Assembly: GCF_900109545.1 (NCBI RefSeq) | Contig: NZ_FOAP01000007.1 | Span: 186,001-250,000 of the forward strand | Direction of reading: 5' to 3' | Length of the DNA stretch: 64,000 nucleotides | Source of the DNA: Stigmatella aurantiaca | GTDB lineage: Bacteria > Myxococcota > Myxococcia > Myxococcales > Myxococcaceae | In this document: positions 1 through 64,000 of the stretch, one piece after another | Layout of the letters: every line of letters begins with the position of its first letter | Numbering within the stretch: position 1 is the stretch's first letter | Program-made: the position numbers and the translations under genes | The notes under the pieces: generated by a model | The model's database searches: none | Told to the model about the DNA's origin: nothing | What the model saw: only the letters and a program-made list of their open reading frames with translations

Positions 1-209
1 CTTCTATCCACCCGATATCTTTGGGGAATTGGTGCACGAGAGGCTCCCCCGTCCGCTCTGGCGGAGGGCGCGGGGATACTCCGTCACGGCCCCCATGGAG
101 TCAATCTTCCCGCCGCCGCCGCGCCCCCGCCGCGCCGGGGCCTATCCCCGGAAGACCCGCCTACCCGCCTGCCCTTCCGCGTGACGCCCACGGTTGGCAA
201 GGCTCTTGA

Positions 210-614
210 ATGAAGGTCCTCCCAGGATCACACGGGAGGCGACAGGTGGCGGCGACAATCGAGCAGGGATTGACCAGGTTTCGGGCGGGACTGGGGACCT
301 TCTACATCTCACCGGCGTCCGTGGCGCTGCTGCTGCTGAACCTGATGGACGGGCTCTTCACGCTCACCTTCCTGCAGCTCGACGTGGCCGAGGAGCTCAA
401 CCCCCTGATGCGGGTGGCCTACGAGCACTCGCCGCTCGTCTTCATGAGCTCCAAGCTCGTCATCGTGAACGCGGGCCTGACGCTGCTGTGCCTGCACCGG
501 GCCATGCGCGCCAGCCGCCTGGCCATCCGTGCCGGGGCGCTCATCTACGCCATCATCAACGTCTATCACCTGGCATTCTTGACGCACCTCATCAGGCACT
601 GGCCGTTCTTCTGA
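210..614 (+). CDS. Small membrane protein, DUF5658-like
   Basis: A 134-residue protein of unknown function. About three hydrophobic segments are visible: residues 35-55 (around SVALLLLNLMDGLFTLTF), 75-95 and 105-128. The first carries a 'NLMDG.FTL' pattern followed by 'EELNPLM', the arrangement I associate with small DUF5658 membrane proteins; that family link is recollection, not a search. The first 30 residues are hydrophilic and may not all be translated, since a later GTG is possible. It lies alone upstream of spoVG on the same strand, with a gap of about 100 bp. The 209 bp before it hold no gene I can support. Confidence 0.6.
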   Translation: MKVLPGSHGRRQVAATIEQGLTRFRAGLGTFYISPASVALLLLNLMDGLFTLTFLQLDVAEELNPLMRVAYEHSPLVFMSSKLVIVNAGLTLLCLHRAMRASRLAIRAGALIYAIINVYHLAFLTHLIRHWPFF

Positions 615-715
615 CCGGCGGCCAACGGCGGTGCGCAGGAACACTTGCATTTACGGGCCGCTCTGTTCGAGTCTTCCCGCCAGCACCGATCTTTCGGGTT
701 CTGGTGGGGGGCAGC

Positions 716-1015
716 ATGAACATCACCGACGTCAGGGTCTTTCCAGTCACTGAAGATAAACTCAAGGCTTACGTGACCATCACCCTGGATCATTGTTTTG
801 TCATCCGCGATCTCAAGGTCATTCACGGCGCATCGGGGCTGTTCATCGCGATGCCAGCCAAGAAACGCAAGGACGGGACTTACAAGGATATCGCGCATCC
901 TCTCAACGCGGACACGCGCACGGAGATGGAACGGGTCATCCTCTCGGAGTACGAGCGGCAGACCCAGCAAGGGCATCTGGGCATGAGCGCCCTGCTGGCC
1001 GCGGAAGCCGACTAG
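716..1015 (+). CDS. spoVG: SpoVG family protein
   Basis: A 99-residue SpoVG homologue. It opens with MNITDVRVFPV and contains 'KAYVTITLDHCFVIRDLKVI' and 'GLFIAMPAKKRKDGTYKDI', the conserved core of the family. SpoVG proteins are small RNA/DNA-binding regulators, first known from Bacillus sporulation and also found in delta-proteobacteria. The open frame extends far upstream, but the ATG at 716 follows a purine-rich GGGGGGCAGC and gives the standard length, so it is chosen. prs follows 39 bp downstream on the same strand, so the two may be co-transcribed. Confidence 0.93.
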   Translation: MNITDVRVFPVTEDKLKAYVTITLDHCFVIRDLKVIHGASGLFIAMPAKKRKDGTYKDIAHPLNADTRTEMERVILSEYERQTQQGHLGMSALLAAEAD

Positions 1016-1054
1016 ATGCTTCCCTTGCGGGCGTGGGCAGGTTAGGAGCGCCCC

Positions 1055-2008
1055 ATGCAGCCCTCGCGTGACTTCAAGGTCTTCACGGGCAGCTCCAATC
1101 CGGGGCTCGCCCACCGCATCTGCGAATACCTCAAGCGCCCCTTGGGCAAGGCCCAGGTGGGGCGCTTCTCGGATGGAGAGATCCAGGTCGAGATCGACGA
1201 GAACGTGCGCGGGCAGGACATCTTCATCATCCAGTCCACGTGCCCGCCCTCGAATGATCACCTGATGGAGCTGCTCATCTACTGCGACGCGCTGAAGCGC
1301 GCGAGCGCGGGCTCCATCAACGCCGTCATTCCCTACTACGGCTACGCGCGGCAGGACCGGAAGGTGGCCCCGCGCACGCCCATCACCGCGAAGCTGGTGG
1401 CGGACCTGCTGGAGGTGGCCGGCGCCACGCGCGTGGTGTCCATGGACATGCACGCCGGGCAGATCCAGGGCTTCTTCAACATCCCGTCGGATCATCTGTA
1501 CGGCTCGCCGGTGTTCCTGGAGGATTTGCGCAAGCGCTTCCCGGACAATCAGGACACGGTCATCGTGTCGCCGGACGCGGGCGGCGTGGAGCGGGCGCGC
1601 GCCTACTCCAAGCGGCTCAACTGCCCCCTGGCCATCATCGACAAGCGGCGCCCCCGGGCCAACGCCTCCGAGGTGATGAACCTCATCGGCGACGTGAAGG
1701 GCAAGGACGCCATCCTCGTGGACGACATGGTGGACACCGCGGGCACGCTCACCCAGGCGGCCGCGGCCCTCATGGACAAGGGCGCCCGGCGGGTGGTGGC
1801 CTACGCCGTCCACCCCATCCTCTCGGGGCCCGCGCTCCAGCGCATCCAGGACTCGGTGCTCGAGGAAGTGGTCTTCACCGACACGGTGCCCCTGTCGCCC
1901 GCGGCCCAGGCCTGCACGAAGCTCCGGGTGCTCACCACCGACCGGCTCTTTGGCGAGGCCATCGCCCGGATTCACCGGGCCGACTCGCTCAGCTCCCTGT
2001 TCGTCTAG
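1055..2008 (+). CDS. prs: Ribose-phosphate pyrophosphokinase
   Basis: A 317-residue PRPP synthetase, making phosphoribosyl pyrophosphate from ribose 5-phosphate and ATP for nucleotide, histidine and tryptophan synthesis in the cytoplasm. Visible motifs are the N-terminal 'FTGSSNPGLA', 'YYGYARQDRK', the flexible-loop and Mg-binding region 'DMHAGQIQGFF', 'SPDAGGVERARAY', and the PRPP loop 'ILVDDMVDTAGTL'. Length is normal for the family. It starts with ATG 39 bp after spoVG. In many bacteria prs lies next to the bL25 ribosomal protein gene and pth, and the same order is seen here. Confidence 0.97.
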   Translation: MQPSRDFKVFTGSSNPGLAHRICEYLKRPLGKAQVGRFSDGEIQVEIDENVRGQDIFIIQSTCPPSNDHLMELLIYCDALKRASAGSINAVIPYYGYARQDRKVAPRTPITAKLVADLLEVAGATRVVSMDMHAGQIQGFFNIPSDHLYGSPVFLEDLRKRFPDNQDTVIVSPDAGGVERARAYSKRLNCPLAIIDKRRPRANASEVMNLIGDVKGKDAILVDDMVDTAGTLTQAAAALMDKGARRVVAYAVHPILSGPALQRIQDSVLEEVVFTDTVPLSPAAQACTKLRVLTTDRLFGEAIARIHRADSLSSLFV

Positions 2009-2180
2009 GCAGGCGCCAGGCGGCGGGCCTGCTTGACTCCCGGCCCGTCCGCTGGCATGTGCCACCCCCACTCCACCGGCTCCTTCCAGAGGCGCTGTCT
2101 TCGGGGCCCGCCATGGGGGCGGGATGCCGAGAGCGCCAGGCGGCCGGGTGGACCCACGCAGTCCCGAAAAGAGACAGTCC

Positions 2181-2879
2181 ATGTCCGTCGACAAGAGCTC
2201 CCTCGAAGCGAAGTCCCGTGAAGGTTCCGGCAAGGGCGCGGCCCGCAAGCTGCGCGCGTCGGGCCTGGTGCCCGCGGTCGTCTACGGCAAGCACCTGGAG
2301 AAGCCGGTGCACGTGGCGGTGAACCCCAAGGCCGTGAAGCAGGCCATCAACACCCCGCACAAGTTCAACACCCTCATCCAGCTGAAGCTGGACAGCGCCT
2401 CGCACCAGGTGCTGCTGAAGGACTACCAGACGGATCCGCTCACCCGTGAAATCCTCCACGTGGACTTCATCGACGTGCGCGACAACGAGCAGGTGAAGGT
2501 GAACGTGCCGCTCGTGCTCGTCGGCAAGGCCGTGGGCACCGCCGACGGCGGTCTGCTCACCCAGGCCCGCCGCGAGCTCGAGGTGTGGGCGCTTCCCCAG
2601 GCCATCCCGGAGAAGATCGAGGTGGACGTCACCCCGCTGAAGATCGCCCAGGCGCTCCACATCAACGACATCAAGCTCCCCGAGGGCGTGTCGGTGAAGT
2701 CGAACGTCAACTACACGCTCGCGGTGGTCAGCGCGCCTGACCGCGAGGAGGCGGGTCCGGCGGCGGCGGCGGCGGCGGCTCCTGCGGCGGCGGCCCCGGC
2801 GGCGGGCGCCAAGGCGGGCGATGCCAAGGCGGGCGATGCCAAGGCGGCGGCCCCGGCCAAGGCCCCGGCCAAGAAGTAG
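2181..2879 (+). CDS. rplY: Large ribosomal subunit protein bL25 (Ctc form)
   Basis: A 232-residue long-form bL25/Ctc protein, which binds 5S rRNA in the large subunit. The N-terminal L25 domain (about residues 1-95: '[20 protein letters not shown]') is followed by the TL5/Ctc beta domain ('[14 protein letters not shown]', '[14 protein letters not shown]', '[12 protein letters not shown]'). From about residue 190 there is a low-complexity Ala/Pro/Lys/Gly tail, as in other myxobacterial Ctc proteins. The start is ATG 2181, preceded by GAAAAGAGACAG. The open frame extends upstream to 2124, but those codons do not match the family. It sits between prs and pth. Confidence 0.95.
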
Positions 2880-2905
2880 TCTTCTCCCCGGCTTTGCACC
2901 GGAGC

Positions 2906-2941
2906 GGGGCTGGCCTTCCGGGGCTGGCCCCTTTTTCTTTT
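2906..2941 (+). terminator. Intrinsic terminator after rplY
   Basis: A GC-rich hairpin: 2906-2915 pairs with 2922-2931 over 10 bp including two G-U wobbles, with a 6-nt loop. It is followed directly by a T-rich run (2932-2941, TTTTTCTTTT). It ends only 11 bp before the pth start codon, so it may attenuate rather than fully stop read-through into pth. Confidence 0.75.
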
Positions 2942-2952
2942 GGGAGCCTCTC

Positions 2953-3528
2953 ATGAAGCTCATCTGCGGGCTGGGCAACCCCGGGCGCGAGTACGAGCGG
3001 CACCGGCACAACATCGGGTTCATGGCCGTGGAGGCGCTGCTGTCCCGGGCGCGGGCCGAGCTGAACCAGGAGAAGTTCCAGGCGCGCGTGGGCCAGGGCT
3101 CCCTGGGCGGCGAGCGCATCCTCTTCCTGGAGCCGCAGACCTACATGAATCTGTCGGGCCGCTCCCTGGCCGACGCCGCGCGCTTCTACAAGATCGCGGT
3201 GGAGGACATCCTCGTCATCCACGACGAGCTGGACTTGCCCTTCGGGCGGCTGCAGCTCAAGGCGGGCGGCGGCACGGGCGGGCACAACGGGCTGAAGAGC
3301 TCCGTGCAGTGCCTGGGGGCCGACGGCTTCATCCGCCTGCGCTTCGGCATCGGCAAGCCGGAGGGCCCCAACGCCAAGGAGCGCGTGGCGGGCTACGTGC
3401 TCTCCGCGTTCGACGACGGCGAGCGGCGCCAGCTGGAAGAGCACATCGGCCGGGCCGCGGACATGGCGGAAGTCTGGGCCCGCGAGGGGCTCGCGGTGGC
3501 CATGAACCGCTTCAACCGCCGCGCCTGA
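2953..3528 (+). CDS. pth: Peptidyl-tRNA hydrolase
   Basis: A 191-residue Pth, which releases peptides from prematurely dissociated peptidyl-tRNAs. It begins [11 protein letters not shown]. Also seen are 'RHNIGF' with the catalytic His region, '[11 protein letters not shown]', '[11 protein letters not shown]' and '[14 protein letters not shown]', all hallmarks of the family. The ATG at 2953 is chosen over the upstream frame start at 2821 because it opens the conserved core directly. It is the third gene of the prs-rplY-pth neighbourhood and lies immediately after a terminator-like hairpin. Confidence 0.97.
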
Positions 3529-3583
3529 GCCGCCTCCAGCCAGGGAACCGGCCCCGGGAGCCCTTTCCCGGTGTGTGTGCGCC

Positions 3584-3612
3584 TTGACTTGGGGGGATAC
3601 CCCCCGTAGAAG
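3584..3612 (+). promoter_or_regulatory. Candidate sigma-70 promoter for rpsF operon
   Basis: TTGACT (3584-3589) and TAGAAG (3607-3612) are separated by 17 bp, in the 275-bp gap before rpsF. Orientation and spacing suit the housekeeping sigma factor. This would leave a leader of about 185 nt, a length compatible with autogenous control of rpsF operons by S6:S18, though I could not identify that RNA motif with confidence. Confidence 0.5.
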
Positions 3613-3803
3613 GCCCCCCTCCCTTCCGCTCACGGTGGAAGGGGATGTTCTTTGTCACCCTCCCGTGTTCGTGCACGGGACGAACGCGAAGGCAACGGGC
3701 GTGAGACGTTCCCGTTCCCGGCGGCAGGCCTCATGGGCCCGCTGACCGTTTCCCCGCTCCCCGGATTGGCCGGGGGGCACTCGACCCCAAGGGGAGAGAA
3801 CAC

Positions 3804-4271
3804 ATGGCTGAAACGACGGCCGCGCAGCGGCTTCGTGAGTACGAGACCATCTTCCTGGTCAAGCCCGACCTGACCGACGACAACGTGGACCGCCTCAAGG
3901 AGCGCGTCCGCGGCATCGTCAACCGCGAGGGCGGCAAGCTCATCCGCTTCACGGTGTGGGGCAAGAAGAAGACCCTGTACCCCGTGGCCAAGCAGCCCCG
4001 CGCCATCTACGTGCACACCCACTTCCTGGGTGACTCGAAGCTGGTGGCCGAGGTGGAGCGCAACCTCCGCAACATCGATGAGGTCACCCGCTACCTGTCC
4101 GTGAAGCTGGCGGACGAGGTGGACCCCGAGTCCCGTCCGGTGCTCGAGGACGTGAAGATGGCCGGAGACGTGGAGGAGACCCGTCCGGGCGCTCCCGAGC
4201 GTGAGCCCTTCCGCGCCGAGCCGGCCGAAGAGGCCGTCGACACCGAGGAGGAGGCCCCCGAGGAGGCTTAA
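3804..4271 (+). CDS. rpsF: Small ribosomal subunit protein bS6
   Basis: A 155-residue bS6, a 30S platform protein that binds bS18. The core is 'LREYETIFLVKPDL', 'KLIRFTVWGKKKTLYPV' and 'YVHTHFLGDSKLVAEVERNLRN'. After about residue 110 there is an acidic, Glu-rich tail longer than in E. coli. The start ATG is preceded by GGGGAGAGAA. It is the first gene of an rpsF-rpsR-rplI operon, with gaps of 45 and 27 bp. Confidence 0.97.
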   Translation: MAETTAAQRLREYETIFLVKPDLTDDNVDRLKERVRGIVNREGGKLIRFTVWGKKKTLYPVAKQPRAIYVHTHFLGDSKLVAEVERNLRNIDEVTRYLSVKLADEVDPESRPVLEDVKMAGDVEETRPGAPEREPFRAEPAEEAVDTEEEAPEEA

Positions 4272-4316
4272 TCGCCCCTTGGCCTTCCACGGACCTTTTC
4301 GAGAACGAGAACATTC

Positions 4317-4754
4317 ATGAACGGTACGGATAACAAGACGTCTTCTGGAGCGGGCGCGCGCAGCGGCGGGTCGGGCGGCGGCGGCCGGGGTGGCGGTTTC
4401 GGCGGTGGCGACCGGGGCGGTGACCGCGGCGGTTTCGGCGGTGGCGACCGGGGCGGTGACCGCGGCGGCTTCGGCGGTGGTGACCGGGACCGCGGCGGCG
4501 ATCGCGGCATGGACGATGACAAGCGGGGCGGCCGCGGCTTTGGCCGCAAGAAGGTCTGCCGCTTCTGCGCCGAGAAGAACGCCAAGGTGGACTTCAAGGA
4601 TCAGGCCACGCTGAAGTACTTCGTCACCGAGCGCGGCAAGATCATCCCCCGCCGCATCTCCGGCAACTGCGCCAAGCACCAGCGCGAGGTGGCGGTGGCC
4701 ATCAAGCGCGCCCGCGGCCTGGCGCTCCTCCCCTACAACGCGATGGTCGGCTAA
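4317..4754 (+). CDS. rpsR: Small ribosomal subunit protein bS18 with Gly-rich N-terminal extension
   Basis: A 145-residue bS18, about twice the usual 70-80 residues. The C-terminal 80 residues are the normal domain: '[17 protein letters not shown]', then '[18 protein letters not shown]' and '[20 protein letters not shown]'. The first 65 residues are an extension rich in Gly, Arg and Asp made of a repeated [12 protein letters not shown] unit, resembling RGG-type RNA-binding regions. Both bS6 and bL9 flank it, so its identity is secure. Whether the extension remains on the ribosome is unknown. Confidence 0.96.
4392..4487 (+). repeat. 36-bp in-frame tandem repeat in rpsR
   Basis: Two identical 36-bp units (4392-4427 and 4428-4463) followed by a diverged partial third copy. 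Each encodes a 12-residue Gly/Asp/Arg repeat. Identity at every third position suggests recent slippage or unequal exchange, so copy number may vary between strains. Confidence 0.9.
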
Positions 4755-4781
4755 CCCCGTCCGGGACTTCGGAGACAACAC

Positions 4782-5225
4782 ATGAAGGTCATTCTTCGTG
4801 AGGACATCGACGGCCTCGGCAAGTCCGGTGAGCTGGTCACGGTCAAGGACGGCTTCGGCCGCAACTTCCTCCTGCCCCGCAAGAAGGCGGTGCTCGCCAA
4901 CGAGCAGAACATCCGCCAGCTGGAGCACGAGCAGGGCGTCATCACCGCGCGCAACGCCAAGCTGAAGGGCGCTGCCGAGGAGACGGCCAAGAAGCTCGGC
5001 TCCGTGCAGGTGGTCATCAAGCGCAAGGTGGGCGAGCAGGACAAGCTGTTCGGCTCCGTCACCGCGCTGGACATCGCCGAGGCGCTCGCCGCCCAGGGCC
5101 AGCAGGTGGACCGCCGCGGGCTGCACCTGCCCGAGCCCATCAAGACGGTGGGCAAGCACGAGGTGGAGCTGCGCCTGCACCGGGACGTCGTCGCCAAGAT
5201 CAAGGTCGACGTGCAGCCCGAGTAG
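4782..5225 (+). CDS. rplI: Large ribosomal subunit protein bL9
   Basis: A 147-residue bL9 of standard length. The N-terminal rRNA-binding domain is 'MKVILREDIDGLGKSGELVTVKDGFGRNFLLP' (given here by its start and end: residues 1-32). The long connecting helix follows, then the C-terminal domain with 'LFGSVTALDIAEAL' and 'KHEVELRLHRDVVAKIKV'. It is the last gene of the rpsF-rpsR-rplI operon and is followed by a strong terminator. Confidence 0.97.
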   Translation: MKVILREDIDGLGKSGELVTVKDGFGRNFLLPRKKAVLANEQNIRQLEHEQGVITARNAKLKGAAEETAKKLGSVQVVIKRKVGEQDKLFGSVTALDIAEALAAQGQQVDRRGLHLPEPIKTVGKHEVELRLHRDVVAKIKVDVQPE

Positions 5226-5249
5226 CAAGCGTCCTACCTTTCGCACACC

Positions 5250-5287
5250 GAGGGCCGTCCGGGTTCACCGGGCGGCCCTCTTCTTTT
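5250..5287 (+). terminator. Intrinsic terminator of the rpsF-rpsR-rplI operon
   Basis: A 13-bp stem (5250-5262 with 5268-5280, one G-U pair) with a 5-nt loop, followed by TTCTTTT. It lies 24 bp after the rplI stop codon and before dnaB, so dnaB probably has its own promoter or depends on read-through. Confidence 0.9.
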
Positions 5288-5321
5288 GTCAGCGCTCCCT
5301 GTAGACTGGGGCGCAGCAGCC

Positions 5322-6704
5322 ATGTCCAACGTCCTTGATGGTCGGGAAGGTCGGCGGGTCCACGAGGATCTCGCCGCAGAGCGCGCGGTGCTGGGTGCCG
5401 TGCTGGCGGACAACAGCCTCATCGCGAGCGTGGCGGAGGTCGTCGCATCCGACGACTTCTCCAGCCCGGCCCACTCGGCCATCTTCGCGGCGATGCTCAA
5501 GCTGGACGGCTCCCAGCGGTCGGTGGACCACCTGACCCTGGCCGAGGAGCTGAAGGTGCTGGGGCACCTGGCCGCGGTGGGCGGCCCCGCCTACCTCATG
5601 ACGCTGGACCAGGTGGTGCCGCTGGCCAGCAACGCCGTCCAGTACGCGAAGATCGTCAGCGACCAGGCCATCCGCCGGCGCCTGGCGCTGGTGGGCCGCG
5701 AAATCATGGAGATGGCCAGCCAGGAGACAGGCGACGTCGAAGTCGTCGTCGACGAGGCGGCCCGGAAGATGTTCCTCCTGGCCGAGAAGCGGCGCGAAGG
5801 CGACCTGCTGCCGGTCAGCGACTTGATGGAGCAGACGCTCAACCTGCTCGACAAGATGAAGGCCTCCGCCTCGGGCGTGACGGGCCTGTCCACGGGCTAC
5901 GTGGACCTGGACATGCAGCTGACCGGCCTGCACGGCGGCGAGCTCATCATCCTCGCGGCCCGCCCCGGCATCGGCAAGACGTCGCTGGCGATGAACATCG
6001 CCATGCACGCGGCGCTGGAGGAGGACCCCAAGGCAGTGGCCATCTTCAGCCTGGAAATGCCCTCGGATCAGCTCCTCATGCGTCTGCTGGCCTCCAGCGC
6101 GCGCGTGGACATGAAGAAGCTGCGCGGCGGCCGGCTCACGCAGCACGACGAGGAGAAGTTCCAGGAGATGGCGGGCAAGCTCTACAACGCCCCCATCTAC
6201 ATCGACGACTCGGGCGGTCTGTCCCCGTTCGACTTGCGCGCCAAGGCGCGGCGGCTCAAGCAGAAGGACTCGCGGCTGTCGCTCATCGTCATCGACTACC
6301 TCCAGCTCATGCACCAAAAGGGCAAGGTGGAGAGCCGCCAGTTGGAGGTGTCCGAAATCTCCCGTGGCCTCAAGCAGCTCGCCAAGGAGCTGGAGGTGCC
6401 CATCATCGCGCTCAGCCAGCTCAACCGTAAGGTGGAGGAGCGCAAGGGCGGCAAGCCCATGCTCAGCGACCTGCGCGAGTCCGGCTCCATCGAGCAGGAC
6501 GCCGACGTGGTGATGTTCATCCACCGCGAGGAGCCGGAGGAAGGCGCCGAGGGCGGCGGCGACGGGGGCCGCTCGAGCACCGTCATCCCCGTGGAACTCA
6601 TCATCGCCAAGCAGCGCAACGGTCCGGTGGGCTCGATCGATCTCGTCTTCCTCTCGGAGTTCACCCGCTTCGAGAGCCGCGCCCGGGGCGACTTCCAGCA
6701 GTAA
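5322..6704 (+). CDS. dnaB: Replicative DNA helicase DnaB
   Basis: A 460-residue hexameric replicative helicase that unwinds DNA ahead of the fork. The N-terminal DnaB domain (residues 12-115: 'DLAAERAVLGAVLADN', 'AHSAIFAAMLKL') precedes the RecA-like core with Walker A 'RPGIGKTS' (214-221), 'IFSLEMPSDQL', Walker B 'LIVIDYLQLM', and 'ALSQLNRKVEER' / 'SDLRESGSIEQDADVVMFIHR'. No intein is present. ATG 5322 is chosen over an in-frame TTG at 5286. Genomic association of dnaB with rplI is widespread. Confidence 0.97.
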   Translation: MSNVLDGREGRRVHEDLAAERAVLGAVLADNSLIASVAEVVASDDFSSPAHSAIFAAMLKLDGSQRSVDHLTLAEELKVLGHLAAVGGPAYLMTLDQVVPLASNAVQYAKIVSDQAIRRRLALVGREIMEMASQETGDVEVVVDEAARKMFLLAEKRREGDLLPVSDLMEQTLNLLDKMKASASGVTGLSTGYVDLDMQLTGLHGGELIILAARPGIGKTSLAMNIAMHAALEEDPKAVAIFSLEMPSDQLLMRLLASSARVDMKKLRGGRLTQHDEEKFQEMAGKLYNAPIYIDDSGGLSPFDLRAKARRLKQKDSRLSLIVIDYLQLMHQKGKVESRQLEVSEISRGLKQLAKELEVPIIALSQLNRKVEERKGGKPMLSDLRESGSIEQDADVVMFIHREEPEEGAEGGGDGGRSSTVIPVELIIAKQRNGPVGSIDLVFLSEFTRFESRARGDFQQ

Positions 6705-6716
6705 CCCCCGCGCGCC

Positions 6717-7457
6717 CTACTCCACCCCCGTCCGCACGTACCGGGTCACGAAGGCCTTGGCCCGGCGCGCGGCGGCCTCCACCGGCCTGCCCCGCCCCAG
6801 CTCCACCGCGAAGGCCGAGGCCAAGCGGCACCCCGTCCCCCGCAGCCCGGCGGGCCGCGCGAAGCGGGTCCCCGCCAAGAGCCGCGTCTGGCCGGGCACG
6901 CACAGCACGTCCACGGCCCCGCGCGCCCGGTGCCCGCCCTTCACGAGCACCGCGCCGAAGCCCAGGGAGACCAGGCGCTCGCCCGCCTCGGCCGCCTCCT
7001 CCACGGTGCGCACCGCGGGCTGCCCCAGCAGCCACGCCGCCTCCTCCAGGTTGGGGGTGAGCGCGACGCGGGGCCCCGCCAGCGCCAGGTAGTGCCGCAC
7101 GGTCAGGCGCGAGAGGCGCTGCCCCCGGGAGCTTCGCACCACCGGGTCCACCACCCACCAGACCTCCACGCCCCGCAGGGCCTCGCGCAGCGCTTTCAGG
7201 CGGAGGGCATCCGGCACCACGCCCAGCTTCACCGCATGCAGCGGGCCCAGCTCGCGCGCCGCGGCCACCTGGGCGCGCAGCACCCGCGGCGGGGTGGGCT
7301 CGGTCTGGAAGGTGGTGAGCCCCTGGGCCGTCTGCACGGTGGGCACGGCCACCGGGGCGGCGCCCAGGGCCCGCGCCGTGGCGAGATCCGCCAGCAGCCC
7401 GGCCCGGCCCGTGGGCTCATGGCCCGCGAGCAACAACACGCGAGGCATCGCTCTCAC
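6717..7457 (-). CDS. ThiD-like hydroxymethylpyrimidine/phosphomethylpyrimidine kinase
   Basis: A 246-residue ribokinase-fold protein of the PfkB/ThiD type. It starts 'VLLLAGHEPTGRAGLLADL', aligning with the ThiD opening 'SGSDPSGGAGIQADL' although the DPSGGAG residues are changed. Other signatures are 'VVDPVV', 'LTPNLEEAAWLLG', 'VLVKGGH' and 'GTGCRLASAFA' with the catalytic Asp replaced in the GTGC-x-L region. It may phosphorylate HMP-P in thiamine synthesis, but the altered substrate loop leaves specificity open. The GTG start at 7457 overlaps the upstream stop codon by 4 nt; ATG 7448 is an alternative. Confidence 0.75.
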   Translation of the reverse strand: MRAMPRVLLLAGHEPTGRAGLLADLATARALGAAPVAVPTVQTAQGLTTFQTEPTPPRVLRAQVAAARELGPLHAVKLGVVPDALRLKALREALRGVEVWWVVDPVVRSSRGQRLSRLTVRHYLALAGPRVALTPNLEEAAWLLGQPAVRTVEEAAEAGERLVSLGFGAVLVKGGHRARGAVDVLCVPGQTRLLAGTRFARPAGLRGTGCRLASAFAVELGRGRPVEAAARRAKAFVTRYVRTGVE

Positions 7458-8221
7458 CGCCGGTGGTCACGCGCTTTCTGGATGAAGACCTTGTAGATGC
7501 CGCCGTGCACCGGGAGGTTGTGGATCATGTACTCGGGGTGCCACTGCACACCCACCGCGAACAGGTGGGCGGTGGACTCGATGGCCTCGATGACGCCATC
7601 CGAGGACACGGCGCTCACGTTCACCTGCGGCCCCGGCTTCTTCACGGCCTGGTGGTGCGTGGAGTTCACCATGAGCTGGCCCCGGCCCACGGCCTCCGCG
7701 AGCAGCGAGCCCTCGCGCACATCCACCGGGTGCTGGGGCTGGGCACGGTCATGCTTCTGCTGGTGCTCGCGGGCCTCGGGCAGCTCGCGGGCAATGTCCT
7801 GGTGGAGCGTTCCGCCCAGCACCACGTTGAGCAGCTGCATGCCGCCGCAGATGCCCAGCACGGGCATGTTGCGCTTGAGCGCCGAGCGCATCAGCGCGGT
7901 CTCGAAGGCGGTCCGCCCCTCCTTCAGGGGGCCCATCCCCTCCCCGGACGTCTCCCCGTAGGCCTCGGCGGGAATGTCGAACGCCCCGCCGGTGACGAGC
8001 ACGCCCGAGACGCGGTCCAGGTACGCCTCCACGCACAGCGGGTCATCCGTGTACGGCAGCACGAAGGGCAGCCCGCCCGAGCGCAGCACCGCCTCCGCAT
8101 AGGGCACCTTCAGCTCGTAGCGGGCAAACGGCGAGTCCGGGGCCGCATCGGACCAGTCGGGGGTGATGCCGATGTTGGGGCGGCGCGGCGGCAGCCCGTG
8201 GTGTCTCAGGGGAGGCGTCAT
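7454..8221 (-). CDS. Class I glutamine amidotransferase-like hydrolase (peptidase C26, PuuD type)
   Basis: A 255-residue member of the gamma-glutamyl-gamma-aminobutyrate hydrolase family. The nucleophile motif is 'LGICGGMQLLNVVLGG', the active-site His is in 'AVGVQWHPEYM', and 'SGVLVTGGAFDIPAEAYGE' is typical of PuuD relatives. Members cleave gamma-glutamyl bonds, for example gamma-Glu-GABA in putrescine breakdown. No other puu genes are nearby, so the substrate is unknown. It is translationally coupled to the ThiD-like gene through a GTGA overlap. Confidence 0.88.
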   Translation of the reverse strand: MTPPLRHHGLPPRRPNIGITPDWSDAAPDSPFARYELKVPYAEAVLRSGGLPFVLPYTDDPLCVEAYLDRVSGVLVTGGAFDIPAEAYGETSGEGMGPLKEGRTAFETALMRSALKRNMPVLGICGGMQLLNVVLGGTLHQDIARELPEAREHQQKHDRAQPQHPVDVREGSLLAEAVGRGQLMVNSTHHQAVKKPGPQVNVSAVSSDGVIEAIESTAHLFAVGVQWHPEYMIHNLPVHGGIYKVFIQKARDHRR

Positions 8222-8343
8222 GGAGCGTTCCGGAGGCTATTGCGCCACCGGCGCGTGTCAAACGGGGCCCCCAGGGCGAGGGCGTGGGGAAGCGAAAGAC
8301 AATCCGAGACGTTCATCGGCTCCCAGGAGAAGGACGGGCGGCG

Positions 8344-8369
8344 TTGACAGGCGGGCCCTCTGCTATAAG
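8344..8369 (+). promoter_or_regulatory. Candidate promoter with extended -10
   Basis: TGCTATAAG (8361-8369) forms an extended -10 about 40 bp before the ATG at 8409. TTGACA (8344-8349) lies upstream but only 14 bp away, shorter than the ideal spacer. The same TATAAG box occurs about 40 bp before the starts at 32609 and 38575. Confidence 0.45.
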
Positions 8370-8408
8370 GTGGCGCGCCCTTTTCCAAGAGATTCCGAGG
8401 ATTTGAAC

Positions 8409-8696
8409 ATGGCGGACACCCTGGACCCGAAGCACCTCGATAAGCGCACCGCGGAGCGCTACCTGCGCAGCGGCCAGCTGGACGAGGGGACCTATGAACG
8501 CCACATCAAGGAGCTGCCGGACGTGGCCGAGAAGTCCGTCCCCGTGGAGACCGCGATGGATGGCGAGGAGTTCTTCGACGACGAGGACGACGAGGCCGGT
8601 GACGAGGGCGACGAGGCCGCCGCGGACGACGCTGAGGACGATGAAGACGAGGACGAGGCGGCTGGCGACGCCGCGGAGGACACGGAAAACCCATGA
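8409..8696 (+). CDS. Small acidic hypothetical protein
   Basis: A 95-residue protein of unknown function. The first 45 residues look folded ('LDPKHLDKRTAERYLRSGQL', then 'GTYERHIKELPDVAEKSVPV'). The second half is a highly acidic Asp/Glu/Ala tail. A candidate promoter with an extended -10 lies 40 bp upstream. The stop codon overlaps the next start by 4 nt, so this gene, the DUF1844 gene and the membrane protein after it form a coupled trio. I do not recognise a named family. Confidence 0.8.
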   Translation: MADTLDPKHLDKRTAERYLRSGQLDEGTYERHIKELPDVAEKSVPVETAMDGEEFFDDEDDEAGDEGDEAAADDAEDDEDEDEAAGDAAEDTENP

Positions 8697-9004
8697 CCGA
8701 CGAGAAGCGGGGCGAGACGTTCGTGATGCGGGGCGAGACGCAGCCCACGGGAAGTGAGGCCCCTATCGCCTTCACGACCTTCATCATCGGGCTGGCCTCC
8801 TCCGCTCTCATCCATCTGGGAGACACGCCCAATCCGGAGACGGGCCTCACCGAGCGCAACGTGGGGCTGGCCCGTCAGAGCCTGGATCTGCTGGCGATGC
8901 TGCACGTGAAGACCCGCGGCAACCTCACCGAGGAGGAGGAGAAGCTGTTCAACACCCTCCTCACCGACTTGCGCCTGCGGTTCGTGGAGGCAAGCAAGCG
9001 GTGA
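8693..9004 (+). CDS. DUF1844 domain protein
   Basis: A 103-residue protein whose core 'FTTFIIGLASSALIHLGD' followed by 'NVGLARQSLDLLAMLHVKTRGNLT' and 'EEEKLFNTLLTDLRLRFVEA' matches the DUF1844 family, short proteins of unknown role common in delta-proteobacteria. It starts with ATGA overlapping the previous stop, and its own stop overlaps the next GTG start by 4 nt. Confidence 0.88.
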   Translation: MTDEKRGETFVMRGETQPTGSEAPIAFTTFIIGLASSALIHLGDTPNPETGLTERNVGLARQSLDLLAMLHVKTRGNLTEEEEKLFNTLLTDLRLRFVEASKR

Positions 9005-9642
9005 ACACGCCCCCCTCCACCCCGCGCAAGGGCCTGCCCCGCGGCGTCCACGTCGCGGCAGTGCTGTGCCTCATCCTGTCCGGACTGACGGGGATGTTCG
9101 CGGCCGTGGAGGCCACCAACCTCACCCACCTGTCGGATCTCCGCGAGGAAGCCCCGCCGCGCATGAGCGCGCTCGGCGACCCGGCCGTCATCGAGAAGGT
9201 GGTGCAGGCGCAGATCTCCGCCCTGGAGCCCATGCGCGAGCCCCGCTCGTTGATTCTGGGGGCCCTGGCGGTGGCGTGCGCGTTCACCTTCGTGGCCGCG
9301 GGGAGAATCCTCCGGCCCGCGGGGCTGCCCCTGGAGGGCATGCGCCGGTTGCTGGGAGGCGCCGCCATCGCCGCCGCCGTGCTTCGCACCATCGACGGCG
9401 CGCAGTGGATGGTGGTCGTCAAGCGCGTGGGCATCGTCATGGCCGAGGCGCTGGGCACGATGCCCGAGTTCCAGCACCCCACCACCGCCGAGCAGGTGAA
9501 GAGCACGGTGCCCGTGCTGATGTCCGCCGGCACCCTGGCCCAGACCATCTTCGTCGCCGGGGCCTTCGTGCTGATCGGCCAGTACTTCCGCAGCGACCGG
9601 GTCCGCGCGGCGGTGACGGCCCAGGACGGCCTCCGGGAGTAG
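9001..9642 (+). CDS. Hypothetical membrane protein
   Basis: A 213-residue protein with about four hydrophobic segments (near residues 16-36, 80-100, 115-135 and 175-200). It has a GTG start overlapping the DUF1844 gene by 4 nt, which points to translational coupling. No catalytic motif is visible and I do not recognise the family. It is the last gene of the 8409-9642 trio and converges on the acyltransferase gene 12 bp away. Confidence 0.75.
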   Translation: MNTPPSTPRKGLPRGVHVAAVLCLILSGLTGMFAAVEATNLTHLSDLREEAPPRMSALGDPAVIEKVVQAQISALEPMREPRSLILGALAVACAFTFVAAGRILRPAGLPLEGMRRLLGGAAIAAAVLRTIDGAQWMVVVKRVGIVMAEALGTMPEFQHPTTAEQVKSTVPVLMSAGTLAQTIFVAGAFVLIGQYFRSDRVRAAVTAQDGLRE

Positions 9643-9654
9643 CCCCCGGGGCGC

Positions 9655-10275
9655 TCAGCGCTTCTCGCGCCGGTCCCCCACCACCCGGGCCGGCACCCCG
9701 GCCACGATGGCCCACGCGGGCACATCCCGCGTCACCACCGCCCCCATGCCCACCACCGCGTGGTCCCCCACCGTCACCCCGTCGGTGATGCCCGCGTTGG
9801 CGCCAATCCACACGTCCGCCCCCACGCGAATGCCCCGGGACGTCACCGGCTGCTCGCGGATGGGCCGGTCCGGCGCCAGGCCATGGTTGAAGGCGTAGAG
9901 GGCCGCCCCCGTGGCGATGCGCGTGCCATCCCCGATGTGGATGCCCCCTGCCCCCCCATCCAGGCTGGCGCGGGCGTTGATGCTCACGCCGCGCCCCAGC
10001 ACCGCGGGGCCATGAAGGAAGGTGTCGGCCGCGATGCTCGAGCCCGGGCCAATGACGAGCGTGCGCCCGAGCTCCGCGAACAGCCGGGCCTCGGGGGCCA
10101 CGAAGCAGCCCTCGGCGATCTGGATCGTCTCCAGGGCCATGAAGCGGGCTTGGACTTCCTGCTGCCAGGCCTCCGCCCACGCCCGGTGCCGGGGCTTCAG
10201 CGAGAAGTAGAGCCAGGGCATCCACGAGAGCCGGCGCTTGTGCTGCTCGCGCCGGAGGGCCTTCAGATCATCCAC
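9655..10275 (-). CDS. Acyltransferase, left-handed beta-helix (hexapeptide) family
   Basis: A 206-residue protein of the maltose/galactoside O-acetyltransferase type. Hexapeptide repeats run from about residue 60 to 190: 'GPGSSIAADTFLHGPAVLG', 'IHIGDGTRIATGAALYAFNHG', 'IRVGADVWIGANAGITDGVT' and 'VGDHAVVGMGAVVTRDVPAW', ending 'IVAGVPARVVG'. The His in 'YAFNHG' is the usual catalytic residue. The acceptor is unknown. It has a GTG start and lies 6 bp downstream of the FHA gene on the same strand. Confidence 0.88.
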   Translation of the reverse strand: MDDLKALRREQHKRRLSWMPWLYFSLKPRHRAWAEAWQQEVQARFMALETIQIAEGCFVAPEARLFAELGRTLVIGPGSSIAADTFLHGPAVLGRGVSINARASLDGGAGGIHIGDGTRIATGAALYAFNHGLAPDRPIREQPVTSRGIRVGADVWIGANAGITDGVTVGDHAVVGMGAVVTRDVPAWAIVAGVPARVVGDRREKR

Positions 10276-10281
10276 GGCGCC

Positions 10282-10884
10282 TCAGCGGTTGAGCTTCCCG
10301 GCGGGCGGGGCGCCCGGAAAGGACCGGACCATGCGGGTGAACACCCAGTCCACGAAGGACTCGGGGAGCAGGAACAGCACGCGGACATCCCCGAAGCCCA
10401 GGCTGGCGCCACTCGTCAGCGGGGCGGGCAGCCGGGGGCTGACGCGGGCCCCATCCACGAAGGAGCCGTTCTGGCTCTCCGCATCGTTCAGGTACCACAC
10501 CCCCGTGCGCTCCTCCTGCTGGAAGGAGGCGTGGAAGCGGCTCACCGTGGAGTCATCCAGCATGATGTCGTTGTTGGCCGCGCGCCCCACGGTGATGCCA
10601 AACGCCAGGCCCGAGGGCCGGGCATGCTCGACCTTGCGCACCTCGAAGATGAGCGGATCCGACGAGGTGGGACGCTGCGAGCAGACGCCCGAGTGCGTCA
10701 CCCACTGCAGCTCGTGCGACTGAGCCGGCGGCGTCTCCCACACCAGCAAGGGCGAGCGCACCTGCGTGAGAAAGCCGGCCCGGTCATTCAAAACGCTTCG
10801 AGCCGCGGCGGAAAAATTGAGTGGCAAAGGCGCCGTCCCCTTGGCTCCCGGAAGGGCCGGGAGCCTTTGATCACACGGGTCCAA
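10282..10884 (-). CDS. FHA domain protein
   Basis: A protein of up to 200 residues with a forkhead-associated phosphothreonine-binding domain at about 90-180: 'FGITVGRAANNDIMLDDST', 'VSRFHASFQ' and 'NDAESQNGSFVDG', which supply the conserved Gly-Arg, Ser-x-x-His and Asn residues. FHA proteins often read out Ser/Thr kinases, and two such kinases lie in this window. The start is uncertain: the frame opens with TTG at 10884, and TTG 10791 is an alternative that removes 31 residues. Probably co-transcribed with the acyltransferase downstream. Confidence 0.82.
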   Translation of the reverse strand: MDPCDQRLPALPGAKGTAPLPLNFSAAARSVLNDRAGFLTQVRSPLLVWETPPAQSHELQWVTHSGVCSQRPTSSDPLIFEVRKVEHARPSGLAFGITVGRAANNDIMLDDSTVSRFHASFQQEERTGVWYLNDAESQNGSFVDGARVSPRLPAPLTSGASLGFGDVRVLFLLPESFVDWVFTRMVRSFPGAPPAGKLNR

Positions 10885-10928
10885 CTATAGAGAAAACATT
10901 GGACCCAGGGCCAGTCGCCGCCACGGGC

Positions 10929-11780
10929 TCACGCATTCAGCGCGGCGGCGTGGTGGCGCAGGTGATCCTCCATGAAGGTGGAGACGAAAAAGTAACTGTG
11001 GTCGTAGCCCTCCTGCATGCGCAGGGTGAGGGGTTGTCCCACGGCGGCACAGGCCTCGCGGAGCTGCTCGGGCAGCAGCTGCTCGGCGAGGAACTTGTCC
11101 CGCGTGCCCTGATCCACGAGCAGCGCGGGCAAGGGCTGGCGCAGACCGCGCACCAGCTCGCTGGCATCCCACGCCTTCCACGCCTCGGTGTCCGGCCCGA
11201 GGTAGCCCCCGAACGCCTTCTTCCCCCAGGGGCAGCGCATGGGCGCGGCGATGGGGGCGAACGCGGAGACGGAGCGGTACCGGCCCGGCTGGCGCAGCGC
11301 GCAGACGAGCGCCCCATGGCCCCCCATGGAGTGGCCGAAGATGCCCTCGCGATCCGGGCGGGCAGGCAGGTGCCCGGTCACCAGCGCGGGCAGCTCCTGC
11401 GTGACATACGTGTACATGCGGTAGCGCGAGGCCCAGGGTGGCTGGGTGGCATCCACGTAGAAGCCCGCCCCGGTGCCGAAGTCCCACGCGTCGTCCTCGC
11501 CGGGGAGACCCGCGCCGCGCGGGCTGGTGTCGGGGGCCACGAGCATCACCCCCAGCTCCGCGGCGAGCCGTTGGGCGCCTCCCTTGGCCAGGAAAGTCTC
11601 CTCCGTGCAGGTGAGCCCCGCCAGGTAATAGAGCACCGGCACCTTGCGGGAGGCGGCCTGGGGCGGCGTGAAGACGCCGAAGCGCATCTCCCCGCCACAG
11701 GCCTGCGAGGCATGCCGGTAGAAGGCCACGCTGCCACCAAAGCAGCGGTGTTCCGACGCGAGCGTCAGGGGCGAGCTCAT
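10929..11780 (-). CDS. fghA: S-formylglutathione hydrolase
   Basis: A 283-residue esterase-D-type alpha/beta hydrolase that converts S-formylglutathione to formate and glutathione, the second step of formaldehyde detoxification. Seen are the nucleophile motif 'FGHSMGGHGAL', 'PVLYYLAGLTCTEETF', 'PDTSPRGAGLPGEDDAWDFG', 'DQGTRDKFL' with the catalytic Asp, and 'GYDHSYFF' with the His. ATG 11780 lies 2 bp after the adhC stop codon, so the two genes form one operon for glutathione-dependent formaldehyde oxidation. Confidence 0.96.
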   Translation of the reverse strand: MSSPLTLASEHRCFGGSVAFYRHASQACGGEMRFGVFTPPQAASRKVPVLYYLAGLTCTEETFLAKGGAQRLAAELGVMLVAPDTSPRGAGLPGEDDAWDFGTGAGFYVDATQPPWASRYRMYTYVTQELPALVTGHLPARPDREGIFGHSMGGHGALVCALRQPGRYRSVSAFAPIAAPMRCPWGKKAFGGYLGPDTEAWKAWDASELVRGLRQPLPALLVDQGTRDKFLAEQLLPEQLREACAAVGQPLTLRMQEGYDHSYFFVSTFMEDHLRHHAAALNA

Positions 11781-11782
11781 GC

Positions 11783-12892
11783 TCAGTACCTCACCACGCT
11801 GCGGATGGACTCCCCGCGGTGCATCATGTCGAAGGCCTGGGAGATGTTCTCCAGCGGCACCGTGTGGGTGATGAGCGGGTCGATCTGGATCTTCCCCTCC
11901 ATGTACCAGTCCACGATGCGGGGCACGTCCGTGCGGCCGCGCGCGCCGCCGAAGGCCGACCCCTTCCACACACGCCCGGTGACGAGCTGGAACGGCCGGG
12001 TGCTGATCTCCTGCCCCGCGGCCGCCACGCCGATGATGATGCTCTCGCCCCAGCCCTTGTGGCAGCACTCCAGGGCCTGGCGCATCGTCTGCACGTTGCC
12101 GATGCACTCGAAGCTGTAGTCCGCCCCACCCTTGGTGAGGTCCACCAGGTACTTCACGAGATCACCCCCCACTTCCTTGGGGTTCACGAAGTGCGTCATG
12201 CCGAGCTTCGTGGCGAGCTCGCGCCGCGCGGGGTTGATGTCCACCCCGATGATCATGTTCGCGCCCACCATGCGCGCGCCCTGGATCACGTTGAGCCCGA
12301 TGCCGCCCAGGCCGAAGACAACCACGTTGCTGCCGGGCTTCACCTGGGCGGTGTAGACGACGGCGCCGATGCCGGTCGTCACGCCGCAGCCGATGTAGCA
12401 GACCTTCTCGAAGGGCGCGTCCTCGCGGATCTTCGCCACGGCGATCTCCGGGAGCACCGTGTACTGGGCGAAGGTGGAGGTGCCCATGTAGTGGTGAATG
12501 GGCGTCTTGCCGAGCCTGAACCGGCTGGTGCCATCGGGCATCAGCCCCTGGCCCTGCGTCTGGCGGATGGCCTGACAGAGGTTCGTCCGGCGCGACAGGC
12601 AGTACTCACACTGCCGGCACTCCGGGGTGTAGAGGGGAATGACGTGGTCCCCCCGCCTCACCGAAGTGACCCCGGGCCCCACGTCCACCACCACCCCGGC
12701 CCCCTCGTGGCCCAGGATGGCCGGGAAGAGCCCCTCGGGATCCTTGCCCGACAGGGTGTAGTCATCGGTGTGGCAGACCCCGGTGGCCTTCAGCTCCACG
12801 AGCACCTCGCCCGCCTTGGGCCCCTCGAGCTGCACCGTCTCGATGCTCAGGGGCTTGCCCGCCTCGAACGCGACCGCCGCGCGAACGTCCAT
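11783..12892 (-). CDS. adhC: S-(hydroxymethyl)glutathione dehydrogenase / class III alcohol dehydrogenase
   Basis: A 369-residue zinc-dependent medium-chain dehydrogenase that oxidises S-hydroxymethylglutathione with NAD. Catalytic zinc residues are in '[12 protein letters not shown]' and '[12 protein letters not shown]'. The structural zinc loop is '[15 protein letters not shown]'. The nucleotide-binding '[15 protein letters not shown]' is followed by the acidic 'GVDINPARR'. The start [15 protein letters not shown] at 12892 is chosen over a much longer frame because it gives the family length. It is first in the adhC-fghA operon. Confidence 0.96.
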
Positions 12893-12945
12893 GGTCTCTC
12901 CCGCTGCCGTTGGCCCTCCGGAAGTGAAGGGCGATGGAGCAGCAA

Positions 12946-13791
12946 CTATCGAAGTTGCCGCCCCGGATCCAATTCCTCTGCGATGGCGCGCAGGCCCGCC
13001 AGGGCCGTCACCGGCAGGCCGATGCCCTGGGGAGGGACCTGGGGCTCGCGCACGTTGAGGCGGATGAGCGTCCCCCGCCCCGCCGAGGCCACCTGCTCGC
13101 AAAACCGCCGCACCGAGGGAATGGCCGTGCCCGCCCCACACTCGATGACCGCCAGCTTTCCGGGCGTCACCGTCTCCAGCCACGCCACGAGCCGCTGCTC
13201 CTGTTCCTCGGTGCGCGCGGAATCCCAGCCTCCATCCCCGAACATGAGGATGTTGGGCCGCAAGAGCGCGCCGCAGGAGGGACACGTGGGCAGGGGCGCC
13301 TCGGCCCGGAACGTCCCGGGCTCCACCCGCACCGTGTACGGGTCCGCGGGGAAGATGCCCCCGCATCCGCCCAGGCACTGCATGGCGTGGATGGAGCCGT
13401 GGATCTCCAGGATCCGGTCCTCGGCAAAGCCCGCCTTCTGGAACTGCCCGTCCACGTTGGAGGTGAAGACGAAGGCGCCCCGCGGCATGCGCTCGGCCCA
13501 GGCGCGCAGCAGCGCGAACCCGGGGTGCGGCGCCGTCGTGCGGTACAGCCCGAGCCGGTGGCCATAGAACCCCCAGGCGAAGGAAGGGTCCTTCTGGAAC
13601 CACCGGGGATTGGCCATGGCGGCGAAGTCGAGGCCGAGCTTCGCGTAGGCGGGATAGGCCCGCCAGAAGCCTTCACTCCCCCGGAAGTCTGGCAGGCCTG
13701 AGTCCACCCCCATCCCCGCCCCGGCTCCAATGAGGAGTGCTTCGGCGGAGCGGAGGACATCGGCGGCGCGGCGGAGATCGTTTGAGCTCAT
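12946..13791 (-). CDS. Sir2 family NAD-dependent protein deacylase
   Basis: A 281-residue sirtuin. The NAD-binding '[19 protein letters not shown]' is intact, followed by '[16 protein letters not shown]' (the usual TQNIDGLH region), the catalytic His in '[11 protein letters not shown]', and two Cys pairs (CLGGC and CPSC) before 'RPNILMFGD' for zinc binding. The Cys spacing of the first pair is one residue longer than usual. Sirtuins remove acyl groups from lysines; the target is unknown. It ends 54 bp before adhC on the same strand, so a link to that operon is possible but not shown. Confidence 0.9.
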
Positions 13792-13885
13792 GAGGCGCGG
13801 GAGAGCGTAACAAATTGACTTGCAGTCCCGAGACACCCGGAGCAGTCATCACGCGCTTTTCGACACCTCTCAAAAGGAGCAGGAC

Positions 13886-14665
13886 ATGACGCGAGTACTG
13901 GGAGTGCTGGTGGGCCTGATGGCCCTGACGGCGGCGGCCAAGCCGGTGCAGAAGCCGGTGAAGTACGAGCTGGACGGGACGAAGTTCGAGGGCGTGCTGG
14001 TCTACGACGACTCCGTGAAGAAGCCGCGGCCGGGCCTCGTCATGGTCCCCAACTGGCTGGGCATCAACGAGGCCACCCTGAAGATGGCCACGAACGTGGC
14101 CGGCAAGCAGTACATCGTCTTCGTCACGGACATGTACGGCGAGGCCGTGCGCCCCAAGAATCAGCAGGAGGCGGGCCAGGCGGCCGGTGCGGTGAAGGGC
14201 GACCGCAAGCTCATGCGCGCGCGCGTGAACAAGGGGCTGGAGCTGCTGCGCGCCGAGGGCAAGGCGGCGAAGCTCGACGACAAGAAGGTGGGCGCCATCG
14301 GGTTCTGCTTCGGCGGCACCAGCGTGCTGGAGCTGGCGCGCAGCGGCGCCAACGTGGCGGGCGTGGTGTCCTTCCACGGAGGCCTGGATGCGCCGGCGCC
14401 CGCGGCCGAGAACGCCCTCACCGCCAAGGTGCTGGCGCTGCACGGCGCGGATGACCCGTTCGTCCCCGCCACCGAGGTGAAGGGCTTCGAGGACGAGATG
14501 CGCAAGGCCAAGGCGGACTGGGAGCTGGTGTCCTACGGCGGCGCGGTGCACAGCTTCACCGAGCCGGAGGCCAACGCGCCGGGCCAGGCCCAGTACAACG
14601 CCAAGGTGGCCAAGCGGGCCTTCCAGGCGATGAACAACTTCTTCGCCGAGGCGTTCGGGGGCTAA
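13886..14665 (+). CDS. Exported dienelactone hydrolase family protein
   Basis: A 259-residue alpha/beta hydrolase of the dienelactone hydrolase family. A signal peptide is likely (residues 1-18, ending LTAAA). The nucleophile Cys is in 'GAIGFCFGGTSVLELA', the Asp in 'LHGADDPFVP' and the His in 'GAVHSFTEPEA', so the Cys-Asp-His triad is complete. The substrate is unknown. ATG 13886 follows AAAAGGAGCAGGAC, a good ribosome-binding site. It is divergent from the sirtuin gene. Confidence 0.9.
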   Translation: MTRVLGVLVGLMALTAAAKPVQKPVKYELDGTKFEGVLVYDDSVKKPRPGLVMVPNWLGINEATLKMATNVAGKQYIVFVTDMYGEAVRPKNQQEAGQAAGAVKGDRKLMRARVNKGLELLRAEGKAAKLDDKKVGAIGFCFGGTSVLELARSGANVAGVVSFHGGLDAPAPAAENALTAKVLALHGADDPFVPATEVKGFEDEMRKAKADWELVSYGGAVHSFTEPEANAPGQAQYNAKVAKRAFQAMNNFFAEAFGG

Positions 14666-14688
14666 GCCCCCTCCGGGCCGAAGGGCCC

Positions 14689-15333
14689 TCAGGCCGCGTC
14701 GGACGCGAGCAGCTTCGCCTGAGGGCTCGGCAGCAGGACTTCCAGCCGCTCCTCCGCGTCCGGCGCATCCAGCGCCAGCACCGCGCTGGAGGAGACCCAG
14801 GGCAGCCCCACCAGCTCCTCACGCTTCAGCCCGAACACGTACGCCAGATGCCCCAGGGGCCAGCGCGAGCGCATGTAAGCGAAGGCCGCCTCGTCCATCT
14901 CCTCCATCGGGGTGGACAGCTCCACCTCGTCGTACACCACCCGGTCCCCCCCCACGCGGCGGCCATTGCCGTAGGCGATGACCTCCTCCTGGGTGGTGGG
15001 CTCGTAGACGTACGCATGCACGGTGGCATTGGCCACGCGGGACAGAAGCTGGGGCAGCTTTCCATGCGAGGCATACCAGGAGGCGTCCGGCGCGCGCGGG
15101 CCCGTGAAGGCCAGCCGCACCACCTTGCGCCGCCGGATCACCGAGACGTGCAGGGAGGGCAAGCCACCCGAGAGGCCTTCGCTTGCCAGCGCCTCGCGCA
15201 CCAGCCGGACGAGCTCCAGTCGGCTGAACGATTCGATCCGGATGAGGTAACCGCCATGTGCTTCCAGTGTGTGCCCCCCAGCGAAAGGCGCGCGGCCTAT
15301 AACCTCTGAGCCGCCCCGGAGCAATCCCGCCAA
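14689..15333 (-). CDS. Conserved hypothetical protein
   Basis: Up to 214 residues with no recognised motif and no signal peptide or membrane segment. The composition is balanced, with segments such as '[21 protein letters not shown]' and '[20 protein letters not shown]'. The frame opens with TTG at 15333 and no ATG is available near the start, so the true start is uncertain (an internal CTG before EAHGGYL is possible). It is convergent with the dienelactone hydrolase gene and divergent from clpB. Confidence 0.7.
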
Positions 15334-15429
15334 TGGGAATCTTCCGGAGTTCCTATTGGCTCACAATATTCCAGCCTCCCCATCCAGATTCGAACTTGCC
15401 AAGGGGTCTTCGACCCTTACGGTAAGGAC

Positions 15430-18060
<2,631 letters not shown>

Positions 18061-18090
18061 GCGGCACAGTCCTGAGCAGCCTCCACATGG

Positions 18091-18123
18091 GGGGACGTGG
18101 CCCGTAAGCCTGGCTACGTCCCC
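18091..18123. terminator. Inverted repeat between clpB and sigma factor gene
   Basis: GGGGACGT (18091-18098) and ACGTCCCC (18116-18123) form a perfect 8-bp stem between the convergent clpB and sigma genes; the right arm overlaps the last codons of the sigma gene. There is no T-run, so this is only a candidate terminator. Confidence 0.45.
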
Positions 18124-19046
18124 TCATCGTCGTCGTCATCGTCATCGTCATCCAGTACCTGGCTGAAGCCCTCGTCGAAGTGGCTCTCGATGGCGGCCAG
18201 GAGGCTGTCGAACTCGCCGGAGGACAGCCGGAGCCGCTCTTTCAAGCGGCTCTTCGTGCCCTCGAACACGGTGTGCCGGGCGCTCTTGATCCAGCGGGAG
18301 ATCGTCGACTGGTTGACCCGGAAGAGCGGCCCCATCTCGGTGGTCGACAGCCGGTCGATGAAGTGCAGCCGCAGCAGGTGCCGCTGGTCCCGGGTGAGCG
18401 ATATGACGGCCTCGCGCACCGCCTGCCGGAACTCCCGGTGGTAGCGGCGCTTGATCAGATCCAGCTCCGCGTTCGTGCCCGGCTCCGACAGGGCCTCGAC
18501 GATCGTCAGCACGTTCTCCTCGGGCACCTCGCGGGCCACGCCTCCCTGCTTGAGGGCCATGCGAACCGCGATGACCCGGAGCCAGCTCAGCAACGCCCCC
18601 CGGCCCGTGTATTCCATGAGCCGGGGGCGCGATTCGGCCGTCCCCACCAGCAGATGGATGCGCACGAGCTGGCAGACATCATCCAGGATGGGCTCCGGCA
18701 GCCGGAGGTATCCCAGCAACTGGGGCACCTTGCCCAGGTAGTGATGCTCCAGCGCCTGCAGGGCTCCCGGCACCTCCTGCCCACAGGCACAGGCGAGATA
18801 GAGGTCTGGCAGCACCAGTTGCTCCAGCAGACCCGCGACCGGTCCCGCCAGCTCGGTGCTGGAGAGCTTCAGCGAGAGGTGCCGTACAAAGACCTCCGGG
18901 GGCACCGCCACACGGGGCCACGGCGCCCGCGCGGTGTCCCAAGCGCGGCGCAGCAAGGCCTCCAGCGCAGCCACATCATCGGCACCGGTGACACGGGAAG
19001 GGGCGTTGTTCAGAAATGTTGTGGCGAGGGTGAACGGCTCCACCAT
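18114..19046 (-). CDS. Sigma-70 family (ECF-like) sigma factor with acidic tail
   Basis: A 310-residue sigma-like protein. Region 2 lies at about residues 120-190 ('LLSWLRVIAVRMALKQGG'). Region 4 is a helix-turn-helix at about 225-275 ('AVISLTRDQRHLLRLHFID', 'LSTTEMGPLFRVNQSTISRWI'). Unusually, an N-terminal extension of about 110 residues precedes region 2, and the protein ends in a run of nine Asp before EGT. It is divergent from a giant kinase that starts 103 bp away and carries a zinc-finger-like anti-sigma segment, so the two probably work together. Myxobacteria contain many such sigma/kinase pairs. Confidence 0.85.
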   Translation of the reverse strand: MVEPFTLATTFLNNAPSRVTGADDVAALEALLRRAWDTARAPWPRVAVPPEVFVRHLSLKLSSTELAGPVAGLLEQLVLPDLYLACACGQEVPGALQALEHHYLGKVPQLLGYLRLPEPILDDVCQLVRIHLLVGTAESRPRLMEYTGRGALLSWLRVIAVRMALKQGGVAREVPEENVLTIVEALSEPGTNAELDLIKRRYHREFRQAVREAVISLTRDQRHLLRLHFIDRLSTTEMGPLFRVNQSTISRWIKSARHTVFEGTKSRLKERLRLSSGEFDSLLAAIESHFDEGFSQVLDDDDDDDDDEGT

Positions 19047-19149
19047 GTCTCCCCATCCTACCCATCTCGTCCCAAGCTACCCACTGCCTTGACGGGTGGA
19101 CATGGGATGGTGTCGTCTTCGTGCATTAGATTGACACCTTGGGCCACTC

Positions 19150-22100
19150 ATGCCGCGTACTGCTGGCTCGCCCGAGCCACAATGTTTGACCGACGAGCTT
19201 CTCGCGGAACTGATTGATGGCCGCCTTCCTCCGGAGGAGCTCTCCCGCGTGCATCACCACGCGGAGGCCTGCGCCGACTGCCATGCCTTGCTGGTCACGG
19301 TGGTTCGCGGAGGCGTGCAACCCCAGGAGCTTGACGAGCCCCCGCTGGAGGGCCCTAAGACCCTGGAACCGGAGCCCTTCTCCGAACTCCCGGAAAAAGC
19401 CTGGGTCCCTCCGGACACGTTTGATGAATTCCGCCTCGTGCAGCTGCTCGGCCGGGGGGCGATGGGCGTCGTCTACCTCGCGCACGACACCTCCCTGGAC
19501 AGGCAAGTCGCGGTCAAGTTCATCGCCTCGCATCAGCCCAACGCCCGGGCCCTCGAACACTTTCGAATCGAGGTGCGTGCCATCGCGCGGGTACAGCATC
19601 CCAACGTCGTCACCGCCTTTCGCGTGGGAGACGTAGCGGGCCGGCCCTACCTCGTCTCCGAGTACCTGGCCGGACAGAGTCTGGCGGACATGCCGCTGCC
19701 CATGCCCTGGCGGCGGGCGCGGGTGATGGGATTGGGCATGGCCCGGGGCCTCGCGGCGGCCCATCGCCAGGGCGTGCTGCACCGCGACCTCAAGCCCGCC
19801 AATGTGTTTCTTACCGCCGAAGGCGAGGTGAAGCTGCTCGACTTTGGTCTGGCCGAACTCTTCGATGGAAAACCGGGGAGCGGAACGCCTGGCACCCGCA
19901 CCCTGGCGGGCACCCCGAGGTACATGGCGCCCGAGCTCTTCCAGGGCCAGCTTGCAACCCCCCAGAGTGATCTCTATTCATTGGGTGTCGTCCTCTACGA
20001 ACTGTGTACGGGAGCGCTCCCCTCCCCACCTCGCGCGCTTCGCCCGAAGGGCAACGGCCCGCCCGAACCCCTTCCCGCGGACGTGCCTGCCTCGGCTGGA
20101 GCGCCCTCGCTCCCAGATCGGGTGCCGGGCATCGACCTTGACTTCGCCGCGCTCATCGAGCGCTGTCTCCACCTGGACCCATCCGAGCGCTTCGCCTCCG
20201 CGGAAGCGCTTCGTGTCGAATTGGAGCGGCTCGGGCCCTTCCAGGAAACGGACAGTCTCCCGGACGCCAGCCCCTACCAGGGCCTGGCCTCGTTTGAAGC
20301 GGAGCACCGCGCGCTCTTCTTTGGCCGCGACACCGATATTCGCGCCGTGCTCGACCGGCTGCGCCGGCACCCCTTGGTCCTCATCGCGGGCGACTCGGGC
20401 GTGGGCAAATCCTCCCTGTGCCGCGCCGGCATCCTGCCCCGCGTCACCCAAGGGGCGCTCGATGACTTCCTGGACTTTCGTCCCCTGACGTTGACGCCGG
20501 GCCGTCAGCCCCTCGCGGTACTTGCCGCCATGCTGGCCCCCGTCCTTCACCGGACCGAGGCCGAGCTCATGGACCGGTTCACCGGAACACCGGGCTGGCT
20601 CGGCGCCGCGCTCCGGGCCCTCGCCCCAGACGGCCATGGGGTGCTCGTGTTCGTCGATCAGGCAGAAGAACTCGTGACCCTGAGCGAGCCGGCGCAGGCG
20701 CTCCGCTTCGCGGAGCTGCTCAACGAACTGGCCCTGCCCTCGCCCGGCGTCCGGGTGCTGCTCACGGTCCGCGGCGACTTTCTCACCCGGCTGGGTGCGT
20801 TGCCCGGCATGGATTCGGCCATTGAGCGCTCGCTCTACCTGCTTCAGCGCCTCAAGCCCGCAGGGATCCGCGAGGCCATCGTCGGCCCCGCGCGCAGCCG
20901 AGGCGTGAGCTTCGAATCCGAAGCGCTCCTGCAGACCCTGATTGACCAGACCTCTCAGGGCGCGGGCAGCCTGCCCCTGCTCCAGTTCACGCTGACCGAG
21001 CTGTGGGAGCGCCGCGATACCGCGCGGGCGTGCATCACCCAGGCTTCCCTGGAGGCCATGGGGGGCGTGGTGGGCGCGCTCTCCCGGCATGCCGACCACG
21101 TGCTCTCCCGGCTCAAGCCCTCGGAGCAGCACGACGTCCGCCGCCTCCTGAGCCGCCTCATCACACCTGAAGGCACGCGCGGCGAGCAAAGCGAGGCCGA
21201 ACTCACGGAAGGATCCCCGGAAGCCCGCGCCACGCTCCAGGTTCTCATCGAGGGCCGGTTGCTCCACGCGCGCGCCGCGGACGGTGGGACCCACTACGAA
21301 ATCGCACACGAGGCACTGATTTCCAGTTGGGGAACCCTGCGCCGCTGGCTCAACGAAGACGCCGCGCAACGGGTGCTCCGGCAGCGCCTGGAGCTGGCCA
21401 GCGCTGAGTGGGAGCGTGCCCAGCGTTCCAGCGACCTGCTGTGGCGTTCGCGCCAACTCAAGGAGTCCCAGGCCATCGACTTGCTCAGCTTGAGAGACCG
21501 TGAGCGCGACTTCCTCCAGGCGTCCCGGAAAGCCGCGCGCCGCCACCGCAACAGCCTCATCTTGGGCACGGCGCTGCTGGTCTTGGTTCTGGCAGGGCTC
21601 TACGCAGTGCCTCGTCTGCTAGAGCACAGGACCAAGCTACATGCTTTCCAGACACTGCTGGCAGCCGCCGCAGTGGAGCTCCAGCAGGGGAAGACCTTCG
21701 CTCAACGGGCTCTCACCCGCCGCGAGGAAGCCATCTCCCTGTTCGACGCCCCGTCCTCGATGAAGCACCTGGCGGAGGACAAGTGGGAACAGGTCCTGGA
21801 GGATTCCAAGCAAGCCCGTCTCCATCTCGCGGCGTCAGAGCAGAAGCTCGAAGATGCGCTTGAGCTTTTCTACCGGCATCCTGAGGCCCACAAGCGGCTC
21901 ATCGAGACGACACACGAACGGCTCGTTCTAGCCGAGCGCTTCCATGAGCGGGACGAACGCAGCCGACTCACCGAGAAGTACAAAAGGCTGACGTCCAGTG
22001 ACCCACTCCTGAAAGGAGCACTCGAAGTTCCCGCGAAACTGGAAATCGAAACCATTCCCTCCGGAGCCTTCGTGGAGTTGGCCTTCGCCGGGAGTCCTTC

Positions 22101-23127
22101 GGAAACGCCCCGCCGTGCCCCTGCCGACCCCAGCGAGTACCGCCCCCTCAACAGAACACCCGTTTCACCGTTGCCCCTGCAAGCCGGCACCTATCACCTC
22201 CGCATTACGGGAAAAGGCAGCCCCCCTGTGTACGTGCCGCTCTGGCTCGAAAGGGAAGAGCACGCACGCATTCACCTGGTGCTCCCCACCGCTGTTCCCC
22301 AAGGCTATGCCTACGTTCCACCTGGCTGCTTTTTCATGGGGAGCGCCGACATCGAGGATCTGCGGTCTTTCGTGGAAAGTCCTCCCATCTACCGGAAGTG
22401 CCTGTCCCACGGCTTCTTCATTGGAAGAACCGAAGTGACGTTCGGAGAGTGGGTCGAATATCTGGAGGCCCAACGCCCCAACGCCCCAGAGCGCCAATTC
22501 CTCGCGAAGTCACGGTCCAATGAGGGAAGCACCCTATCCCTGCGGCAATTGCCCGATGGCCAATGGCAATTCTCGTTTCAACTGTTTGGTGGAAAAGCCC
22601 TGACTGCCCGAGGCAACGGCAAGATCCAGTATCCCGGCCGGGAAAAGAATCAGGCGCAGAGCTGGCGCCATTTGCCTCTCGCAGGCGTCGCCCCCGAGGA
22701 ACTCCAGGGTTATCTCGCCTGGCTGGACCGCTCGGGGCGTGTGAAAGGCGCGCGGCTGTGCACCGAGTTGGAATGGACCCGTGCGGCGCGCGGGGCCGAT
22801 GACCGCCGGTTCCCTCACGGACACAAACTCAAGCCCACGGAGGCCAACATCGACAGGACCTATGGCCGCAAGCGTGATGCCTACGGACCGGACGAAGCTG
22901 GCTTACACGCGGCTTCCGAGAGCCCATGGGGCGTGCGCGACATGGCAGGCAATGTCTTCGAGATCACCCAGATCGAAGTGGGGGAGGCCCGTGAATTCCT
23001 GCTGAAAGGTGGCGCCTGGTACTACCCAGAGGCCTCTGCGTTGATCTTCACGCGCGAAGCCATCCCAGCCGATCACTGGGATACACGGGCCGGTGTGCGT
23101 GTCTGTGCTTCCCTGCCAGCCCCCTGA
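19150..23127 (+). CDS. Ser/Thr protein kinase with zinc-finger, STAND NTPase and FGE-sulfatase domains
   Basis: A 1325-residue multidomain protein. Residues 12-45 resemble a zf-HC2 anti-sigma zinc finger (HHAEACADC). The kinase spans about 95-360, with 'LLGRGAMGVVYLA', VAVKFI, 'HRDLKPAN' (211-218), DFG (231-233) and 'GTPRYMAPEL', so it looks active. A nSTAND1-type NTPase follows, with Walker A 'GDSGVGKSS' (414-422). One membrane helix lies at about 802-822, then a helical stretch and a PEGA-like segment. A formylglycine-generating-enzyme-like domain (about 1055-1325: 'YVPPGCFFMG', 'RTEVTFGEWVEYL', 'GVRDMAGNVFE') would be outside the membrane. Whether that domain is catalytic is unknown; it may be a ligand sensor. 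Confidence 0.9.
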   Translation: MPRTAGSPEPQCLTDELLAELIDGRLPPEELSRVHHHAEACADCHALLVTVVRGGVQPQELDEPPLEGPKTLEPEPFSELPEKAWVPPDTFDEFRLVQLLGRGAMGVVYLAHDTSLDRQVAVKFIASHQPNARALEHFRIEVRAIARVQHPNVVTAFRVGDVAGRPYLVSEYLAGQSLADMPLPMPWRRARVMGLGMARGLAAAHRQGVLHRDLKPANVFLTAEGEVKLLDFGLAELFDGKPGSGTPGTRTLAGTPRYMAPELFQGQLATPQSDLYSLGVVLYELCTGALPSPPRALRPKGNGPPEPLPADVPASAGAPSLPDRVPGIDLDFAALIERCLHLDPSERFASAEALRVELERLGPFQETDSLPDASPYQGLASFEAEHRALFFGRDTDIRAVLDRLRRHPLVLIAGDSGVGKSSLCRAGILPRVTQGALDDFLDFRPLTLTPGRQPLAVLAAMLAPVLHRTEAELMDRFTGTPGWLGAALRALAPDGHGVLVFVDQAEELVTLSEPAQALRFAELLNELALPSPGVRVLLTVRGDFLTRLGALPGMDSAIERSLYLLQRLKPAGIREAIVGPARSRGVSFESEALLQTLIDQTSQGAGSLPLLQFTLTELWERRDTARACITQASLEAMGGVVGALSRHADHVLSRLKPSEQHDVRRLLSRLITPEGTRGEQSEAELTEGSPEARATLQVLIEGRLLHARAADGGTHYEIAHEALISSWGTLRRWLNEDAAQRVLRQRLELASAEWERAQRSSDLLWRSRQLKESQAIDLLSLRDRERDFLQASRKAARRHRNSLILGTALLVLVLAGLYAVPRLLEHRTKLHAFQTLLAAAAVELQQGKTFAQRALTRREEAISLFDAPSSMKHLAEDKWEQVLEDSKQARLHLAASEQKLEDALELFYRHPEAHKRLIETTHERLVLAERFHERDERSRLTEKYKRLTSSDPLLKGALEVPAKLEIETIPSGAFVELAFAGSPSETPRRAPADPSEYRPLNRTPVSPLPLQAGTYHLRITGKGSPPVYVPLWLEREEHARIHLVLPTAVPQGYAYVPPGCFFMGSADIEDLRSFVESPPIYRKCLSHGFFIGRTEVTFGEWVEYLEAQRPNAPERQFLAKSRSNEGSTLSLRQLPDGQWQFSFQLFGGKALTARGNGKIQYPGREKNQAQSWRHLPLAGVAPEELQGYLAWLDRSGRVKGARLCTELEWTRAARGADDRRFPHGHKLKPTEANIDRTYGRKRDAYGPDEAGLHAASESPWGVRDMAGNVFEITQIEVGEAREFLLKGGAWYYPEASALIFTREAIPADHWDTRAGVRVCASLPAP

Positions 23128-23285
23128 GGGGGAGTGGAAGCGAGCACCTGAGGGCTTGTTGGGGAGAAGGAGTCGAAGGAACGGGAGGCGGAGTTTCCTC
23201 CGCTGCATAGCTCGCCCGGACCGCGTCTCCTTTGTGTGCAGTAGCCAATATTGCCAGCCTCCTCTCCCCTCAAAGCGCGTGCTCC

Positions 23286-24293
23286 ATGAAAAGACTGCTA
23301 TCGCTCTCCGTCTGTCTTTGGGTCCATTCGATGTCCTGGGCGGCCGAGCCGTCCCCCCGTGTGGCCCCATGTGGCCCTCAGGATCCGATGCGCATCCGGC
23401 ATCCACAGGGAACCATGCTGTGGGGCACCACGAGACAGAACACCGCCCAGGAGATGAGCAGTGTGCTGGCCACCGTCGCGCTGGACGGGGTGACGTTGGA
23501 GGGCACGCCGATCAAGGGCATGTCCCTGGAGAAAGGCGTCCTGGCAGCCCCCGGCGGGAAGCCCGAGGAGCTCGTGGGCGCCATCTTCCAGGGAGCGGCC
23601 AGTGATGGCACCCGGACCGAGGTCGCGGTGTGCAGCGCCGAGCCGGTGGCCCAGGATCCGTCCGTCCTCTCCTACCGCATCGAGATCTGGGACAAGAAGA
23701 AGGAGTCCTGGGAGAACCCCTGCATCGCGAACTCGCACGCGCCCAAGCCCAAGGCGCTCGCCCTGAAGGGCCTCTGGGACAAGCGGGGCGCGCACCAGGA
23801 CAAGCCGGGCACGTTCACCTTCGCCTGCGAGAACGGCGTCATCGCCAAGTGCGTCCACTGGGGCTACAAGCCCTGGGACACGAAGGATGGCCAGCCGCTC
23901 CAGGCCCTGCACCAGGCCTGCACGCGCATGGCCCGGGCGGACTACTGCGGCAATGGGCGCAGCCACACCCGCGAGGACAACATCATCGACCTGTATGATG
24001 CCTTCGGCATCCAGGCCCGGACCACCACGGCCTCCGCCCACTGGAACCCCAGCAAGATCTCCTTCGAGGCGGCCTGGGGCCCTGACGGGGCCTCGTGCCT
24101 GGCGCGCACCCGCGAGGGACAGGCGTTGGAGGCGATCTTGAAGGAGTGCCCCGGTCGCTTCGAGACCGGAGCGAAGGATCTCGGCGAGGGAGACCAGTGC
24201 CAGGTGCGGCGCAAGTCCCAGCGCACCGAGACGGCGCTGCTGAGAAACCAATCCTACGACAAGGAGCGCGCCAGCGCCGCCGCGAGCCGCTAG
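23286..24293 (+). CDS. Exported ADYC domain protein
   Basis: A 335-residue protein with a signal peptide (1-20, ending SMSWA). The signature 'ARADYCGNGRSHTREDNIIDLYD' (residues about 218-240; only its ends are diagnostic) names the ADYC family, which is abundant in myxobacteria and of unknown function. Paired Cys residues (CGP, VAVCS, NPCIA, FACENG, KCVHWGY, QACTR, DYCGNG, SCLAR, KECPG, DQCQV) suggest disulfides in an exported protein. ATG 23286 is chosen because it opens the signal peptide. It converges on argR across a hairpin. Confidence 0.85.
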   Translation: MKRLLSLSVCLWVHSMSWAAEPSPRVAPCGPQDPMRIRHPQGTMLWGTTRQNTAQEMSSVLATVALDGVTLEGTPIKGMSLEKGVLAAPGGKPEELVGAIFQGAASDGTRTEVAVCSAEPVAQDPSVLSYRIEIWDKKKESWENPCIANSHAPKPKALALKGLWDKRGAHQDKPGTFTFACENGVIAKCVHWGYKPWDTKDGQPLQALHQACTRMARADYCGNGRSHTREDNIIDLYDAFGIQARTTTASAHWNPSKISFEAAWGPDGASCLARTREGQALEAILKECPGRFETGAKDLGEGDQCQVRRKSQRTETALLRNQSYDKERASAAASR

Positions 24294-24305
24294 GCCCGGC
24301 CGGAA

Positions 24306-24342
24306 GAGCAGTCCCTCAGGGCATCAGCCGGAGGGACTGCTC
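24306..24342. terminator. Perfect 12-bp inverted repeat at the argR 3' end
   Basis: GAGCAGTCCCTC (24306-24317) pairs perfectly with GAGGGACTGCTC (24331-24342) around a 13-nt loop. The repeat overlaps the last codons and stop of argR and lies 12 bp after the ADYC gene. Its position suggests a bidirectional terminator, although no T-run follows on either strand. Confidence 0.6.
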
Positions 24343-24729
24343 AAGCTGCTCCCGCACCTCTCCCAGCCGCGAGGGGTGCTTCACCGCGATGAACACCGTG
24401 TCGTCCCCCGCGATGGTGCCGGCCACCCCTTCCATGCCCACCGCGCGGTCCACCATCACCCCGACAATCTGCGCGTAGCCCGGCGCCGTCTTGAGCACGA
24501 GCATGTTCGGCGGCGCCTCCATCACCGTGGCTCGCACCGGGGGCGCAGGAGCCCGCTCCACGCGTTGGTAGCGTCCATTCACCTTCTGGACGGACAGGCG
24601 CTTGAGGTGCCGGGAGAGCGTGGACTGGCTCGGCGCCTGTCCCTCCCCCTCCAGCAACTGCTGAAGCACCGCTTGGTCCGTGATCTCGTGGGCCTCCAGC
24701 AACCGGAGGATCGCTTCGTCCAGATCCAT
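24316..24729 (-). CDS. argR: Arginine repressor ArgR
   Basis: A 137-residue ArgR. The N-terminal winged helix contains 'SQSTLSRHLKRLSVQKVNGRY', typical of the DNA-binding helix. The C-terminal oligomerisation and arginine-binding domain contains 'LVLKTAPGYAQIVGVMVDR' and 'GVAGTIAGDDTVFIAV', with the GTIAGDDT signature. ATG 24729 is chosen over an upstream ATG at 24765 because it starts at the folded domain. It is divergent from the arginine operon and is the obvious candidate to repress it through the operator-like sites in the gap. Confidence 0.95.
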   Translation of the reverse strand: MDLDEAILRLLEAHEITDQAVLQQLLEGEGQAPSQSTLSRHLKRLSVQKVNGRYQRVERAPAPPVRATVMEAPPNMLVLKTAPGYAQIVGVMVDRAVGMEGVAGTIAGDDTVFIAVKHPSRLGEVREQLEQSLRLMP

Positions 24730-24750
24730 GCACGGGACGATGCATCCACC

Positions 24751-24867
24751 TGAATATGCATGCAAGGGCCTCGTGGAACTCCCCCTGAATATCCCTGGAA
24801 ATTAATCTCTTGCGCTGCGCGTCGTGGTGAATACTATGCGCCCCTCCTGCGGGCAGGCGCATATTCA
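24751..24867. promoter_or_regulatory. Candidate ArgR operator cluster
   Basis: The argR/argF' gap holds four ARG-box-like half sites: TGAAT at 24751, 24786 and 24828, and ATTCA at 24863-24867. The outer two are part of a longer inverted pair, TGAATATGC (24751-24759) and GCATATTCA (24859-24867). The right site is embedded in an 18-bp near-palindrome (24861-24878). The ARG box consensus in other bacteria is two facing TGAAT/ATTCA halves. The region is also AT-rich compared with its surroundings. Confidence 0.6.
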
Positions 24868-24921
24868 TGCATGCATATGCAGGCTCATCCACCGCCCCGA
24901 CGGGCACTGCGAGGAGTCACG

Positions 24922-25926
24922 ATGAAGCACCTGACCCACATCCGGGATCTCGGCCCTGAAGGCGTCGAGACGATTCTGGCGAAGGCCGCCGCCTGGAAGG
25001 GCAAGCCCGCCGAGCCGCTGTTCCTGGGCCGCATCCTGGGCATGGTGTTCTTCAACCCCTCGCTGCGCACGCGCGCCTCGTTCGAGTCGGTGATGCTGCG
25101 CGGCAGCGGCAACGCCATCGTCCTGGACGTGGGCAACGGCGTGTGGAAGCTGGAGGACCGCCCCGGGGCCATCATGAATCAGGACCGCGCCGAGCACATC
25201 AAGGAGGCCGCGCCCGTGCTGTCGCGCTTCGTGGACATGCTCGGGGTGCGCACCTTCTCGGCCGGTGGGGACGACGAGCAGGACGAGGAGGATCCGGTCA
25301 TCTCCGCCTTCCGCCGCCACGTCACCGTGCCCCTGGTGAGCATGGAGTCCGCGCGGGAGCACCCCTGCCAGGGGCTCGCGGACGTGCTCACGCTGCGCGA
25401 GAACTTCGGCTCCACGAAGAAGCTGCCGGTGACGCTCACCTGGGCGCCCCACATCAAGCCGCTGCCCAAGGCGGTGCCCAACTCCTTCCTGCTCACCGCC
25501 GCGGCGGCCGGCTGCGAGGTGCGCGTGGCGCATCCTCCCGGCTTCGAGCTGCACCCGGCGGTGCGCGCCGAGGCGGAGGCCTACGCCAAGGCCACGGGCG
25601 GCAGCGTCACCTACACGCATGACCAGAACGAGGCCCTGGCGGGCAGCCGCGCCGTCTACGCCAAGTCCTGGGGCCCGGCCACGCGCTCGGCGCACACCGC
25701 CGGGGACGTGTCCGCGCTGCTGGCCTCCCACGCGGACTGGATGCCCACGCGCCGCACCCTGTCGCGCGCCGCCGCGGACGCGCTGTTCCTCCACTGCCTT
25801 CCCGTGCGCCGCAACGTCGAGGTCGCCGACGAGGTGCTGGACCACCCGTCCAGCCGCGTCATCGACGAGGCGGAGAACCGCTTCCACGTCCAGCGCTCCA
25901 TCCTCTCCTGGCTGCTGTCGGCCTGA
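24922..25926 (+). CDS. argF': N-acyl-ornithine carbamoyltransferase (acetyl- or succinyl-ornithine type)
   Basis: A 334-residue transcarbamylase resembling the Xanthomonas acetylornithine enzyme rather than classical OTCase. Carbamoyl-phosphate residues are in 'FFNPSLRTRASFESVM' (43-58) and 'HPCQGLAD' (147-154). Type-specific features are Trp75 in 'GVWKLED', 'LTWAPHIKPLPKAVPNS', 'YAKSWG' (246-251), 'LHCLPVRRNV' (290-299) and 'IDEAENRFHVQ'. By eye, the residue matching Xanthomonas Glu92, which decides acetyl versus succinyl specificity, is Ala90, and the residue matching carboxylated Lys302 is Glu300. It is the first gene of the arginine operon, with argE downstream to remove the acyl group from acyl-citrulline. 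Confidence 0.9.
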   Translation: MKHLTHIRDLGPEGVETILAKAAAWKGKPAEPLFLGRILGMVFFNPSLRTRASFESVMLRGSGNAIVLDVGNGVWKLEDRPGAIMNQDRAEHIKEAAPVLSRFVDMLGVRTFSAGGDDEQDEEDPVISAFRRHVTVPLVSMESAREHPCQGLADVLTLRENFGSTKKLPVTLTWAPHIKPLPKAVPNSFLLTAAAAGCEVRVAHPPGFELHPAVRAEAEAYAKATGGSVTYTHDQNEALAGSRAVYAKSWGPATRSAHTAGDVSALLASHADWMPTRRTLSRAAADALFLHCLPVRRNVEVADEVLDHPSSRVIDEAENRFHVQRSILSWLLSA

Positions 25927-25944
25927 GGCCGTCCGAGGTCCGCC

Positions 25945-26757
25945 ATGCCCTTCTCTCCCGATCCCTACTCCGCGCTGCGCTCCGCCGCCCGCTACGTCCG
26001 GCAGTTCCGCCGGAAGACCTTCGTGGTGCTGCTCGACGGCCCCGTCATCGGGGATCCGAAGCTGCGCCGGGCGGCCTGCGAGCAGATTGGTCTCCTGTGG
26101 GCCTTCTCCATCCAGCCCGTGGTGGTGCACAGCTCGAGCCCCGAGCTGGACACCCCGTTCGACACGGGCTCGCCCCTCACCGGCCGGCTGCGCACGGACC
26201 TGCTCACGGACCTTCAGGCCGCGGGCGTGCCGTGCGTGGGCCTGAGCGGCGTGGACGCGGGCCTGCTCAAGGCCCGGCCGGTGAATGCCGGCACGAGCGG
26301 TGACATCGAGTCGGTGGACACGCGCCTGCTCCAGCACCTGCGCTCGGGCGAGTACGTGCCCGTGGTGGCGCCCCTCGCGGGCGACCCGACGGGCGCCGTG
26401 CACAACGCCAGCGCGGACACGGTGGCGGCCCTGCTCGCGGTGGCGCTGGGCGCCGAGAAGCTCTTCTTCCTGCTCACCACGCCGGGCCTGCTGCGCGACG
26501 CGTCCAACCCCAACTCCATCATCCCCCTGGCCTCGCTGCAGGAGCTGGTCGGGCTGGAGAAGGAAGGCCAGCTCTCTGGCAGCCTCAAGCCCAAGGCCCA
26601 CGCCATCCGTCACGCCCTGGAGGGCGGCGTCGGCAGCGTGCACCTGGTGAGCGGCACCCTGCCGGATGCGCTCCTGGAGGAGGTCTTCACCAACGAGGGC
26701 AGCGGCACGATGGTGGTCCGCGAGCCTCCCGCGCGTGGCGCCGGAGGGTCCACGTGA
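25945..26757 (+). CDS. argB: Divergent acetylglutamate kinase-like protein
   Basis: A 270-residue amino-acid-kinase-fold protein of the NAGK/NAGS type. It begins with a NAGS-like 'YVRQFRRKTFVVLLDG' segment and ends 'VHLVSGTLPDALLEEVFTN', typical of ArgB. 'VVAPLAGD', 'HNASADTVAALLA' and 'GSLKPKAHA' keep the Asn/Asp and the C-terminal Lys of the active site. However, the N-terminal 'VVKIGG' Lys is absent ('VVLLDG'), the glycine loop HGGGP reads HSSSP, and the 'GLRVTD' segment is largely deleted. It may therefore be a weak kinase, a regulatory subunit or a re-purposed enzyme. There is an 18-bp gap after argF'. Confidence 0.8.
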   Translation: MPFSPDPYSALRSAARYVRQFRRKTFVVLLDGPVIGDPKLRRAACEQIGLLWAFSIQPVVVHSSSPELDTPFDTGSPLTGRLRTDLLTDLQAAGVPCVGLSGVDAGLLKARPVNAGTSGDIESVDTRLLQHLRSGEYVPVVAPLAGDPTGAVHNASADTVAALLAVALGAEKLFFLLTTPGLLRDASNPNSIIPLASLQELVGLEKEGQLSGSLKPKAHAIRHALEGGVGSVHLVSGTLPDALLEEVFTNEGSGTMVVREPPARGAGGST

Positions 26758-27821
26758 CGCCAGCCGCCCTGCTCGAAGCCCTCGTGGCCACCCCCAGCGT
26801 CTCGGGAAACGAGGCGGCGATCGCGGACAAGGTGGCCTCGTGGGCCGAGGGCTGGGGTGCGCGCGTGCAGCGCCAGGGCCACAACGTGTGGTTCTCCGTG
26901 GGCCAGGGCCCGCGGCGGCTGCTCGTCAACTCGCACCTGGACACCGTGCCCCCGTGCAGCGGGTGGACGCTGGAGCCCCTGCAGCCGCTGTGGCGCGAGG
27001 GGCGCCTCTATGGCCTGGGGAGCAATGACGCCAAGGGCTGCGTGACGGCGATGCTGCTCGCGGCCCGGGAGCTGCTGGCCGCTCCCCAGTCCCTGGACGG
27101 CAAGGGCGAGGTGGTCTTCGCGTTCACCGCCGAGGAGGAGACCGGGGGCAAGGGCCTGGGCCCGCTGCTGGGCGAGCTGGGGCCGCTGGATGCCGCCGTG
27201 GTGGGCGAGCCCACGGGGCTGAAGCCCTGCACGGCCCAGCGCGGCATGCTGCTCCTGCGCTGCGTGGCCCACGGCACCTCGGGGCACGTGGCGCACGCGC
27301 ACACCACCCAGACGGAGAACGCCATCCACGTGGCGGCGCGGGACATCGCCGCCCTGGCGGAGCTGCGCTTCCTGCCCCACCCGCTGCTGGGCGAGGCCCG
27401 CGCGCAAGTCACGCAGATTCAAGGCGGCCTGGCGCGCAACCAGGTCCCCGACCGGTGCGAGTTCTTCGTGGACCTGCGCACCACACCAGGCATGGACCAT
27501 GCAGCCATCGCCCTGCAGATCGGCCGGACGCTGAAGAGCGAGGTGACAGTGCACTCCGCGCGCTACCTGCCGAAGGGGACCGCGCCGGGCGAACCCATCG
27601 TCCGCGCGGCCCTGGCGGCCTCGGGCGAGGCGCCCGTGGGCTCCAGCACCACCTCCGACTGGGCGTTCCTGGGCGACCTGCCCGCCGTGAAGGTGGGCCC
27701 GGGCGACACGCTGCGCTCCCACCGCCCCGATGAACACCTCGCCCTGGTGGAGCTGGAGGCGGGGGTTTCCTTCTACCAGAAGCTCATCCGCGGCTACTTC
27801 GAGGAGGTGGCAGGTGGCTGA
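26754..27821 (+). CDS. argE: M20 family acyl-amino-acid deacylase (ArgE type)
   Basis: A 355-residue M20 metallopeptidase-family deacylase. Dinuclear zinc ligands are visible: 'NSHLDTVPP' (His), 'LGSNDAKG' (bridging Asp), 'FTAEEETGG' (general base Glu plus ligand), 'VVGEPTG' and a final His in 'RSHRPDEH'. In an operon with an acyl-ornithine carbamoyltransferase, its likely job is hydrolysis of N-acetyl- or N-succinyl-citrulline to citrulline. It starts with GTG overlapping the argB stop by 4 nt (GTGA) and overlaps argH by 8 nt. Confidence 0.9.
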   Translation: MTPAALLEALVATPSVSGNEAAIADKVASWAEGWGARVQRQGHNVWFSVGQGPRRLLVNSHLDTVPPCSGWTLEPLQPLWREGRLYGLGSNDAKGCVTAMLLAARELLAAPQSLDGKGEVVFAFTAEEETGGKGLGPLLGELGPLDAAVVGEPTGLKPCTAQRGMLLLRCVAHGTSGHVAHAHTTQTENAIHVAARDIAALAELRFLPHPLLGEARAQVTQIQGGLARNQVPDRCEFFVDLRTTPGMDHAAIALQIGRTLKSEVTVHSARYLPKGTAPGEPIVRAALAASGEAPVGSSTTSDWAFLGDLPAVKVGPGDTLRSHRPDEHLALVELEAGVSFYQKLIRGYFEEVAGG

Positions 27822-29166
27822 AGAGACGCTGTGGGCCAAGGGCCTGGCGCTGGACACCATCATCCATGGCTTCACCGTCGGGGATGACCCGCAGGTGGAC
27901 CTGGCGCTCGCCCCTCACGACGCGCTCGGCAGCGCCGCCCATGCCCGGATGCTGGCGCGCGTGGGGCTCCTGTCCGAGGCGGACATGCGCGCCCTGGTGA
28001 CGGCCCTGCGCGCGCTCCACGACGAGGCGCGGGTGGGCGCGTTCACCATCCGCCCGGAGCAGGAGGACGGACACACCGCCCTGGAGGCCGCCCTCGTCGA
28101 GCGCGTGGGCGAGCCCGGCCGCCGCATTCACCTGGGCCGCTCGCGCAATGATCAAGTGCAGCTCGCCCTGCGGCTGCTCCTGCGCGAGGAGGTGCTGGTG
28201 CTCGGCGCGCGCACGGCGGAGCTGGCCGGTGCGTTCCTGGACTTCGCCCAGGCGCACGCGGACAAGCCGATGCCCGGCTACACGCACATGCGGCGGGCCA
28301 TGCCCAGCACGTTCGGGCTGTGGGGCGCCGCCTTCGCCGAGGCGCTGCTGGAGGAGCTGGAGGCCCTGAAGGGGCTGTGGGCGCGCGTGGACCGCTGCCC
28401 CCTGGGCGCCGCCGCGGGCTTCGGCGTGCCGCTGCCCATCGACCGGGAGTATGTCGCCTCGCTGCTCGGTTTCTCCCGCGTGCAACGCAGCCCCATCGAT
28501 GTCCAGAACAGCCGAGGGCGTCTCGAGACGGCGGCGCTCTCGTGGGGGTGCTCCATCGCGGGAGGCCTGGAGAAGTGGCTGTGGGACCTGGCGCTCTTCA
28601 CCACCGAGGAGTTTGGCTTCCTGGCGCTGCCGGACGCCTTCACCACCGGCTCGTCCATCATGCCGCAGAAGAAGAACCCGGACGTGGTGGAGTTGGCGCG
28701 GGGCCGGTGCCGGGAGCTGCGCGGCATGGCCCGTCAGGTGGAGGAGATCGCCAGCGGCCTGCCCTCCAGCTACCACCGCGACTTCCAGCTGCTCAAGCGC
28801 CCCACCCTCACGGCCCTCACCTCCCTGCGCGAGCTGCTGGAGGTCTCCACGCGCCTGGTGCCCGCGCTGCAGATCCGCGCCGAGGCGGCGGCCCGGGCGT
28901 GCGACGACACGCTGTACGCGGCCCACCATGCCTTCACGCTCGCCGGGCGCGGCCTGCCGTTCCGGGATGCCTACCGCGAGGTGGCCCAGCAGCTCGCCGG
29001 CGGCACCTTCCAACCGGACCGGGCCGCGCTGACCGCCACCCACCTGGGCGGCGCCGGCAACCTGGGCCTGGAGCAGGCCCGCGCCGAGCTGGACGCCTCG
29101 CGTGCCTGGCTCACCGACACCCACCGTGCGCTCGCCGGTTGTGCCGAGCGCATCTGGCACCCCTGA
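27814..29166 (+). CDS. argH: Argininosuccinate lyase
   Basis: A 450-residue member of the fumarase/ASL superfamily that splits argininosuccinate into arginine and fumarate. It contains 'HLGRSRNDQVQLALRL', 'PGYTHMRRAMPSTFG' and the signature 'GSSIMPQKKNPD' with the catalytic Ser loop. The start is taken as GTG 27814, inside the end of argE (8-nt overlap), because family similarity begins soon after; no ATG is available nearby. argG follows after 22 bp. Confidence 0.95.
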   Translation: MAEETLWAKGLALDTIIHGFTVGDDPQVDLALAPHDALGSAAHARMLARVGLLSEADMRALVTALRALHDEARVGAFTIRPEQEDGHTALEAALVERVGEPGRRIHLGRSRNDQVQLALRLLLREEVLVLGARTAELAGAFLDFAQAHADKPMPGYTHMRRAMPSTFGLWGAAFAEALLEELEALKGLWARVDRCPLGAAAGFGVPLPIDREYVASLLGFSRVQRSPIDVQNSRGRLETAALSWGCSIAGGLEKWLWDLALFTTEEFGFLALPDAFTTGSSIMPQKKNPDVVELARGRCRELRGMARQVEEIASGLPSSYHRDFQLLKRPTLTALTSLRELLEVSTRLVPALQIRAEAAARACDDTLYAAHHAFTLAGRGLPFRDAYREVAQQLAGGTFQPDRAALTATHLGGAGNLGLEQARAELDASRAWLTDTHRALAGCAERIWHP

Positions 29167-29188
29167 CCCTCGAAGGAATCGAAATCTC

Positions 29189-30379
29189 ATGAGCAAGAAA
29201 CCCGTGGTGCTGGCCTTCTCCGGCGGTCTGGACACCTCCTTCTGCGTCGTCTACCTGCGCGAGCAGGGCCACGCCGTCACCACCGTCACCGTGGACACCG
29301 GCGGCTTCTCGGCCGACGCCCTCAAGCGCATGCCCGAGCAGTCGGCGCGCCTGGGCGCCGTCGCCCACCACACGGTGGATGGCCGCGCGCTGCTCTTCGA
29401 CAGCTACCTGCGCCACCTGCTCGCCGGCAACGTGCTGCGCGGCCAGGCCTACCCCCTGAGCGTCTCCGCCGAGCGCGTCTGCCAGGCCACCGAGGTGGTG
29501 CGCATGGCGCGTCAGGTGGGCGGCCAGGCCCTGGCCCACGGCTCCACCGGCGCCGGCAATGATCAGATCCGCTTCGATGTGGCCTTCCGCGCCCTGGCGC
29601 CGGACCTGGACCTCATCACCCCCATCCGCGACCTGTCCCTGAGCCGGGCCCAGGAGATGACCTACCTGGCCGAGCGCGGCTTCTCCATGCCCGCCAAGAC
29701 GGCGGCCTACTCCGTCAACGAGGGCATGTGGGGCACCTCCGTGGGCGGCAAGGAGACGCACGACTCCTGGAGCGCGCTGCCGGAGGCCGCCTACCCGGGC
29801 GGCGTGGTGCCCAGCGACCTGGCGCCCCGCACGCTCGTGGTGGGCTTCGACAAGGGCCGGCCGGTGTCGCTGGACGGCAAGGCGCTGTCCCCGGTGGAGA
29901 TCATCGCCGAGCTGAACACCGTGGGGCAGCCCTACGGCGTGGGGCGCGGGGTGCATCTGGGCGACACCATCCTGGGCATCAAGGGCCGCGTGGGCTTCGA
30001 GGCGCCCGCGGCGGTGATGCTCATCACCGCGCACCGGGAGCTGGAGAAGCTGGTGCTCTCCGGCAAGCAGCTCTTCTGGAAGGAGACGCTGGGCAACCTC
30101 TACGGCACGCTGCTGCACGAGGGGCACTTCTTCGATCCGCTGGCGCGTGACTTGGAGGCCTTCCTCACCTCCTCGCAGGAGCGCGTCACGGGTGACGTGC
30201 GGCTGACGCTCCAGCCGCGCGCGCTGTTGGTGGAAGGCGTGCGCTCGCCCTACTCGCTCATGGACGCCAAGGTGGCCAGCTACGGCGAGGCCAACCACAT
30301 GTGGACGGGCGCCGAAGCCGCGGGCTTCGCCAAGGTGTATGGCGTGGCACAAACCCTGGCCCTCAAGGTGAAGTCATGA
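29189..30379 (+). CDS. argG: Argininosuccinate synthase
   Basis: A 396-residue ATP-dependent ligase that joins citrulline and aspartate. The PP-loop 'LAFSGGLDTSFCVVYL' lies at the N-terminus. Other conserved segments are 'AHGSTGAGNDQIRFDVAF', 'TPIRDLSLSR', 'YSVNEGMWG' and 'GIKGRVGFEAPAA'. Length is normal. ATG 29189 is chosen; the frame runs upstream into argH. Its stop overlaps the start of the P-loop gene by 4 nt. Confidence 0.96.
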   Translation: MSKKPVVLAFSGGLDTSFCVVYLREQGHAVTTVTVDTGGFSADALKRMPEQSARLGAVAHHTVDGRALLFDSYLRHLLAGNVLRGQAYPLSVSAERVCQATEVVRMARQVGGQALAHGSTGAGNDQIRFDVAFRALAPDLDLITPIRDLSLSRAQEMTYLAERGFSMPAKTAAYSVNEGMWGTSVGGKETHDSWSALPEAAYPGGVVPSDLAPRTLVVGFDKGRPVSLDGKALSPVEIIAELNTVGQPYGVGRGVHLGDTILGIKGRVGFEAPAAVMLITAHRELEKLVLSGKQLFWKETLGNLYGTLLHEGHFFDPLARDLEAFLTSSQERVTGDVRLTLQPRALLVEGVRSPYSLMDAKVASYGEANHMWTGAEAAGFAKVYGVAQTLALKVKS

Positions 30380-31440
30380 AGGTACACGTCGACAAGGTGG
30401 GCAGCGTCACCCGCAACCTGCGGCTGGGCCGGACCGTGAGCCTCACCACCGATATCCAGGCGGTGGAGGGCGCGGTCATCGCCGCGCGCATCCACGGCGA
30501 GAAGTCCGTCTACAACCAGCTCGAGGACGTGCACGGGCGGCTGGTGACGCTGCACGGCGGGGACATCGTCGTCGGGGCGCTCGGCCACCGCAACGCGCTG
30601 CACGGCTACGAGGGCGTAGTGCCCGAGAAGGTGGAGGCCGGCCAGCGGCTGCACGTGCTCAACATGGGCGGCGTCATCGGCCAGTGCACCTCGCACAACC
30701 CCGGCGTGGGCACCCCGTTCGAGGCGGAGGTGCTCGGCCAGGTGCTCGTGTTCCCCGAGTTCCAGTCCCGCACGGGCCAGCCGGCCCACATCCGCGCCGG
30801 CGCACTCCGCGGCTCGGAGAAGCCGGTGACGGTCCCGGTGGTGTACGTGGTGGGCACCTGCATGAACGCGGGCAAGACGTACGCCGCGTGCGCGCTGGTG
30901 CGCCGGCTCTCCCAGGCGGGCTACCGCGTGGGCGGCGCCAAGCTCACGGGCGTGTCGCTCATGCGCGACACGCTGAGCATGCGCGATTCGGGCGCCGAGG
31001 TGGTGATGGACTTCACCGACGCGGGCACCGTGTGCACCAGCCCCCGGACCGCTTCCCAGGTCTCCCGCATCATCCTGTCCGAGCTGGCGGCCGCCGAGGT
31101 GGACGTCATCGTCGCGGAGACGGGCGACGGCATCATGGGCGAGTACGGCGTGCAGTCGATCCTCGCCGACCCGGGCCTGCGCGGCCTGGGCAGCTCCTTC
31201 ATGCTCTGCGCCAATGATCCGGTGGGGGCCTCCGGCGGCGTGCGTCACCTGAAGGAGACGTACGGCATCACCGTGGACGTGGTGGCCGGTCCCGCCACCG
31301 ACAACGGGGTGGGCATCCGCTTCGTCGAGCGCGAAGTGGGCGTGCCCGCCCGCAATGCCCGCGCGGATGCGGCGGGCCTGGGCAATCTCATCCTGGAGCG
31401 GCTCACGCCCCAGCTTGGTACCGGTCGGAGGAGCGCATGA
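30376..31440 (+). CDS. P-loop NTPase of unknown function inside the arginine operon
   Basis: A 354-residue protein coupled by ATGA overlaps to argG before it and argC after it. The N-terminal 155 residues form a beta-rich domain without a recognised motif ('LVTLHGGDIVVGALGHRNAL', 'LNMGGVIGQCTSHNPG'). A P-loop follows at 160-168 (GTCMNAGKT), then 'GYRVGGAKLTGVSLMRD' and 'VDVIVAETGDGIMGEYG', the layout of SIMIBI-class proteins such as MobB, BioD and CobQ, and more loosely DUF1611 proteins. The strict coupling argues for a role in arginine synthesis, for example in the N-acylation of glutamate that the operon otherwise lacks, but that is a guess. Confidence 0.75.
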   Translation: MKVHVDKVGSVTRNLRLGRTVSLTTDIQAVEGAVIAARIHGEKSVYNQLEDVHGRLVTLHGGDIVVGALGHRNALHGYEGVVPEKVEAGQRLHVLNMGGVIGQCTSHNPGVGTPFEAEVLGQVLVFPEFQSRTGQPAHIRAGALRGSEKPVTVPVVYVVGTCMNAGKTYAACALVRRLSQAGYRVGGAKLTGVSLMRDTLSMRDSGAEVVMDFTDAGTVCTSPRTASQVSRIILSELAAAEVDVIVAETGDGIMGEYGVQSILADPGLRGLGSSFMLCANDPVGASGGVRHLKETYGITVDVVAGPATDNGVGIRFVEREVGVPARNARADAAGLGNLILERLTPQLGTGRRSA

Positions 31441-32507
31441 GTCGGGTTCACGCCTATATCCTGGGGGCATCGGGTTTCGGGGGTGGCGAGTTGCTGCGGC
31501 TGCTGGCCGGGCACCCGTCCGTCGCGGGCATCCGTGCGGTGTCCAAGCCACACGCGGACACCCTGCTCTGGAAGGTGCACCCGCACCTGCGCAGCCTCAT
31601 GGACGGCCACTTCGAGGCCGAGCCGGACTGGAAGTGGCTCACGGACTCGCCGCAGCCGGTGGTGTTCTCCTGCCTGGAGGACGAGGAGCTGGCGCGTCAG
31701 CTCCCCGCCCTGGAGAAGAAGTGGGCCGAGCTGGGGCTCGCCGACCGGATGATCCTCATCGATCTGTCGCCGGACTTCCGGTTGGATCACGCGGGGCGCT
31801 ACGCCGCCACGCATGGCCGCCCCCACCCCACGCCGGAGCTGCTGGAGCGCTTCGTCTACGGGCTCACCGAGTGGCGCCGCGACAAGCTCAAGGGGGCCCG
31901 CCGCATCTCCAACCCGGGGTGCTTCGCCACCGCCGTGCAGCTCGCGCTCTTGCCGGTGGCCGCCACGCCGGGCCTGGGCCTCATCGCCGCCACGGCCGTC
32001 ACGGGCTCCTCGGGCTCCGGGGCGATCCCCGTCGATGTGACGCACCACCCCACGCGCGCCCATGACTTCCGCGCCTACCGGCCGCTGGAGCACCAGCAGG
32101 AGGCGGAGATCGACGTGATGCTCGTGGCGCACAAGGCCTCGCGCCACCGGCTCACCTTCGTGCCGCACTCGGCGCCGCTGGTGCGCGGCATCTTCGCCAC
32201 CGTGCAGTTCGAGTGGCCGGAGACCGCCGGCGGCGTGAGCACCGCGTCCCTCACCACGCAGTACCGCAACTACTACACCGGCTCGCCGTTCATCCGGGTG
32301 GTGGAGGGCAGCCCGCGCCTGGCCTCCGTGGTGGGCAGCAACTTCGTCGACATCGCGGTGGCCACGCGGGGCCGCACCGTGGCGGCGATGGTGGCGCTGG
32401 ACAACCTGGTGAAGGGCATGGCGGGCCAGGCGGTGCAGAACCTCAACGTGGCCCTGGGGCTGCCCGAGGACACCGCCCTGCGGCAAGCCGCGTGCTACCC
32501 CTGCTGA
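31437..32507 (+). CDS. argC: N-acetyl-gamma-glutamyl-phosphate reductase
   Basis: A 356-residue NADP-dependent reductase. The nucleotide-binding loop is 'ILGASGFGGGELLRLL', the catalytic Cys is C162 in 'ISNPGCFATAVQLALLP', and 'TGSSGSGAIPVDVTHHP' and 'HSAPLVRGIFATVQ' are conserved. The presence of argC implies that an acyl-glutamyl phosphate is made in the cell, by the divergent ArgB here or another kinase. It is the last gene of the operon, starting by ATGA overlap. Confidence 0.94.
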   Translation: MSRVHAYILGASGFGGGELLRLLAGHPSVAGIRAVSKPHADTLLWKVHPHLRSLMDGHFEAEPDWKWLTDSPQPVVFSCLEDEELARQLPALEKKWAELGLADRMILIDLSPDFRLDHAGRYAATHGRPHPTPELLERFVYGLTEWRRDKLKGARRISNPGCFATAVQLALLPVAATPGLGLIAATAVTGSSGSGAIPVDVTHHPTRAHDFRAYRPLEHQQEAEIDVMLVAHKASRHRLTFVPHSAPLVRGIFATVQFEWPETAGGVSTASLTTQYRNYYTGSPFIRVVEGSPRLASVVGSNFVDIAVATRGRTVAAMVALDNLVKGMAGQAVQNLNVALGLPEDTALRQAACYPC

Positions 32508-32565
32508 CGTTCACTGCACGGCGAGCCGCAGACAACTCCTGAGGCCGCGGAGGGGGTGTTCGGGC

Positions 32566-32571
32566 TATAAG
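32566..32571 (+). promoter_or_regulatory. Candidate -10 box upstream of hisN-like gene
   Basis: TATAAG in the context GGGCTATAAGCC, 38 bp before the ATG at 32609. It matches the boxes before 8409 and 38575. No convincing -35 is seen. Confidence 0.35.
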
Positions 32572-32608
32572 CCCCCTCCGCCAGCAACACCCGCCCCAGG
32601 AGTGGTGC

Positions 32609-33394
32609 ATGACGACGGAAGCCCCAGGATTGCTACAGGCCGCCGCGGAGGTCGCGCGCAAGTCGGGAGACGTGGCGCTCGAGTTCTTCCGCCGCGGCGT
32701 CACGGTGGACATCAAGAAGGACGGCACCCCCGTGACGGTGGCCGACCGGACCGCCGAGAAGACCGCGCGCGACTGGATCGAAGCCCACTTCCCCGAGGAC
32801 GGCATCCTCGGCGAGGAGTTCGGCGAGACGCGGCCCGGGGCCCGCCGCCGGTGGATCCTGGACCCAATCGACGGAACGAAGACCTTCATCCGGGGCGTCC
32901 CGCTCTGGGGCACCCTGGTGGCGGTCGCAGAGGGGGATCGCATCCTCGCGGGCGCCGCCTACTTTCCCCCGGTGGGGGAGCTGCTCGCGGCCGCGCCCGG
33001 CCAGGGCTGCTTCTGGAACGACAAGCCCGTGCGGGTGTCCGAGCTCGCCGACCTGTCCCAGGCGGTGGTGCTGTGCACGGACGAGCGCTTCCAGGTGCAT
33101 CCGGACCGGGGCGAGCGGTGGCGTGCGCTCGCGGCCCGCTCGGCCATGGCCCGCACCTGGGGCGACTGCTACGGCTACCTCCTCGTCGCGACGGGCCGCG
33201 CCGAGGTGATGGTAGATGAGATCATGTCCCCCTGGGACGCGGCGGCGCTGCAGCCCATCATCGAGGAGGCGGGCGGCCTCTTCACCGACTGGACGGGAAA
33301 GCGCACTGCGTTCGGCGGCAACTCCATCGCGACGAACGCGGCCCTGGCGCAGCAGGTCCGCGAGATTCTGGGCGCCCAGACGCCGCGCCCGTAG
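32609..33394 (+). CDS. hisN: Inositol monophosphatase family phosphatase, probably histidinol-phosphatase
   Basis: A 261-residue Mg-dependent phosphatase of the IMPase fold. Metal ligands are in 'GILGEEFGET', 'WILDPIDGTKTFIRGVPLWG' and 'MSPWDAAALQPIIEEAGG'. 'TKTFIRG' with 'PLWGTLVAV' and 'WGDCYGYLLVATGRAEVM' are typical of HisN-type histidinol-phosphate phosphatases, which complete histidine synthesis. No other his gene is in the window, so inositol phosphatase activity cannot be excluded. A TATAAG box lies 38 bp upstream. Confidence 0.87.
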   Translation: MTTEAPGLLQAAAEVARKSGDVALEFFRRGVTVDIKKDGTPVTVADRTAEKTARDWIEAHFPEDGILGEEFGETRPGARRRWILDPIDGTKTFIRGVPLWGTLVAVAEGDRILAGAAYFPPVGELLAAAPGQGCFWNDKPVRVSELADLSQAVVLCTDERFQVHPDRGERWRALAARSAMARTWGDCYGYLLVATGRAEVMVDEIMSPWDAAALQPIIEEAGGLFTDWTGKRTAFGGNSIATNAALAQQVREILGAQTPRP

Positions 33395-33404
33395 CGAAGG
33401 GCGC

Positions 33405-33995
33405 TCAGCGCTCGGGCGGAGGCGGAGAGGCCTCCCCCGCCGTGTCGCGCGGGGCGGCGGAGCGCTCACCGGCCTTCTCGGCCTCGCGCAGGAACTCCGC
33501 GTATTCGGCCTTCTGGGCCTCCGCGCGCGCCTGGGCCGCCGCGGCGGTCCGCGCCGAGGCCGCGCGCCCACTCACCACCGCCCGGTAGCTCAGGAACACC
33601 CCCAGGGCGAAGGCGAGCAGACGCAGCACCGCGCCCACCCACCCGTCCCATAGCCCCTCCAGGCCGTCCCGCACGAAGTCGAGCGAGAGCACGAAGAACT
33701 CTCCGGAGAGCGCGGCCCCCAGGGCGGTGCTCAGGGGCTTCAGCTCCAGAATGCGCGCGGCGCCGTACGCCAGCAGGGGCAGGGCCGCGAGCACCCACAG
33801 GTTCTGCAGGGCGATGCCGATGAGCAGGCGGGGCAGCTCTCCGGGCAGATCCTCGATGCGCGTGCTCAACCGGTAGGCCAGGGAGACGCTCACCATGGAG
33901 CCGGCCATCAACGACAGGAAGCCGAGCCCCAGGATGAACTGGAAGCGGCGGATACGGACTCGCAGGGGCTCAAGCATTCCGGGGGTGGGGCTCAC
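33405..33995 (-). CDS. Hypothetical membrane protein
   Basis: A 196-residue protein of unknown function with about four hydrophobic segments (near 20-42, 58-80, 88-105 and 118-140). An Ala/Glu-rich, probably cytoplasmic helix and a Pro-rich end follow. The frame opens with GTG 33995; ATG 33977 (MLEPLRVRIRRFQF) is an equally good start. It lies downstream of truA on the same strand, 36 bp away. Confidence 0.72.
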   Translation of the reverse strand: MSPTPGMLEPLRVRIRRFQFILGLGFLSLMAGSMVSVSLAYRLSTRIEDLPGELPRLLIGIALQNLWVLAALPLLAYGAARILELKPLSTALGAALSGEFFVLSLDFVRDGLEGLWDGWVGAVLRLLAFALGVFLSYRAVVSGRAASARTAAAAQARAEAQKAEYAEFLREAEKAGERSAAPRDTAGEASPPPPER

Positions 33996-34031
33996 GCCGC
34001 GAGAGCCTACCGCAAGCCCCCGGGAGCGGCC

Positions 34032-34829
34032 TCAGTCGCCGCCGTCGAAAATGTCCGCTGCGTCCCCCGCCTGGCGAGGAGGCGGACCGTCTCCATAGAA
34101 GACCTCCTCCATGACCAGGCCGTGCGGCGGGGCGGTGGGCCCCGCCCGGGTGCGGTCCTTCGAGGCGAGCACCTCGGCCACCCAGGCCTCGGGCCGGCGG
34201 CCCTTGCCCACCTCCACCAGGGTGCCCACGAGGTTGCGCACCATGTGCTTGAGGAAGGCGGTGCCCTCCACGACGAAGGCCACCGCATCCCCGGCGGTGC
34301 CCTCCACGCTCAACCGGCGCACCTCCCGCACGGCATGCGCCGCCTGGCAGTCCGAGGCCCGGAAGGCGGAGTAGTCATGCCGCCCGAGCAGGGCCGTGGC
34401 GGCGCGGGCCATGGCCTCCACCTGGAGCGGGGCGTAGATTTCCCAGTGGGTGTGGCGGCGCAGCGGCGAGCGGGACGGCAGGTTGCTCACCCGGTAGCGG
34501 TAGCGCTTGCCCCGGGACCAGCGCCGGGGATCGAACTCCGCGGCCACCTCTTCGGCCCGGACCACCGCGATGTCCTCGGGCAGCAGGCCGTTGAGCCCCC
34601 GGTGGTACGCCTTGAGCGGCAGCTGGCGCTCGGTGTCGAAGCACACCACCTGTCCCGTGGCGTGCACCCCGGAGTCGGTCCGTCCCGCGGCCACCACCTC
34701 CACGGGGGCCCCGAGCAGCTTGCCCAGCGCGTCGCCCAGCTCCGCCTGGACGGAGCGGCCGTTGCGCTGCACCTGCCACCCCACGTACCGGGAGCCGTCG
34801 TATTCGATCGTCAGTTTCAGGCGAGGCAT
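34032..34829 (-). CDS. truA: tRNA pseudouridine synthase A
   Basis: A 265-residue TruA, which modifies U38-U40 in tRNA anticodon arms. It opens 'LKLTIEYDGSRYVGWQVQ'. The catalytic Asp is in 'AAGRTDSGVHATGQV'. 'HWEIYAPL', 'DYSAFRASDC' and 'FLKHMVRNLVGTLVEVGKG' are conserved. Length is standard. It follows the kinase gene by 21 bp on the same strand. Confidence 0.96.
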   Translation of the reverse strand: MPRLKLTIEYDGSRYVGWQVQRNGRSVQAELGDALGKLLGAPVEVVAAGRTDSGVHATGQVVCFDTERQLPLKAYHRGLNGLLPEDIAVVRAEEVAAEFDPRRWSRGKRYRYRVSNLPSRSPLRRHTHWEIYAPLQVEAMARAATALLGRHDYSAFRASDCQAAHAVREVRRLSVEGTAGDAVAFVVEGTAFLKHMVRNLVGTLVEVGKGRRPEAWVAEVLASKDRTRAGPTAPPHGLVMEEVFYGDGPPPRQAGDAADIFDGGD

Positions 34830-34850
34830 GGGGACGGACGCGGCAAGGGC

Positions 34851-36089
34851 CTAGCGGTACTTCAACCAGGCCGCGAGGAGCTCCGCCACCATCTTGTTCA
34901 CGGAGACGCCGTTGCGCTGGGCCACCGCCTCCAGCGCGGCGAGCTGCTCCGTGGGCAGTGGAACGCTCAGGAGCCGCTCGGAGAGGTTGCGCTTCTCACG
35001 CAGCGCGGGGGGCCCCACGGGCGCGGGAGGCGGCGCCGGAACCAGCGCGACGGGAGGCAGGGTGGAGGGATCCGACTTCGCCTCCTCCAGCTCCAGCACC
35101 TCCTCCAGCCCGGAGGTCTGCTGCACCAGCCGCCCCTGCTCCGCCTGCATCTCGTCCAGGAAGAGCTGGCGCAGGAAGTTGGAGAGGTGGAGCTGGGTAG
35201 GGGTGAACTCGTAGGCGTTGAGGAAGGCGTCGATGGCCGCGCGCATCTCCGCGGCCGTCTGGTAGCGGCGATCCCGGTCCTTCTCGAGCGCCTTCATCAG
35301 AATGGCCTCGACGGGCTCGGGAATGTCCGCCTTGAAGTAGGACGGGGCGTAGATCTTCCCCTCGGTGATGCTGCGCATCACCGCCACCTCGGACTCGCCC
35401 GTGAAGAGCTTGAAGCCGGTGAGCCACTCGTACAGCGCCACCCCCACCGAGAAGATGTCGCTGCGGCAGTCCACCACCTTGCCCTGGCACTGCTCGGGGC
35501 TCATGTAGCTGATCTTGCCCTTGAGCTCCCCGGAGCGCGTCTCCTCCACCTGGTTGGTGGCCTTGGCGATGCCGAAATCCAGCACCTTCACCATGCCGTC
35601 GAAGGCCACGAAGATGTTCTCGGGCGTCACGTCCCTGTGGACGATGTTCAGCGGGTTGCCGTAGAGGTCCACCTTCCGGTGCGCGTAGTGCAGCCCCGCG
35701 CACACGTCCGAGGCGATCTTCAGCGCGTAGACCATGGGGAACGGGATGCCCAGCGCCTCGGCCTTGGGGATGATGCGCCGCATGTCCCGGCCAAAGATGT
35801 ACTCCATGGCGATGAAGTAGCTCTCGCCAATCTTCCCCAGGTCGTGGATCTGCACGATGTTGGGGTGGTTGAGCTGCGCGGCGAGCCGGGCCTCGTTGAG
35901 GAACATCTTCACGAAGCTGGCGTGCTTGGACAGGTGCGGGCGGATGCGCTTGATGACGACGGGCGTCTCCAGCCCCTCTCCATCCACCTGGTGCGCCAGG
36001 AAGATCTCCGCCATCCCCCCCACCGCGATGCGGTCGATGAGCTGGTACTTGCCGAAACGGCTGGTATCTCGCGAGGCGCCGGTGGACAT
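34851..36089 (-). CDS. Ser/Thr protein kinase with C-terminal ribbon-helix-helix-like segment
   Basis: A 412-residue soluble kinase. The domain spans about 13-280: 'YQLIDRIAVGGMAEIFLA', the Lys in 'VVIKRIRP', 'IVHRDVTPENIFV', 'VLDFGIAK' and 'GKISYMSPEQCQG'. The catalytic Asp and DFG are intact. HRDVTPEN instead of HRDLKPEN is common in myxobacterial kinases. There is no membrane helix. After a Pro-rich linker, the last 40 residues ('LSVPLPTEQLAALEAVAQRN', then 'GVSVNKMVAELLAAWLKYR') resemble a CopG/MetJ ribbon-helix-helix, which would make this a kinase with a possible DNA-binding or dimerisation tail. Confidence 0.88.
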   Translation of the reverse strand: MSTGASRDTSRFGKYQLIDRIAVGGMAEIFLAHQVDGEGLETPVVIKRIRPHLSKHASFVKMFLNEARLAAQLNHPNIVQIHDLGKIGESYFIAMEYIFGRDMRRIIPKAEALGIPFPMVYALKIASDVCAGLHYAHRKVDLYGNPLNIVHRDVTPENIFVAFDGMVKVLDFGIAKATNQVEETRSGELKGKISYMSPEQCQGKVVDCRSDIFSVGVALYEWLTGFKLFTGESEVAVMRSITEGKIYAPSYFKADIPEPVEAILMKALEKDRDRRYQTAAEMRAAIDAFLNAYEFTPTQLHLSNFLRQLFLDEMQAEQGRLVQQTSGLEEVLELEEAKSDPSTLPPVALVPAPPPAPVGPPALREKRNLSERLLSVPLPTEQLAALEAVAQRNGVSVNKMVAELLAAWLKYR

Positions 36090-36131
36090 CGGCCCCGCAC
36101 GATAGCCGATAACCGTGTGACAGCACCGTGA

Positions 36132-37109
36132 CTAACGCAGCTGGAGCACCTGGACCTTGAGCCCCGCGGGGGCCTCCGGAGATGACGGAAAGTCGACAGC
36201 CGAGGGGCCCAACGCGGCCACGGGGCGCGCGGTGCGGCCCGCCCGGGCGGTGCCCTCCATCACCAGGGCCTCGAAGCGGCGAGGCGTCAGGGGCGCCAGG
36301 TTGCAGCACGCCACCAGCCGGCCTCCGGGGACCACCACGCGCGCGGCGGCCTCGGCCAGCTGCGGGTAGTCCCGCGCCGCCGAGAAGCGCGTGCTGCGCG
36401 TGGTGGAGAACGAGGGCGGATCCGAGATGACGACATCGAATGTCTCGCCCTTCTTCGCCAGACGCCCGAGCCAGTCGAAGACGTCCCCGGCGACGTAGTC
36501 GTACCGGTCCACCGGCTGGCCGTTGAGGCGCGCGTTCTCCTCGCCCCAGTCCAGCACCCGCCGGCTGCTGTCGATGTTGAGCACCCGCTTCGCCCCACCC
36601 GCGGTGGCCACCACGCCGAAGGCACAGGTGTAGGAGAAGAGGTTGAGCACGGTGAGCCCCTTCACCTCGCCGTGCAGCCACGCCCGCGTCTCCCGCATGT
36701 CCAGGTACAGCCCCACCGAGAGCCCCTGCGCCGGACGGATGCGGAAGCGCAGGCCGTTCTCCAGCGCCTCCAGCGACTCCACGGGCTCGCCCCGCGCGGG
36801 CGCTTCGGGGGCCACCACGTCGCGGGCCACGTTGGCCAGCACCCGCGCCTCCCGGGGGCGGCGCTTGAGGTAGAGGCTCCGGGGGGCCCATGCCTCCCAG
36901 GCCGCATCGAGCAGGGCCTGCTCCTCCTCGCGGGAGAAGTCCCGGTACAGGCTGACCACGGGCAGCCCCGCGAAGGTGTCCACGGTGACGTCGGGCACAC
37001 CGTCCGGCGCGCCATTCACCCACCGAAACGCGGTGGTGTGGGCGTCCGATAGCAGCGCGCCCCGCCGCGCCCGGGCTTCGCGGAGCCGTTCGGTGAGGGA
37101 GGTGCTCAT
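36132..37109 (-). CDS. RlmI-like class I SAM-dependent methyltransferase
   Basis: A 325-residue methyltransferase similar to RlmI/RlmK-type 23S rRNA methyltransferases. The N-terminal part contains 'TTAFRWVNGAPDGVPDVTVD' and 'RSLYLKRRPREAR'. The SAM fold has 'GLSVGLYLDMRETRAWL', 'VLNLFSYTCAFGVVA' (motif I), 'VLNIDSSRRVLDW' and 'FDVVISDPPSFS' (motif IV). The exact base methylated is not clear. Its ATG at 37109 overlaps the amidohydrolase stop by one base (TGATG). Confidence 0.87.
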   Translation of the reverse strand: MSTSLTERLREARARRGALLSDAHTTAFRWVNGAPDGVPDVTVDTFAGLPVVSLYRDFSREEEQALLDAAWEAWAPRSLYLKRRPREARVLANVARDVVAPEAPARGEPVESLEALENGLRFRIRPAQGLSVGLYLDMRETRAWLHGEVKGLTVLNLFSYTCAFGVVATAGGAKRVLNIDSSRRVLDWGEENARLNGQPVDRYDYVAGDVFDWLGRLAKKGETFDVVISDPPSFSTTRSTRFSAARDYPQLAEAAARVVVPGGRLVACCNLAPLTPRRFEALVMEGTARAGRTARPVAALGPSAVDFPSSPEAPAGLKVQVLQLR

Positions 37110-38437
37110 CACGAAGAGAGCCGGGCGCGCGTCCACACGCTGGAGAGCGCGGAGGTGGCCTCCCGGGACAGCTCCACGAAGTCGGTGCCGAGCAGTTGCC
37201 CCTCGCGCACGGTGACGCGGCCATTGACGATGGTCCACGCCACGCTCGAGCGGGCCAGTTGCCCCACCAGGTTCGGCGAGTAGCCCGTCTCGGGATCCGC
37301 CGCGGGCACGTAGTCGTACACCACCAGGTCCGCGAGGAAGCCCTCCTCCAGGTTCCCCGAGGGCAGGTTGAACAGGCGGGTGCACAGCTCGGCCGGTCCG
37401 CTCACCAGGCACTGCGCCAGCGCGCTGTCGGGATCCGGCAGGCGGCCCGCGCGGGAGATGCGCAGCAGCGTCATGAACGCGGCCAGGGCCTCGTCCCAGA
37501 GGGTGCCATGGCCACTGGTCCCCAGTCCCACCAGGTGCTGGCGCAGGAGCACCGTCTCCAGGGACTCGCCGGTGCGCTCACTGGTGAAGTAGGAGCGGGG
37601 GCTGATGGCCACGAAGGTCTGGGTGGCCACGAGCCGCTCGGACTCCGACGTGTCGATGGTGCGCGCGTGCGCGGCGATGGAGCGGGCGCCCAGCAGCCCC
37701 AGCTCCTCCAGCCGGGGCACCACGCGCTTGCCGTGCCGCGCATACGTCAGGGCGAGGTCCTCCTGCCCCTCGGCGAGGTGGAAGAGCAGGGGCGCCCCCG
37801 AGGCCTCGGCCACGTCGCGGATGCGGAGCAGGAGCGCATCGTCACAGGTGTGCGAGGACAGGAAGCCCACCGCGCCCCGCACCAGCGGGTGCTCCCGGCG
37901 GCGGCGCGCGAAGTCCGCGTTGGCCTCAAGCCACTGCGCGGCGGAGGCCTCGCCCTGGAGGTTGTGGGTGAGGTGGCCCGACACCAACCGGAGGCCGAGC
38001 TGGGCCGCCGCGGAAGCCTGGGCCTCCAGGGCTCCCGCCACATCCGCGGGGGCCTCCAGGTGCTCCACGGCCAGGGTGATGCCGTCGCGCAGCGCCCGGG
38101 CGATGGCAAAGCGGGACAGGGCCTCCACCTCCCCCGGCGTCAGCAGGGAGGCCACATGCCGGCGCCGCTCCAGGCGGGTGTGGGGCGAGCTCAGCAGGAA
38201 GTTGCCCGAGGGGGGCAGGAGCTGGCCGCCAACGAGGTGCGTGTGGCAGTCCACCAGCCCGGGGGCCACCAACCGGCCCCGGCAGGCCACTTCCCAGTCA
38301 CCGGGCAGGACGGGAATCTCGTCGTCGGGCGCCACGCGGCGGATGCGGCCCTCTTCGATGAGCAGGGCCATGCCCGTCCGGACCCGTCCGTCCGCACGGA
38401 ACACGGCGCAGTTCTTGAGCAGAAGACGGCCTTCCAT
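37109..38437 (-). CDS. Amidohydrolase family protein (chlorohydrolase/SsnA type)
   Basis: A 442-residue metal-dependent hydrolase. The metal-binding 'GLVDCHTHLVGG' is at about 60-70; further His/Asp ligands are in 'PLLFHLAEGQ', 'SIAAHARTID' and 'VGLGTSGHGTLWDE'. The C-terminal beta domain has 'FLADLVVYDYVP' and 'VAWTIVNGRVTVREGQ'. It belongs with deaminases acting on purines, pyrimidines or related rings; SsnA-like proteins are the closest resemblance. The substrate is unknown. It is first in a leftward run with the methyltransferase, kinase and truA. Confidence 0.85.
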   Translation of the reverse strand: MEGRLLLKNCAVFRADGRVRTGMALLIEEGRIRRVAPDDEIPVLPGDWEVACRGRLVAPGLVDCHTHLVGGQLLPPSGNFLLSSPHTRLERRRHVASLLTPGEVEALSRFAIARALRDGITLAVEHLEAPADVAGALEAQASAAAQLGLRLVSGHLTHNLQGEASAAQWLEANADFARRRREHPLVRGAVGFLSSHTCDDALLLRIRDVAEASGAPLLFHLAEGQEDLALTYARHGKRVVPRLEELGLLGARSIAAHARTIDTSESERLVATQTFVAISPRSYFTSERTGESLETVLLRQHLVGLGTSGHGTLWDEALAAFMTLLRISRAGRLPDPDSALAQCLVSGPAELCTRLFNLPSGNLEEGFLADLVVYDYVPAADPETGYSPNLVGQLARSSVAWTIVNGRVTVREGQLLGTDFVELSREATSALSSVWTRARLSS

Positions 38438-38530
38438 GGCCCTCTACTATGGCCCGAGCCCGCCCTGTCGGCCACCTCCCATTCAAGGGAGGCATCCAGG
38501 AAGATCGCCTCCAGCCGCCAATGGGACCTA

Positions 38531-38539
38531 TGCTATAAG
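38531..38539 (+). promoter_or_regulatory. Extended -10 promoter element of the putative effector gene
   Basis: TGCTATAAG, 36 bp before the ATG at 38575 and on the same strand. It is identical to the element at 8361-8369. It lies in the 137-bp gap divergent from the amidohydrolase. Confidence 0.45.
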
Positions 38540-38574
38540 AAAGAGTTGGCCGCGCCTTCACGGAGGGGAACAGC

Positions 38575-39219
38575 ATGAGCTGGCAGAGCAGACCTGGGAA
38601 GAGCCTCCTATCCGCCGCTAGCGCCATTCAAGGTGACCGCATGGCCATTGATAAGGCTCGCCGCATCCTCCTCAGGGCCGCGCCAGGCACCGAACTCTCC
38701 TTGCTGAGCGATGAGCAGGTGCTCCGTCAACTCTCACAAATATCGGCATCCCAGAAAGCCATCGAGACATCACTCACGTTCAATGGCCAGATGCTGCGCT
38801 GGCGGCAGGTTTTCAGCGATCGGATCGATTCCATCAGTTGGAAGGCTGTTTCAGGCCGCAGCGGGTACCAGTCGAAAGAGTTCCAAGAGAAGGTTGATCA
38901 GGGCCCCATCCCTGAAGGGGAGTGGCTCGTCGCGCAGGGTGAGTACCAACAAATGCCGCAGCGGAGTGTCCTTGAAATGCTGCTGAACGAAGTCAGCAGA
39001 GGCGGATGGCCAGGAGGCGAAAGCTCTTGGGGGCGGCACCGCATCTGGCTTCATCCCAAGGCGGGGACGAAGACCTATGGACGCAGCGGATTCTCCATTC
39101 ACGGTGGCAGCTTCCCAGGCTCTGCGGGCTGTATCGATCTCGTCGAGCAAATGCCTGCCTTCGTCAAGGTCTTCCGGGCACATGGGCAAGACGTCAATTT
39201 GACCGTGAAATATGCGTAG
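38575..39219 (+). CDS. DUF2778/Tlde1-like L,D-transpeptidase-fold protein, candidate secreted effector
   Basis: A 214-residue protein. The C-terminal half (about 68-214) resembles the DUF2778 domain of type VI secretion effectors of the Tlde1 type: 'LTFNGQMLRW', 'GPIPEGEW', 'RHRIWLHP', and the active site 'FSIHGGSFPGSAGCIDL' (His176 and Cys186). Such enzymes attack or modify peptidoglycan cross-links in the periplasm. No Sec signal is present, which fits delivery by a type VI or similar machine; residues 1-65 are helical and could be the loading region. The next gene overlaps by 8 nt and encodes a small membrane protein. GC content drops relative to the neighbours. Confidence 0.78.
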   Translation: MSWQSRPGKSLLSAASAIQGDRMAIDKARRILLRAAPGTELSLLSDEQVLRQLSQISASQKAIETSLTFNGQMLRWRQVFSDRIDSISWKAVSGRSGYQSKEFQEKVDQGPIPEGEWLVAQGEYQQMPQRSVLEMLLNEVSRGGWPGGESSWGRHRIWLHPKAGTKTYGRSGFSIHGGSFPGSAGCIDLVEQMPAFVKVFRAHGQDVNLTVKYA

Positions 39220-39535
39220 CCCTCTCACGCCCCACCGGGTCCAGATAGCAAACGGCCTGCTCTTGGCAGTGATTGTTTTACTCATCAGCATTTCTGGTGC
39301 GTCGCTGGCTTCTTATTTCTCTCATCCGGAAGAGTACCGCTTCGGCACGGAAGTGGGTGGAATCCTGTACCGCTCGTCCACCCATTACTGGAGCATTCTG
39401 CTGGGTGAGTTGACTTTCCTCTCTTTGGGATTGGTTTTGTCTTTCTTCATCCGCAAGCCAGTCCATAAGCTGTGGGGCCGGTTCTCGCTCGTGCTGGCCG
39501 ATGGCATCCTTCTCTTTAGCCTGCTTCCTGGATGA
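39212..39535 (+). CDS. Small membrane protein, candidate immunity partner
   Basis: A 107-residue protein with three predicted membrane segments (about 11-34, 57-79 and 88-105) and a short polar stretch of about 22 residues after the first that could face the periplasm. It overlaps the end of the DUF2778 gene by 8 nt, so the two are translationally coupled. No family is recognised. Position, size and localisation fit an immunity protein for a periplasm-acting effector, but this rests on context only. Confidence 0.7.
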   Translation: MRSPLTPHRVQIANGLLLAVIVLLISISGASLASYFSHPEEYRFGTEVGGILYRSSTHYWSILLGELTFLSLGLVLSFFIRKPVHKLWGRFSLVLADGILLFSLLPG

Positions 39536-39684
39536 ATCGCGGGGGGCGTGCGCAGCAAGCACGTGGGACTCAAGAAGGCTTTGCAGTCCACAATGACCCG
39601 GCCTCTGATCCTCCAGCCACCTTGTGCGCCGGGGCCGTCTCTTCCCTTCTCCGTTCCGAACGGGCGGTAGGATCCAACGTCTGA

Positions 39685-41808
39685 ATGCCCTCCCGCCTTC
39701 GGCCCGCTGCCCGCCTTAGCACCGACACCGCACCCTCAAGGCTCTCCACCGTGGCCTTCTGGGCCGGGTGGGCGGCCCTGCTCGCGCTGGCCTTCCTCGC
39801 GCGGGTGGGGAACTGGCGCCAGGTCTTCCTGGAGGGGGGCGTGGAGCTGGTCCCCACGGACTCGTACTACTACGTCCGCTACGCGCTCCTGCAGCAGCAC
39901 GCCTTCCCCTTCTTCCACCGGTTCGATCCCTACATCAGCTTTCCGAGCGGGGCCTTCATCATCTGGCCGCCGCTGCACACGTGGTTGGTGGCGCTGTTCC
40001 TCGCCCTCGGCCCGGCGGATCCCGAGCGGGCCGCGGCCTGGGTGGGTCCTGGGTTGGCCCTCGTGGAGCTGGGGCTGCTCACGCTCCTGGCCCGGCGATG
40101 GCTCGGCGGAGGGGTCGCGCTGGGCGCGCTCGCGCTGATGGCCCTGGTGCCCTCGGCCGTCGCTTCCGGGGCCCTGGGCAACGCGGATCACCACGTCCAC
40201 GAGCAGACCCTGTCCGCCCTCGCCGCGCTCCTGCTGGGCCGGGCCCTCGCCCAGGGCTCACCGGGATGGGGGGCCGCCGCGGGCGTAGCGCTGGGACTCG
40301 GACGGATGTTCACCACCACGAGCTTCACGCTGGTGCCCGGCATGGCCGCCGCCATTCCCCTGGCGGCCCTGCTCGTCCGGAACACTCCCAGGGCCGCCGC
40401 CAGCCGCGTGGGCCTGGCCGCCGGGGTAGGGCTCGCGCTGGCCCAGGGGATGGCGGTGGCCTGGTTTGGCACCCTCTCCTCCCTGGCCTACTACGACATC
40501 TCCCTCTTCCAGCCCCTCTTCGGCCTGGGCCTGTTCAGCGCGGGGGCCGGTGTGGCCGCCTTCCTGGAGCACCGCCGGCACTGGCCCCTGCCCCTCCTCC
40601 TCGCCGCCCTGTGCGCCCTGCCCCTCGTCCCGGAGGTCTCCCGCGCCTTCGGCCACCTCGCGCACCAGGATCCCCTCCTCACCATCGTCTCGGAATCCAT
40701 CCCGCTCTGGAGGGACCGGACCTTCGCCCGTCAGCTCCTGGGCGCGCTGTGCCTGCTGCTGCCCCTGGGCCTGGGGGCCGCCGCCGTCCGGGCCTGGCGC
40801 GAGCGCGATGTCCTGATGGCCACCCTTGTGGCGGCAACCCTGCCCCTCATCGGGGCCTCGCTGCTGCAAGCCCGCTTCACCCAGCCGCTGCTGGGCAGTG
40901 GCGCCCTGCTCACCTCCGCAGGGCTGGGCTGGGCGCTGCGCCAGGCCACCCCGCGCATCCGCCACGTGTCCTACGCGTTGCTCGGGCTGGTAGGGCTGTC
41001 CTTTCTGGCCTCCGTCCTTCCCGCGCGGCGCGCTGCCGCCCCCACGGACGAAGGCCTCATCCGCTCCACCCTCGCCTGGATGCGGACGCACACCCCGCCG
41101 CCCTCTCCCGCCTGGGACACGCAGGTGCCCCCGGCCTATGGCGTGGTGGCCTACTTCAACCTGGGCCACCTGCTGGCCCTGTGGGCCGAGCGCCCCGCGG
41201 TGGCCACCCCCTTCTCCCAGGTGCCCGAGCACGTCCAGGCCAACCTCGCGGCCACCGAGGTGCTCAGCGCCCCGGACGACGCGACCGCCTCCGCGCAGGC
41301 CCAGGCCCTCTCCGCGCGGTACGTGCTGCTCATCCCCATCGAGTACTTCCTGGGGAAGCTGAAGGTGCCGCCGCGCGACACCGTGCACGACTGGCTGCTG
41401 GAGCACGCGGGCATGGCCCAGGGCCCCAGGCCCGCGAGCGCCCACTTCCGGCTCATCCACGAGTCGGCGGAGGCCCGCCCGGGCAAGCCCGGCCTGCCCT
41501 ACGCCCGCCTCTTCGAGCACGTCCCGGGGGCGGTGCTCCGGGGACGCTGCGCGCCCGGCGTCCCGGTGTCCGCGCGCCTGGAGCTGATGACGCCCCGGGG
41601 GACCCCTCTGCACTACACCCCTCAGACCACCGCCGATGCCCAGGGGACCTTCTCGCTGCGCGTGGCCTATCCCACCGAGGGAGACCCCGCCGCTTCGGAC
41701 ATCCGCGCCGCGGCGCCCTACCAGGTGACGTGCGAGGGCGGCGGCGGAACCGCCTCCGTCCCCGAGGCCGCCGTGCGCGAGGGCACGGTGCTCGGCCTCG
41801 ACAAATGA
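39685..41808 (+). CDS. STT3/PglB-like oligosaccharyltransferase
   Basis: A 707-residue multi-spanning membrane protein (about 11-13 hydrophobic segments in the first 460 residues) with a C-terminal soluble domain. The first external loop carries 'PTDSYYYVRYALLQ' (Asp59), matching the catalytic D-x-Y-Y-x-x-R of STT3 proteins. 'GNADHHVHEQ' corresponds to the second metal-binding loop, and 'PPAYGVVAYFNLGHLLAL' occupies the place of the WWDYG region, though WWD is not conserved ('AWDTQ' lies upstream). Such enzymes transfer glycans from lipid carriers to proteins. No glycan-assembly genes are adjacent. Confidence 0.82.
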   Translation: MPSRLRPAARLSTDTAPSRLSTVAFWAGWAALLALAFLARVGNWRQVFLEGGVELVPTDSYYYVRYALLQQHAFPFFHRFDPYISFPSGAFIIWPPLHTWLVALFLALGPADPERAAAWVGPGLALVELGLLTLLARRWLGGGVALGALALMALVPSAVASGALGNADHHVHEQTLSALAALLLGRALAQGSPGWGAAAGVALGLGRMFTTTSFTLVPGMAAAIPLAALLVRNTPRAAASRVGLAAGVGLALAQGMAVAWFGTLSSLAYYDISLFQPLFGLGLFSAGAGVAAFLEHRRHWPLPLLLAALCALPLVPEVSRAFGHLAHQDPLLTIVSESIPLWRDRTFARQLLGALCLLLPLGLGAAAVRAWRERDVLMATLVAATLPLIGASLLQARFTQPLLGSGALLTSAGLGWALRQATPRIRHVSYALLGLVGLSFLASVLPARRAAAPTDEGLIRSTLAWMRTHTPPPSPAWDTQVPPAYGVVAYFNLGHLLALWAERPAVATPFSQVPEHVQANLAATEVLSAPDDATASAQAQALSARYVLLIPIEYFLGKLKVPPRDTVHDWLLEHAGMAQGPRPASAHFRLIHESAEARPGKPGLPYARLFEHVPGAVLRGRCAPGVPVSARLELMTPRGTPLHYTPQTTADAQGTFSLRVAYPTEGDPAASDIRAAAPYQVTCEGGGGTASVPEAAVREGTVLGLDK

Positions 41809-41839
41809 AAAGAGCGGCCTCCCGAAGGAGCCGCTCTTT
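41809..41839. terminator. Bidirectional terminator between STT3-like and pilin genes
   Basis: AAAGAGCGGC (41809-41818) and GCCGCTCTTT (41830-41839) form a perfect 10-bp stem, with further pairing in the loop. The A/T ends supply a U-tract on either strand. It lies directly between the stop codons of two convergent genes. Confidence 0.9.
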
Positions 41840-41864
41840 CCACCACACGCTGAGGCAAAACACC

Positions 41865-42119
41865 TTAGTAGGCGTTCTCCTGGGCGAAGTTCTTGATGTT
41901 CTTGTTGTGGAGCTCCTGGCGGGTCTCCTGCGTGCCCGGATCCACCGAGTCATTGCCGGCGAGCGCGCTGGCCGAGGCGCCGAACAGCTTGCGGACGTTG
42001 TCGCCGAACAGGGTGATGACGCCGATGGCCGCGATGGCGATCAGGGCGACGATGATGATGTACTCGGTCATGCCCTGGCCACGGGCCTTGCGGAACTGCT
42101 TACGGGTCATCGCCTTCAT
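41865..42119 (-). CDS. Flp family type IVb pilin
   Basis: An 84-residue prepilin. A basic leader of 14 residues ends in Gly and is followed by 'QGMTEYIIIVALIAIAAIGV', giving Glu at +5 and Tyr at +6 of the mature pilin, the Flp/Tad signature. The rest is a short hydrophilic tail. No tad/cpa assembly genes are near, so this is an orphan pilin that would need a secretion system encoded elsewhere. ATG 42119 is preceded by CAGGAG. A terminator follows the stop. Confidence 0.93.
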   Translation of the reverse strand: MKAMTRKQFRKARGQGMTEYIIIVALIAIAAIGVITLFGDNVRKLFGASASALAGNDSVDPGTQETRQELHNKNIKNFAQENAY

Positions 42120-42335
42120 GGAGAACTCCTGGGGGTTGGATTGCTGTGAGGGTGAGCGGACAGTAGAGGGCTTATTCCTACAGATCCATCCGTCATCGGG
42201 AGGATGCCGGGGAAAAGCGTGGAACTTCGGGGCGTTGCGAAGGCGGAAAGCACGAAACAAGATGTTCCAGCCCCCCTCAGGCTCCATGAAGGGGGACAGC
42301 ATGAATCCGGAATCGTTATGGTCCCGCCCTGACCC

Positions 42336-43310
42336 ATGAACCCTCTGCTCCTGCAAGCCGTGCAGCTCGCCTGGTCCCCTGGCATGCGGGTGACCCATGT
42401 CGAAGGGGACAGCCCCTCCATCCTCCGTCGTCGCGCGGCGGAGCTGCTGGATGCGCCCCTGCATACGGCCCTCGGCATCTCACCGGAGCGGGCGCGGGAC
42501 CTGGACGCTTTGGCCCAGGAGAACCGCCGCGCCGTGGAGTTTCTTTCCGCCCACTTCGGCACCGGCGAGCCCGTCTCCCTGCGGCTGGTGCTCGGCCTGC
42601 ACGAGGGGGCCCCCGCGGCCGCCATCCTGGACCTGAACGCCCTGCTCGTCGGCGCCCCGCCCGTCCAGATTTCGGGCCTCTCCTCCTCGCTCAGCCATGA
42701 AATCCGCAACCCCCTGAGCTCCGTGAAGATGGCGGTGCAGACGCTCCAGCGGAACACGGGCCTGTCGGACCGGGACAAGCGCCGGCTGACCATCGCCAAC
42801 CGCGAAATCCGCACCATGGAGCGGATGCTCTGGATGCTGTCCGAGTACGGCCGCGACAGCGTGCCCAACCTGGACTCCCACCCCCTGCGCTCGGTGCTCC
42901 AGGAGGCCCAGGCCATGGTGGCCCCGGAGCTGGCCGAGCGCCGCATCGAGCTTCAGATCGAGGAAGCGCCCGAGCTGCCCCGGGCCCGGGTGGACACCGT
43001 GCGGCTGCGGCCCGTGCTGGCCCAGCTGATGCTCAACATCGCCATGGGCCAGCCCGAGGGCTCCCCGCTCCAGGTGTACCTGCGCGCCGCGCCCACCGGC
43101 CAGGCGCAGCTCGTGCTGAAGGACCCCGTGGCGGCCTTGCCCCCGGAGGAGCAGGCCACCCTGTTCGAGCCCTTTGGCTCCCGGCTGGCCCATGGGGCAG
43201 GCCTCTCCCTGGCCGCGCTCCGGCGCGTCATGCTCAACCAGGGCGGCTCCGTGTCCGCCGAGGGAAGCGCCGAGCCGGGCATGGTGTTCACACTCACCTT
43301 CGCTTCGTGA
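42336..43310 (+). CDS. mrpA: Cytoplasmic sensor histidine kinase MrpA
   Basis: A 324-residue histidine kinase without membrane segments, upstream of an NtrC-type regulator and mrpC, as in the M. xanthus mrpABC locus. The phosphoacceptor His is H121 in 'LSSSLSHEIRNPLSSVK'. An N-box-like 'LAQLMLNIAMG' and 'LFEPFGS' with 'GAGLSLAALRRV' are present. The G1 box (D-x-G-x-G) is replaced by 'LKDPVAALPP', so ATP binding may be poor and the protein may act mainly as a phosphatase of MrpB. In M. xanthus the locus controls fruiting-body development. Confidence 0.9.
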   Translation: MNPLLLQAVQLAWSPGMRVTHVEGDSPSILRRRAAELLDAPLHTALGISPERARDLDALAQENRRAVEFLSAHFGTGEPVSLRLVLGLHEGAPAAAILDLNALLVGAPPVQISGLSSSLSHEIRNPLSSVKMAVQTLQRNTGLSDRDKRRLTIANREIRTMERMLWMLSEYGRDSVPNLDSHPLRSVLQEAQAMVAPELAERRIELQIEEAPELPRARVDTVRLRPVLAQLMLNIAMGQPEGSPLQVYLRAAPTGQAQLVLKDPVAALPPEEQATLFEPFGSRLAHGAGLSLAALRRVMLNQGGSVSAEGSAEPGMVFTLTFAS

Positions 43311-43319
43311 GTGAGCCCC

Positions 43320-44756
43320 ATGGAGACCCTTCTCATCATCGATGACGACGTGGGGCTCCTGGAGAACCTCCAGATGCACTTCGAGGAGATCCTCCAGGAT
43401 GGCGCACCGCGTTACAACGTGGTGACGGCCACCAGCGCCGCCATGGGGCTCAAGGCGGCCCAGGACGCCATGCCCAGCGTGGTCATCCTGGACATGATGC
43501 TGCCGGACCGCAGCGGCCTGGAAATCATCGAGGAGATGAAGACGCTGTGCGGGGACGCGCGCATCATCCTCGTCACCGCGCACCACGACATGGAGACGAC
43601 GATCCGGGCCATGAAGGCCGGGGCGTTCGACTACATCCACAAGCCCTTCCCGGACCCGGCCGCGCTGGATCTGGTGGTGGATCGGGCGCTGGAGTACCGG
43701 CAGCTGTCGCGGCGCGCCGCGTCCGTGAACGTGGAGAACGCGGCGGCGCGGCTGGGGGACATCGTCGGCACCAGCCCGCTGATGCAGCAGTTGGTGAAGG
43801 AGATCGGCAAGGTCACCAGCAGCACCGCCACGGTGCTCATCAATGGCGAGAGCGGCACGGGCAAGGAGCTCTTCGCCCGCGTCATCCACAACTACTCCTA
43901 TGACGAGGCCAAGCCCTTCATCGGCATCAACTGCTCGGCCATCGTGGACACGCTCTTGGAGAGCGAGCTGTTCGGCCACGAGAAGGGCTCGTTCACCGGA
44001 GCCACCACCACCAAGCAGGGCAAGTTCGAGCTGGCCGAGGACGGCACCGTCTTCCTGGACGAGATCGGCGACATGTCGCTGATGCTCCAGGCCAAGCTCT
44101 TGCGCGTGCTCCAGGAGCGGGAGTTCGAGCGCGTGGGCGGCGTCAAGCGCATCAAGCTGCGCGCGCGCGTCATCGCCGCCACCCACCGCACCCTCTCCGA
44201 GGAGGTGGCCTCGGGCCGCTTCCGCGAGGACCTCTACCAGCGCCTCAAGGTCATCACCCTGCGGATTCCCCCGCTGCGCGAGCGCCGCGAGGACATCCCC
44301 CTGCTGGTGCACCACCTGCTGGAGCGCATCAACGAGAAGGTCCACAAACGGGTGCTCCGCGTGCCCCCCGAGGTGCTGGAGCACCTGACGCGGCTGCCGT
44401 GGCGCGGCAACGTGCGCGAGCTGGAGAACGTGCTCACCCGCGCCGTGGTGCTCGCCCCGGGCGAGGTGTTGCTGGGTGAAGACTTGCCGGCCCTGGAGCC
44501 CGGGCCCCAGGAGCCTGGCCGGCCGCTTCCCGCTACCGGGCCCCTGTTCGCCGCCCCGGCCGTGGATGACGCCAGCCAGATTCCCACTTTGGAAGAAGCC
44601 GAACGCGTTCTCATCCAGCGCGCCATGGCCGTCACCAAGGGGCACAAGGGCAAAACGTGCCAGATTCTGGGAATCAGCCGCCCGACGCTTGAGCGCAAAC
44701 TCCAGAAATACGCGCTCTCCCAGCCAATCCCCTCGTCCTTGGGTGGACAGGGATAG
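43320..44756 (+). CDS. mrpB: NtrC-family sigma-54 activator MrpB
   Basis: A 478-residue response regulator with receiver, AAA+ and Fis-type domains. From ATG 43320 the phosphorylated residue is Asp58 in 'VVILDMMLPDRSG', agreeing with the Asp58 I recall for M. xanthus MrpB; GTG 43311, directly after the mrpA stop, is an alternative adding three residues. The AAA+ domain has Walker A 'GESGTGKE', the sigma-54 contact loop 'GSFTGA' and Walker B 'GTVFLDEIGDM'. The C-terminal helix-turn-helix is 'KTCQILGISRPTLERKLQKY'. It should activate mrpC from the sigma-54 promoter downstream. Confidence 0.94.
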   Translation: METLLIIDDDVGLLENLQMHFEEILQDGAPRYNVVTATSAAMGLKAAQDAMPSVVILDMMLPDRSGLEIIEEMKTLCGDARIILVTAHHDMETTIRAMKAGAFDYIHKPFPDPAALDLVVDRALEYRQLSRRAASVNVENAAARLGDIVGTSPLMQQLVKEIGKVTSSTATVLINGESGTGKELFARVIHNYSYDEAKPFIGINCSAIVDTLLESELFGHEKGSFTGATTTKQGKFELAEDGTVFLDEIGDMSLMLQAKLLRVLQEREFERVGGVKRIKLRARVIAATHRTLSEEVASGRFREDLYQRLKVITLRIPPLRERREDIPLLVHHLLERINEKVHKRVLRVPPEVLEHLTRLPWRGNVRELENVLTRAVVLAPGEVLLGEDLPALEPGPQEPGRPLPATGPLFAAPAVDDASQIPTLEEAERVLIQRAMAVTKGHKGKTCQILGISRPTLERKLQKYALSQPIPSSLGGQG

Positions 44757-44819
44757 TGTCCGTTTTCAAACCCGTCATCCTCAAGACACTGTCGGGCTTG
44801 AAACAAGGGCTCCCCAGAA

Positions 44820-44868
44820 TTGAACGTTTCGTTCACGTTGATCAGACTGTTTGAACGTTCCGTTTCAC
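44820..44868 (+). promoter_or_regulatory. Tandem repeats, candidate MrpB enhancer
   Basis: Two direct copies of TTGAACGTTYCGTT, at 44820-44833 and 44851-44864, both followed by a similar TTCAC/CAC tail. They start 31 bp apart, about three helical turns, so they face the same side of DNA. They lie roughly 130-165 bp upstream of the expected mrpC start site, the normal distance for a sigma-54 activator. Confidence 0.7.
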
Positions 44869-44960
44869 ATTTTGGACAGAGCGCGGGAAGGGGCAACGCA
44901 CCGGAGCGCTAAGTTCCCAGCATTCTTGGGTTTGTTGCCCCCGGAGCATTTCATTCCCCT

Positions 44961-44977
44961 TTGGCACAATCCTTGGA
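44961..44977 (+). promoter_or_regulatory. mrpC: Sigma-54 promoter of mrpC
   Basis: TTGGCAC-N5-TTGG at 44961-44976 matches the -24/-12 consensus (TGGCAC-N5-TTGC) except for the last base, with correct spacing. It gives a start site near 44988 and a leader of about 53 nt before mrpC. mrpC of M. xanthus is known to depend on sigma-54 and MrpB. Confidence 0.87.
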
Positions 44978-45040
44978 GATGGGGTCCTGCGTTCGTTGCT
45001 CGGGATTCAGCCAACCTTCCGCTCCCCAGGAGTCCAATCC

Positions 45041-45787
45041 ATGCACGGCTTCAACCGCCCCCTCGGCCCCATCGGTTCCAACGTTGTCGCCCCCCTGCAG
45101 ACGACCAGCTCCGGGATGATGGTGACGGCCAACAAGATCGTTCCCGGCCAGGAATCGATCGACTTCAAGGGCTACTTCAAGGTCGAGTCCTTCCCCCACA
45201 ACTCGGTCATCTACCGCTATGGGGACACCACCGACCGCGTGTACCTGCTCAAGTCCGGCCGCGTGCGCCTGATGCGCGTGGGCAAGAACGGCACCCGCTC
45301 GGTGGTCAGCATCCTGCGCCCCGGGGAGATCTTCGGCGAGGTGTTCCGCCCCGAGGGCACCACCATCGAAGAGATGGCGATCGCCTCCGGTGAGGCCGAG
45401 GTGTGGAGCATCGAGGGCCGTGACTTCCGCGCGCAGCTGGAGGCCCGCCCGGCCCTGGCGCTGGATGTGGTGCGCGCCTACGCCGAGCGCGTGCGTGCGC
45501 TGCGCAAGCGCGTGCTGGGCCTGACCTTCAAGGAAGTGCCGGCGCGCCTGGCCGACACCCTGCTGACGCTCGTCGAGGCGCACGGTGAGCGCTGCCCGCA
45601 CGGCGGCGAGACGGACCTGCGCGGCATCACCCAGCAGGACCTGGCGGACCTGGTGGGCGCCTCGCGCTCCTTCGTGTCCACGCTCATCAACGAGATGAAG
45701 CGCGATGGCGTGCTGGGCAACGTCGGCCGCATCCTCTGCGTGCGCGACCAGAAGGCCCTGCGGAAGATCGCCGGCAAGGAGAAGTAA
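45041..45787 (+). CDS. mrpC: Developmental regulator MrpC (CRP/FNR family)
   Basis: A 248-residue transcription factor, the same length as M. xanthus MrpC and very similar by memory from 'MHGFNRPLGPIGSNVV' to the end. A disordered 25-residue start is followed by a cyclic-nucleotide-binding-like domain ('VIYRYGDTTDRVYLLKSGRV', 'ILRPGEIFGEVF'), a dimer helix, and a winged helix with 'ITQQDLADLVGASRSFVSTL'. MrpC drives fruA and other developmental genes and represses its own promoter in M. xanthus. Preceded by CCAGGAG. Transcription is expected from the sigma-54 promoter at 44961. Confidence 0.96.
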   Translation: MHGFNRPLGPIGSNVVAPLQTTSSGMMVTANKIVPGQESIDFKGYFKVESFPHNSVIYRYGDTTDRVYLLKSGRVRLMRVGKNGTRSVVSILRPGEIFGEVFRPEGTTIEEMAIASGEAEVWSIEGRDFRAQLEARPALALDVVRAYAERVRALRKRVLGLTFKEVPARLADTLLTLVEAHGERCPHGGETDLRGITQQDLADLVGASRSFVSTLINEMKRDGVLGNVGRILCVRDQKALRKIAGKEK

Positions 45788-45937
45788 GCCGCTTTCGACC
45801 CGAGCACTCCGAACACTGACGGGCTCGATCGCACTGGGTGCGGTCGGGCCCGTTGTGCATTTCACGCCCTGGCATTCCTTTCCCCACCCCGTCCGGCGCG
45901 CCGCTATCCTCCGCCCCGCCACTCGCCCCCGGGCCCT

Positions 45938-47800
45938 ATGACCGTTCCAGCCGAGTCTTCTCCCCACCGCACGTACACCGAGCGCCGCGCCGCCGCCCAA
46001 GCAAGGCTCGCGGCCCTGGACCGGCTCAACGCGCGCTACGCCAACCTGCGCGGGCTCACCTTCCTGGCAGCGGCCCTCGTCGCGGGGTTGGCCGGCTTCG
46101 GGCGGCTCCCGCGGGACTACTGGTGGGCGGTGGCCGGGGCGGTGGTCCTCTATGCGGTGTGGGCCGTGCTGCACAACGCGGTCTTCCGCAAGGAGGCCCG
46201 GGAGCGGTTGTACGTCACGCTGAATGAGCGCGGGCTGGCGCGGCTGAGCAGTGCCTGGCGCGAGTTCACCGAGCGGGGGGATCGCTTCCTGTCCTCCTCC
46301 CACCTGTACACACCGGACCTGGATGTCTTCGGGCAGGCCAGCCTCTTCCAGCTCTTGAACGAAACGGCGACCCGGGCCGGGGAAGAGCGGCTCGCCGCCT
46401 GGCTGTCCACCCCGGCGCAGGCCCCCACCGTGGTGGAGCGGCAGGGGGCGGCCCAGGAGCTGGCGCCCGAGGTGGGCTTCCGGCAGGACCTGTGCGTGGA
46501 GGCGCGCCTGGTGTCCCGGGAGAAGGCGAACCCGCGGCTGTTCATCCAGTGGGCCGAGTCCGGCCCCATGCTCCAGTCCATCCGCTGGGCCCGGCCGCTG
46601 GCGCTGGTGCTCCCCCCCATCACCCTGACGCTCTACGTGCTCGGGCAGCTCCACGTCGTGCCCGGGTGGTCCTGGTGGGTGGGGCTCTTCGTGCAGCTCG
46701 GCGTGGTGCTGGCCACCCGGGGCGCCCTGCGGCAGATGGAGGAGCGGCTGTCGGCGGGGGAGCACGGCTTCGCGCGCTATGCGCCGCTCTTCGCCCGCAT
46801 CGAGGGGCAGAAGGTCCAACACCCCTTGCTCCAGCGGCTCCAGGCGGGGCTTCAGCGGCCGGGCGAGGCGCCCGTCTCCACCCACTTCCAGCGCTTCAGC
46901 CGGCTGTACTCGTTCGTGGAGTTCAAGCGGCACCAGTTCCACCCGGTGGTGCACCTGCTCACGCTCTGGGACATTCACGCCCTGTTCCCCCTGGAGACCT
47001 GGCGCGAGAAGCACGGCGCCCAGGTGCGGCACTGGTTCGAGGCGCTCGCGGAGTGGGAGGCGCTCTCGTGCCTGGCGGGCTTCGCGCACGACCGGCCGGA
47101 CTTCACCTGGCCCACGCTCACCCCCGAGGGCCCGCGCGTGGAGGCCCGGAAGCTGGGCCACCCGCTCCTGGACAACCCCGTCCCCAACGACGTGTCCCTG
47201 CCCGGCCCCCGCCACGCGCTGCTCATCACCGGCTCCAACATGTCGGGGAAGACCACCCTGATGCGGGCGGTGGGCGCCAATGTCGTCCTCGCGCTGGCAG
47301 GCGCCCCCGTGTGCGCGAGTGCGTTCGTCCTGAGCCCGCTCCAGGTGCTCACCAGCATGCGCGTGAAGGACTCACTGGAGCGCGGCGTGTCCTACTTCTA
47401 CGCCGAGGTGCAGCGCATCAAGGCGGTGCTGGACGCGGCGGCGCAGGCCCAGGGGCAGGTGCTGTTCCTGCTGGATGAAATCCTGCTGGGCACCAACACG
47501 CGCGAGCGGCAGATCGCCTCGCGCGAGGTGCTGCGGCTGCTCCTGAGCACGGGGGCCTGCGGCGCGGTGACGACGCACGACTTGTCGCTGGCGGTGCTGG
47601 CCGACGAGCCCGGCGTCCACGTGGTGAACGTCCACTTCCGGGACCACCTGGAGGACGGGAAGATGGTGTTCGACTACACCCTGCGCCAGGGCGTGGTGGA
47701 CACCACCAACGCGCTCCGGGTGCTGCGCATGGCGGGCGTTCCGGTGAACGAGAACGAAGCGCCCTTCGATTCGGGAGACAAGGCGCTCGCACGCTCTTAA
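45938..47800 (+). CDS. Membrane-anchored MutS-like ATPase
   Basis: A 620-residue protein with the MutS C-terminal ATPase domain but no mismatch-recognition domain. Two hydrophobic hairpins lie at about residues 38-80 ('GLTFLAAALVAGLAGF', 'YWWAVAGAVVLYAVWAVL') and 225-265. The ATPase core (about 405-600) has Walker A 'ITGSNMSGKTTLMRAVG', 'SMRVKDSLERGVSYFYAE', Walker B 'VLFLLDEILLGTN' and 'GAVTTHDLSLA'. Such membrane MutS relatives occur in several phyla, and their role is not established. It probably does not act in ordinary mismatch repair. Confidence 0.88.
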   Translation: MTVPAESSPHRTYTERRAAAQARLAALDRLNARYANLRGLTFLAAALVAGLAGFGRLPRDYWWAVAGAVVLYAVWAVLHNAVFRKEARERLYVTLNERGLARLSSAWREFTERGDRFLSSSHLYTPDLDVFGQASLFQLLNETATRAGEERLAAWLSTPAQAPTVVERQGAAQELAPEVGFRQDLCVEARLVSREKANPRLFIQWAESGPMLQSIRWARPLALVLPPITLTLYVLGQLHVVPGWSWWVGLFVQLGVVLATRGALRQMEERLSAGEHGFARYAPLFARIEGQKVQHPLLQRLQAGLQRPGEAPVSTHFQRFSRLYSFVEFKRHQFHPVVHLLTLWDIHALFPLETWREKHGAQVRHWFEALAEWEALSCLAGFAHDRPDFTWPTLTPEGPRVEARKLGHPLLDNPVPNDVSLPGPRHALLITGSNMSGKTTLMRAVGANVVLALAGAPVCASAFVLSPLQVLTSMRVKDSLERGVSYFYAEVQRIKAVLDAAAQAQGQVLFLLDEILLGTNTRERQIASREVLRLLLSTGACGAVTTHDLSLAVLADEPGVHVVNVHFRDHLEDGKMVFDYTLRQGVVDTTNALRVLRMAGVPVNENEAPFDSGDKALARS

Positions 47801-47811
47801 ACTCCGCGGTC

Positions 47812-48432
47812 ATGTTCCGCACCGAAGCGCTCGGGGCTCGGACCGAGGAACTCATCCGGGTGGGCCGCTTCTTTTTCGAGCGCGGCTGGGTCCCCGCCAC
47901 CGCGGGCAACTTCTCCGCGCGGCTGGACGCGCACCACGTGGTCCTCACCGCCTCGGGCCGTCACAAGGGAGAGCTCGACGCGGAGGGCTTTCTCGTGGTG
48001 ACGCCCGAGGGCCAGGTGCTCCCCCCGGGCGGCAAGCCCTCGGCCGAGACGGCGCTGCACCTCCTGCTCTACCGGCGTGAGCCGCAGCTCGGGGCGGTGC
48101 TGCACACCCACTCGCGCCCGGCCACCCTGCTGTCCCGGCTGAGCCCGCAGGGGGTGGTGCTGGAAGGCTACGAGGTGCAGAAGGCCCTGCCGGGCGTGGA
48201 CAGCCACACGGCGCGCGTGGAGGTGCCCGTGTTCCCCAACGACCAGGACATTCCCCGGCTCGCCGCCCGGGTCGAGGACTTCCTGCGCGGGCACCCGGCC
48301 ACGTGCGGCTACCTCATCGAGGGCCATGGCCTCTACACCTGGGGCCGCACGGTGGCGGAGGCGCGGCGCCACGTGGAAGCGTTCGAGTTTCTGTTCGAGT
48401 GTGAGTTGGACCTGAGGAGGCTGACACGATGA
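47812..48432 (+). CDS. mtnB: Methylthioribulose-1-phosphate dehydratase
   Basis: A 206-residue class II aldolase-family dehydratase of the methionine salvage pathway. 'ATAGNFSARLD' and zinc ligands in 'LHTHSRPATLLSRL' and 'IEGHGLYTWG' are visible, with the acidic residue in 'PSAETALH'. It is first in an mtnB-mtnD-mtnC run, overlapping mtnD by 4 nt (ATGA). It starts 11 bp after the MutS-like gene and may share its transcript. Confidence 0.95.
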   Translation: MFRTEALGARTEELIRVGRFFFERGWVPATAGNFSARLDAHHVVLTASGRHKGELDAEGFLVVTPEGQVLPPGGKPSAETALHLLLYRREPQLGAVLHTHSRPATLLSRLSPQGVVLEGYEVQKALPGVDSHTARVEVPVFPNDQDIPRLAARVEDFLRGHPATCGYLIEGHGLYTWGRTVAEARRHVEAFEFLFECELDLRRLTR

Positions 48433-48971
48433 GCGAGCTAAGGGTCTTCGACGAAGGGGATGTGTCCCACCCCCTCCTTCACACCCGGGACTTCGACACC
48501 ATCCGCCGGGAGCTGGAGGCCGTGGGCATCCGCTTCGAGCGCTGGGAGGCGTGCAAGCCCCTGCCCCCCGGGGCGAGCCAGGCGGACATCCTGGCCGCCT
48601 ACCAGGACTCCGTGGAGCGGCTGATGAAGGAGCGGGGGCTCCAATCCGTGGATGTGCTGGGCATGGTGCCGGACCATCCGGACCGGGCCGCCATCCGCAA
48701 GAAGTTCCTCGAGGAGCACACGCACAGCGAGGACGAGGTGCGCTTCTTCGTCGAGGGCCAGGGCCTCTTCAGCATCCACAAGGCGGGGCGCGTCTTCATG
48801 GTGCTGTGCGAGAAGGGCGACCTCATCAGCGTTCCGGACGGCACGCCCCACTGGTTCGACATGGGCCCCTCGCCCCACTTCATCGCCATCCGCCTCTTCA
48901 CGAACACCGAAGGCTGGGTGGCACGGATGACGGGCAGCGCCATCGCCTCGTCCTTCCCGCGCCTCGAATAA
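48429..48971 (+). CDS. mtnD: Acireductone dioxygenase
   Basis: A 180-residue cupin (ARD family). Metal ligands are in 'EEHTHSEDEVRFFVEGQGLF' (H-x-H and Glu) and 'VPDGTPHWFDMG' (His). It converts the acireductone intermediate to 2-keto-4-methylthiobutyrate and formate, or with another metal to the off-pathway product. It is coupled to mtnB by ATGA overlap and followed by mtnC after 4 bp. Confidence 0.95.
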   Translation: MSELRVFDEGDVSHPLLHTRDFDTIRRELEAVGIRFERWEACKPLPPGASQADILAAYQDSVERLMKERGLQSVDVLGMVPDHPDRAAIRKKFLEEHTHSEDEVRFFVEGQGLFSIHKAGRVFMVLCEKGDLISVPDGTPHWFDMGPSPHFIAIRLFTNTEGWVARMTGSAIASSFPRLE

Positions 48972-48975
48972 CCCC

Positions 48976-49668
48976 ATGGAGCGCTCCCCCATGGTGCGGG
49001 CCATCGTCACCGACATCGAAGGGACCACCTCGAGCCTGTCCTTCGTGAAGGACGTGCTCTTCCCCTACTCGGCCCGCCACATGCGGGAGTTCGTCCTCAC
49101 CCACGGCCCGCAGCCCCCGGTGCGCCGCATGCTCGACGAGGCGCGGGAGCTGGACGGCGGGGCGCGGGACGACGCGGCGCTCGTGGACGTCCTGCTGCGC
49201 TGGATTCAGGAGGACCGGAAGTACGGGCCGCTCAAGGCGCTGCAGGGCCTGATGTGGGAAGAGGGCTACCGCCGCGGGGACTTCCAGGGCCACGTGTACG
49301 AGGATGCCGCGCGCCGGCTGCGCGACTGGCACGCCCGGGGGCTGCGCCTCTACGTCTACTCCTCGGGCTCGGTGCAGGCGCAGGTGTCGCTCTTCCGCCA
49401 CACGCCCTTCGGGGACCTCACCCCGCTCTTCCAGGGCCACTTCGACACCCGCATCGGGGGAAAGAAGGAGGCAGCCGCCTACGAGGCCATCCGCCGGGAA
49501 CTCGGCCTGCCCGCCCCGGACATCCTCTTCCTCTCGGACGTGCGGGAGGAGCTGGACGCGGCCGCCACCGCGGGCCTGCGCACCGCGTGCCTGGTGCGGG
49601 GCGAGGGCCCCGAGGTGAATCCCGGGCCGCACCCGGTGGCGCGGAGCTTCGATGAACTGGCAGTGTGA
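48976..49668 (+). CDS. mtnC: Acireductone synthase (enolase-phosphatase E1)
   Basis: A 230-residue HAD-family bifunctional enolase-phosphatase. The nucleophile motif is 'VTDIEGTTSSLSFVKDVLFP'. 'VYSSGSVQAQVSLF' supplies motif II, 'GGKKEAAAYEAI' the Lys, and 'ILFLSDVREELDAAATAG' the metal Asp. It makes the substrate of MtnD. mtnA and mtnK are not in the window, so the earlier salvage steps are encoded elsewhere. Confidence 0.95.
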   Translation: MERSPMVRAIVTDIEGTTSSLSFVKDVLFPYSARHMREFVLTHGPQPPVRRMLDEARELDGGARDDAALVDVLLRWIQEDRKYGPLKALQGLMWEEGYRRGDFQGHVYEDAARRLRDWHARGLRLYVYSSGSVQAQVSLFRHTPFGDLTPLFQGHFDTRIGGKKEAAAYEAIRRELGLPAPDILFLSDVREELDAAATAGLRTACLVRGEGPEVNPGPHPVARSFDELAV

Positions 49669-49784
49669 GTTTTTCTTGTGCGAGCCAATGGCTCAACTAA
49701 ACCCCGGAGCAGGGCCGAGGAGGCCCCTCTCGCGATTTCGGTTGTTCGAGGTCCCCGGGCTCACTACGCCGGGGGCGCCATCCC

Positions 49785-51452
49785 ATGAGTAATCTCGACC
49801 CCTATCTTCTGTCCCTCGTGGTCTTCCTCCCGCTGTTCTTCGCGGGGATTCTGGCGTTCATCCCGGCCCAGGAGCCCGGGCCGATCCGGATGCTGGCCCT
49901 GCTGGCGGCCCTGGCGGACGGGGCGGTGGCCCTCTGGGCCTGGACGCGCTTCGAGCCCACGGGGCCGGAGTTCCAGCTGGAGTACCGCGCGAGCTGGCTG
50001 GAGATGGGCGGGCTGTCCTACCACGTGGGCGTGGATGGGCTCGCCCTCTCGCTGGTGATGCTCGTGGCGCTGCTGGGCCCCGTGGTGGTGCTGGCCAGCT
50101 GGACGTCGGTGCGCGAGCGGGTGAAGGAGTTCCACCTGGCGCTCCTGTTCCTGCAGGCCGTGACGATGGGCGCGCTGGTGTCGCTGGATCTGCTGTTCTT
50201 CTACATCTGCTTCGAGGCGGCGCTGCTGCCCACGGGCCTGCTGGTGGGCGTGTGGGGCGGGCCGATGCGCAACAAGGCCAGCGCGCGCTACTTCCTGGCC
50301 TCGTTCGCTGGCAGCGTGCTCATGCTGGTGTCGCTGCTGGCCATCTACAGCGTGGCGCTGCCCGCGGGCCAGCGGACCTTCGACTACGTCCGCGTCTTCA
50401 ACACGCTGCAGGAGGCGCACCGGGAGCTGGCCGCGTGCCGCACGCCGGTGGCCGAGTGCGGCGCGCTCTCGCCGCTGGCCCAGACGGTGGGCACCTGGGG
50501 CCCGTGGATTTTCGGCGGCATCGCCCTGGCGTTCGCGGTGAAGTCGGCCCTGTTCCCGGTGCACCGGTGGCTGGCCGAGACGCAGTCCGAGGCCCCCCGC
50601 GCGGCCTCCGTGCTGCTGGCCATCAAGCTGGGCGCGTTCGGCTTCTGGCGCTTCGGCTTCCCGCTCTTCCCGGACGCCACCCAGCAGTTCCGGGGCGTGC
50701 TCACGGCCATGGCCGTCATCAGCATCGTGTACGGGGCGCTCATGTGCCTGGCCCAGCGGGACATCCGCCGGTTCCTCGCCTACGCGACCATCAGCCACCT
50801 GGGCAGCATCCTCCTGGGCATGCTGACGCTGACCGAGGAGGGCGCCACGGGCAGCGCCTACCACATGATCAACCAGGGGCTGTCCACCGCGGCCATCTTC
50901 CTGTTGGTGGGCTTCCTCCAGGAGCAGCGCGGCAGCAAGCAGGTGCAGGACTACGGCGGGCTTGCGCGCACGATGCCCCGCTTCGCCTTTGCCTTCGTGC
51001 TCATCACCTTCAGCCTCATCGGCCTGCCGGGCACCAACGGCTTCGTCAGCGAGTTCCTCGTGCTGCTGGGCGCCTTCAAGAGCAACCTGAGCCCGGTGGT
51101 GGGCGCGCTGGCGGCCACGGGCGTCATCCTCAGCGCCACGTACATGCTGTGGCTGGTGCAGAAGGTGCTCTTCGGGCCGGTGCGCCACCCGGAGAACCAC
51201 GCCCTGAAGGACCTGCACGGGCGCGAGTGGGTCATCACCGTGCCCTTCCTGGTGCTGGCGGTGGTGCTGGGCCTCAAGCCCCAGCCCATCCTCGACCGGC
51301 TCGAGCCGGCGAGCCGCCGCTTCGTGGCGCGCTCCAGCCTGGGCATGGAGGGGGCCAACCCGCCGGCGGAGCTGCTCCGTGTGACGTCCGCGCCCCTGCC
51401 CGAGCAGGCCGCGCGGGACCTCGGGCCGGACTTCGTCCAGCCCGTGCAGTAA
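49785..51452 (+). CDS. nuoM: NADH-quinone oxidoreductase subunit M-like protein
   Basis: A 555-residue proton-translocating complex I subunit (proton_antipo_M family) with about 14 membrane segments. 'LEMGGLSYHVGVDGLALSLVM' is the NuoM N-terminal signature. The Glu in 'CFEAALLPTGLLVG' and the Lys/His in 'AVKSALFPVHRWLAETQSEA' are the conserved channel residues. 'HLGSILLGMLTLTEEGATG' and 'PGTNGFVSEFLVLLGAF' follow. It stands alone, without other nuo genes on either side, so it is either a dispersed nuo gene or a paralogue for another ion-pumping complex. Confidence 0.92.
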   Translation: MSNLDPYLLSLVVFLPLFFAGILAFIPAQEPGPIRMLALLAALADGAVALWAWTRFEPTGPEFQLEYRASWLEMGGLSYHVGVDGLALSLVMLVALLGPVVVLASWTSVRERVKEFHLALLFLQAVTMGALVSLDLLFFYICFEAALLPTGLLVGVWGGPMRNKASARYFLASFAGSVLMLVSLLAIYSVALPAGQRTFDYVRVFNTLQEAHRELAACRTPVAECGALSPLAQTVGTWGPWIFGGIALAFAVKSALFPVHRWLAETQSEAPRAASVLLAIKLGAFGFWRFGFPLFPDATQQFRGVLTAMAVISIVYGALMCLAQRDIRRFLAYATISHLGSILLGMLTLTEEGATGSAYHMINQGLSTAAIFLLVGFLQEQRGSKQVQDYGGLARTMPRFAFAFVLITFSLIGLPGTNGFVSEFLVLLGAFKSNLSPVVGALAATGVILSATYMLWLVQKVLFGPVRHPENHALKDLHGREWVITVPFLVLAVVLGLKPQPILDRLEPASRRFVARSSLGMEGANPPAELLRVTSAPLPEQAARDLGPDFVQPVQ

Positions 51453-51481
51453 CCCGGACGGAAGGGCCCGTTCCGGGGCCT

Positions 51482-51539
51482 GTCCGTTATAACGGATGCC
51501 CGCGCTTGTTTGGCCGCTTGGGCATCCGTTATATTGGAC
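51482..51539. repeat. Long inverted repeat upstream of the porin gene
   Basis: The arms 51482-51501 and 51520-51539 are inverted copies matching at 18 of 20 positions, with a perfect 14-bp core (TATAACGGATGCCC and its complement) around an 18-nt loop. It ends 6 bp before the porin ATG and 29 bp after nuoM. No T-run follows. It could be an operator, a leader hairpin that hides the ribosome-binding site, or a terminator for nuoM. Confidence 0.85.
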
Positions 51540-51545
51540 GAGGCC

Positions 51546-52793
51546 ATGATGAAGTCACTCCGGGTCCTCTTCCTCCCCCTGTCCCTGGCAGTCGCGCTCC
51601 CCGCCGGGGCCCAGTCCCCTGCCCCCCCTCCGGTTCCAGAAGTCCAGGAGCCGCCGCCTCCCCCTCCCCCGCCTCCGGCCAGCGCCGCGCCCAGCATCAC
51701 CGCGGAGCCCGGAAAGGGCATCCTGGTGAAGGCCCCGGGGGACCGGTACTCCTTCGGCATCCGGGCGCGGATTCAGTTCCGGGACACGTTCCAGCACTTC
51801 GACCGGAGCGACACCAACGAGCTCAACATCCGGACGCTCCGGCTCATCGTGCACGGCAACGTCCTGTCCCCGGACCTGCGCTACACCCTCCAGCTGGCCT
51901 TCGGCGGCAATGACTTCGAGACGGGCAGCAGCTCCCCCATCTTCGATGCCTTCGTGGACTACACCCGGCACAGGGACTTGAACATCCGGGTGGGCCAGTT
52001 CTTCGTCCCCTTCGACCGGGCCCGGACCATCCGCGAGTTCGCGCTGCAGATGGTGGACCGGCAACTGGCGGTGCGGGAGCTGAACCTCGACCGGGACGTG
52101 GGCGTGATGTTCTCGTCCACCAACCTCTTCGGGCTGAACGAGTGGCTCGGCTACAACCTCTTCATTGGCGGGGGCGACGGCCGCAACCGGTTCTCCGCGT
52201 ACGAGGCGGGCCCACTGGCCGTGCTGCGGCTCACGCTGCGGCCCTTCGGCACCTTCGATGATGACCAGGAAGGCGACCTGACGCGCGGGGCGAAGCCCCG
52301 GCTGGCCCTCGGCATCGCGGGCGCCTACAACGCCAACACCTCGCGCCGCAACAGCACCCTGGGCACGGCCTTCACCGCCGGCACGGTGGACTACACGCAC
52401 CTGGCGGCGGACCTGGTGTTCAAGTACCGCGGCCTCTCGGTGCTCGCCGAAGGGCTGTGGCGCAAGGCCAGCGAGGACGTGGTGGAGGGCACCGTCAACG
52501 GCACCGTCACGCGCGAGCCCACCCGCTCCGGTCATGGCTACTTCGTGCAGGCCGGCTACCTGGTGAGCCCGAAGGTGGAGCTGACCGCGCGCTGGGATCA
52601 GCTCTTCGCGAGGGACGGCACGGATCCGCAGCTCGTGCAGCTCGTGCGGACCCAAGGCAAGCAGGCCGGAGCGGGCGCCAACCTCTACCTGAACGGCCAT
52701 GCCTTCAAGCTGCAGGGCGACTACTTCTACATCTTCGGCCCCGACGGGGAGCCCCGCCACGTCGCCCGCCTCCAGCTCGACGCGAGCTTCTGA
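51546..52793 (+). CDS. Outer-membrane porin, phosphate-selective OprP/OprO type
   Basis: A 415-residue exported protein. A signal peptide (about 1-23, ending PAGAQ) is followed by a Pro-rich linker with nine consecutive prolines, then a beta-barrel of alternating strands ('YSFGIRARIQFRDTFQHF', 'LNIRVGQFFVPFDRAR', 'LDRDVGVMFSS', 'HGYFVQAGYLVSPKVELTAR') ending in aromatic 'LDASF', as outer-membrane proteins do. It belongs to the phosphate-selective porin O/P family; the ion carried is not proven. Two tandem ATG codons (51546 and 51549) are possible starts. A long inverted repeat abuts the start. Confidence 0.88.
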   Translation: MMKSLRVLFLPLSLAVALPAGAQSPAPPPVPEVQEPPPPPPPPPASAAPSITAEPGKGILVKAPGDRYSFGIRARIQFRDTFQHFDRSDTNELNIRTLRLIVHGNVLSPDLRYTLQLAFGGNDFETGSSSPIFDAFVDYTRHRDLNIRVGQFFVPFDRARTIREFALQMVDRQLAVRELNLDRDVGVMFSSTNLFGLNEWLGYNLFIGGGDGRNRFSAYEAGPLAVLRLTLRPFGTFDDDQEGDLTRGAKPRLALGIAGAYNANTSRRNSTLGTAFTAGTVDYTHLAADLVFKYRGLSVLAEGLWRKASEDVVEGTVNGTVTREPTRSGHGYFVQAGYLVSPKVELTARWDQLFARDGTDPQLVQLVRTQGKQAGAGANLYLNGHAFKLQGDYFYIFGPDGEPRHVARLQLDASF

Positions 52794-52799
52794 AACCAC

Positions 52800-53771
52800 T
52801 CAGGTCCGGGCGCCGCGCTCCGCATACCGGCGCGCGAGCACCGCGCAGACCATCAGCTGAATCTGGTGGAACAGCATCAGCGGCAGCACGATGGCGCCCA
52901 CGGCCGAGGCGGGAAACAGCACGCTCGCCATGGGCACCCCGCTGGCCAGGCTCTTCTTCGAGCCGCAGAAGACGATGGTGATTTCATCCTCGCGCGAGAA
53001 GCCCAGCGCGCGGCTGGCCAGCGTGGTGAGCCCCAGAATCGCCGCCAGCAGGGCGGAGGCCATCGCCCCGAGCAGCACCACGTCCCGCGGCCCCAGCTGC
53101 TGCCAGAGCCCGTTGACCACCGCCTCGCTGAAGGCGGTATAGACCACCAGCAGGATGGAGCCCCGGTCCACGAGGCTCAGCAGCTTGCGCTGGCGCTCGA
53201 CCCAGGCCCCCAGGACGGGGCGCAGCAGGTGGCCCGCCACGAACGGCACGAACAACTGCATGAAGATAGAGCCCACGGCCCGCCCCGGGATGCCCCCGCC
53301 CTGCAGGTGCATGAGCAGGCCCACGAGCACGGGCGTCACCACCACGCCCAGCAGGTTCGACAGGGACGCGGCGCAGATGGCCGCTACCACGTTGCCGCCC
53401 GCCATGGACGTGAAGGCGATGGAGGACTGGACCGTCGAGGGCAGCAGGCACAGGAACAGGAAGCCCTGCAGGAGCCCGGGCGCCATCCACCCGGAGAGCG
53501 CGCCCTGCAGCCCCAGCCCCAGGAGGGGAAAGAGCACGAAGGTGGAGGCCAGCACCGTGAAGTGAAGCCGCCAGTGCGTGAGGCCCGCGAAGATGGCGCT
53601 GCGCGAGAGCCGCGCGCCGTGCAGGAAGAAGAGCAGCGCGATGGCCGCGTGGGTGACGGCGTTGAAGACGGGCACGGCCCTGCCCCGGCAGGGCAGCACG
53701 GTGGCCACCCCCACGGTGGCCACCAGCATCAGGGTGAACGGATCCGGACGAAGGCGGGACAGGATCGGCAT
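52800..53771 (-). CDS. Bile acid:sodium symporter-like transporter
   Basis: A 323-residue membrane protein with about nine or ten hydrophobic segments, of the SBF-like (YfeH/P3 type) branch of the BASS family. 'FFLHGARLSRSAIFAGLTHW', 'LCLLPSTVQSSIAFTSMAGG' and 'NVVAAICAASLSNLLGVVVT' are the typical crossing-helix segments; 'FCGSKKSLASGVPMA' is another family signature. It probably imports an organic anion with sodium. It converges with the porin gene, 6 bp apart. Confidence 0.88.
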   Translation of the reverse strand: MPILSRLRPDPFTLMLVATVGVATVLPCRGRAVPVFNAVTHAAIALLFFLHGARLSRSAIFAGLTHWRLHFTVLASTFVLFPLLGLGLQGALSGWMAPGLLQGFLFLCLLPSTVQSSIAFTSMAGGNVVAAICAASLSNLLGVVVTPVLVGLLMHLQGGGIPGRAVGSIFMQLFVPFVAGHLLRPVLGAWVERQRKLLSLVDRGSILLVVYTAFSEAVVNGLWQQLGPRDVVLLGAMASALLAAILGLTTLASRALGFSREDEITIVFCGSKKSLASGVPMASVLFPASAVGAIVLPLMLFHQIQLMVCAVLARRYAERGART

Positions 53772-53800
53772 GGCGCTCCTGCCCGCACCCTACCCGGCTT

Positions 53801-55657
53801 CTACTTCAGGGAGTCCAGGTACGGCCGGTGGCTGTTGGTGAACTCATAGTTGGCGAACGCGTCCCAGTTCACCGACCACGACATCAGCCCCCGGAAGCCC
53901 TTGTTGTTCGCCACGTTGCTGCGCAGCGTGTAGCTGCCCACGGGAATTCCCTTCACCAGGGCGTTCACCGCCTTCTGCACCTCGGCGGGCGGGGTGTAGC
54001 CGCCGCCCGCGTTGTTGTTCGCAGGCAGCCCGATGGCCACCTGATCCGGCCGCAGCGCGGGGAAGACGTTGTTGGCGTTCTTGCCCACGGGGAAGCCGGC
54101 CAGCAGCATGTCCGTCATGGCCACGTGGAAGTCCGCGTTGCCCATGGTGTGGTACTGGTCATCCAGGCCGATGATGGGGCCGGAGTTGTAGTCCTGCACC
54201 TGCAGCCAGCTCAGGATGTCGCGCACCGCGTAGATGACCGGCAGGTAGGCCCCGGCCCGGTTGTCGCAGGAGATGCAGCTGCCGCCGTAGAAGGCGTAGC
54301 CCAGCTGAACGAAGAACGTCTCGGGCGCCATGGTGAGCAGGAACTTCGTGCCGAAGCGATCCCGCAGGGCGCGGATGGCGGAGATGAGGTTCGTGACGAC
54401 AGGCGTGCGCGGGTTCTTGAAGTCCGCATCACCGGCATCGAGCGACAGCGAGTGGCCCTCGAAGTCGATGTCCATGCCGTCAAAGCCATACTTCTCGATG
54501 ATGGCGCCCATCGAGTTCACGAAGTTGGTACGGGCCGTGGCCGTCTCCAGCCGGACCTGCCCGTTGGCGCCGCCGATGGAGATGATGACCTTCTTGCCCT
54601 GGCTCTGCAGGTAGGCCACGTCCGCCTTGAAGTCCGCCTCGCTGGAGTTGTACGGCGTGAAGCCAATCGTCCCGCCCGTGGCGCCACTGGTGGGCTCGGC
54701 GAAGGAGACGTTGATGACATCCCACTTGGGCGACACGTTGCGCAGGCGGATGAAGCCCGAGCCGTTGTCGAAGTTGTGCCAGTAGCCCACGAGGATCTTG
54801 CTCGGCACATCGCCCACGGGGGCGGTCTGGGTCTTGACGCTCAGCGCGGTGCTCGCGGCGGAGCGGTTACCGGCCGCATCCCGCGCCTTCACCGTGAAGG
54901 AATACGACGTGTTGGCCGACAGCCCGGACACCGTCACGCTCGTGGCGCCCGAGGTGGTGGCCGCCGCGTTGGTCCCGCCGTTGGTGAACACCTCGTAGCC
55001 CGTCACCGCCACGTTGTCCGTGGAGCCATTCCACGCCAGCGACACGCTGGTGCTGGTGGTGCCCGTCGAGCGCAGGCTCGCGGGAACCGTCGGCGCCTGG
55101 GTGTCCGTGCTGGGCGGATTCGTCGTCACGCTGAAGGCGGAGCTGGCCGCGGAGCGGTTACCGGCCGCATCCCGGGCCTTCACCGTGAAGGTATACGTCA
55201 TGTTGGCCGTGAGCCCGGACACCGTCACGCTCGTGGCGCCCGAGGTGGTGGCCACCGCGCTGGCCCCGCCGTTGGCGAACACCTCGTAGCCCGTCACCGC
55301 CACGTTGTCCGTGGAAGCATTCCAGGTGAGGGAGACGCTGTTGGCCGTCTTGCTTGGAGCCGCCAGGCCGGTGGGGGCGGTGGGCGCCTGCACATCCACG
55401 GAGCCCGTCTTCTCCAGCCACAGGGCCGGCACGTTGGGCGGCTCCCAGCCGGGCAGGGATTGGTGGGGCTGGCGGCAGTCATACCCCTTGCCGCCGTACG
55501 TCACGCTGTCGCCGGCCACGTAGTTCACATACGCCGCCCAGGCCCCGCGATCCGCCGCCAGCGCCTGCCACGGCAGGAGGCTCAGCAGCAGCGCCACGAG
55601 CACTCCGCCTGCGAACCACTTCTCACCGGGCCTCTGGGTTCCACCGTGCTGACGCAT
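53801..55657 (-). CDS. Secreted GH18 chitinase with carbohydrate-binding and two fibronectin III domains
   Basis: A 618-residue secreted enzyme. A signal peptide (about 1-35, ending ALA) precedes a CBM5/12-type chitin-binding module ('YVNYVAGDSVTYGGKGYDCR', about 42-85). Two FN3 domains (about 93-180 and 187-273) are nearly identical to each other. The GH18 catalytic barrel spans about 285-618, with 'KVIISIGGANG' and the active site 'DGMDIDFE' (about 392-399), the last Glu being the proton donor. It should hydrolyse chitin, useful to a predator of fungi and insects. ATG 55657 is preferred to TTG 55660. Confidence 0.95.
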   Translation of the reverse strand: MRQHGGTQRPGEKWFAGGVLVALLLSLLPWQALAADRGAWAAYVNYVAGDSVTYGGKGYDCRQPHQSLPGWEPPNVPALWLEKTGSVDVQAPTAPTGLAAPSKTANSVSLTWNASTDNVAVTGYEVFANGGASAVATTSGATSVTVSGLTANMTYTFTVKARDAAGNRSAASSAFSVTTNPPSTDTQAPTVPASLRSTGTTSTSVSLAWNGSTDNVAVTGYEVFTNGGTNAAATTSGATSVTVSGLSANTSYSFTVKARDAAGNRSAASTALSVKTQTAPVGDVPSKILVGYWHNFDNGSGFIRLRNVSPKWDVINVSFAEPTSGATGGTIGFTPYNSSEADFKADVAYLQSQGKKVIISIGGANGQVRLETATARTNFVNSMGAIIEKYGFDGMDIDFEGHSLSLDAGDADFKNPRTPVVTNLISAIRALRDRFGTKFLLTMAPETFFVQLGYAFYGGSCISCDNRAGAYLPVIYAVRDILSWLQVQDYNSGPIIGLDDQYHTMGNADFHVAMTDMLLAGFPVGKNANNVFPALRPDQVAIGLPANNNAGGGYTPPAEVQKAVNALVKGIPVGSYTLRSNVANNKGFRGLMSWSVNWDAFANYEFTNSHRPYLDSLK

Positions 55658-55765
55658 CAAGACTCCCCTCGGGAAAGCCTTGTTAGATGGAAGAACCCAA
55701 TTTTTCGGGTCAACCCGGCAGACTGGACACGCGCATTGTCGGACGGTGTAAGCCTTGACCCACCT

Positions 55766-56749
55766 CTAAAAGGACCGGAGGCCCAGGCCGAGGTTGAGCT
55801 GCTGCTCCACGTCGTGCCCCGCGAAGGTGCGGTGCCAATGCAGTTCGAGCGCGAGCGCGGTGCCGTGGGCCACCCTCCAGTCCAGGCCTGCCCCCACGGA
55901 ATAGGACACGGTCTGCACGGAGTGGCCCGCGGCCCCCACCATGAGGGAGGGCGTGAGGAGGGAGGGCCGGGGCGCGGCACGCACCAACGCTCCGAGCGAG
56001 ACGACGAACCGGTCCGGCACCTGCTCATCCGAGCCGAACAAACGGTGAAGGGTGACCTCTGGGCCCACCGCGAGGTACGGACCGATCCGCGCGAGCCCAT
56101 TGATGCGGGCGCCCATGCCGAAGGAATCCGAGCGCTCTGGGTGGTCCTGCTCGGAGTTGAACAGCAAGGCATTGGACCAGAAGAAACCGAACTGCCCAGC
56201 CGCAGGCCAGGACCGCCTGCCGGCGGAGCGCGCCCAGACCTCCTGCGAGGCCCGCTCCGGAGAGAGGGCAAGCGGTCCATCCAAGGTCCGGTCATACACC
56301 CGGTCCCAGCTGAAGATGAGGCTCCCGATGAACGCCCCAAGGCCCCCCATCGCGGCCCCTCCACCCAAGGCGCTCAGAAGGCTCGCGGGGGCGCACGAGT
56401 CCACGGTGGAGGACTCCCCGAACAGGCAGAAGAACATGCCCAGGAAGGCACCCGCGAGGACGCCGGTCGTGGCCCCAATCGCCGCGCCGGTCCCCTCATA
56501 ACGCCCTCGGACGGAGAACTCCTGAACCCCGGACAGCGGGAGCGGCTCCTGAAGCAAGCTGGACGCCCCCACATCGAGCGTGAGGGACTCGGTCCCTATC
56601 TCCAGCAGCCGCCCGTCCACGGTGCCACCCTCGGTGCGCACGCGCACCGGGTCCCCCAAGGCCTTCCCCACCCGGCTCGAGGCCTGGGAAGGGGCCCCCG
56701 CCGCCACGGGGCTGATGCAGACACAGAGCAGCACGGAGACGATGCGCAT
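55766..56749 (-). CDS. Hypothetical exported envelope protein
   Basis: A 327-residue protein with a signal peptide (1-18, ending VAAGA). After a beta-rich stretch ('VRVRTEGGTVDGRLLEIGTE') there is a glycine-rich hydrophobic hairpin ('GTGAAIGATTGVLAGAFLGM' and 'GGGAAMGGLGAFIGSLIF'). The last 150 residues alternate like an outer-membrane beta-barrel and end 'NLGLGLRSF' with a terminal Phe. No family is recognised. ATG 56749 is chosen because it opens the signal peptide. It is divergent from the PepSY gene. Confidence 0.75.
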   Translation of the reverse strand: MRIVSVLLCVCISPVAAGAPSQASSRVGKALGDPVRVRTEGGTVDGRLLEIGTESLTLDVGASSLLQEPLPLSGVQEFSVRGRYEGTGAAIGATTGVLAGAFLGMFFCLFGESSTVDSCAPASLLSALGGGAAMGGLGAFIGSLIFSWDRVYDRTLDGPLALSPERASQEVWARSAGRRSWPAAGQFGFFWSNALLFNSEQDHPERSDSFGMGARINGLARIGPYLAVGPEVTLHRLFGSDEQVPDRFVVSLGALVRAAPRPSLLTPSLMVGAAGHSVQTVSYSVGAGLDWRVAHGTALALELHWHRTFAGHDVEQQLNLGLGLRSF

Positions 56750-56896
56750 AAACACCAAACGGGCGGCTTCGAAGATCTTCCCAGCGAGGGGCCCAAGATT
56801 ACCAAACCGTATAGTTCCCGAAAAAGCCCAGCAATCCCCGGTGTGCATGATGAAAGCTGTCCCGGCATGGCGCCCGGACGCTTCTTGGAGAGATCC

Positions 56897-57199
56897 ATGT
56901 TTCGACTGAAAGATGCCTTGGCCACGGCGGCGATCCTCGGGGGGATGGTGGCGGGGCCCGCGCTGGCGAAGGATGCGGACGAAATCAAGATGCTGGCCCA
57001 GACGAAGATCACCCTGCAGCAGGCGATCGAACTGGCGCAGCAGCATCAGGGAGGACAGGCCTTCGAGGCCTCCATCGACGATGACAGCTTCACGCCCGTC
57101 TACGAGGTCAGCGTCGTGAAGGACAACCGCGTCTACGACGTCTGGATCGATGGCGTGGAGGGCAAGGTGCTGCGCGCTCGCGAGGACCGGAAGGACTGA
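56897..57199 (+). CDS. Periplasmic PepSY domain protein
   Basis: A 100-residue exported protein with a signal peptide (1-24, ending GPALA). One PepSY domain follows ('ITLQQAIELAQQHQGGQAFE', then 'YEVSVVKDNRVYDVWIDG'), ending with 'VEGKVLRARED'. PepSY modules are thought to inhibit or sense periplasmic proteins. It lies 71 bp upstream of a response regulator/histidine kinase pair on the same strand, an arrangement in which the PepSY protein is often either target or ligand of the sensor. Ribosome-binding site GGAGAG. Confidence 0.9.
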   Translation: MFRLKDALATAAILGGMVAGPALAKDADEIKMLAQTKITLQQAIELAQQHQGGQAFEASIDDDSFTPVYEVSVVKDNRVYDVWIDGVEGKVLRAREDRKD

Positions 57200-57270
57200 G
57201 CCCCGGCGGTGCCGGATTCCAGAGGGGAGCGGCCCTGCCCGCCCCCTCGGCCATTGGCTGGAGGACGTGC

Positions 57271-57948
57271 TTGCGCATTTTGCTCATCGAGGATGACGCG
57301 CAGACGGCGGAATACATCCGCCGGGGCCTGACCGAGCTCGGGCAGAGCGTCGACCATGCCCGGGATGGCCAGGAAGGGCTGCTGATGGCGACCAGCGGCA
57401 CCTACGACGTGCTCGTCATCGACCGGATGTTGCCCAGGCTCGATGGGCTGACCGTGCTGCGGATGCTGCGCGAGGGCCACGTCCGGACGCCCACGTTGTT
57501 TCTCACCGCCATGGGCAGCATCGACGACCGGGTGAAGGGCCTGGAGTCGGGCGGGGACGACTACCTGGTGAAGCCCTTCGCCTTCTCCGAGTTCTACGCC
57601 CGCGTCTGCTCGCTGGGCCGGCGGCCGCCGCTCCAGGAGGTGCAGACGGTCTTCACCCTGGGCGGCCTGGAGATGGACCTCATCAAGCGCACGGTGACGC
57701 GCGCCGGCAAGGCCATCGAGCTGCAGCCCACGGAGTTCCGGCTGCTGGAGTACCTGCTGCGCCATGCCGGACGGGCCGTCACGCGGACGATGCTGCTGGA
57801 GCACGTGTGGGGATTTCACTTCGATCCGAAGACGAACATCGTCGAGACGCACATCAGCCGCTTGCGCGCCAAGGTGGACCGGGGGTTCACCCCGGAGCTG
57901 ATCCACACGCTGCGCGGGGTGGGATACAAGGCCGATGTGGCGCCCTAG
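57271..57948 (+). CDS. OmpR-family response regulator
   Basis: A 225-residue regulator. The receiver starts 'MRILLIEDDAQTAEYI', with the phosphoacceptor Asp in 'DVLVIDRMLPRLDG', Thr in 'LFLTAMG' and Lys in 'YLVKPFAFSE'. The winged-helix output domain has 'IELQPTEFRLLEYLLRHAGR' and 'IVETHISRLRAKVDRGF'. The start is TTG 57271, after GGAGG; no ATG is available and the GTG nearby is out of frame. It overlaps the histidine kinase gene by 14 nt. Confidence 0.94.
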   Translation: MRILLIEDDAQTAEYIRRGLTELGQSVDHARDGQEGLLMATSGTYDVLVIDRMLPRLDGLTVLRMLREGHVRTPTLFLTAMGSIDDRVKGLESGGDDYLVKPFAFSEFYARVCSLGRRPPLQEVQTVFTLGGLEMDLIKRTVTRAGKAIELQPTEFRLLEYLLRHAGRAVTRTMLLEHVWGFHFDPKTNIVETHISRLRAKVDRGFTPELIHTLRGVGYKADVAP

Positions 57949-59308
57949 GGTCCTGCGGACGGCGAACTTCCGCCTCGCGCTGAGCTACGCCGCCGTCTTC
58001 AGCCTGTCCGTCTTTCTGCTCGGCGTGATTGTCTTCTTCGGGGTCCGCTCGTCGCTCGAGCAGCAACTGCGAGGCCAGATCGAGGCCGAGGTGGGCCAGC
58101 TCCTGGTGGACTACCGCGACGATGGTCTGGAGGAGCTCCGGCACGACATCCACGAGCGCATCGAGGCCAACCCCGCCCGGCGGCTGCACTACTACATGCA
58201 AAGCCCCGAGGGGCGCGTGGTGTTCGACCCGCTGCCCGCCATCCCCGCCCCCGACGGCTGGTACCGCGTGAACGTCCCGGAGCAGGACGCGGACAACCCG
58301 GTGCTGCTCCGCTCCCTCACGCTCGACGGGGGCTACAAGCTGGCCGTGGCAGCTGACCTGGACCGGCTCCAGGATGCCGAGCGGGCCATCTTCCGGGCCT
58401 TCGGCTGGGCCTTCCTCTTCACCTTGATGGCCGGGGCCCTGGGCGGCCTGTGGATCGGCCAGCGCTTCCTGTCCCAGGTCGATGCCATCACCCGGGTGGC
58501 GGACCGGATCGGCCAGGGAGACGTGAAGGAGCGCCTCCCGTCGCGGGGAACCGGGGATGACCTGGACCAGCTCGCCGCGGTCATCAACCGCATGCTGGAC
58601 CGCATCCAGCAGCTCCTGGAGAACGTGCAGCAGGTGAGCACGAGCATCGCCCATGATCTGCGGACCCCCCTGGGGCACCTGCGGCAGACGCTGGAGGCCT
58701 TGCGCGAGGGGGCTGGGCCCGGAGAGCCAAAAAAGGACGCGCTGCTGGACACGGCGCTGCAGCAGCTCGACGCCATCCTCGAAACGTTCTCGGCCCTGCT
58801 GCGCATCGCCGAGGTGGAGTCCGGCTCACGCAAGGCGGGCTTCGAACGCCTCTGCCTTTCCGGCGTGCTGGAGACCCTCGTGGACGCCTACCGGCCGGTC
58901 GCCGAGGACAACGGCCAGCACCTGACGGCAGACATCGTGCCCCTCCTCTATATGCGGGGCGACCGCAACCTGCTCACCCAGCTCTTCGCCAACCTGGTGG
59001 AGAACGCCCTGCGTCACAGCGGCCGGGGCAGCCGGATTCACCTGGCGCTGGAAGCAGGCCCGGACGGAGGGTTCACCGCCTCCGTGTCGGATACGGGCCC
59101 TGGCATCCCGAAGTCAGAGCATGCAAACGTTTTCAAACCCTTCTACCGCCTGGATGAAAGCCGTTCGGGCCCCGGCAGCGGGCTGGGCATGAGCTTGGTG
59201 TCGGCCATCGCGGGCCTTCATGGCCTCGCTGTCACACTTGATAACACCCAGCCTGGATTGAAGGTGCGCCTCAGCACACCGTTGAGCGAACCATCGAAAC
59301 AGGATTAG
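57935..59308 (+). CDS. Membrane sensor histidine kinase
   Basis: A 457-residue two-helix sensor kinase (membrane segments about 13-35 and 150-172) with a periplasmic domain of about 115 residues. HAMP follows ('ITRVADRIGQGDVKERLP'), then the phosphoacceptor 'STSIAHDLRTPLGHLRQTLE' and a full ATPase domain: N-box 'NLVENALRHS', G1 'SDTGPGIP', F-box 'FKPFYRLD' and G2 'GSGLGMSL'. It overlaps the response regulator by 14 nt and belongs with it and the PepSY gene. The stimulus is unknown. Confidence 0.94.
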   Translation: MWRPRVLRTANFRLALSYAAVFSLSVFLLGVIVFFGVRSSLEQQLRGQIEAEVGQLLVDYRDDGLEELRHDIHERIEANPARRLHYYMQSPEGRVVFDPLPAIPAPDGWYRVNVPEQDADNPVLLRSLTLDGGYKLAVAADLDRLQDAERAIFRAFGWAFLFTLMAGALGGLWIGQRFLSQVDAITRVADRIGQGDVKERLPSRGTGDDLDQLAAVINRMLDRIQQLLENVQQVSTSIAHDLRTPLGHLRQTLEALREGAGPGEPKKDALLDTALQQLDAILETFSALLRIAEVESGSRKAGFERLCLSGVLETLVDAYRPVAEDNGQHLTADIVPLLYMRGDRNLLTQLFANLVENALRHSGRGSRIHLALEAGPDGGFTASVSDTGPGIPKSEHANVFKPFYRLDESRSGPGSGLGMSLVSAIAGLHGLAVTLDNTQPGLKVRLSTPLSEPSKQD

Positions 59309-59349
59309 CCTGGAATTTCCCTTGTGAGCCTTGGGCCGTTCGACGCAGG

Positions 59350-61176
59350 ATGCGGCCCATGAAACGGACACGCATTGACGGAAGTGTAGTGTGGCAGCGG
59401 GCACGGCTGAGCCGTCTCGCATTGGCTCCCCTGTTCCTCACCGCCACGGTTCACTGCGGCGAAGGCGCGGCGTCCGCCCCGGCCACGGGCGAGAGCACGG
59501 CGGTGGAAGGCGCCCCCCTCGCGGGAGAATGTACGCCCGCCAGCTCGGGCAATCCCTTCGCGAGCGGCTGGTATGCCGATCCCGACATCAAGGTCTACAA
59601 CGGCGTGTACTGGGTCTATCCCACCTACTCCGCGCCTTATGACTCGCAGACCTACCTGGATGCCTTCTCGTCCACGGACCTCATCAACTGGACGAAGCAC
59701 TCCAAGGTGCTGGACAAGGCGAACGTGTCCTGGGCTACGCGGGCGGTCTGGGCCCCCTCTCCCATCTTCCGCAACAACACCTACTATCTCTATTTCGGGG
59801 CCAACGACATCCAGAACAACTCCCAATTGGGAGGCATTGGCGTCGCCAAATCCAACAATCCCGCCGGGCCCTACGTCGATGCGATTGGCCGCCCGCTCAT
59901 CAGCACGTTCATCAACGGCGCGCAGCCGATTGACCAGAACATCTTCATCGACGACGACGGGCAGGCCTACCTGTATTACGGCGGCCACAGCCACTGCAAC
60001 GTCGTCAAGATCAACAGCGACATGATCAGCCTGGACAGCTCGTCCTTCCGGGAGATCACCCCCTCGGGCTATGTCGAGGGCGCGCTGATGTTCAAGCGCA
60101 ACGGGAAGTACTACCTGATGTGGTCCGAGGGCGGCTGGACGGGGCCGGACTACCGCGTGTCGTACGCCATCGCCAACTCGCCGCTGGGGCCCTTCCCCAA
60201 GCTGGGAACGATTCTCAGCCAGAACGCGGCCATCGCCACCGGCTCGGGCCACAACTCGGTGGTCAACGTTCCGGGCACGGATGACTGGTACATCTTCTAT
60301 CACCGCCGCCCGCTGGGAGAGACGGACGGCAACCACCGCGTGCTCGCCTACGATCGCATGTATTTCAACAGCGACGGGACGATCAAACCCGTGGAGATGG
60401 CCACCCGGGACAACTTCTGTGACGGCAACGCGCTGGGCTGGAGCACCTACGGCGCCACGTGGAGCGTGTCCAACGGCCGGTACGTCAACCAGCGGCAGCC
60501 CGACGCCAAGGCCCTGCTGAACACCAACTTCTCCGCGCTGACCCTCGAGGCCGACGTCACGCCGGGCGCCTCCGGCGACGCGGGACTGCTCTTCCGGACG
60601 AGCAGCCCCGGCGCGGGGCTCGACGCGTACAAGGGCTACTACGCGGGCATCGCGGCGGGCAGTGACCGGGTGGTGCTGGGCCGGGCCAACGCAGGCAGTT
60701 GGACGGAGCTGGCGAGCGCCCCTGCCGTCATTGACGCGAACGTCGCCTACAACCTCAAGGTCGTGGCCAGCGGCAGCCGCATCTCGGTGTACCTGAACCG
60801 GTCGGCCACCCCGCTCCTCGCGGCCACGGATGCCACGTATGCCTCCGGAGCCGTGGGCCTCCGGGCCCACGACAGCGCGGCCGCGTTCGACAACGTGAAC
60901 GCCACCCAGGCACCCGGAGCCATCTTCTACGCGGACGGCGGGTACGGCGGCCTCGGCGTCTCGCTGAACCCTGGCAGCTACACGATGGCGCAGCTCAACG
61001 CGGCGGGCATCCCCAATGACTGGATGAGCTCGCTCCGCGTCCCCGCGGGTTGGACGGTCCAGGTCTACGAGCACAACGACTTCACCGGCACGGTGTGGAC
61101 GTTCACGGCGGACACGGCGCTGGTCCCGGCCGACGCCAATGACAAGATGACGTCGGTGAGAATCCTCGCGCCGTAG
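59350..61176 (+). CDS. Secreted GH43 glycoside hydrolase with LamG-like and beta/gamma-crystallin domains
   Basis: A 608-residue exported enzyme. The signal region (about 1-36) ends TVHC, a weak lipobox. The five-bladed GH43 domain (about 68-350) starts 'GWYADPDIKVYNGVYWVYPT' with the base Asp, continues 'WAPSPIFRNNTYYLYFGAND' and includes the general-acid region 'SGYVEGALMFKRNGKYYLMW'. A LamG/DUF1080-like jelly-roll (about 360-522) and a beta/gamma-crystallin-like module (about 527-608: 'AIFYADGGYGGLGVSL', 'VQVYEHNDFTGTVWTF') follow. GH43 enzymes cut arabinans and xylans. ATG 59359 is an alternative start. A terminator follows. Confidence 0.9.
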   Translation: MRPMKRTRIDGSVVWQRARLSRLALAPLFLTATVHCGEGAASAPATGESTAVEGAPLAGECTPASSGNPFASGWYADPDIKVYNGVYWVYPTYSAPYDSQTYLDAFSSTDLINWTKHSKVLDKANVSWATRAVWAPSPIFRNNTYYLYFGANDIQNNSQLGGIGVAKSNNPAGPYVDAIGRPLISTFINGAQPIDQNIFIDDDGQAYLYYGGHSHCNVVKINSDMISLDSSSFREITPSGYVEGALMFKRNGKYYLMWSEGGWTGPDYRVSYAIANSPLGPFPKLGTILSQNAAIATGSGHNSVVNVPGTDDWYIFYHRRPLGETDGNHRVLAYDRMYFNSDGTIKPVEMATRDNFCDGNALGWSTYGATWSVSNGRYVNQRQPDAKALLNTNFSALTLEADVTPGASGDAGLLFRTSSPGAGLDAYKGYYAGIAAGSDRVVLGRANAGSWTELASAPAVIDANVAYNLKVVASGSRISVYLNRSATPLLAATDATYASGAVGLRAHDSAAAFDNVNATQAPGAIFYADGGYGGLGVSLNPGSYTMAQLNAAGIPNDWMSSLRVPAGWTVQVYEHNDFTGTVWTFTADTALVPADANDKMTSVRILAP

Positions 61177-61196
61177 TCCTTTGGCAGTTGCACTCT

Positions 61197-61230
61197 GGAC
61201 GCGGGTGCTCCGCCCGCGTCCTTCTTTTTT
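61197..61230 (+). terminator. Intrinsic terminator after GH43 gene
   Basis: GGACGCGGG (61197-61205) and CCCGCGTCC (61213-61221) form a perfect 9-bp stem with a 7-nt loop, followed by TTCTTTTTT. It lies 21 bp after the GH43 stop. Confidence 0.92.
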
Positions 61231-61255
61231 CCCTTTCCGGATGAGCCCCCCCTGG

Positions 61256-61693
61256 CCCCTCACTCGAAGCCGTACCAAGCTCTCCACGCCCGACAACCCG
61301 TGGTTCGCCTGGGAGAAGGCCGACGACTGGGTGAATGGGGGCCCGGAAGTGCTGCTCGCCAATGGCAAGGTGTTCGTCACCATCTATGGCCCGGGCCACA
61401 ACAGCTTCTTCAAGTCCCTGACGGGACGGAAGTCTGGATGGCCTACCACTCGCGCTCGGACCTGAACAACGGCCCCCGGACCACGGTGGTAGGGAGGCGA
61501 TTGCCAGCGGTTCAGTGTCACAGCCAACGGTGATGGCTCCTTCTGCACCACCGCGCGAAACAGCACGGGCCGGGCCCGCGATGTGCCCGGATGCTCTACG
61601 GACACTCTGGTGCAGATTCAGCAGTACGATTGGCTGACCAATGACTGCCAGCAATGGCGGTTCGAGCCCGTGGCGGCCAACAACGGCCTCTAG
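61256..61693 (+). pseudogene. Frameshifted remnant of a GH43 / ricin-B lectin gene
   Basis: Three reading frames in succession give pieces of one protein. About 61256-61430: 'TPDNPWFAWEKADDWVNGGP' and 'VFVTIYGPGHNSFFKS', a C-terminal GH43 segment. About 61425-61490: 'GTEVWMAYHSRSDLNNGPRT', continuing the same fold in another frame. About 61508-61693: 'TARNSTGRARDVPGCSTD' and 'QQYDWLTNDCQQWRFEPV', a ricin-type carbohydrate-binding repeat ending in TAG. At least two frameshifts and the missing N-terminal half mark it as decayed. The 258 bp after it, up to 61951, hold only short hairpins. Confidence 0.8.
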
Positions 61694-61951
61694 ACCGCAT
61701 CCTACCGCGGCGACTCACGGGAGAGCGTGAGAAGACCGGCAGTGGATGACGTCACCGCCAGTCCTCCGATGTTCTCACCTGGGTGAGAATCGTCTCGATC
61801 TCCCTGATCTGCGCTGTCCTGGGGCAATCTCCAACGCGGCGACAGGTTTTGCGGGCCACGGGGCCAGGAAAGAGACAAGGAGGGGAGTATTTCTGCTCCT
61901 GTAGAATACGCATGGAAGTGATTCCCACTCCAGCGCCCAGGATGCATTACC

Positions 61952-63349
61952 TTGTCTATTCTCAAACTCCCCCCTCTCTTGGCACCGCCCATCCAATCTG
62001 CACTGGAACAACACACAGGGCTCCTGCACCAACTGGCCAAGGCCTTCGGCTCTCCTGTTCATGTGATGTTTCCAGAATCAATCCAGCGCAACATTCACAA
62101 CTTCCAGACTGTTCTTGAGAAGCGCTCCGTCGAAGGACACATCCTGTATGCCCTCAAGGCCAACAAGAGCGCCGTAGCGGCTGATGTTTCCGCCAATGCC
62201 GGCATCGGCCTTGATGCCTCCAGTCTCGCCGAGCTGCGCCACGGCCTGGCCCATGGCGCCCCGGGCAGCCGTATTGGGATTACAGGCCCCATCAAGGATG
62301 CGCGTCTGCTCTCGCTGGCAGCATTACACGGTTGCCTGGTGACAATTGATGCACTTTCCGAGCTGATTTCCTTCAAAAACCTGCTGAATCGCCTGGATGC
62401 CTCGGCCCAGCCACGAATCCTTCTGCGCTGGAGACCTGCCTCCCAAGACACCAGCCGTTTTGGAATGCCAAAGGCTGAGTTGGACGAATGCCTGCAGCTG
62501 CTTGCCTCCTCGCCACGATTGAAGTTGGAGGGATTTTCGTTTCATCTGGGTGGCTACAGCATCGAAGAGCGGGCACAAGGCATTGTCTACTTGGCGGCCG
62601 CCCTCGAGCGGGCGCGTAACGCTGGCTTCTCCTGCACCAAGCTGAACATCGGTGGAGGGATGACTGTCTCCTACCTGGAGGCGGGCACGTGGCGCGAGTT
62701 CCTGACAAAGAACGCCCCAGAGCTGTTTCACTCAGGCCGTACCTTTGCTGATTTCTATCCGTATCACACGGATTTTCCGGGCCACCAATTCCTCGCCCGC
62801 CTTCTCGACTGGCCGCTGAGCCATGGCGGGACGGTGGCGGAGATGCTCCGCTACAAGCGGCTCTGCCTTCTGCTGGAGCCGGGACGTTCGCTGCTGGATC
62901 AGGCCGGCATCACGCTCTTCCGGGTGAGGGGAATGAAGCGAAGCAACCACGGCCATGGCATCGTGACGGTGGAAGGGAGCAGCTTCAGTCTTTCCGAACA
63001 GTGGTTCAACAGCGAGTTCCTCCCCGATCCGCTTCTCCTCAAAGCACCTGGCAATACCCAGCGGGAGCCCGTGCTCGCGTGCGTGAGCGGGAGCACATGC
63101 CTCGAACAAGACATGGTCTCCTGGCGGAAGATCGCTTGGGAAGCAACACCCGAGCCGGGAGATCTCCTCGTCTACGCCAACACCGCTGGATACCAGATGG
63201 ACTCGAACGAGTCGGCCTTTCACCACAATCCGATTCCAGAGAAGATCGCCGTCTTTCAAACTCCGCGCGGGGTGGTCTGGGTACGCGACAATGAGTTCAG
63301 CAGCCTGGACATGGCCGATGGCCTGCACCCCGGAGGGCAGCATGTCTGA
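61952..63349 (+). CDS. Y4yA/SbnH-like PLP-dependent decarboxylase
   Basis: A 465-residue fold-type III PLP enzyme of the DapDC/ODC group. The PLP lysine is in 'HILYALKANKSAVAADVSAN'. 'GIGLDASSLAELRHGL', 'FSFHLGGYS' (the His stacking on PLP), 'KLNIGGGMTVSYLE', 'LLEPGRSLLDQAG' and the Cys of 'CVSGSTCLEQDMVSW' are the other hallmarks. It resembles Y4yA-type proteins and the siderophore decarboxylase SbnH more than lysine biosynthetic LysA. The start is TTG 61952. GC content and codon use are more relaxed than upstream. It overlaps the next gene by 8 nt. Confidence 0.88.
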   Translation: MSILKLPPLLAPPIQSALEQHTGLLHQLAKAFGSPVHVMFPESIQRNIHNFQTVLEKRSVEGHILYALKANKSAVAADVSANAGIGLDASSLAELRHGLAHGAPGSRIGITGPIKDARLLSLAALHGCLVTIDALSELISFKNLLNRLDASAQPRILLRWRPASQDTSRFGMPKAELDECLQLLASSPRLKLEGFSFHLGGYSIEERAQGIVYLAAALERARNAGFSCTKLNIGGGMTVSYLEAGTWREFLTKNAPELFHSGRTFADFYPYHTDFPGHQFLARLLDWPLSHGGTVAEMLRYKRLCLLLEPGRSLLDQAGITLFRVRGMKRSNHGHGIVTVEGSSFSLSEQWFNSEFLPDPLLLKAPGNTQREPVLACVSGSTCLEQDMVSWRKIAWEATPEPGDLLVYANTAGYQMDSNESAFHHNPIPEKIAVFQTPRGVVWVRDNEFSSLDMADGLHPGGQHV

Positions 63350-64000
63350 GCCCATTCTTCTGGAGTCCGTGTCCGAGCTCATTGGTAACACGCCGAGCCT
63401 GCAGCTACGGCTCAGGAACAGCGGCTGGCGCCTGCTCATCAAGCTCGAAAAGGTCAATCCTGGAGGGAGTATGAAAGACCGCATGGCACGTCACATGGTG
63501 ATGGATGCCGAGCGCCGGGGCCTGCTCCGTCCAGGGGGCACGATCGTCGAGTCCTCCTCGGGCAATACGGGCATTGGATTGGCCATGATTGCCGCGGAAC
63601 GTGGCTATCGCTTCATCGCCATCGTCGACCATCACGCCTCCAAGGACAAGATCCGGATCATGCGGGCCTTGGGGGCCGACATTATCACCGTGGGACAAGG
63701 CAAGGCCGCGGACGAAGTCGCCACCGCCGACCGGGACAGAATGGCGGAGAAGGTCGCCCGGGAGCTTCCAGGCGCGCACTGGACCCGGCAGCATGACAAT
63801 CCAGCCAACGCACAGGCTTATTCTGACACACTCGCGGGGGAGCTCCTGCGGGCAACAGAAGGCCGTCTGGACGTGCTGGTTGGCGCGGTGGGCACTGGAG
63901 GGAGCCTCTGCGGAACAGCGCGTTTCCTGAAACAACAACTCCCCAGGCTCCATGTCGCCGGCGTAGAACCGGCCGGTTCGATCATCTTCGGAGGCCCTGG
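63342..64000 (+). CDS. Cysteine synthase-family PLP enzyme (SbnA-like), truncated by the window end
   Basis: At least 219 residues, running off the right edge. A fold-type II PLP enzyme: 'ELIGNTPSLQL', the PLP lysine in 'NPGGSMKDRMARHM', 'ESSSGNTGIGLAMIAAERGY' and the phosphate-binding 'GAVGTGGSLCGTARFL'. These suit cysteine synthase, cystathionine beta-synthase or SbnA, which makes an amino-acid precursor of diaminopropionate from O-phosphoserine. Its overlap with an SbnH-like decarboxylase gene favours a specialised role. ATG 63342 follows GGAGGG. Confidence 0.9.
   Translation, partial: MSEPILLESVSELIGNTPSLQLRLRNSGWRLLIKLEKVNPGGSMKDRMARHMVMDAERRGLLRPGGTIVESSSGNTGIGLAMIAAERGYRFIAIVDHHASKDKIRIMRALGADIITVGQGKAADEVATADRDRMAEKVARELPGAHWTRQHDNPANAQAYSDTLAGELLRATEGRLDVLVGAVGTGGSLCGTARFLKQQLPRLHVAGVEPAGSIIFGGP

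Follow-up and report, generated by a model that had tools for sequence, protein, structure and literature searches.

A Stigmatella aurantiaca arginine operon joins a carbamoyltransferase of succinyl-type signature to a P-loop protein that is a candidate N-acylglutamate synthase

Carbamoyltransferases acting on acylated ornithine have been described as an acetyl type, the AOTCase of Xanthomonas, and a succinyl type, the SOTCase of Bacteroides fragilis. Glu92, Asn185 and Lys302 (Xanthomonas numbering) separate the first from the second, in which the corresponding positions hold A/S/P/V/Q, P and V/I/E (review by Shi, Allewell and Tuchman 2015, PMC4581275). S, P, A or V at the Glu92 position is likewise reported to bring about a preference for the succinylated substrate (GapMind, PMC7311316). 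Kinetics are taken here from later papers and from PDB titles. By those titles, crystal structures exist of the Xanthomonas mutants E92A, with a ligand listed as N-succinyl-nor... (likely N-succinyl-norvaline; 3l02), and K302E, with PALAO, an acetyl bisubstrate analogue (3m5c). For the first step of the pathway, BT3761 is a probable N-succinylglutamate synthase related to Cabys_1732 (GapMind, PMC7311316), whose gene opens an argAGCBEH locus.

We analysed 64,000 nucleotides of Stigmatella aurantiaca DNA (the window), in which a carbamoyltransferase gene, here argF', is followed by argB, an M20 deacylase gene, argH, argG, a P-loop protein gene and argC, with argR divergent upstream (Table 1). 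Four-base overlaps join argB to the M20 gene, argG to the P-loop gene and the P-loop gene to argC; the P-loop gene, 4.5 kb downstream of argF', is translationally coupled between its two neighbours. ARG-box-like matches number eight in the window against 0.38 expected, six of them at 24751-24881 (both strands counted). The M20 enzyme is presumed to be an acyl-citrulline deacylase, and by eye argH appears to start at a GTG (27814). An ADYC-domain protein (PF20032; 23286-24293) adjoins argR, and a large ORF at 19150-23127 looks by eye like a serine/threonine protein kinase whose C-terminal part is similar to formylglycine-generating enzymes. The genome has one further PF00185 match besides argF', presumably the aspartate enzyme. 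No copies of argF' were found in viral contigs.

Table 1. Features of the arginine locus (positions within the window)
Feature	Position	Strand	Evidence
argR-type arginine repressor, divergent	24316..24765	-	PF02863 64.5 bits, PF01316 32.4 bits, both over cut-off
Three ARG-box-like palindromes (24751-24764, 24858-24871, 24868-24881)	24751..24881	.	Between argR and argF'
argF', acyl-ornithine carbamoyltransferase, SOTCase signature	24922..25926	+	NF003384, fold, A/P/E
Codon GCC, Ala90 (Xanthomonas Glu92 position)	25189..25191	+	Alignment
Pro182 codon (Xanthomonas Asn185 position), third discriminator	25465..25467	+	Multiple alignment
Codon GAG, Glu300 (Xanthomonas Lys302 position)	25819..25821	+	Alignment
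argB, N-acylglutamate kinase	25945..26757	+	PF00696 alone, without NAT domain
M20 deacylase (ArgE/DapE type)	26754..27821	+	PF01546 91.7 bits; TIGR01892 139.7 bits, below cut-off
argH, argininosuccinate lyase	27814..29166	+	TIGR00838 290 bits, over cut-off
argG, argininosuccinate synthase	29189..30379	+	TIGR00032 317 bits, over cut-off
DUF1611/DgcN-like P-loop protein, candidate N-acyl(succinyl)-L-glutamate synthase	30376..31440	+	Synteny, co-occurrence, fold
argC, N-acyl-gamma-glutamyl-phosphate reductase	31437..32507	+	TIGR01850 292 bits, over cut-off

The argF' product (334 aa) scores 425 bits against NCBIfam NF003384 (cut-off 288), a family named "N-acetylornithine carbamoyltransferase." The name is uninformative on substrate because a Flavobacterium relative of B. 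fragilis SOTCase falls in the same family (325 bits). W75 in an extended 80s loop, a proline-rich loop (HIKPLPKAVPNS) and a full-length AOTCase-like fold place the product among the knotted transcarbamylases; its AlphaFold monomer model (pLDDT 94.6) fits Xanthomonas AOTCase structures over ~330 residues (Z 46, rmsd 1.5-1.6) and reaches Z 39.8 with B. fragilis SOTCase. A preliminary description of this DNA had listed the motifs W75, KSWG, HCLPVRRN and IDEAENR, all of which are present in the translated ORF, and had aligned Ala90 with Glu92 and Glu300 with Lys302. Both pairings recur in a full-length phmmer alignment to X. campestris AOTCase from the PDB, gap-free nearby, and in the multiple alignment. 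On these alignments and the superposition, chance or misalignment was rejected as their source, and the same A/P/E (positions 92/185/302) in every Myxococcaceae-type orthologue read likewise argues against chance.

The preliminary description had seen two substrate-defining changes and missed a third: in the multiple alignment Pro182 pairs with Asn185, and Lys179 with Lys182, of the Xanthomonas enzyme. The product thus has none of the three AOTCase residues and an SOTCase residue at all three discriminating positions. Because A/P/E lies within the published lists throughout, this is a known signature, and the argF' product is, judged by its residues, one more unremarkable member of a class on record, the succinyl-type ornithine carbamoyltransferases. 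The coordinated substitutions are real and bear on substrate choice; the third subclass drawn from them is unsupported and unneeded. E92A and K302E both already stand in the published record. Among the succinyl-binding residues of B. fragilis SOTCase (H176, R178, R278), His177 and Arg296 are kept and Arg178 is replaced by Lys179, a Lys shared by Flavobacterium L128, whose carbamoyltransferase is closely related to that of B. fragilis.

To place this signature within its family, we tabulated positions 92/182/185/298/302 (Xanthomonas numbering) across 129 carbamoyltransferases. Glu92 occurs in only seven, six reading E/K/N/R/K and one E/R/N/R/K, all with Asn185 and Lys302; on the tree, a quick one with many open forks, these true AOTCases (E/N/K) group apart as a single clade. 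With five sequences (L043-L047) excluded, position 92 in the remainder is A, T, P, V, S, Q or I, position 185 is almost always Pro, with rare Ala or Ser, and position 302 is I, V, E or A. For B. fragilis SOTCase the alignment gives P/R/P/R/I. The window enzyme belongs to a 36-row clade that reads mostly A/P/E and draws on Myxococcia, Holophagae, Gammaproteobacteria, Vicinamibacteria and Verrucomicrobiota. It is thus mainly the one AOTCase clade that makes the three positions covary. The occurrence of I, V, A and E at 302 across the family also means that Glu there need not stand one-for-one for the carboxylated lysine, and the idea of Glu300 as a unique, genetically encoded stand-in for the modified residue was rejected.

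Two further groups were observed in the survey. Three myxococcotal sequences (L034, L035 and L036) fall between the two types with V/(A or P)/K: Glu92 is lost and Lys302 kept, and the P-loop gene is present. The excluded L043-L047 (Myxococcota genomes G003-G005, G007 and G009) form a separate clade with Ser at the His180 and Lys182 positions, Asp at Arg298 and no Trp77. No arg genes were found near their loci, and two of them (L044, L045) adjoin adenosine-deaminase-like and MFS transporter genes, so the substrate may be a catabolic one linked to purines.

In the Stigmatella genome, the first step of arginine synthesis has no gene among the known kinds searched. ArgJ (PF01960) is absent, with control genomes positive; the NAT domain of NAGS (PF04768) has no match; and a BT3761-type GNAT has no homologue in this genome or in 195 Myxococcota, with a control genome (G195) positive and the Stigmatella genome negative a second time. 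ArgJ, NAGS-kinase and the BT3761-type GNAT were accordingly each dropped as the first enzyme here. In each of the three AOTCase-type operons examined there is a NAGS-kinase gene whose product includes a NAT domain; the window argB lacks that domain.

The P-loop gene occupies a conserved place in related operons. Most operons with the SOTCase signature carry it flanked by argG and argC, or else immediately 5' of argC, an arrangement that spans at least five phyla (Myxococcota, Acidobacteriota, Gammaproteobacteria, Planctomycetota and Bacteroidota), and it was present in 25 of the 28 genomes tested among carriers of related operons. Bacteroidota contain both alternatives: the Flavobacterium operon L128 reads GNAT-argG-argC without the P-loop gene, and a Bacteroidetes operon (L129) reads argG-P-loop-argC without the GNAT. 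Operon place, family and phylum suggest that the L128 GNAT is a BT3761 orthologue.

The two genes replace each other almost one for one. Across 277 Bacteroidota genomes, 135 have a knotted carbamoyltransferase, 116 the GNAT and 20 the P-loop protein; here the carbamoyltransferase cut (E<=1e-50) was set afterwards, inside a gap from 6e-51 to 3e-47, and weaker P-loop matches (E>=9e-19) were set aside. Every one of the 135 carries a first-step candidate—the P-loop gene in 19, the GNAT in 115 and both in one (G252, the sole such genome)—and none of the other 142 has either. In Myxococcota (n=195), the P-loop gene is found in 59 genomes, ArgJ in 90 and a NAGS-type NAT in 10, and none of the 59 carries ArgJ or the NAGS-type NAT; a remote P-loop relative (31%), located outside an arg operon in an ArgJ genome (G016), is not counted among them. 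Fisher p-values for these co-occurrences ignore the relatedness of the genomes. The carbamoyltransferase tree, read with its open forks, contains at least four exchanges between P-loop gene and GNAT, which makes a single inherited event an unlikely source of the pattern. Neither first-step gene was found in two Blastocatellia MAGs that have the carbamoyltransferase, perhaps owing to incompleteness.

One genome (G194; L186 and L187) has the P-loop gene together with argC, argB and argR, and the only carbamoyltransferase found there looks unknotted, like a plain OTCase. A first step by the P-loop protein combined with the ornithine route is possible in that genome, and retention of the gene without a knotted carbamoyltransferase is what a first-step role for the protein would predict.

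The predicted fold of the P-loop protein (pLDDT 95.4) resembles solved DUF1611 proteins and DgcN. Realigned to PDB chains, the model matches 2g0t (Z 16.6), 2obn (DUF1611; Z 15.6) and the N-acetyltransferase DgcN (7xrj; Z 14.8, model residues 55-345); CTP synthases and dethiobiotin synthetases rank among them and match the P-loop domain alone. DUF1611 entries surfaced only in this realignment, none being among the 50 Foldseek matches listed. The window protein reaches no Pfam or NCBIfam family at their cut-offs, scoring 23.0 bits against DUF1611 (PF07755), just below the 25-bit cut-off, and 31 of 60 members of its family match PF07755 at E<=0.01. Invariant residues of the family include a Walker motif around G160-T168 and D198, D204, E248, D251, D281 and D309. 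DgcN is part of a pathway from D-glutamate to L-glutamate. No DgcA neighbour could be tied to the weak DUF1611-like matches in Bacteroidota; the genes beside them encode an ABC transporter, a protein of the asparaginase family and other products. A literature search limited to freely accessible journals found nothing on DUF1611 in arginine synthesis.

Fold alone does not fix the reaction, as BioD, CTP synthase and SRP GTPases fit the P-loop domain about equally well. DgcN is expected to use acyl-CoA; BioD and CTP synthase activate their substrates with ATP. Sequence and fold would be compatible with either acyl-CoA transfer or ATP-dependent ligation of the free acid. On the simplest reading, the window protein is a DgcN relative that acylates L-glutamate; it very probably supplies the first intermediate of arginine synthesis and is best read as a candidate non-orthologous N-acyl-, probably N-succinyl-, L-glutamate synthase. 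We think it probable that this is a new N-succinyl-L-glutamate synthase opening the arginine pathway of myxobacteria, many Acidobacteriota, Planctomycetota and some Bacteroidota; it may work as an ATP-dependent ligase instead of by acyl-CoA transfer. Succinyl is taken as the acyl group on account of the SOTCase signature in the carbamoyltransferase further along the pathway.

We hold with good confidence the explanation that unites these observations: an operon working through acylated intermediates, with the argF' product as SOTCase and the P-loop protein at the glutamate acylation step. The P-loop protein would acylate L-glutamate, most likely with a succinyl group; ArgB and ArgC would convert the acylglutamate to the semialdehyde, and an aminotransferase encoded elsewhere would yield the acyl-ornithine. 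The argF' product would then form acyl-citrulline, its loss of Glu92 and Asn185 giving the succinyl arm room and Glu300 taking the place of carboxylated Lys302. The M20 enzyme would remove the acyl group, and ArgG and ArgH would complete arginine. Weighing against the succinyl part, B. fragilis SOTCase grips succinyl with Arg178, which is Lys179 here, though Flavobacterium L128 also has Lys.

An acetyl route, in which the argF' product takes N-acetylornithine despite its residues and the P-loop protein is a DgcN-like N-acetylglutamate synthase, is improbable. The name of DgcN, titled an N-acetyltransferase, would favour acetyl, as would the NCBIfam family name and the binding of an acetyl bisubstrate analogue by K302E. 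Against this, crystals of the Xanthomonas E92A mutant contained a succinyl ligand, Ala at the Glu92 position is reported to confer succinyl preference (PMC7311316), and the family name extends to the Flavobacterium close relative of B. fragilis SOTCase.

That the P-loop protein is a regulator or chaperone-like NTPase, the first step falling to an unlisted GNAT, is also unlikely. Proteins with a P-loop fold of this class often serve as NTPases in helper roles, and the GNAT searches of the 9.4-Mb genome covered the BT3761 type. Yet for a helper one would expect neither a near one-for-one exchange with a GNAT N-acylglutamate synthase across 135 of 135 genomes nor absence of the gene from the NAGS-kinase operons and ArgJ genomes examined. 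Very unlikely is the third subclass, in which the argF' product would use another acylated ornithine, neither acetyl nor succinyl, with Glu300 as a built-in replacement for the carboxylated lysine: A/P/E with Lys179 does dominate its own well supported clade (36 rows), and the acyl group is assigned from residues, but all three residues lie inside the published SOTCase lists (PMC4581275), and A/P/V and A/P/I operons of the same type swap their first gene with the Bacteroides-type succinyl-pathway GNAT.

If the preferred reading—an SOTCase operon started by the P-loop protein—is true, that protein fills the missing first arginine step in several phyla, brings to the N-acylglutamate synthases a fold new among them and sets relatives of a domain family that still goes by the name DUF1611 in a functional context. 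The argF' product also exposes a misleading database name in NF003384. Myxococcus xanthus has been assigned a linear acetylornithine-deacetylase route (assignment cited in PMC4258820), and our reading of argF' and the P-loop gene bears on that assignment.

Among known systems, X. campestris AOTCase (3kzk) is close in fold and sequence (38% identity over 331 residues) and shares the carbamoyl-phosphate and carboxylate-binding residues; unlike it, the window enzyme lacks Glu92, Asn185 and Lys302, and its operon lacks the bifunctional NAGS-kinase. B. fragilis SOTCase (1js1, 2fg6, 2g7m) belongs to the same knotted-transcarbamylase family and shares the arginine operon context, a residue other than Glu at 92, Pro at 185 and a residue other than Lys at 302; it differs in reading P/R/P/I, against A/K/P/E here, with Arg178 in place of Lys179. 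The BT3761/Cabys_1732 synthase, encoded at the start of related arginine operons, would perform the same step as the P-loop protein, with a GNAT rather than a P-loop fold and no homologue found in the Stigmatella genome. Of P-loop domains, that of dethiobiotin synthetase BioD (1dae, 3of5) comes nearest in both sequence profile and Foldseek comparisons (Z ~15), but BioD is single-domain and belongs to the biotin pathway. DgcN/DUF1611 proteins (7xrj, 2g0t, 2obn) share both the P-loop domain and the N-terminal part (Z 14.8-16.6) at 11-16% identity; the window gene, by contrast, lies in an arginine operon rather than the D-glutamate DgcN-DgcA pathway, and its product is expected to take L-glutamate.

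Follow-up and report, generated by a model that had tools for sequence, protein, structure and literature searches.

A P-loop protein encoded within the arginine operon of Stigmatella aurantiaca is a candidate non-GNAT N-acylglutamate synthase

The N-acylglutamate synthases described so far include ArgA, ArgJ, NAGS-K, S-NAGS, ArgO and C-NAGS, as well as the BT3761 type of Bacteroidota. In the succinylated arginine pathway of Bacteroides (SOTCase), the first step is assigned to BT3761, which is related to a known synthase. Among P-loop proteins, DgcN, which acts on D-glutamate, is the named N-acetyltransferase of the DUF1611 family (PF07755; 2g0t, 2obn, 7xrj), and BioD, CTP synthase and CobB/CobQ use ATP to activate an oxygen or a carboxylate towards attack by an amine. 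Here we describe a P-loop protein from an arginine operon of Stigmatella aurantiaca, for which we propose the reaction and the pathway slot of the N-acylglutamate synthases. It differs from them in having a SIMIBI fold joined to an unrecognised beta domain, and Pfam and NCBIfam scans revealed no GNAT/NAT or ArgJ domain in it. The carbamoyltransferase of this operon carries succinyl-type residues as in Bacteroides, but the first step is proposed here for the P-loop protein. No published description of this protein, or of any non-GNAT N-succinylglutamate synthase, was found in a literature search that covered few subscription journals.

The window, i.e. the whole stretch of DNA analysed, comprises 64,000 nt of S. 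aurantiaca contig NZ_FOAP01000007.1, and all coordinates refer to it. The operon runs in the order argF', argB, argE, argH, argG, P-loop gene and argC, preceded by a divergent argR-like gene, as follows.

24316..24765, minus strand: argR-like repressor, divergent from the operon (TIGR01529, 74 bits, below cut-off)
24922..25926, plus strand: argF', N-acylornithine carbamoyltransferase (Ala/Pro/Glu at Xanthomonas positions 92/185/302, succinyl-type)
25945..26757, plus strand: argB copy without kinase catalytic residues, probable pseudokinase (from sequence)
26754..27821, plus strand: argE-like M20 deacylase (ArgE/DapE models, all below their own cut-offs)
27814..29166, plus strand: argH (TIGR00838, 290 bits, above cut-off)
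29189..30379, plus strand: argG (TIGR00032, 317 bits, above cut-off)
30376..31440, plus strand: P-loop protein, 354 aa, candidate N-acyl(succinyl)glutamate synthase (open reading frame and translation, conserved family, model pLDDT 92.5)
31437..32507, plus strand: argC (TIGR01850, 292 bits, above cut-off)

Translation agreed with the 354-residue open reading frame at 30376-31440 on the plus strand that an earlier note on this DNA had described, and the ATGA overlaps which that note had seen with argG and argC are present at 30376-30379 and 31437-31440. A scan of genome contigs yielded 118 relatives, and 80 of them were retained. The P-loop gene was flanked by arg genes in 80/80 loci, where the contig reached far enough. 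Since all 80 share this placement across many phyla, a chance open reading frame was ruled out. The usual neighbours were argG before and argC after the gene (nearly always), with argF' and argB usually clustered, and a divergent argR-like gene occupied the same place in most of the loci. By record title, some of which may be wrong in the case of MAGs, the carriers belong to Myxococcaceae, Holophagaceae/Acidobacteria, Lysobacterales and other Gammaproteobacteria, Verrucomicrobia, Armatimonadetes, Phycisphaerales and Elusimicrobia. In one Myxococcota genome (L157), argF', argB and the P-loop gene form a compact trio, which connects the gene with the acylated intermediates and not with argG. In the P-loop-containing operons L038, L050, L058, L065 and L073, an argE homologue was not detected nearby. 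A Myxococcus-like arginine operon was also present on a contig titled Comamonas sp. KCTC 72670 (L016), a record which is probably mislabelled or contaminated.

The earlier note had remarked that the operon has no argA or argJ, and neither was found inside the operon of the window. In the genome of the window, ArgJ (PF01960), full-length ArgA and the NAT domain of NAGS-K were all not found. ArgJ was likewise found in 0/31 carrier genomes, the same search having matched 10/14 control genomes. The ArgA model TIGR01890 detected no full-length ArgA in the 31 carriers, and returned ArgB-like kinases without the acetyltransferase half along with some stray GNATs. The NAGS-K acetyltransferase domain (PF04768) was found in 0/31 carriers; no control matched there, although the same model did detect NAGS-K in relatives in later searches. 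Of the stray GNATs in the carriers, the two strongest proved to be ArsN2 arsenic-resistance acetyltransferases and were rejected as synthase candidates. A third (L171), from the Citreicoccus genome that holds locus L010, was ArsN2-like and fused to an arsenate-reductase-like domain. Myxococcus xanthus also carries the P-loop gene (L023), which in strain DK1622 is located downstream of argE (MXAN_1012). This species needs no arginine supplement on A1 minimal medium, and arginine auxotrophy results when its argE is disrupted by an insertion (PMC5801462). Holophagaceae other than Acidiparvus have been reported to be without N-acetylglutamate synthase (PMC11561045). The absence of known synthases, the prototrophy of M. 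xanthus and the report on Holophagaceae thus imply that the first step is carried out by something unrecognised.

Across genomes, the P-loop gene was mutually exclusive with both ArgJ and NAGS-K. Among 174 Myxococcota genomes, the full-length P-loop gene was present in 59 and ArgJ in 76, with an overlap of 0 (Fisher 2e-20, relatedness ignored). Three of the ArgJ genomes gave weak paralogue matches of the P-loop protein but no full-length gene, and within Myxococcaceae the split between the P-loop gene and ArgJ followed genera. This exclusion is partly to be expected, because the argF' pathway is linear and its acyl groups are not recyclable through ArgJ; the exclusion with NAGS-K is the cleaner test. 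The earlier note had suggested examining co-occurrence with argF', and the P-loop gene was indeed present in 57 of the 63 genomes with argF'. NAGS-K was found in 5/6 of the argF' genomes without the P-loop gene, as against 0/11 P-loop carriers tested in the same search. Of 121 genomes of Lysobacterales (the order of genome G016), 9 were carriers (8 full-length, 1 cut by the contig end), and NAGS-K was found in 0/9 of these as compared to 102/112 non-carriers, scored by its NAT domain (Fisher 8e-9, relatedness ignored). The earlier proposal that the P-loop protein could fill the missing N-acylation of glutamate appears well supported by such comparative genomics. Taking together the location in arginine operons of many phyla, the lack of known synthases, the mutual exclusion with them and the association with succinyl-type argF', we consider it on balance probable, by a little, that arginine synthesis is started here by the P-loop protein, acting as a non-GNAT N-acylglutamate synthase whose product would most likely be N-succinyl-L-glutamate.

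The argB copy of the operon had been described as crippled-looking, and this was confirmed: the catalytic Lys is replaced by Leu and HGGG by HSSS, with deletion of the AGRRVT substrate block. However, its use as evidence for a missing step did not hold, because an intact argB is usual beside the P-loop gene. The defect was seen only in the genus group of the window (the window, L002 and L003; HGGG to HSSS/HGAG), whereas Myxococcus, Geothrix and others keep the residues. As the decay is restricted to a genus group in which another argB, located elsewhere, is intact, it should be considered separately from the P-loop gene. The second argC-argB pair, with an ATGA overlap and a divergent GNAT nearby, lies at L164:4226-6746 (G000 contig 14), and this argC2-argB2 and GNAT cluster is conserved in three genomes of the group, the two further ones being L175 and L176. 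The kinase step in the genus is probably carried out by ArgB2. The cluster may be a second acyl route, or it may provide the kinase activity that the operon has lost; together with the GNAT, the pair may run part of the pathway in this genus.

The main rival to the synthase reading, and its main risk, is that an unlinked and unrecognised GNAT (e.g. the Bacteroidota BT3761 type) makes N-acylglutamate and that the P-loop protein is an accessory, for instance one that regulates ArgB, ArgC or the carbamoyltransferase or takes part in channelling with one of them. We regard this as unlikely, although it has several points in its favour. The genome of the window has 42 PF00583 matches, a conserved GNAT adjoins argC2-argB2 in its genus, and a BT3761/Cabys_1732-like synthase, known in Bacteroidota, stays a candidate, the succinyl-pathway Bacteroidota using the GNAT-type gene BT3761 (PMC7311316). 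Against this, most of the small carrier genomes showed no ArgA-related GNAT at E 1e-3, the single match being ArgB. No argB2 copy was seen outside the genus of the window, and the GNAT beside argC2-argB2 cannot explain genomes without that cluster. Moreover, the exclusion with NAGS-K would be hard to account for if the P-loop protein were an accessory.

The identity of the acyl group was approached through argF'. Acetylornithine carbamoyltransferases carry Glu92, Asn185 and Lys302, whereas the corresponding residues of succinylornithine carbamoyltransferases are A/S/P/V/Q, P and V/I/E (reviewed in PMC4581275). The argF' of the window has Ala, Pro and Glu and thus follows the N-succinylornithine and not the N-acetylornithine carbamoyltransferase rule; its best PDB match, 3l02, also has Ala at position 92. 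Glu92 was found in 0/70 of the argF' proteins encoded beside the P-loop gene (A/P/Q/T/V instead), and 62/70 followed all three succinyl rules, the other 8 deviating from one or two of them (Thr92; Ala185; Lys302). In contrast, argF' from genomes without the P-loop gene had the acetyl-type Glu/Asn/Lys in 9/9 cases. The NCBIfam label of the window protein is N-acetylornithine carbamoyltransferase (425 bits), and a comparable annotation error has been put right for Bacteroides (PMC7311316). By its active-site residues, the argF' of the earlier note is of the succinyl and not the acetyl type. The argF' residues further link the P-loop protein to acyl chemistry, and they point to succinyl.

No model scored above cut-off when the P-loop protein was scanned against Pfam and NCBIfam. 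The best were DUF1611 (23 of 25 bits) and MobB (TIGR00176, 25.9 against a cut-off of 76.2 bits), and dethiobiotin synthetase (TIGR00347) scored 17.4 against 83.3 bits. An AlphaFold2 model (pLDDT 92.5, pTM 0.90) and an alignment of 33 relatives, with 83 invariant positions, defined the following features.

30376..30828, plus strand: N-terminal all-beta domain, residues 1-151 (best PDB match Z 3.4, not convincing)
30853..30879, plus strand: Walker A GTCMNAGKT, residues 160-168 (alignment of relatives)
30940..30942, plus strand: invariant Lys189, aligned with Lys37 of BioD (phmmer alignment, invariance)
31117..31119, plus strand: invariant Glu248 at the end of a Walker-B-like strand (alignment, model), proposed, on an inferred mapping, as counterpart of BioD Glu115

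The N-terminal domain had no significant Foldseek match, and VIA-align gave none above Z 3.4, with LexA/EF-Tu-like proteins as the matches; a new fold is not proven thereby. In the model, residues 151-353 form a SIMIBI P-loop domain, matching CTP synthase (Z 16.9), the DUF1611 protein 2g0t (Z 16.3), BioD (Z 15.3) and DgcN 7xrj (Z 14.1), and the top structural matches comprised CTP synthase, BioD, SRP GTPases and HypB. The SIMIBI-like layout foreseen in the earlier note was therefore recovered as a Walker A motif in a SIMIBI-type alpha/beta domain, and the GTCMNAGKT motif that it had placed at 160-168 is nearly invariant in the 33 relatives. As the Z scores of CTP synthase, 2g0t, BioD and 7xrj lie close together, the modelled fold alone would not choose a function. 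K167, T168, K189, D198, D204 and E248 are invariant in the family alignment, consistent with a protein that binds Mg-nucleotide. With BioD, CTP synthase and CobB/CobQ the P-loop protein shares the P-loop domain fold (Z 15-17) and GTxxxxGKT, and with BioD the aligned lysine, but identity is about 15-20%, scores are far under the family cut-offs (BioD 17 of 83 bits), and the P-loop protein adds the beta domain and lies in another operon.

The likeness to DUF1611 suggested in the earlier note held at the level of fold, that is, a SIMIBI P-loop domain with a GTxCxxGK-type loop, but not as family membership. PF07755 reached 23 bits against the 25-bit cut-off, over 44 of 201 positions. All of the 33 family members matched it weakly (best E 4.9e-05), and in a genome-level search the window's own locus was also below cut-off. 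Profile comparison by hhalign aligned 40 columns around the P-loop, at 13% probability, and left the all-beta N-domain unaligned to the DUF1611 family, whereas a true DUF1611/DgcN profile finds 7xrj, 2obn and 2g0t at E<1e-68. Besides its different N-domain, the P-loop protein has a canonical GKT with invariant Thr168, in contrast to the GKK, GKM or GKR of the DUF1611 sequences examined.

These data also bear on a second alternative, in which the P-loop protein catalyses the first step with acetyl and not succinyl, as an acetyl-CoA-dependent synthase like DgcN. The same P-loop fold in DgcN, the NCBIfam name of argF' and the ordinary ArgB kept in the genus of the window are in line with it. We nevertheless find it quite improbable, since the neighbouring argF' proteins are all without Glu92 and mostly have the Pro185 and Glu302 of the succinyl signature, and since the family is not DUF1611 by sequence, the DUF1611 sequences examined being without Thr or Ser after GK. 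That the protein is a SIMIBI NTPase delivering metal to the metalloenzyme ArgE, or activating it, is very improbable, for although the fold resembles HypB and MeaB-type chaperones and ArgE-type M20 enzymes need metal, argE was not detected near the gene in the five loci named above, the invariant residues include no His/Cys-rich metal site, and the missing first step would be left unexplained.

Returning to the synthase reading, we infer the reaction, the succinyl group and the cosubstrate (ATP or CoA) as follows. The P-loop protein would convert L-glutamate to N-acylglutamate, most likely N-succinyl-L-glutamate; ArgB, ArgC and ArgD would act on the acylated chain; argF' would carbamoylate the acylated ornithine; ArgE would strip the acyl group from acyl-citrulline; and ArgG and ArgH would complete arginine. 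If ATP is used, succinate would first become an acyl phosphate, which the amine of glutamate would then capture. The canonical GKT Walker A, BioD-like Lys189 and Glu248, and the Mg-nucleotide binding they suggest, slightly favour such an ATP-dependent succinate-glutamate ligase over a succinyl-CoA transferase. That an ATP-dependent succinate:L-glutamate ligase of BioD/CobB fold starts arginine synthesis in these lineages is a tentative possibility. It would constitute a new enzyme family with new chemistry for step one, and would place N-succinyl intermediates outside Bacteroidota. The synthase reading, if true, would supply a step missing from the arginine synthesis of cultured bacteria (the prototroph M. 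xanthus, and Holophagaceae reported without the first enzyme) and would establish a protein family not described before, whose beta domain has an unrecognised fold. The proteins annotated in these bacteria as N-acetylornithine carbamoyltransferases would then be misannotated succinyl enzymes.

Distant paralogues fell into two groups, in which the N-domain signature and the P-loop core are present and the residues of the arg branch are not; Glu248 and Asp198/204 are common to them. Members of group two (L125:5913-7061, L126:5828-7069, L128:6913-8100 and L129:5501-6676) are about 380-410 aa long, carry an N-terminal extension and have no known context. In group one, the paralogue gene directly adjoins an M20 hydrolase of the glutamate-carboxypeptidase/ArgE-DapE type in the two loci examined (L121:4765-6998 and L123:6185-8363). 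The pairing of a P-loop paralogue with an amide hydrolase fits, as a suggestion only, a general role in making acyl-amino-acid bonds.
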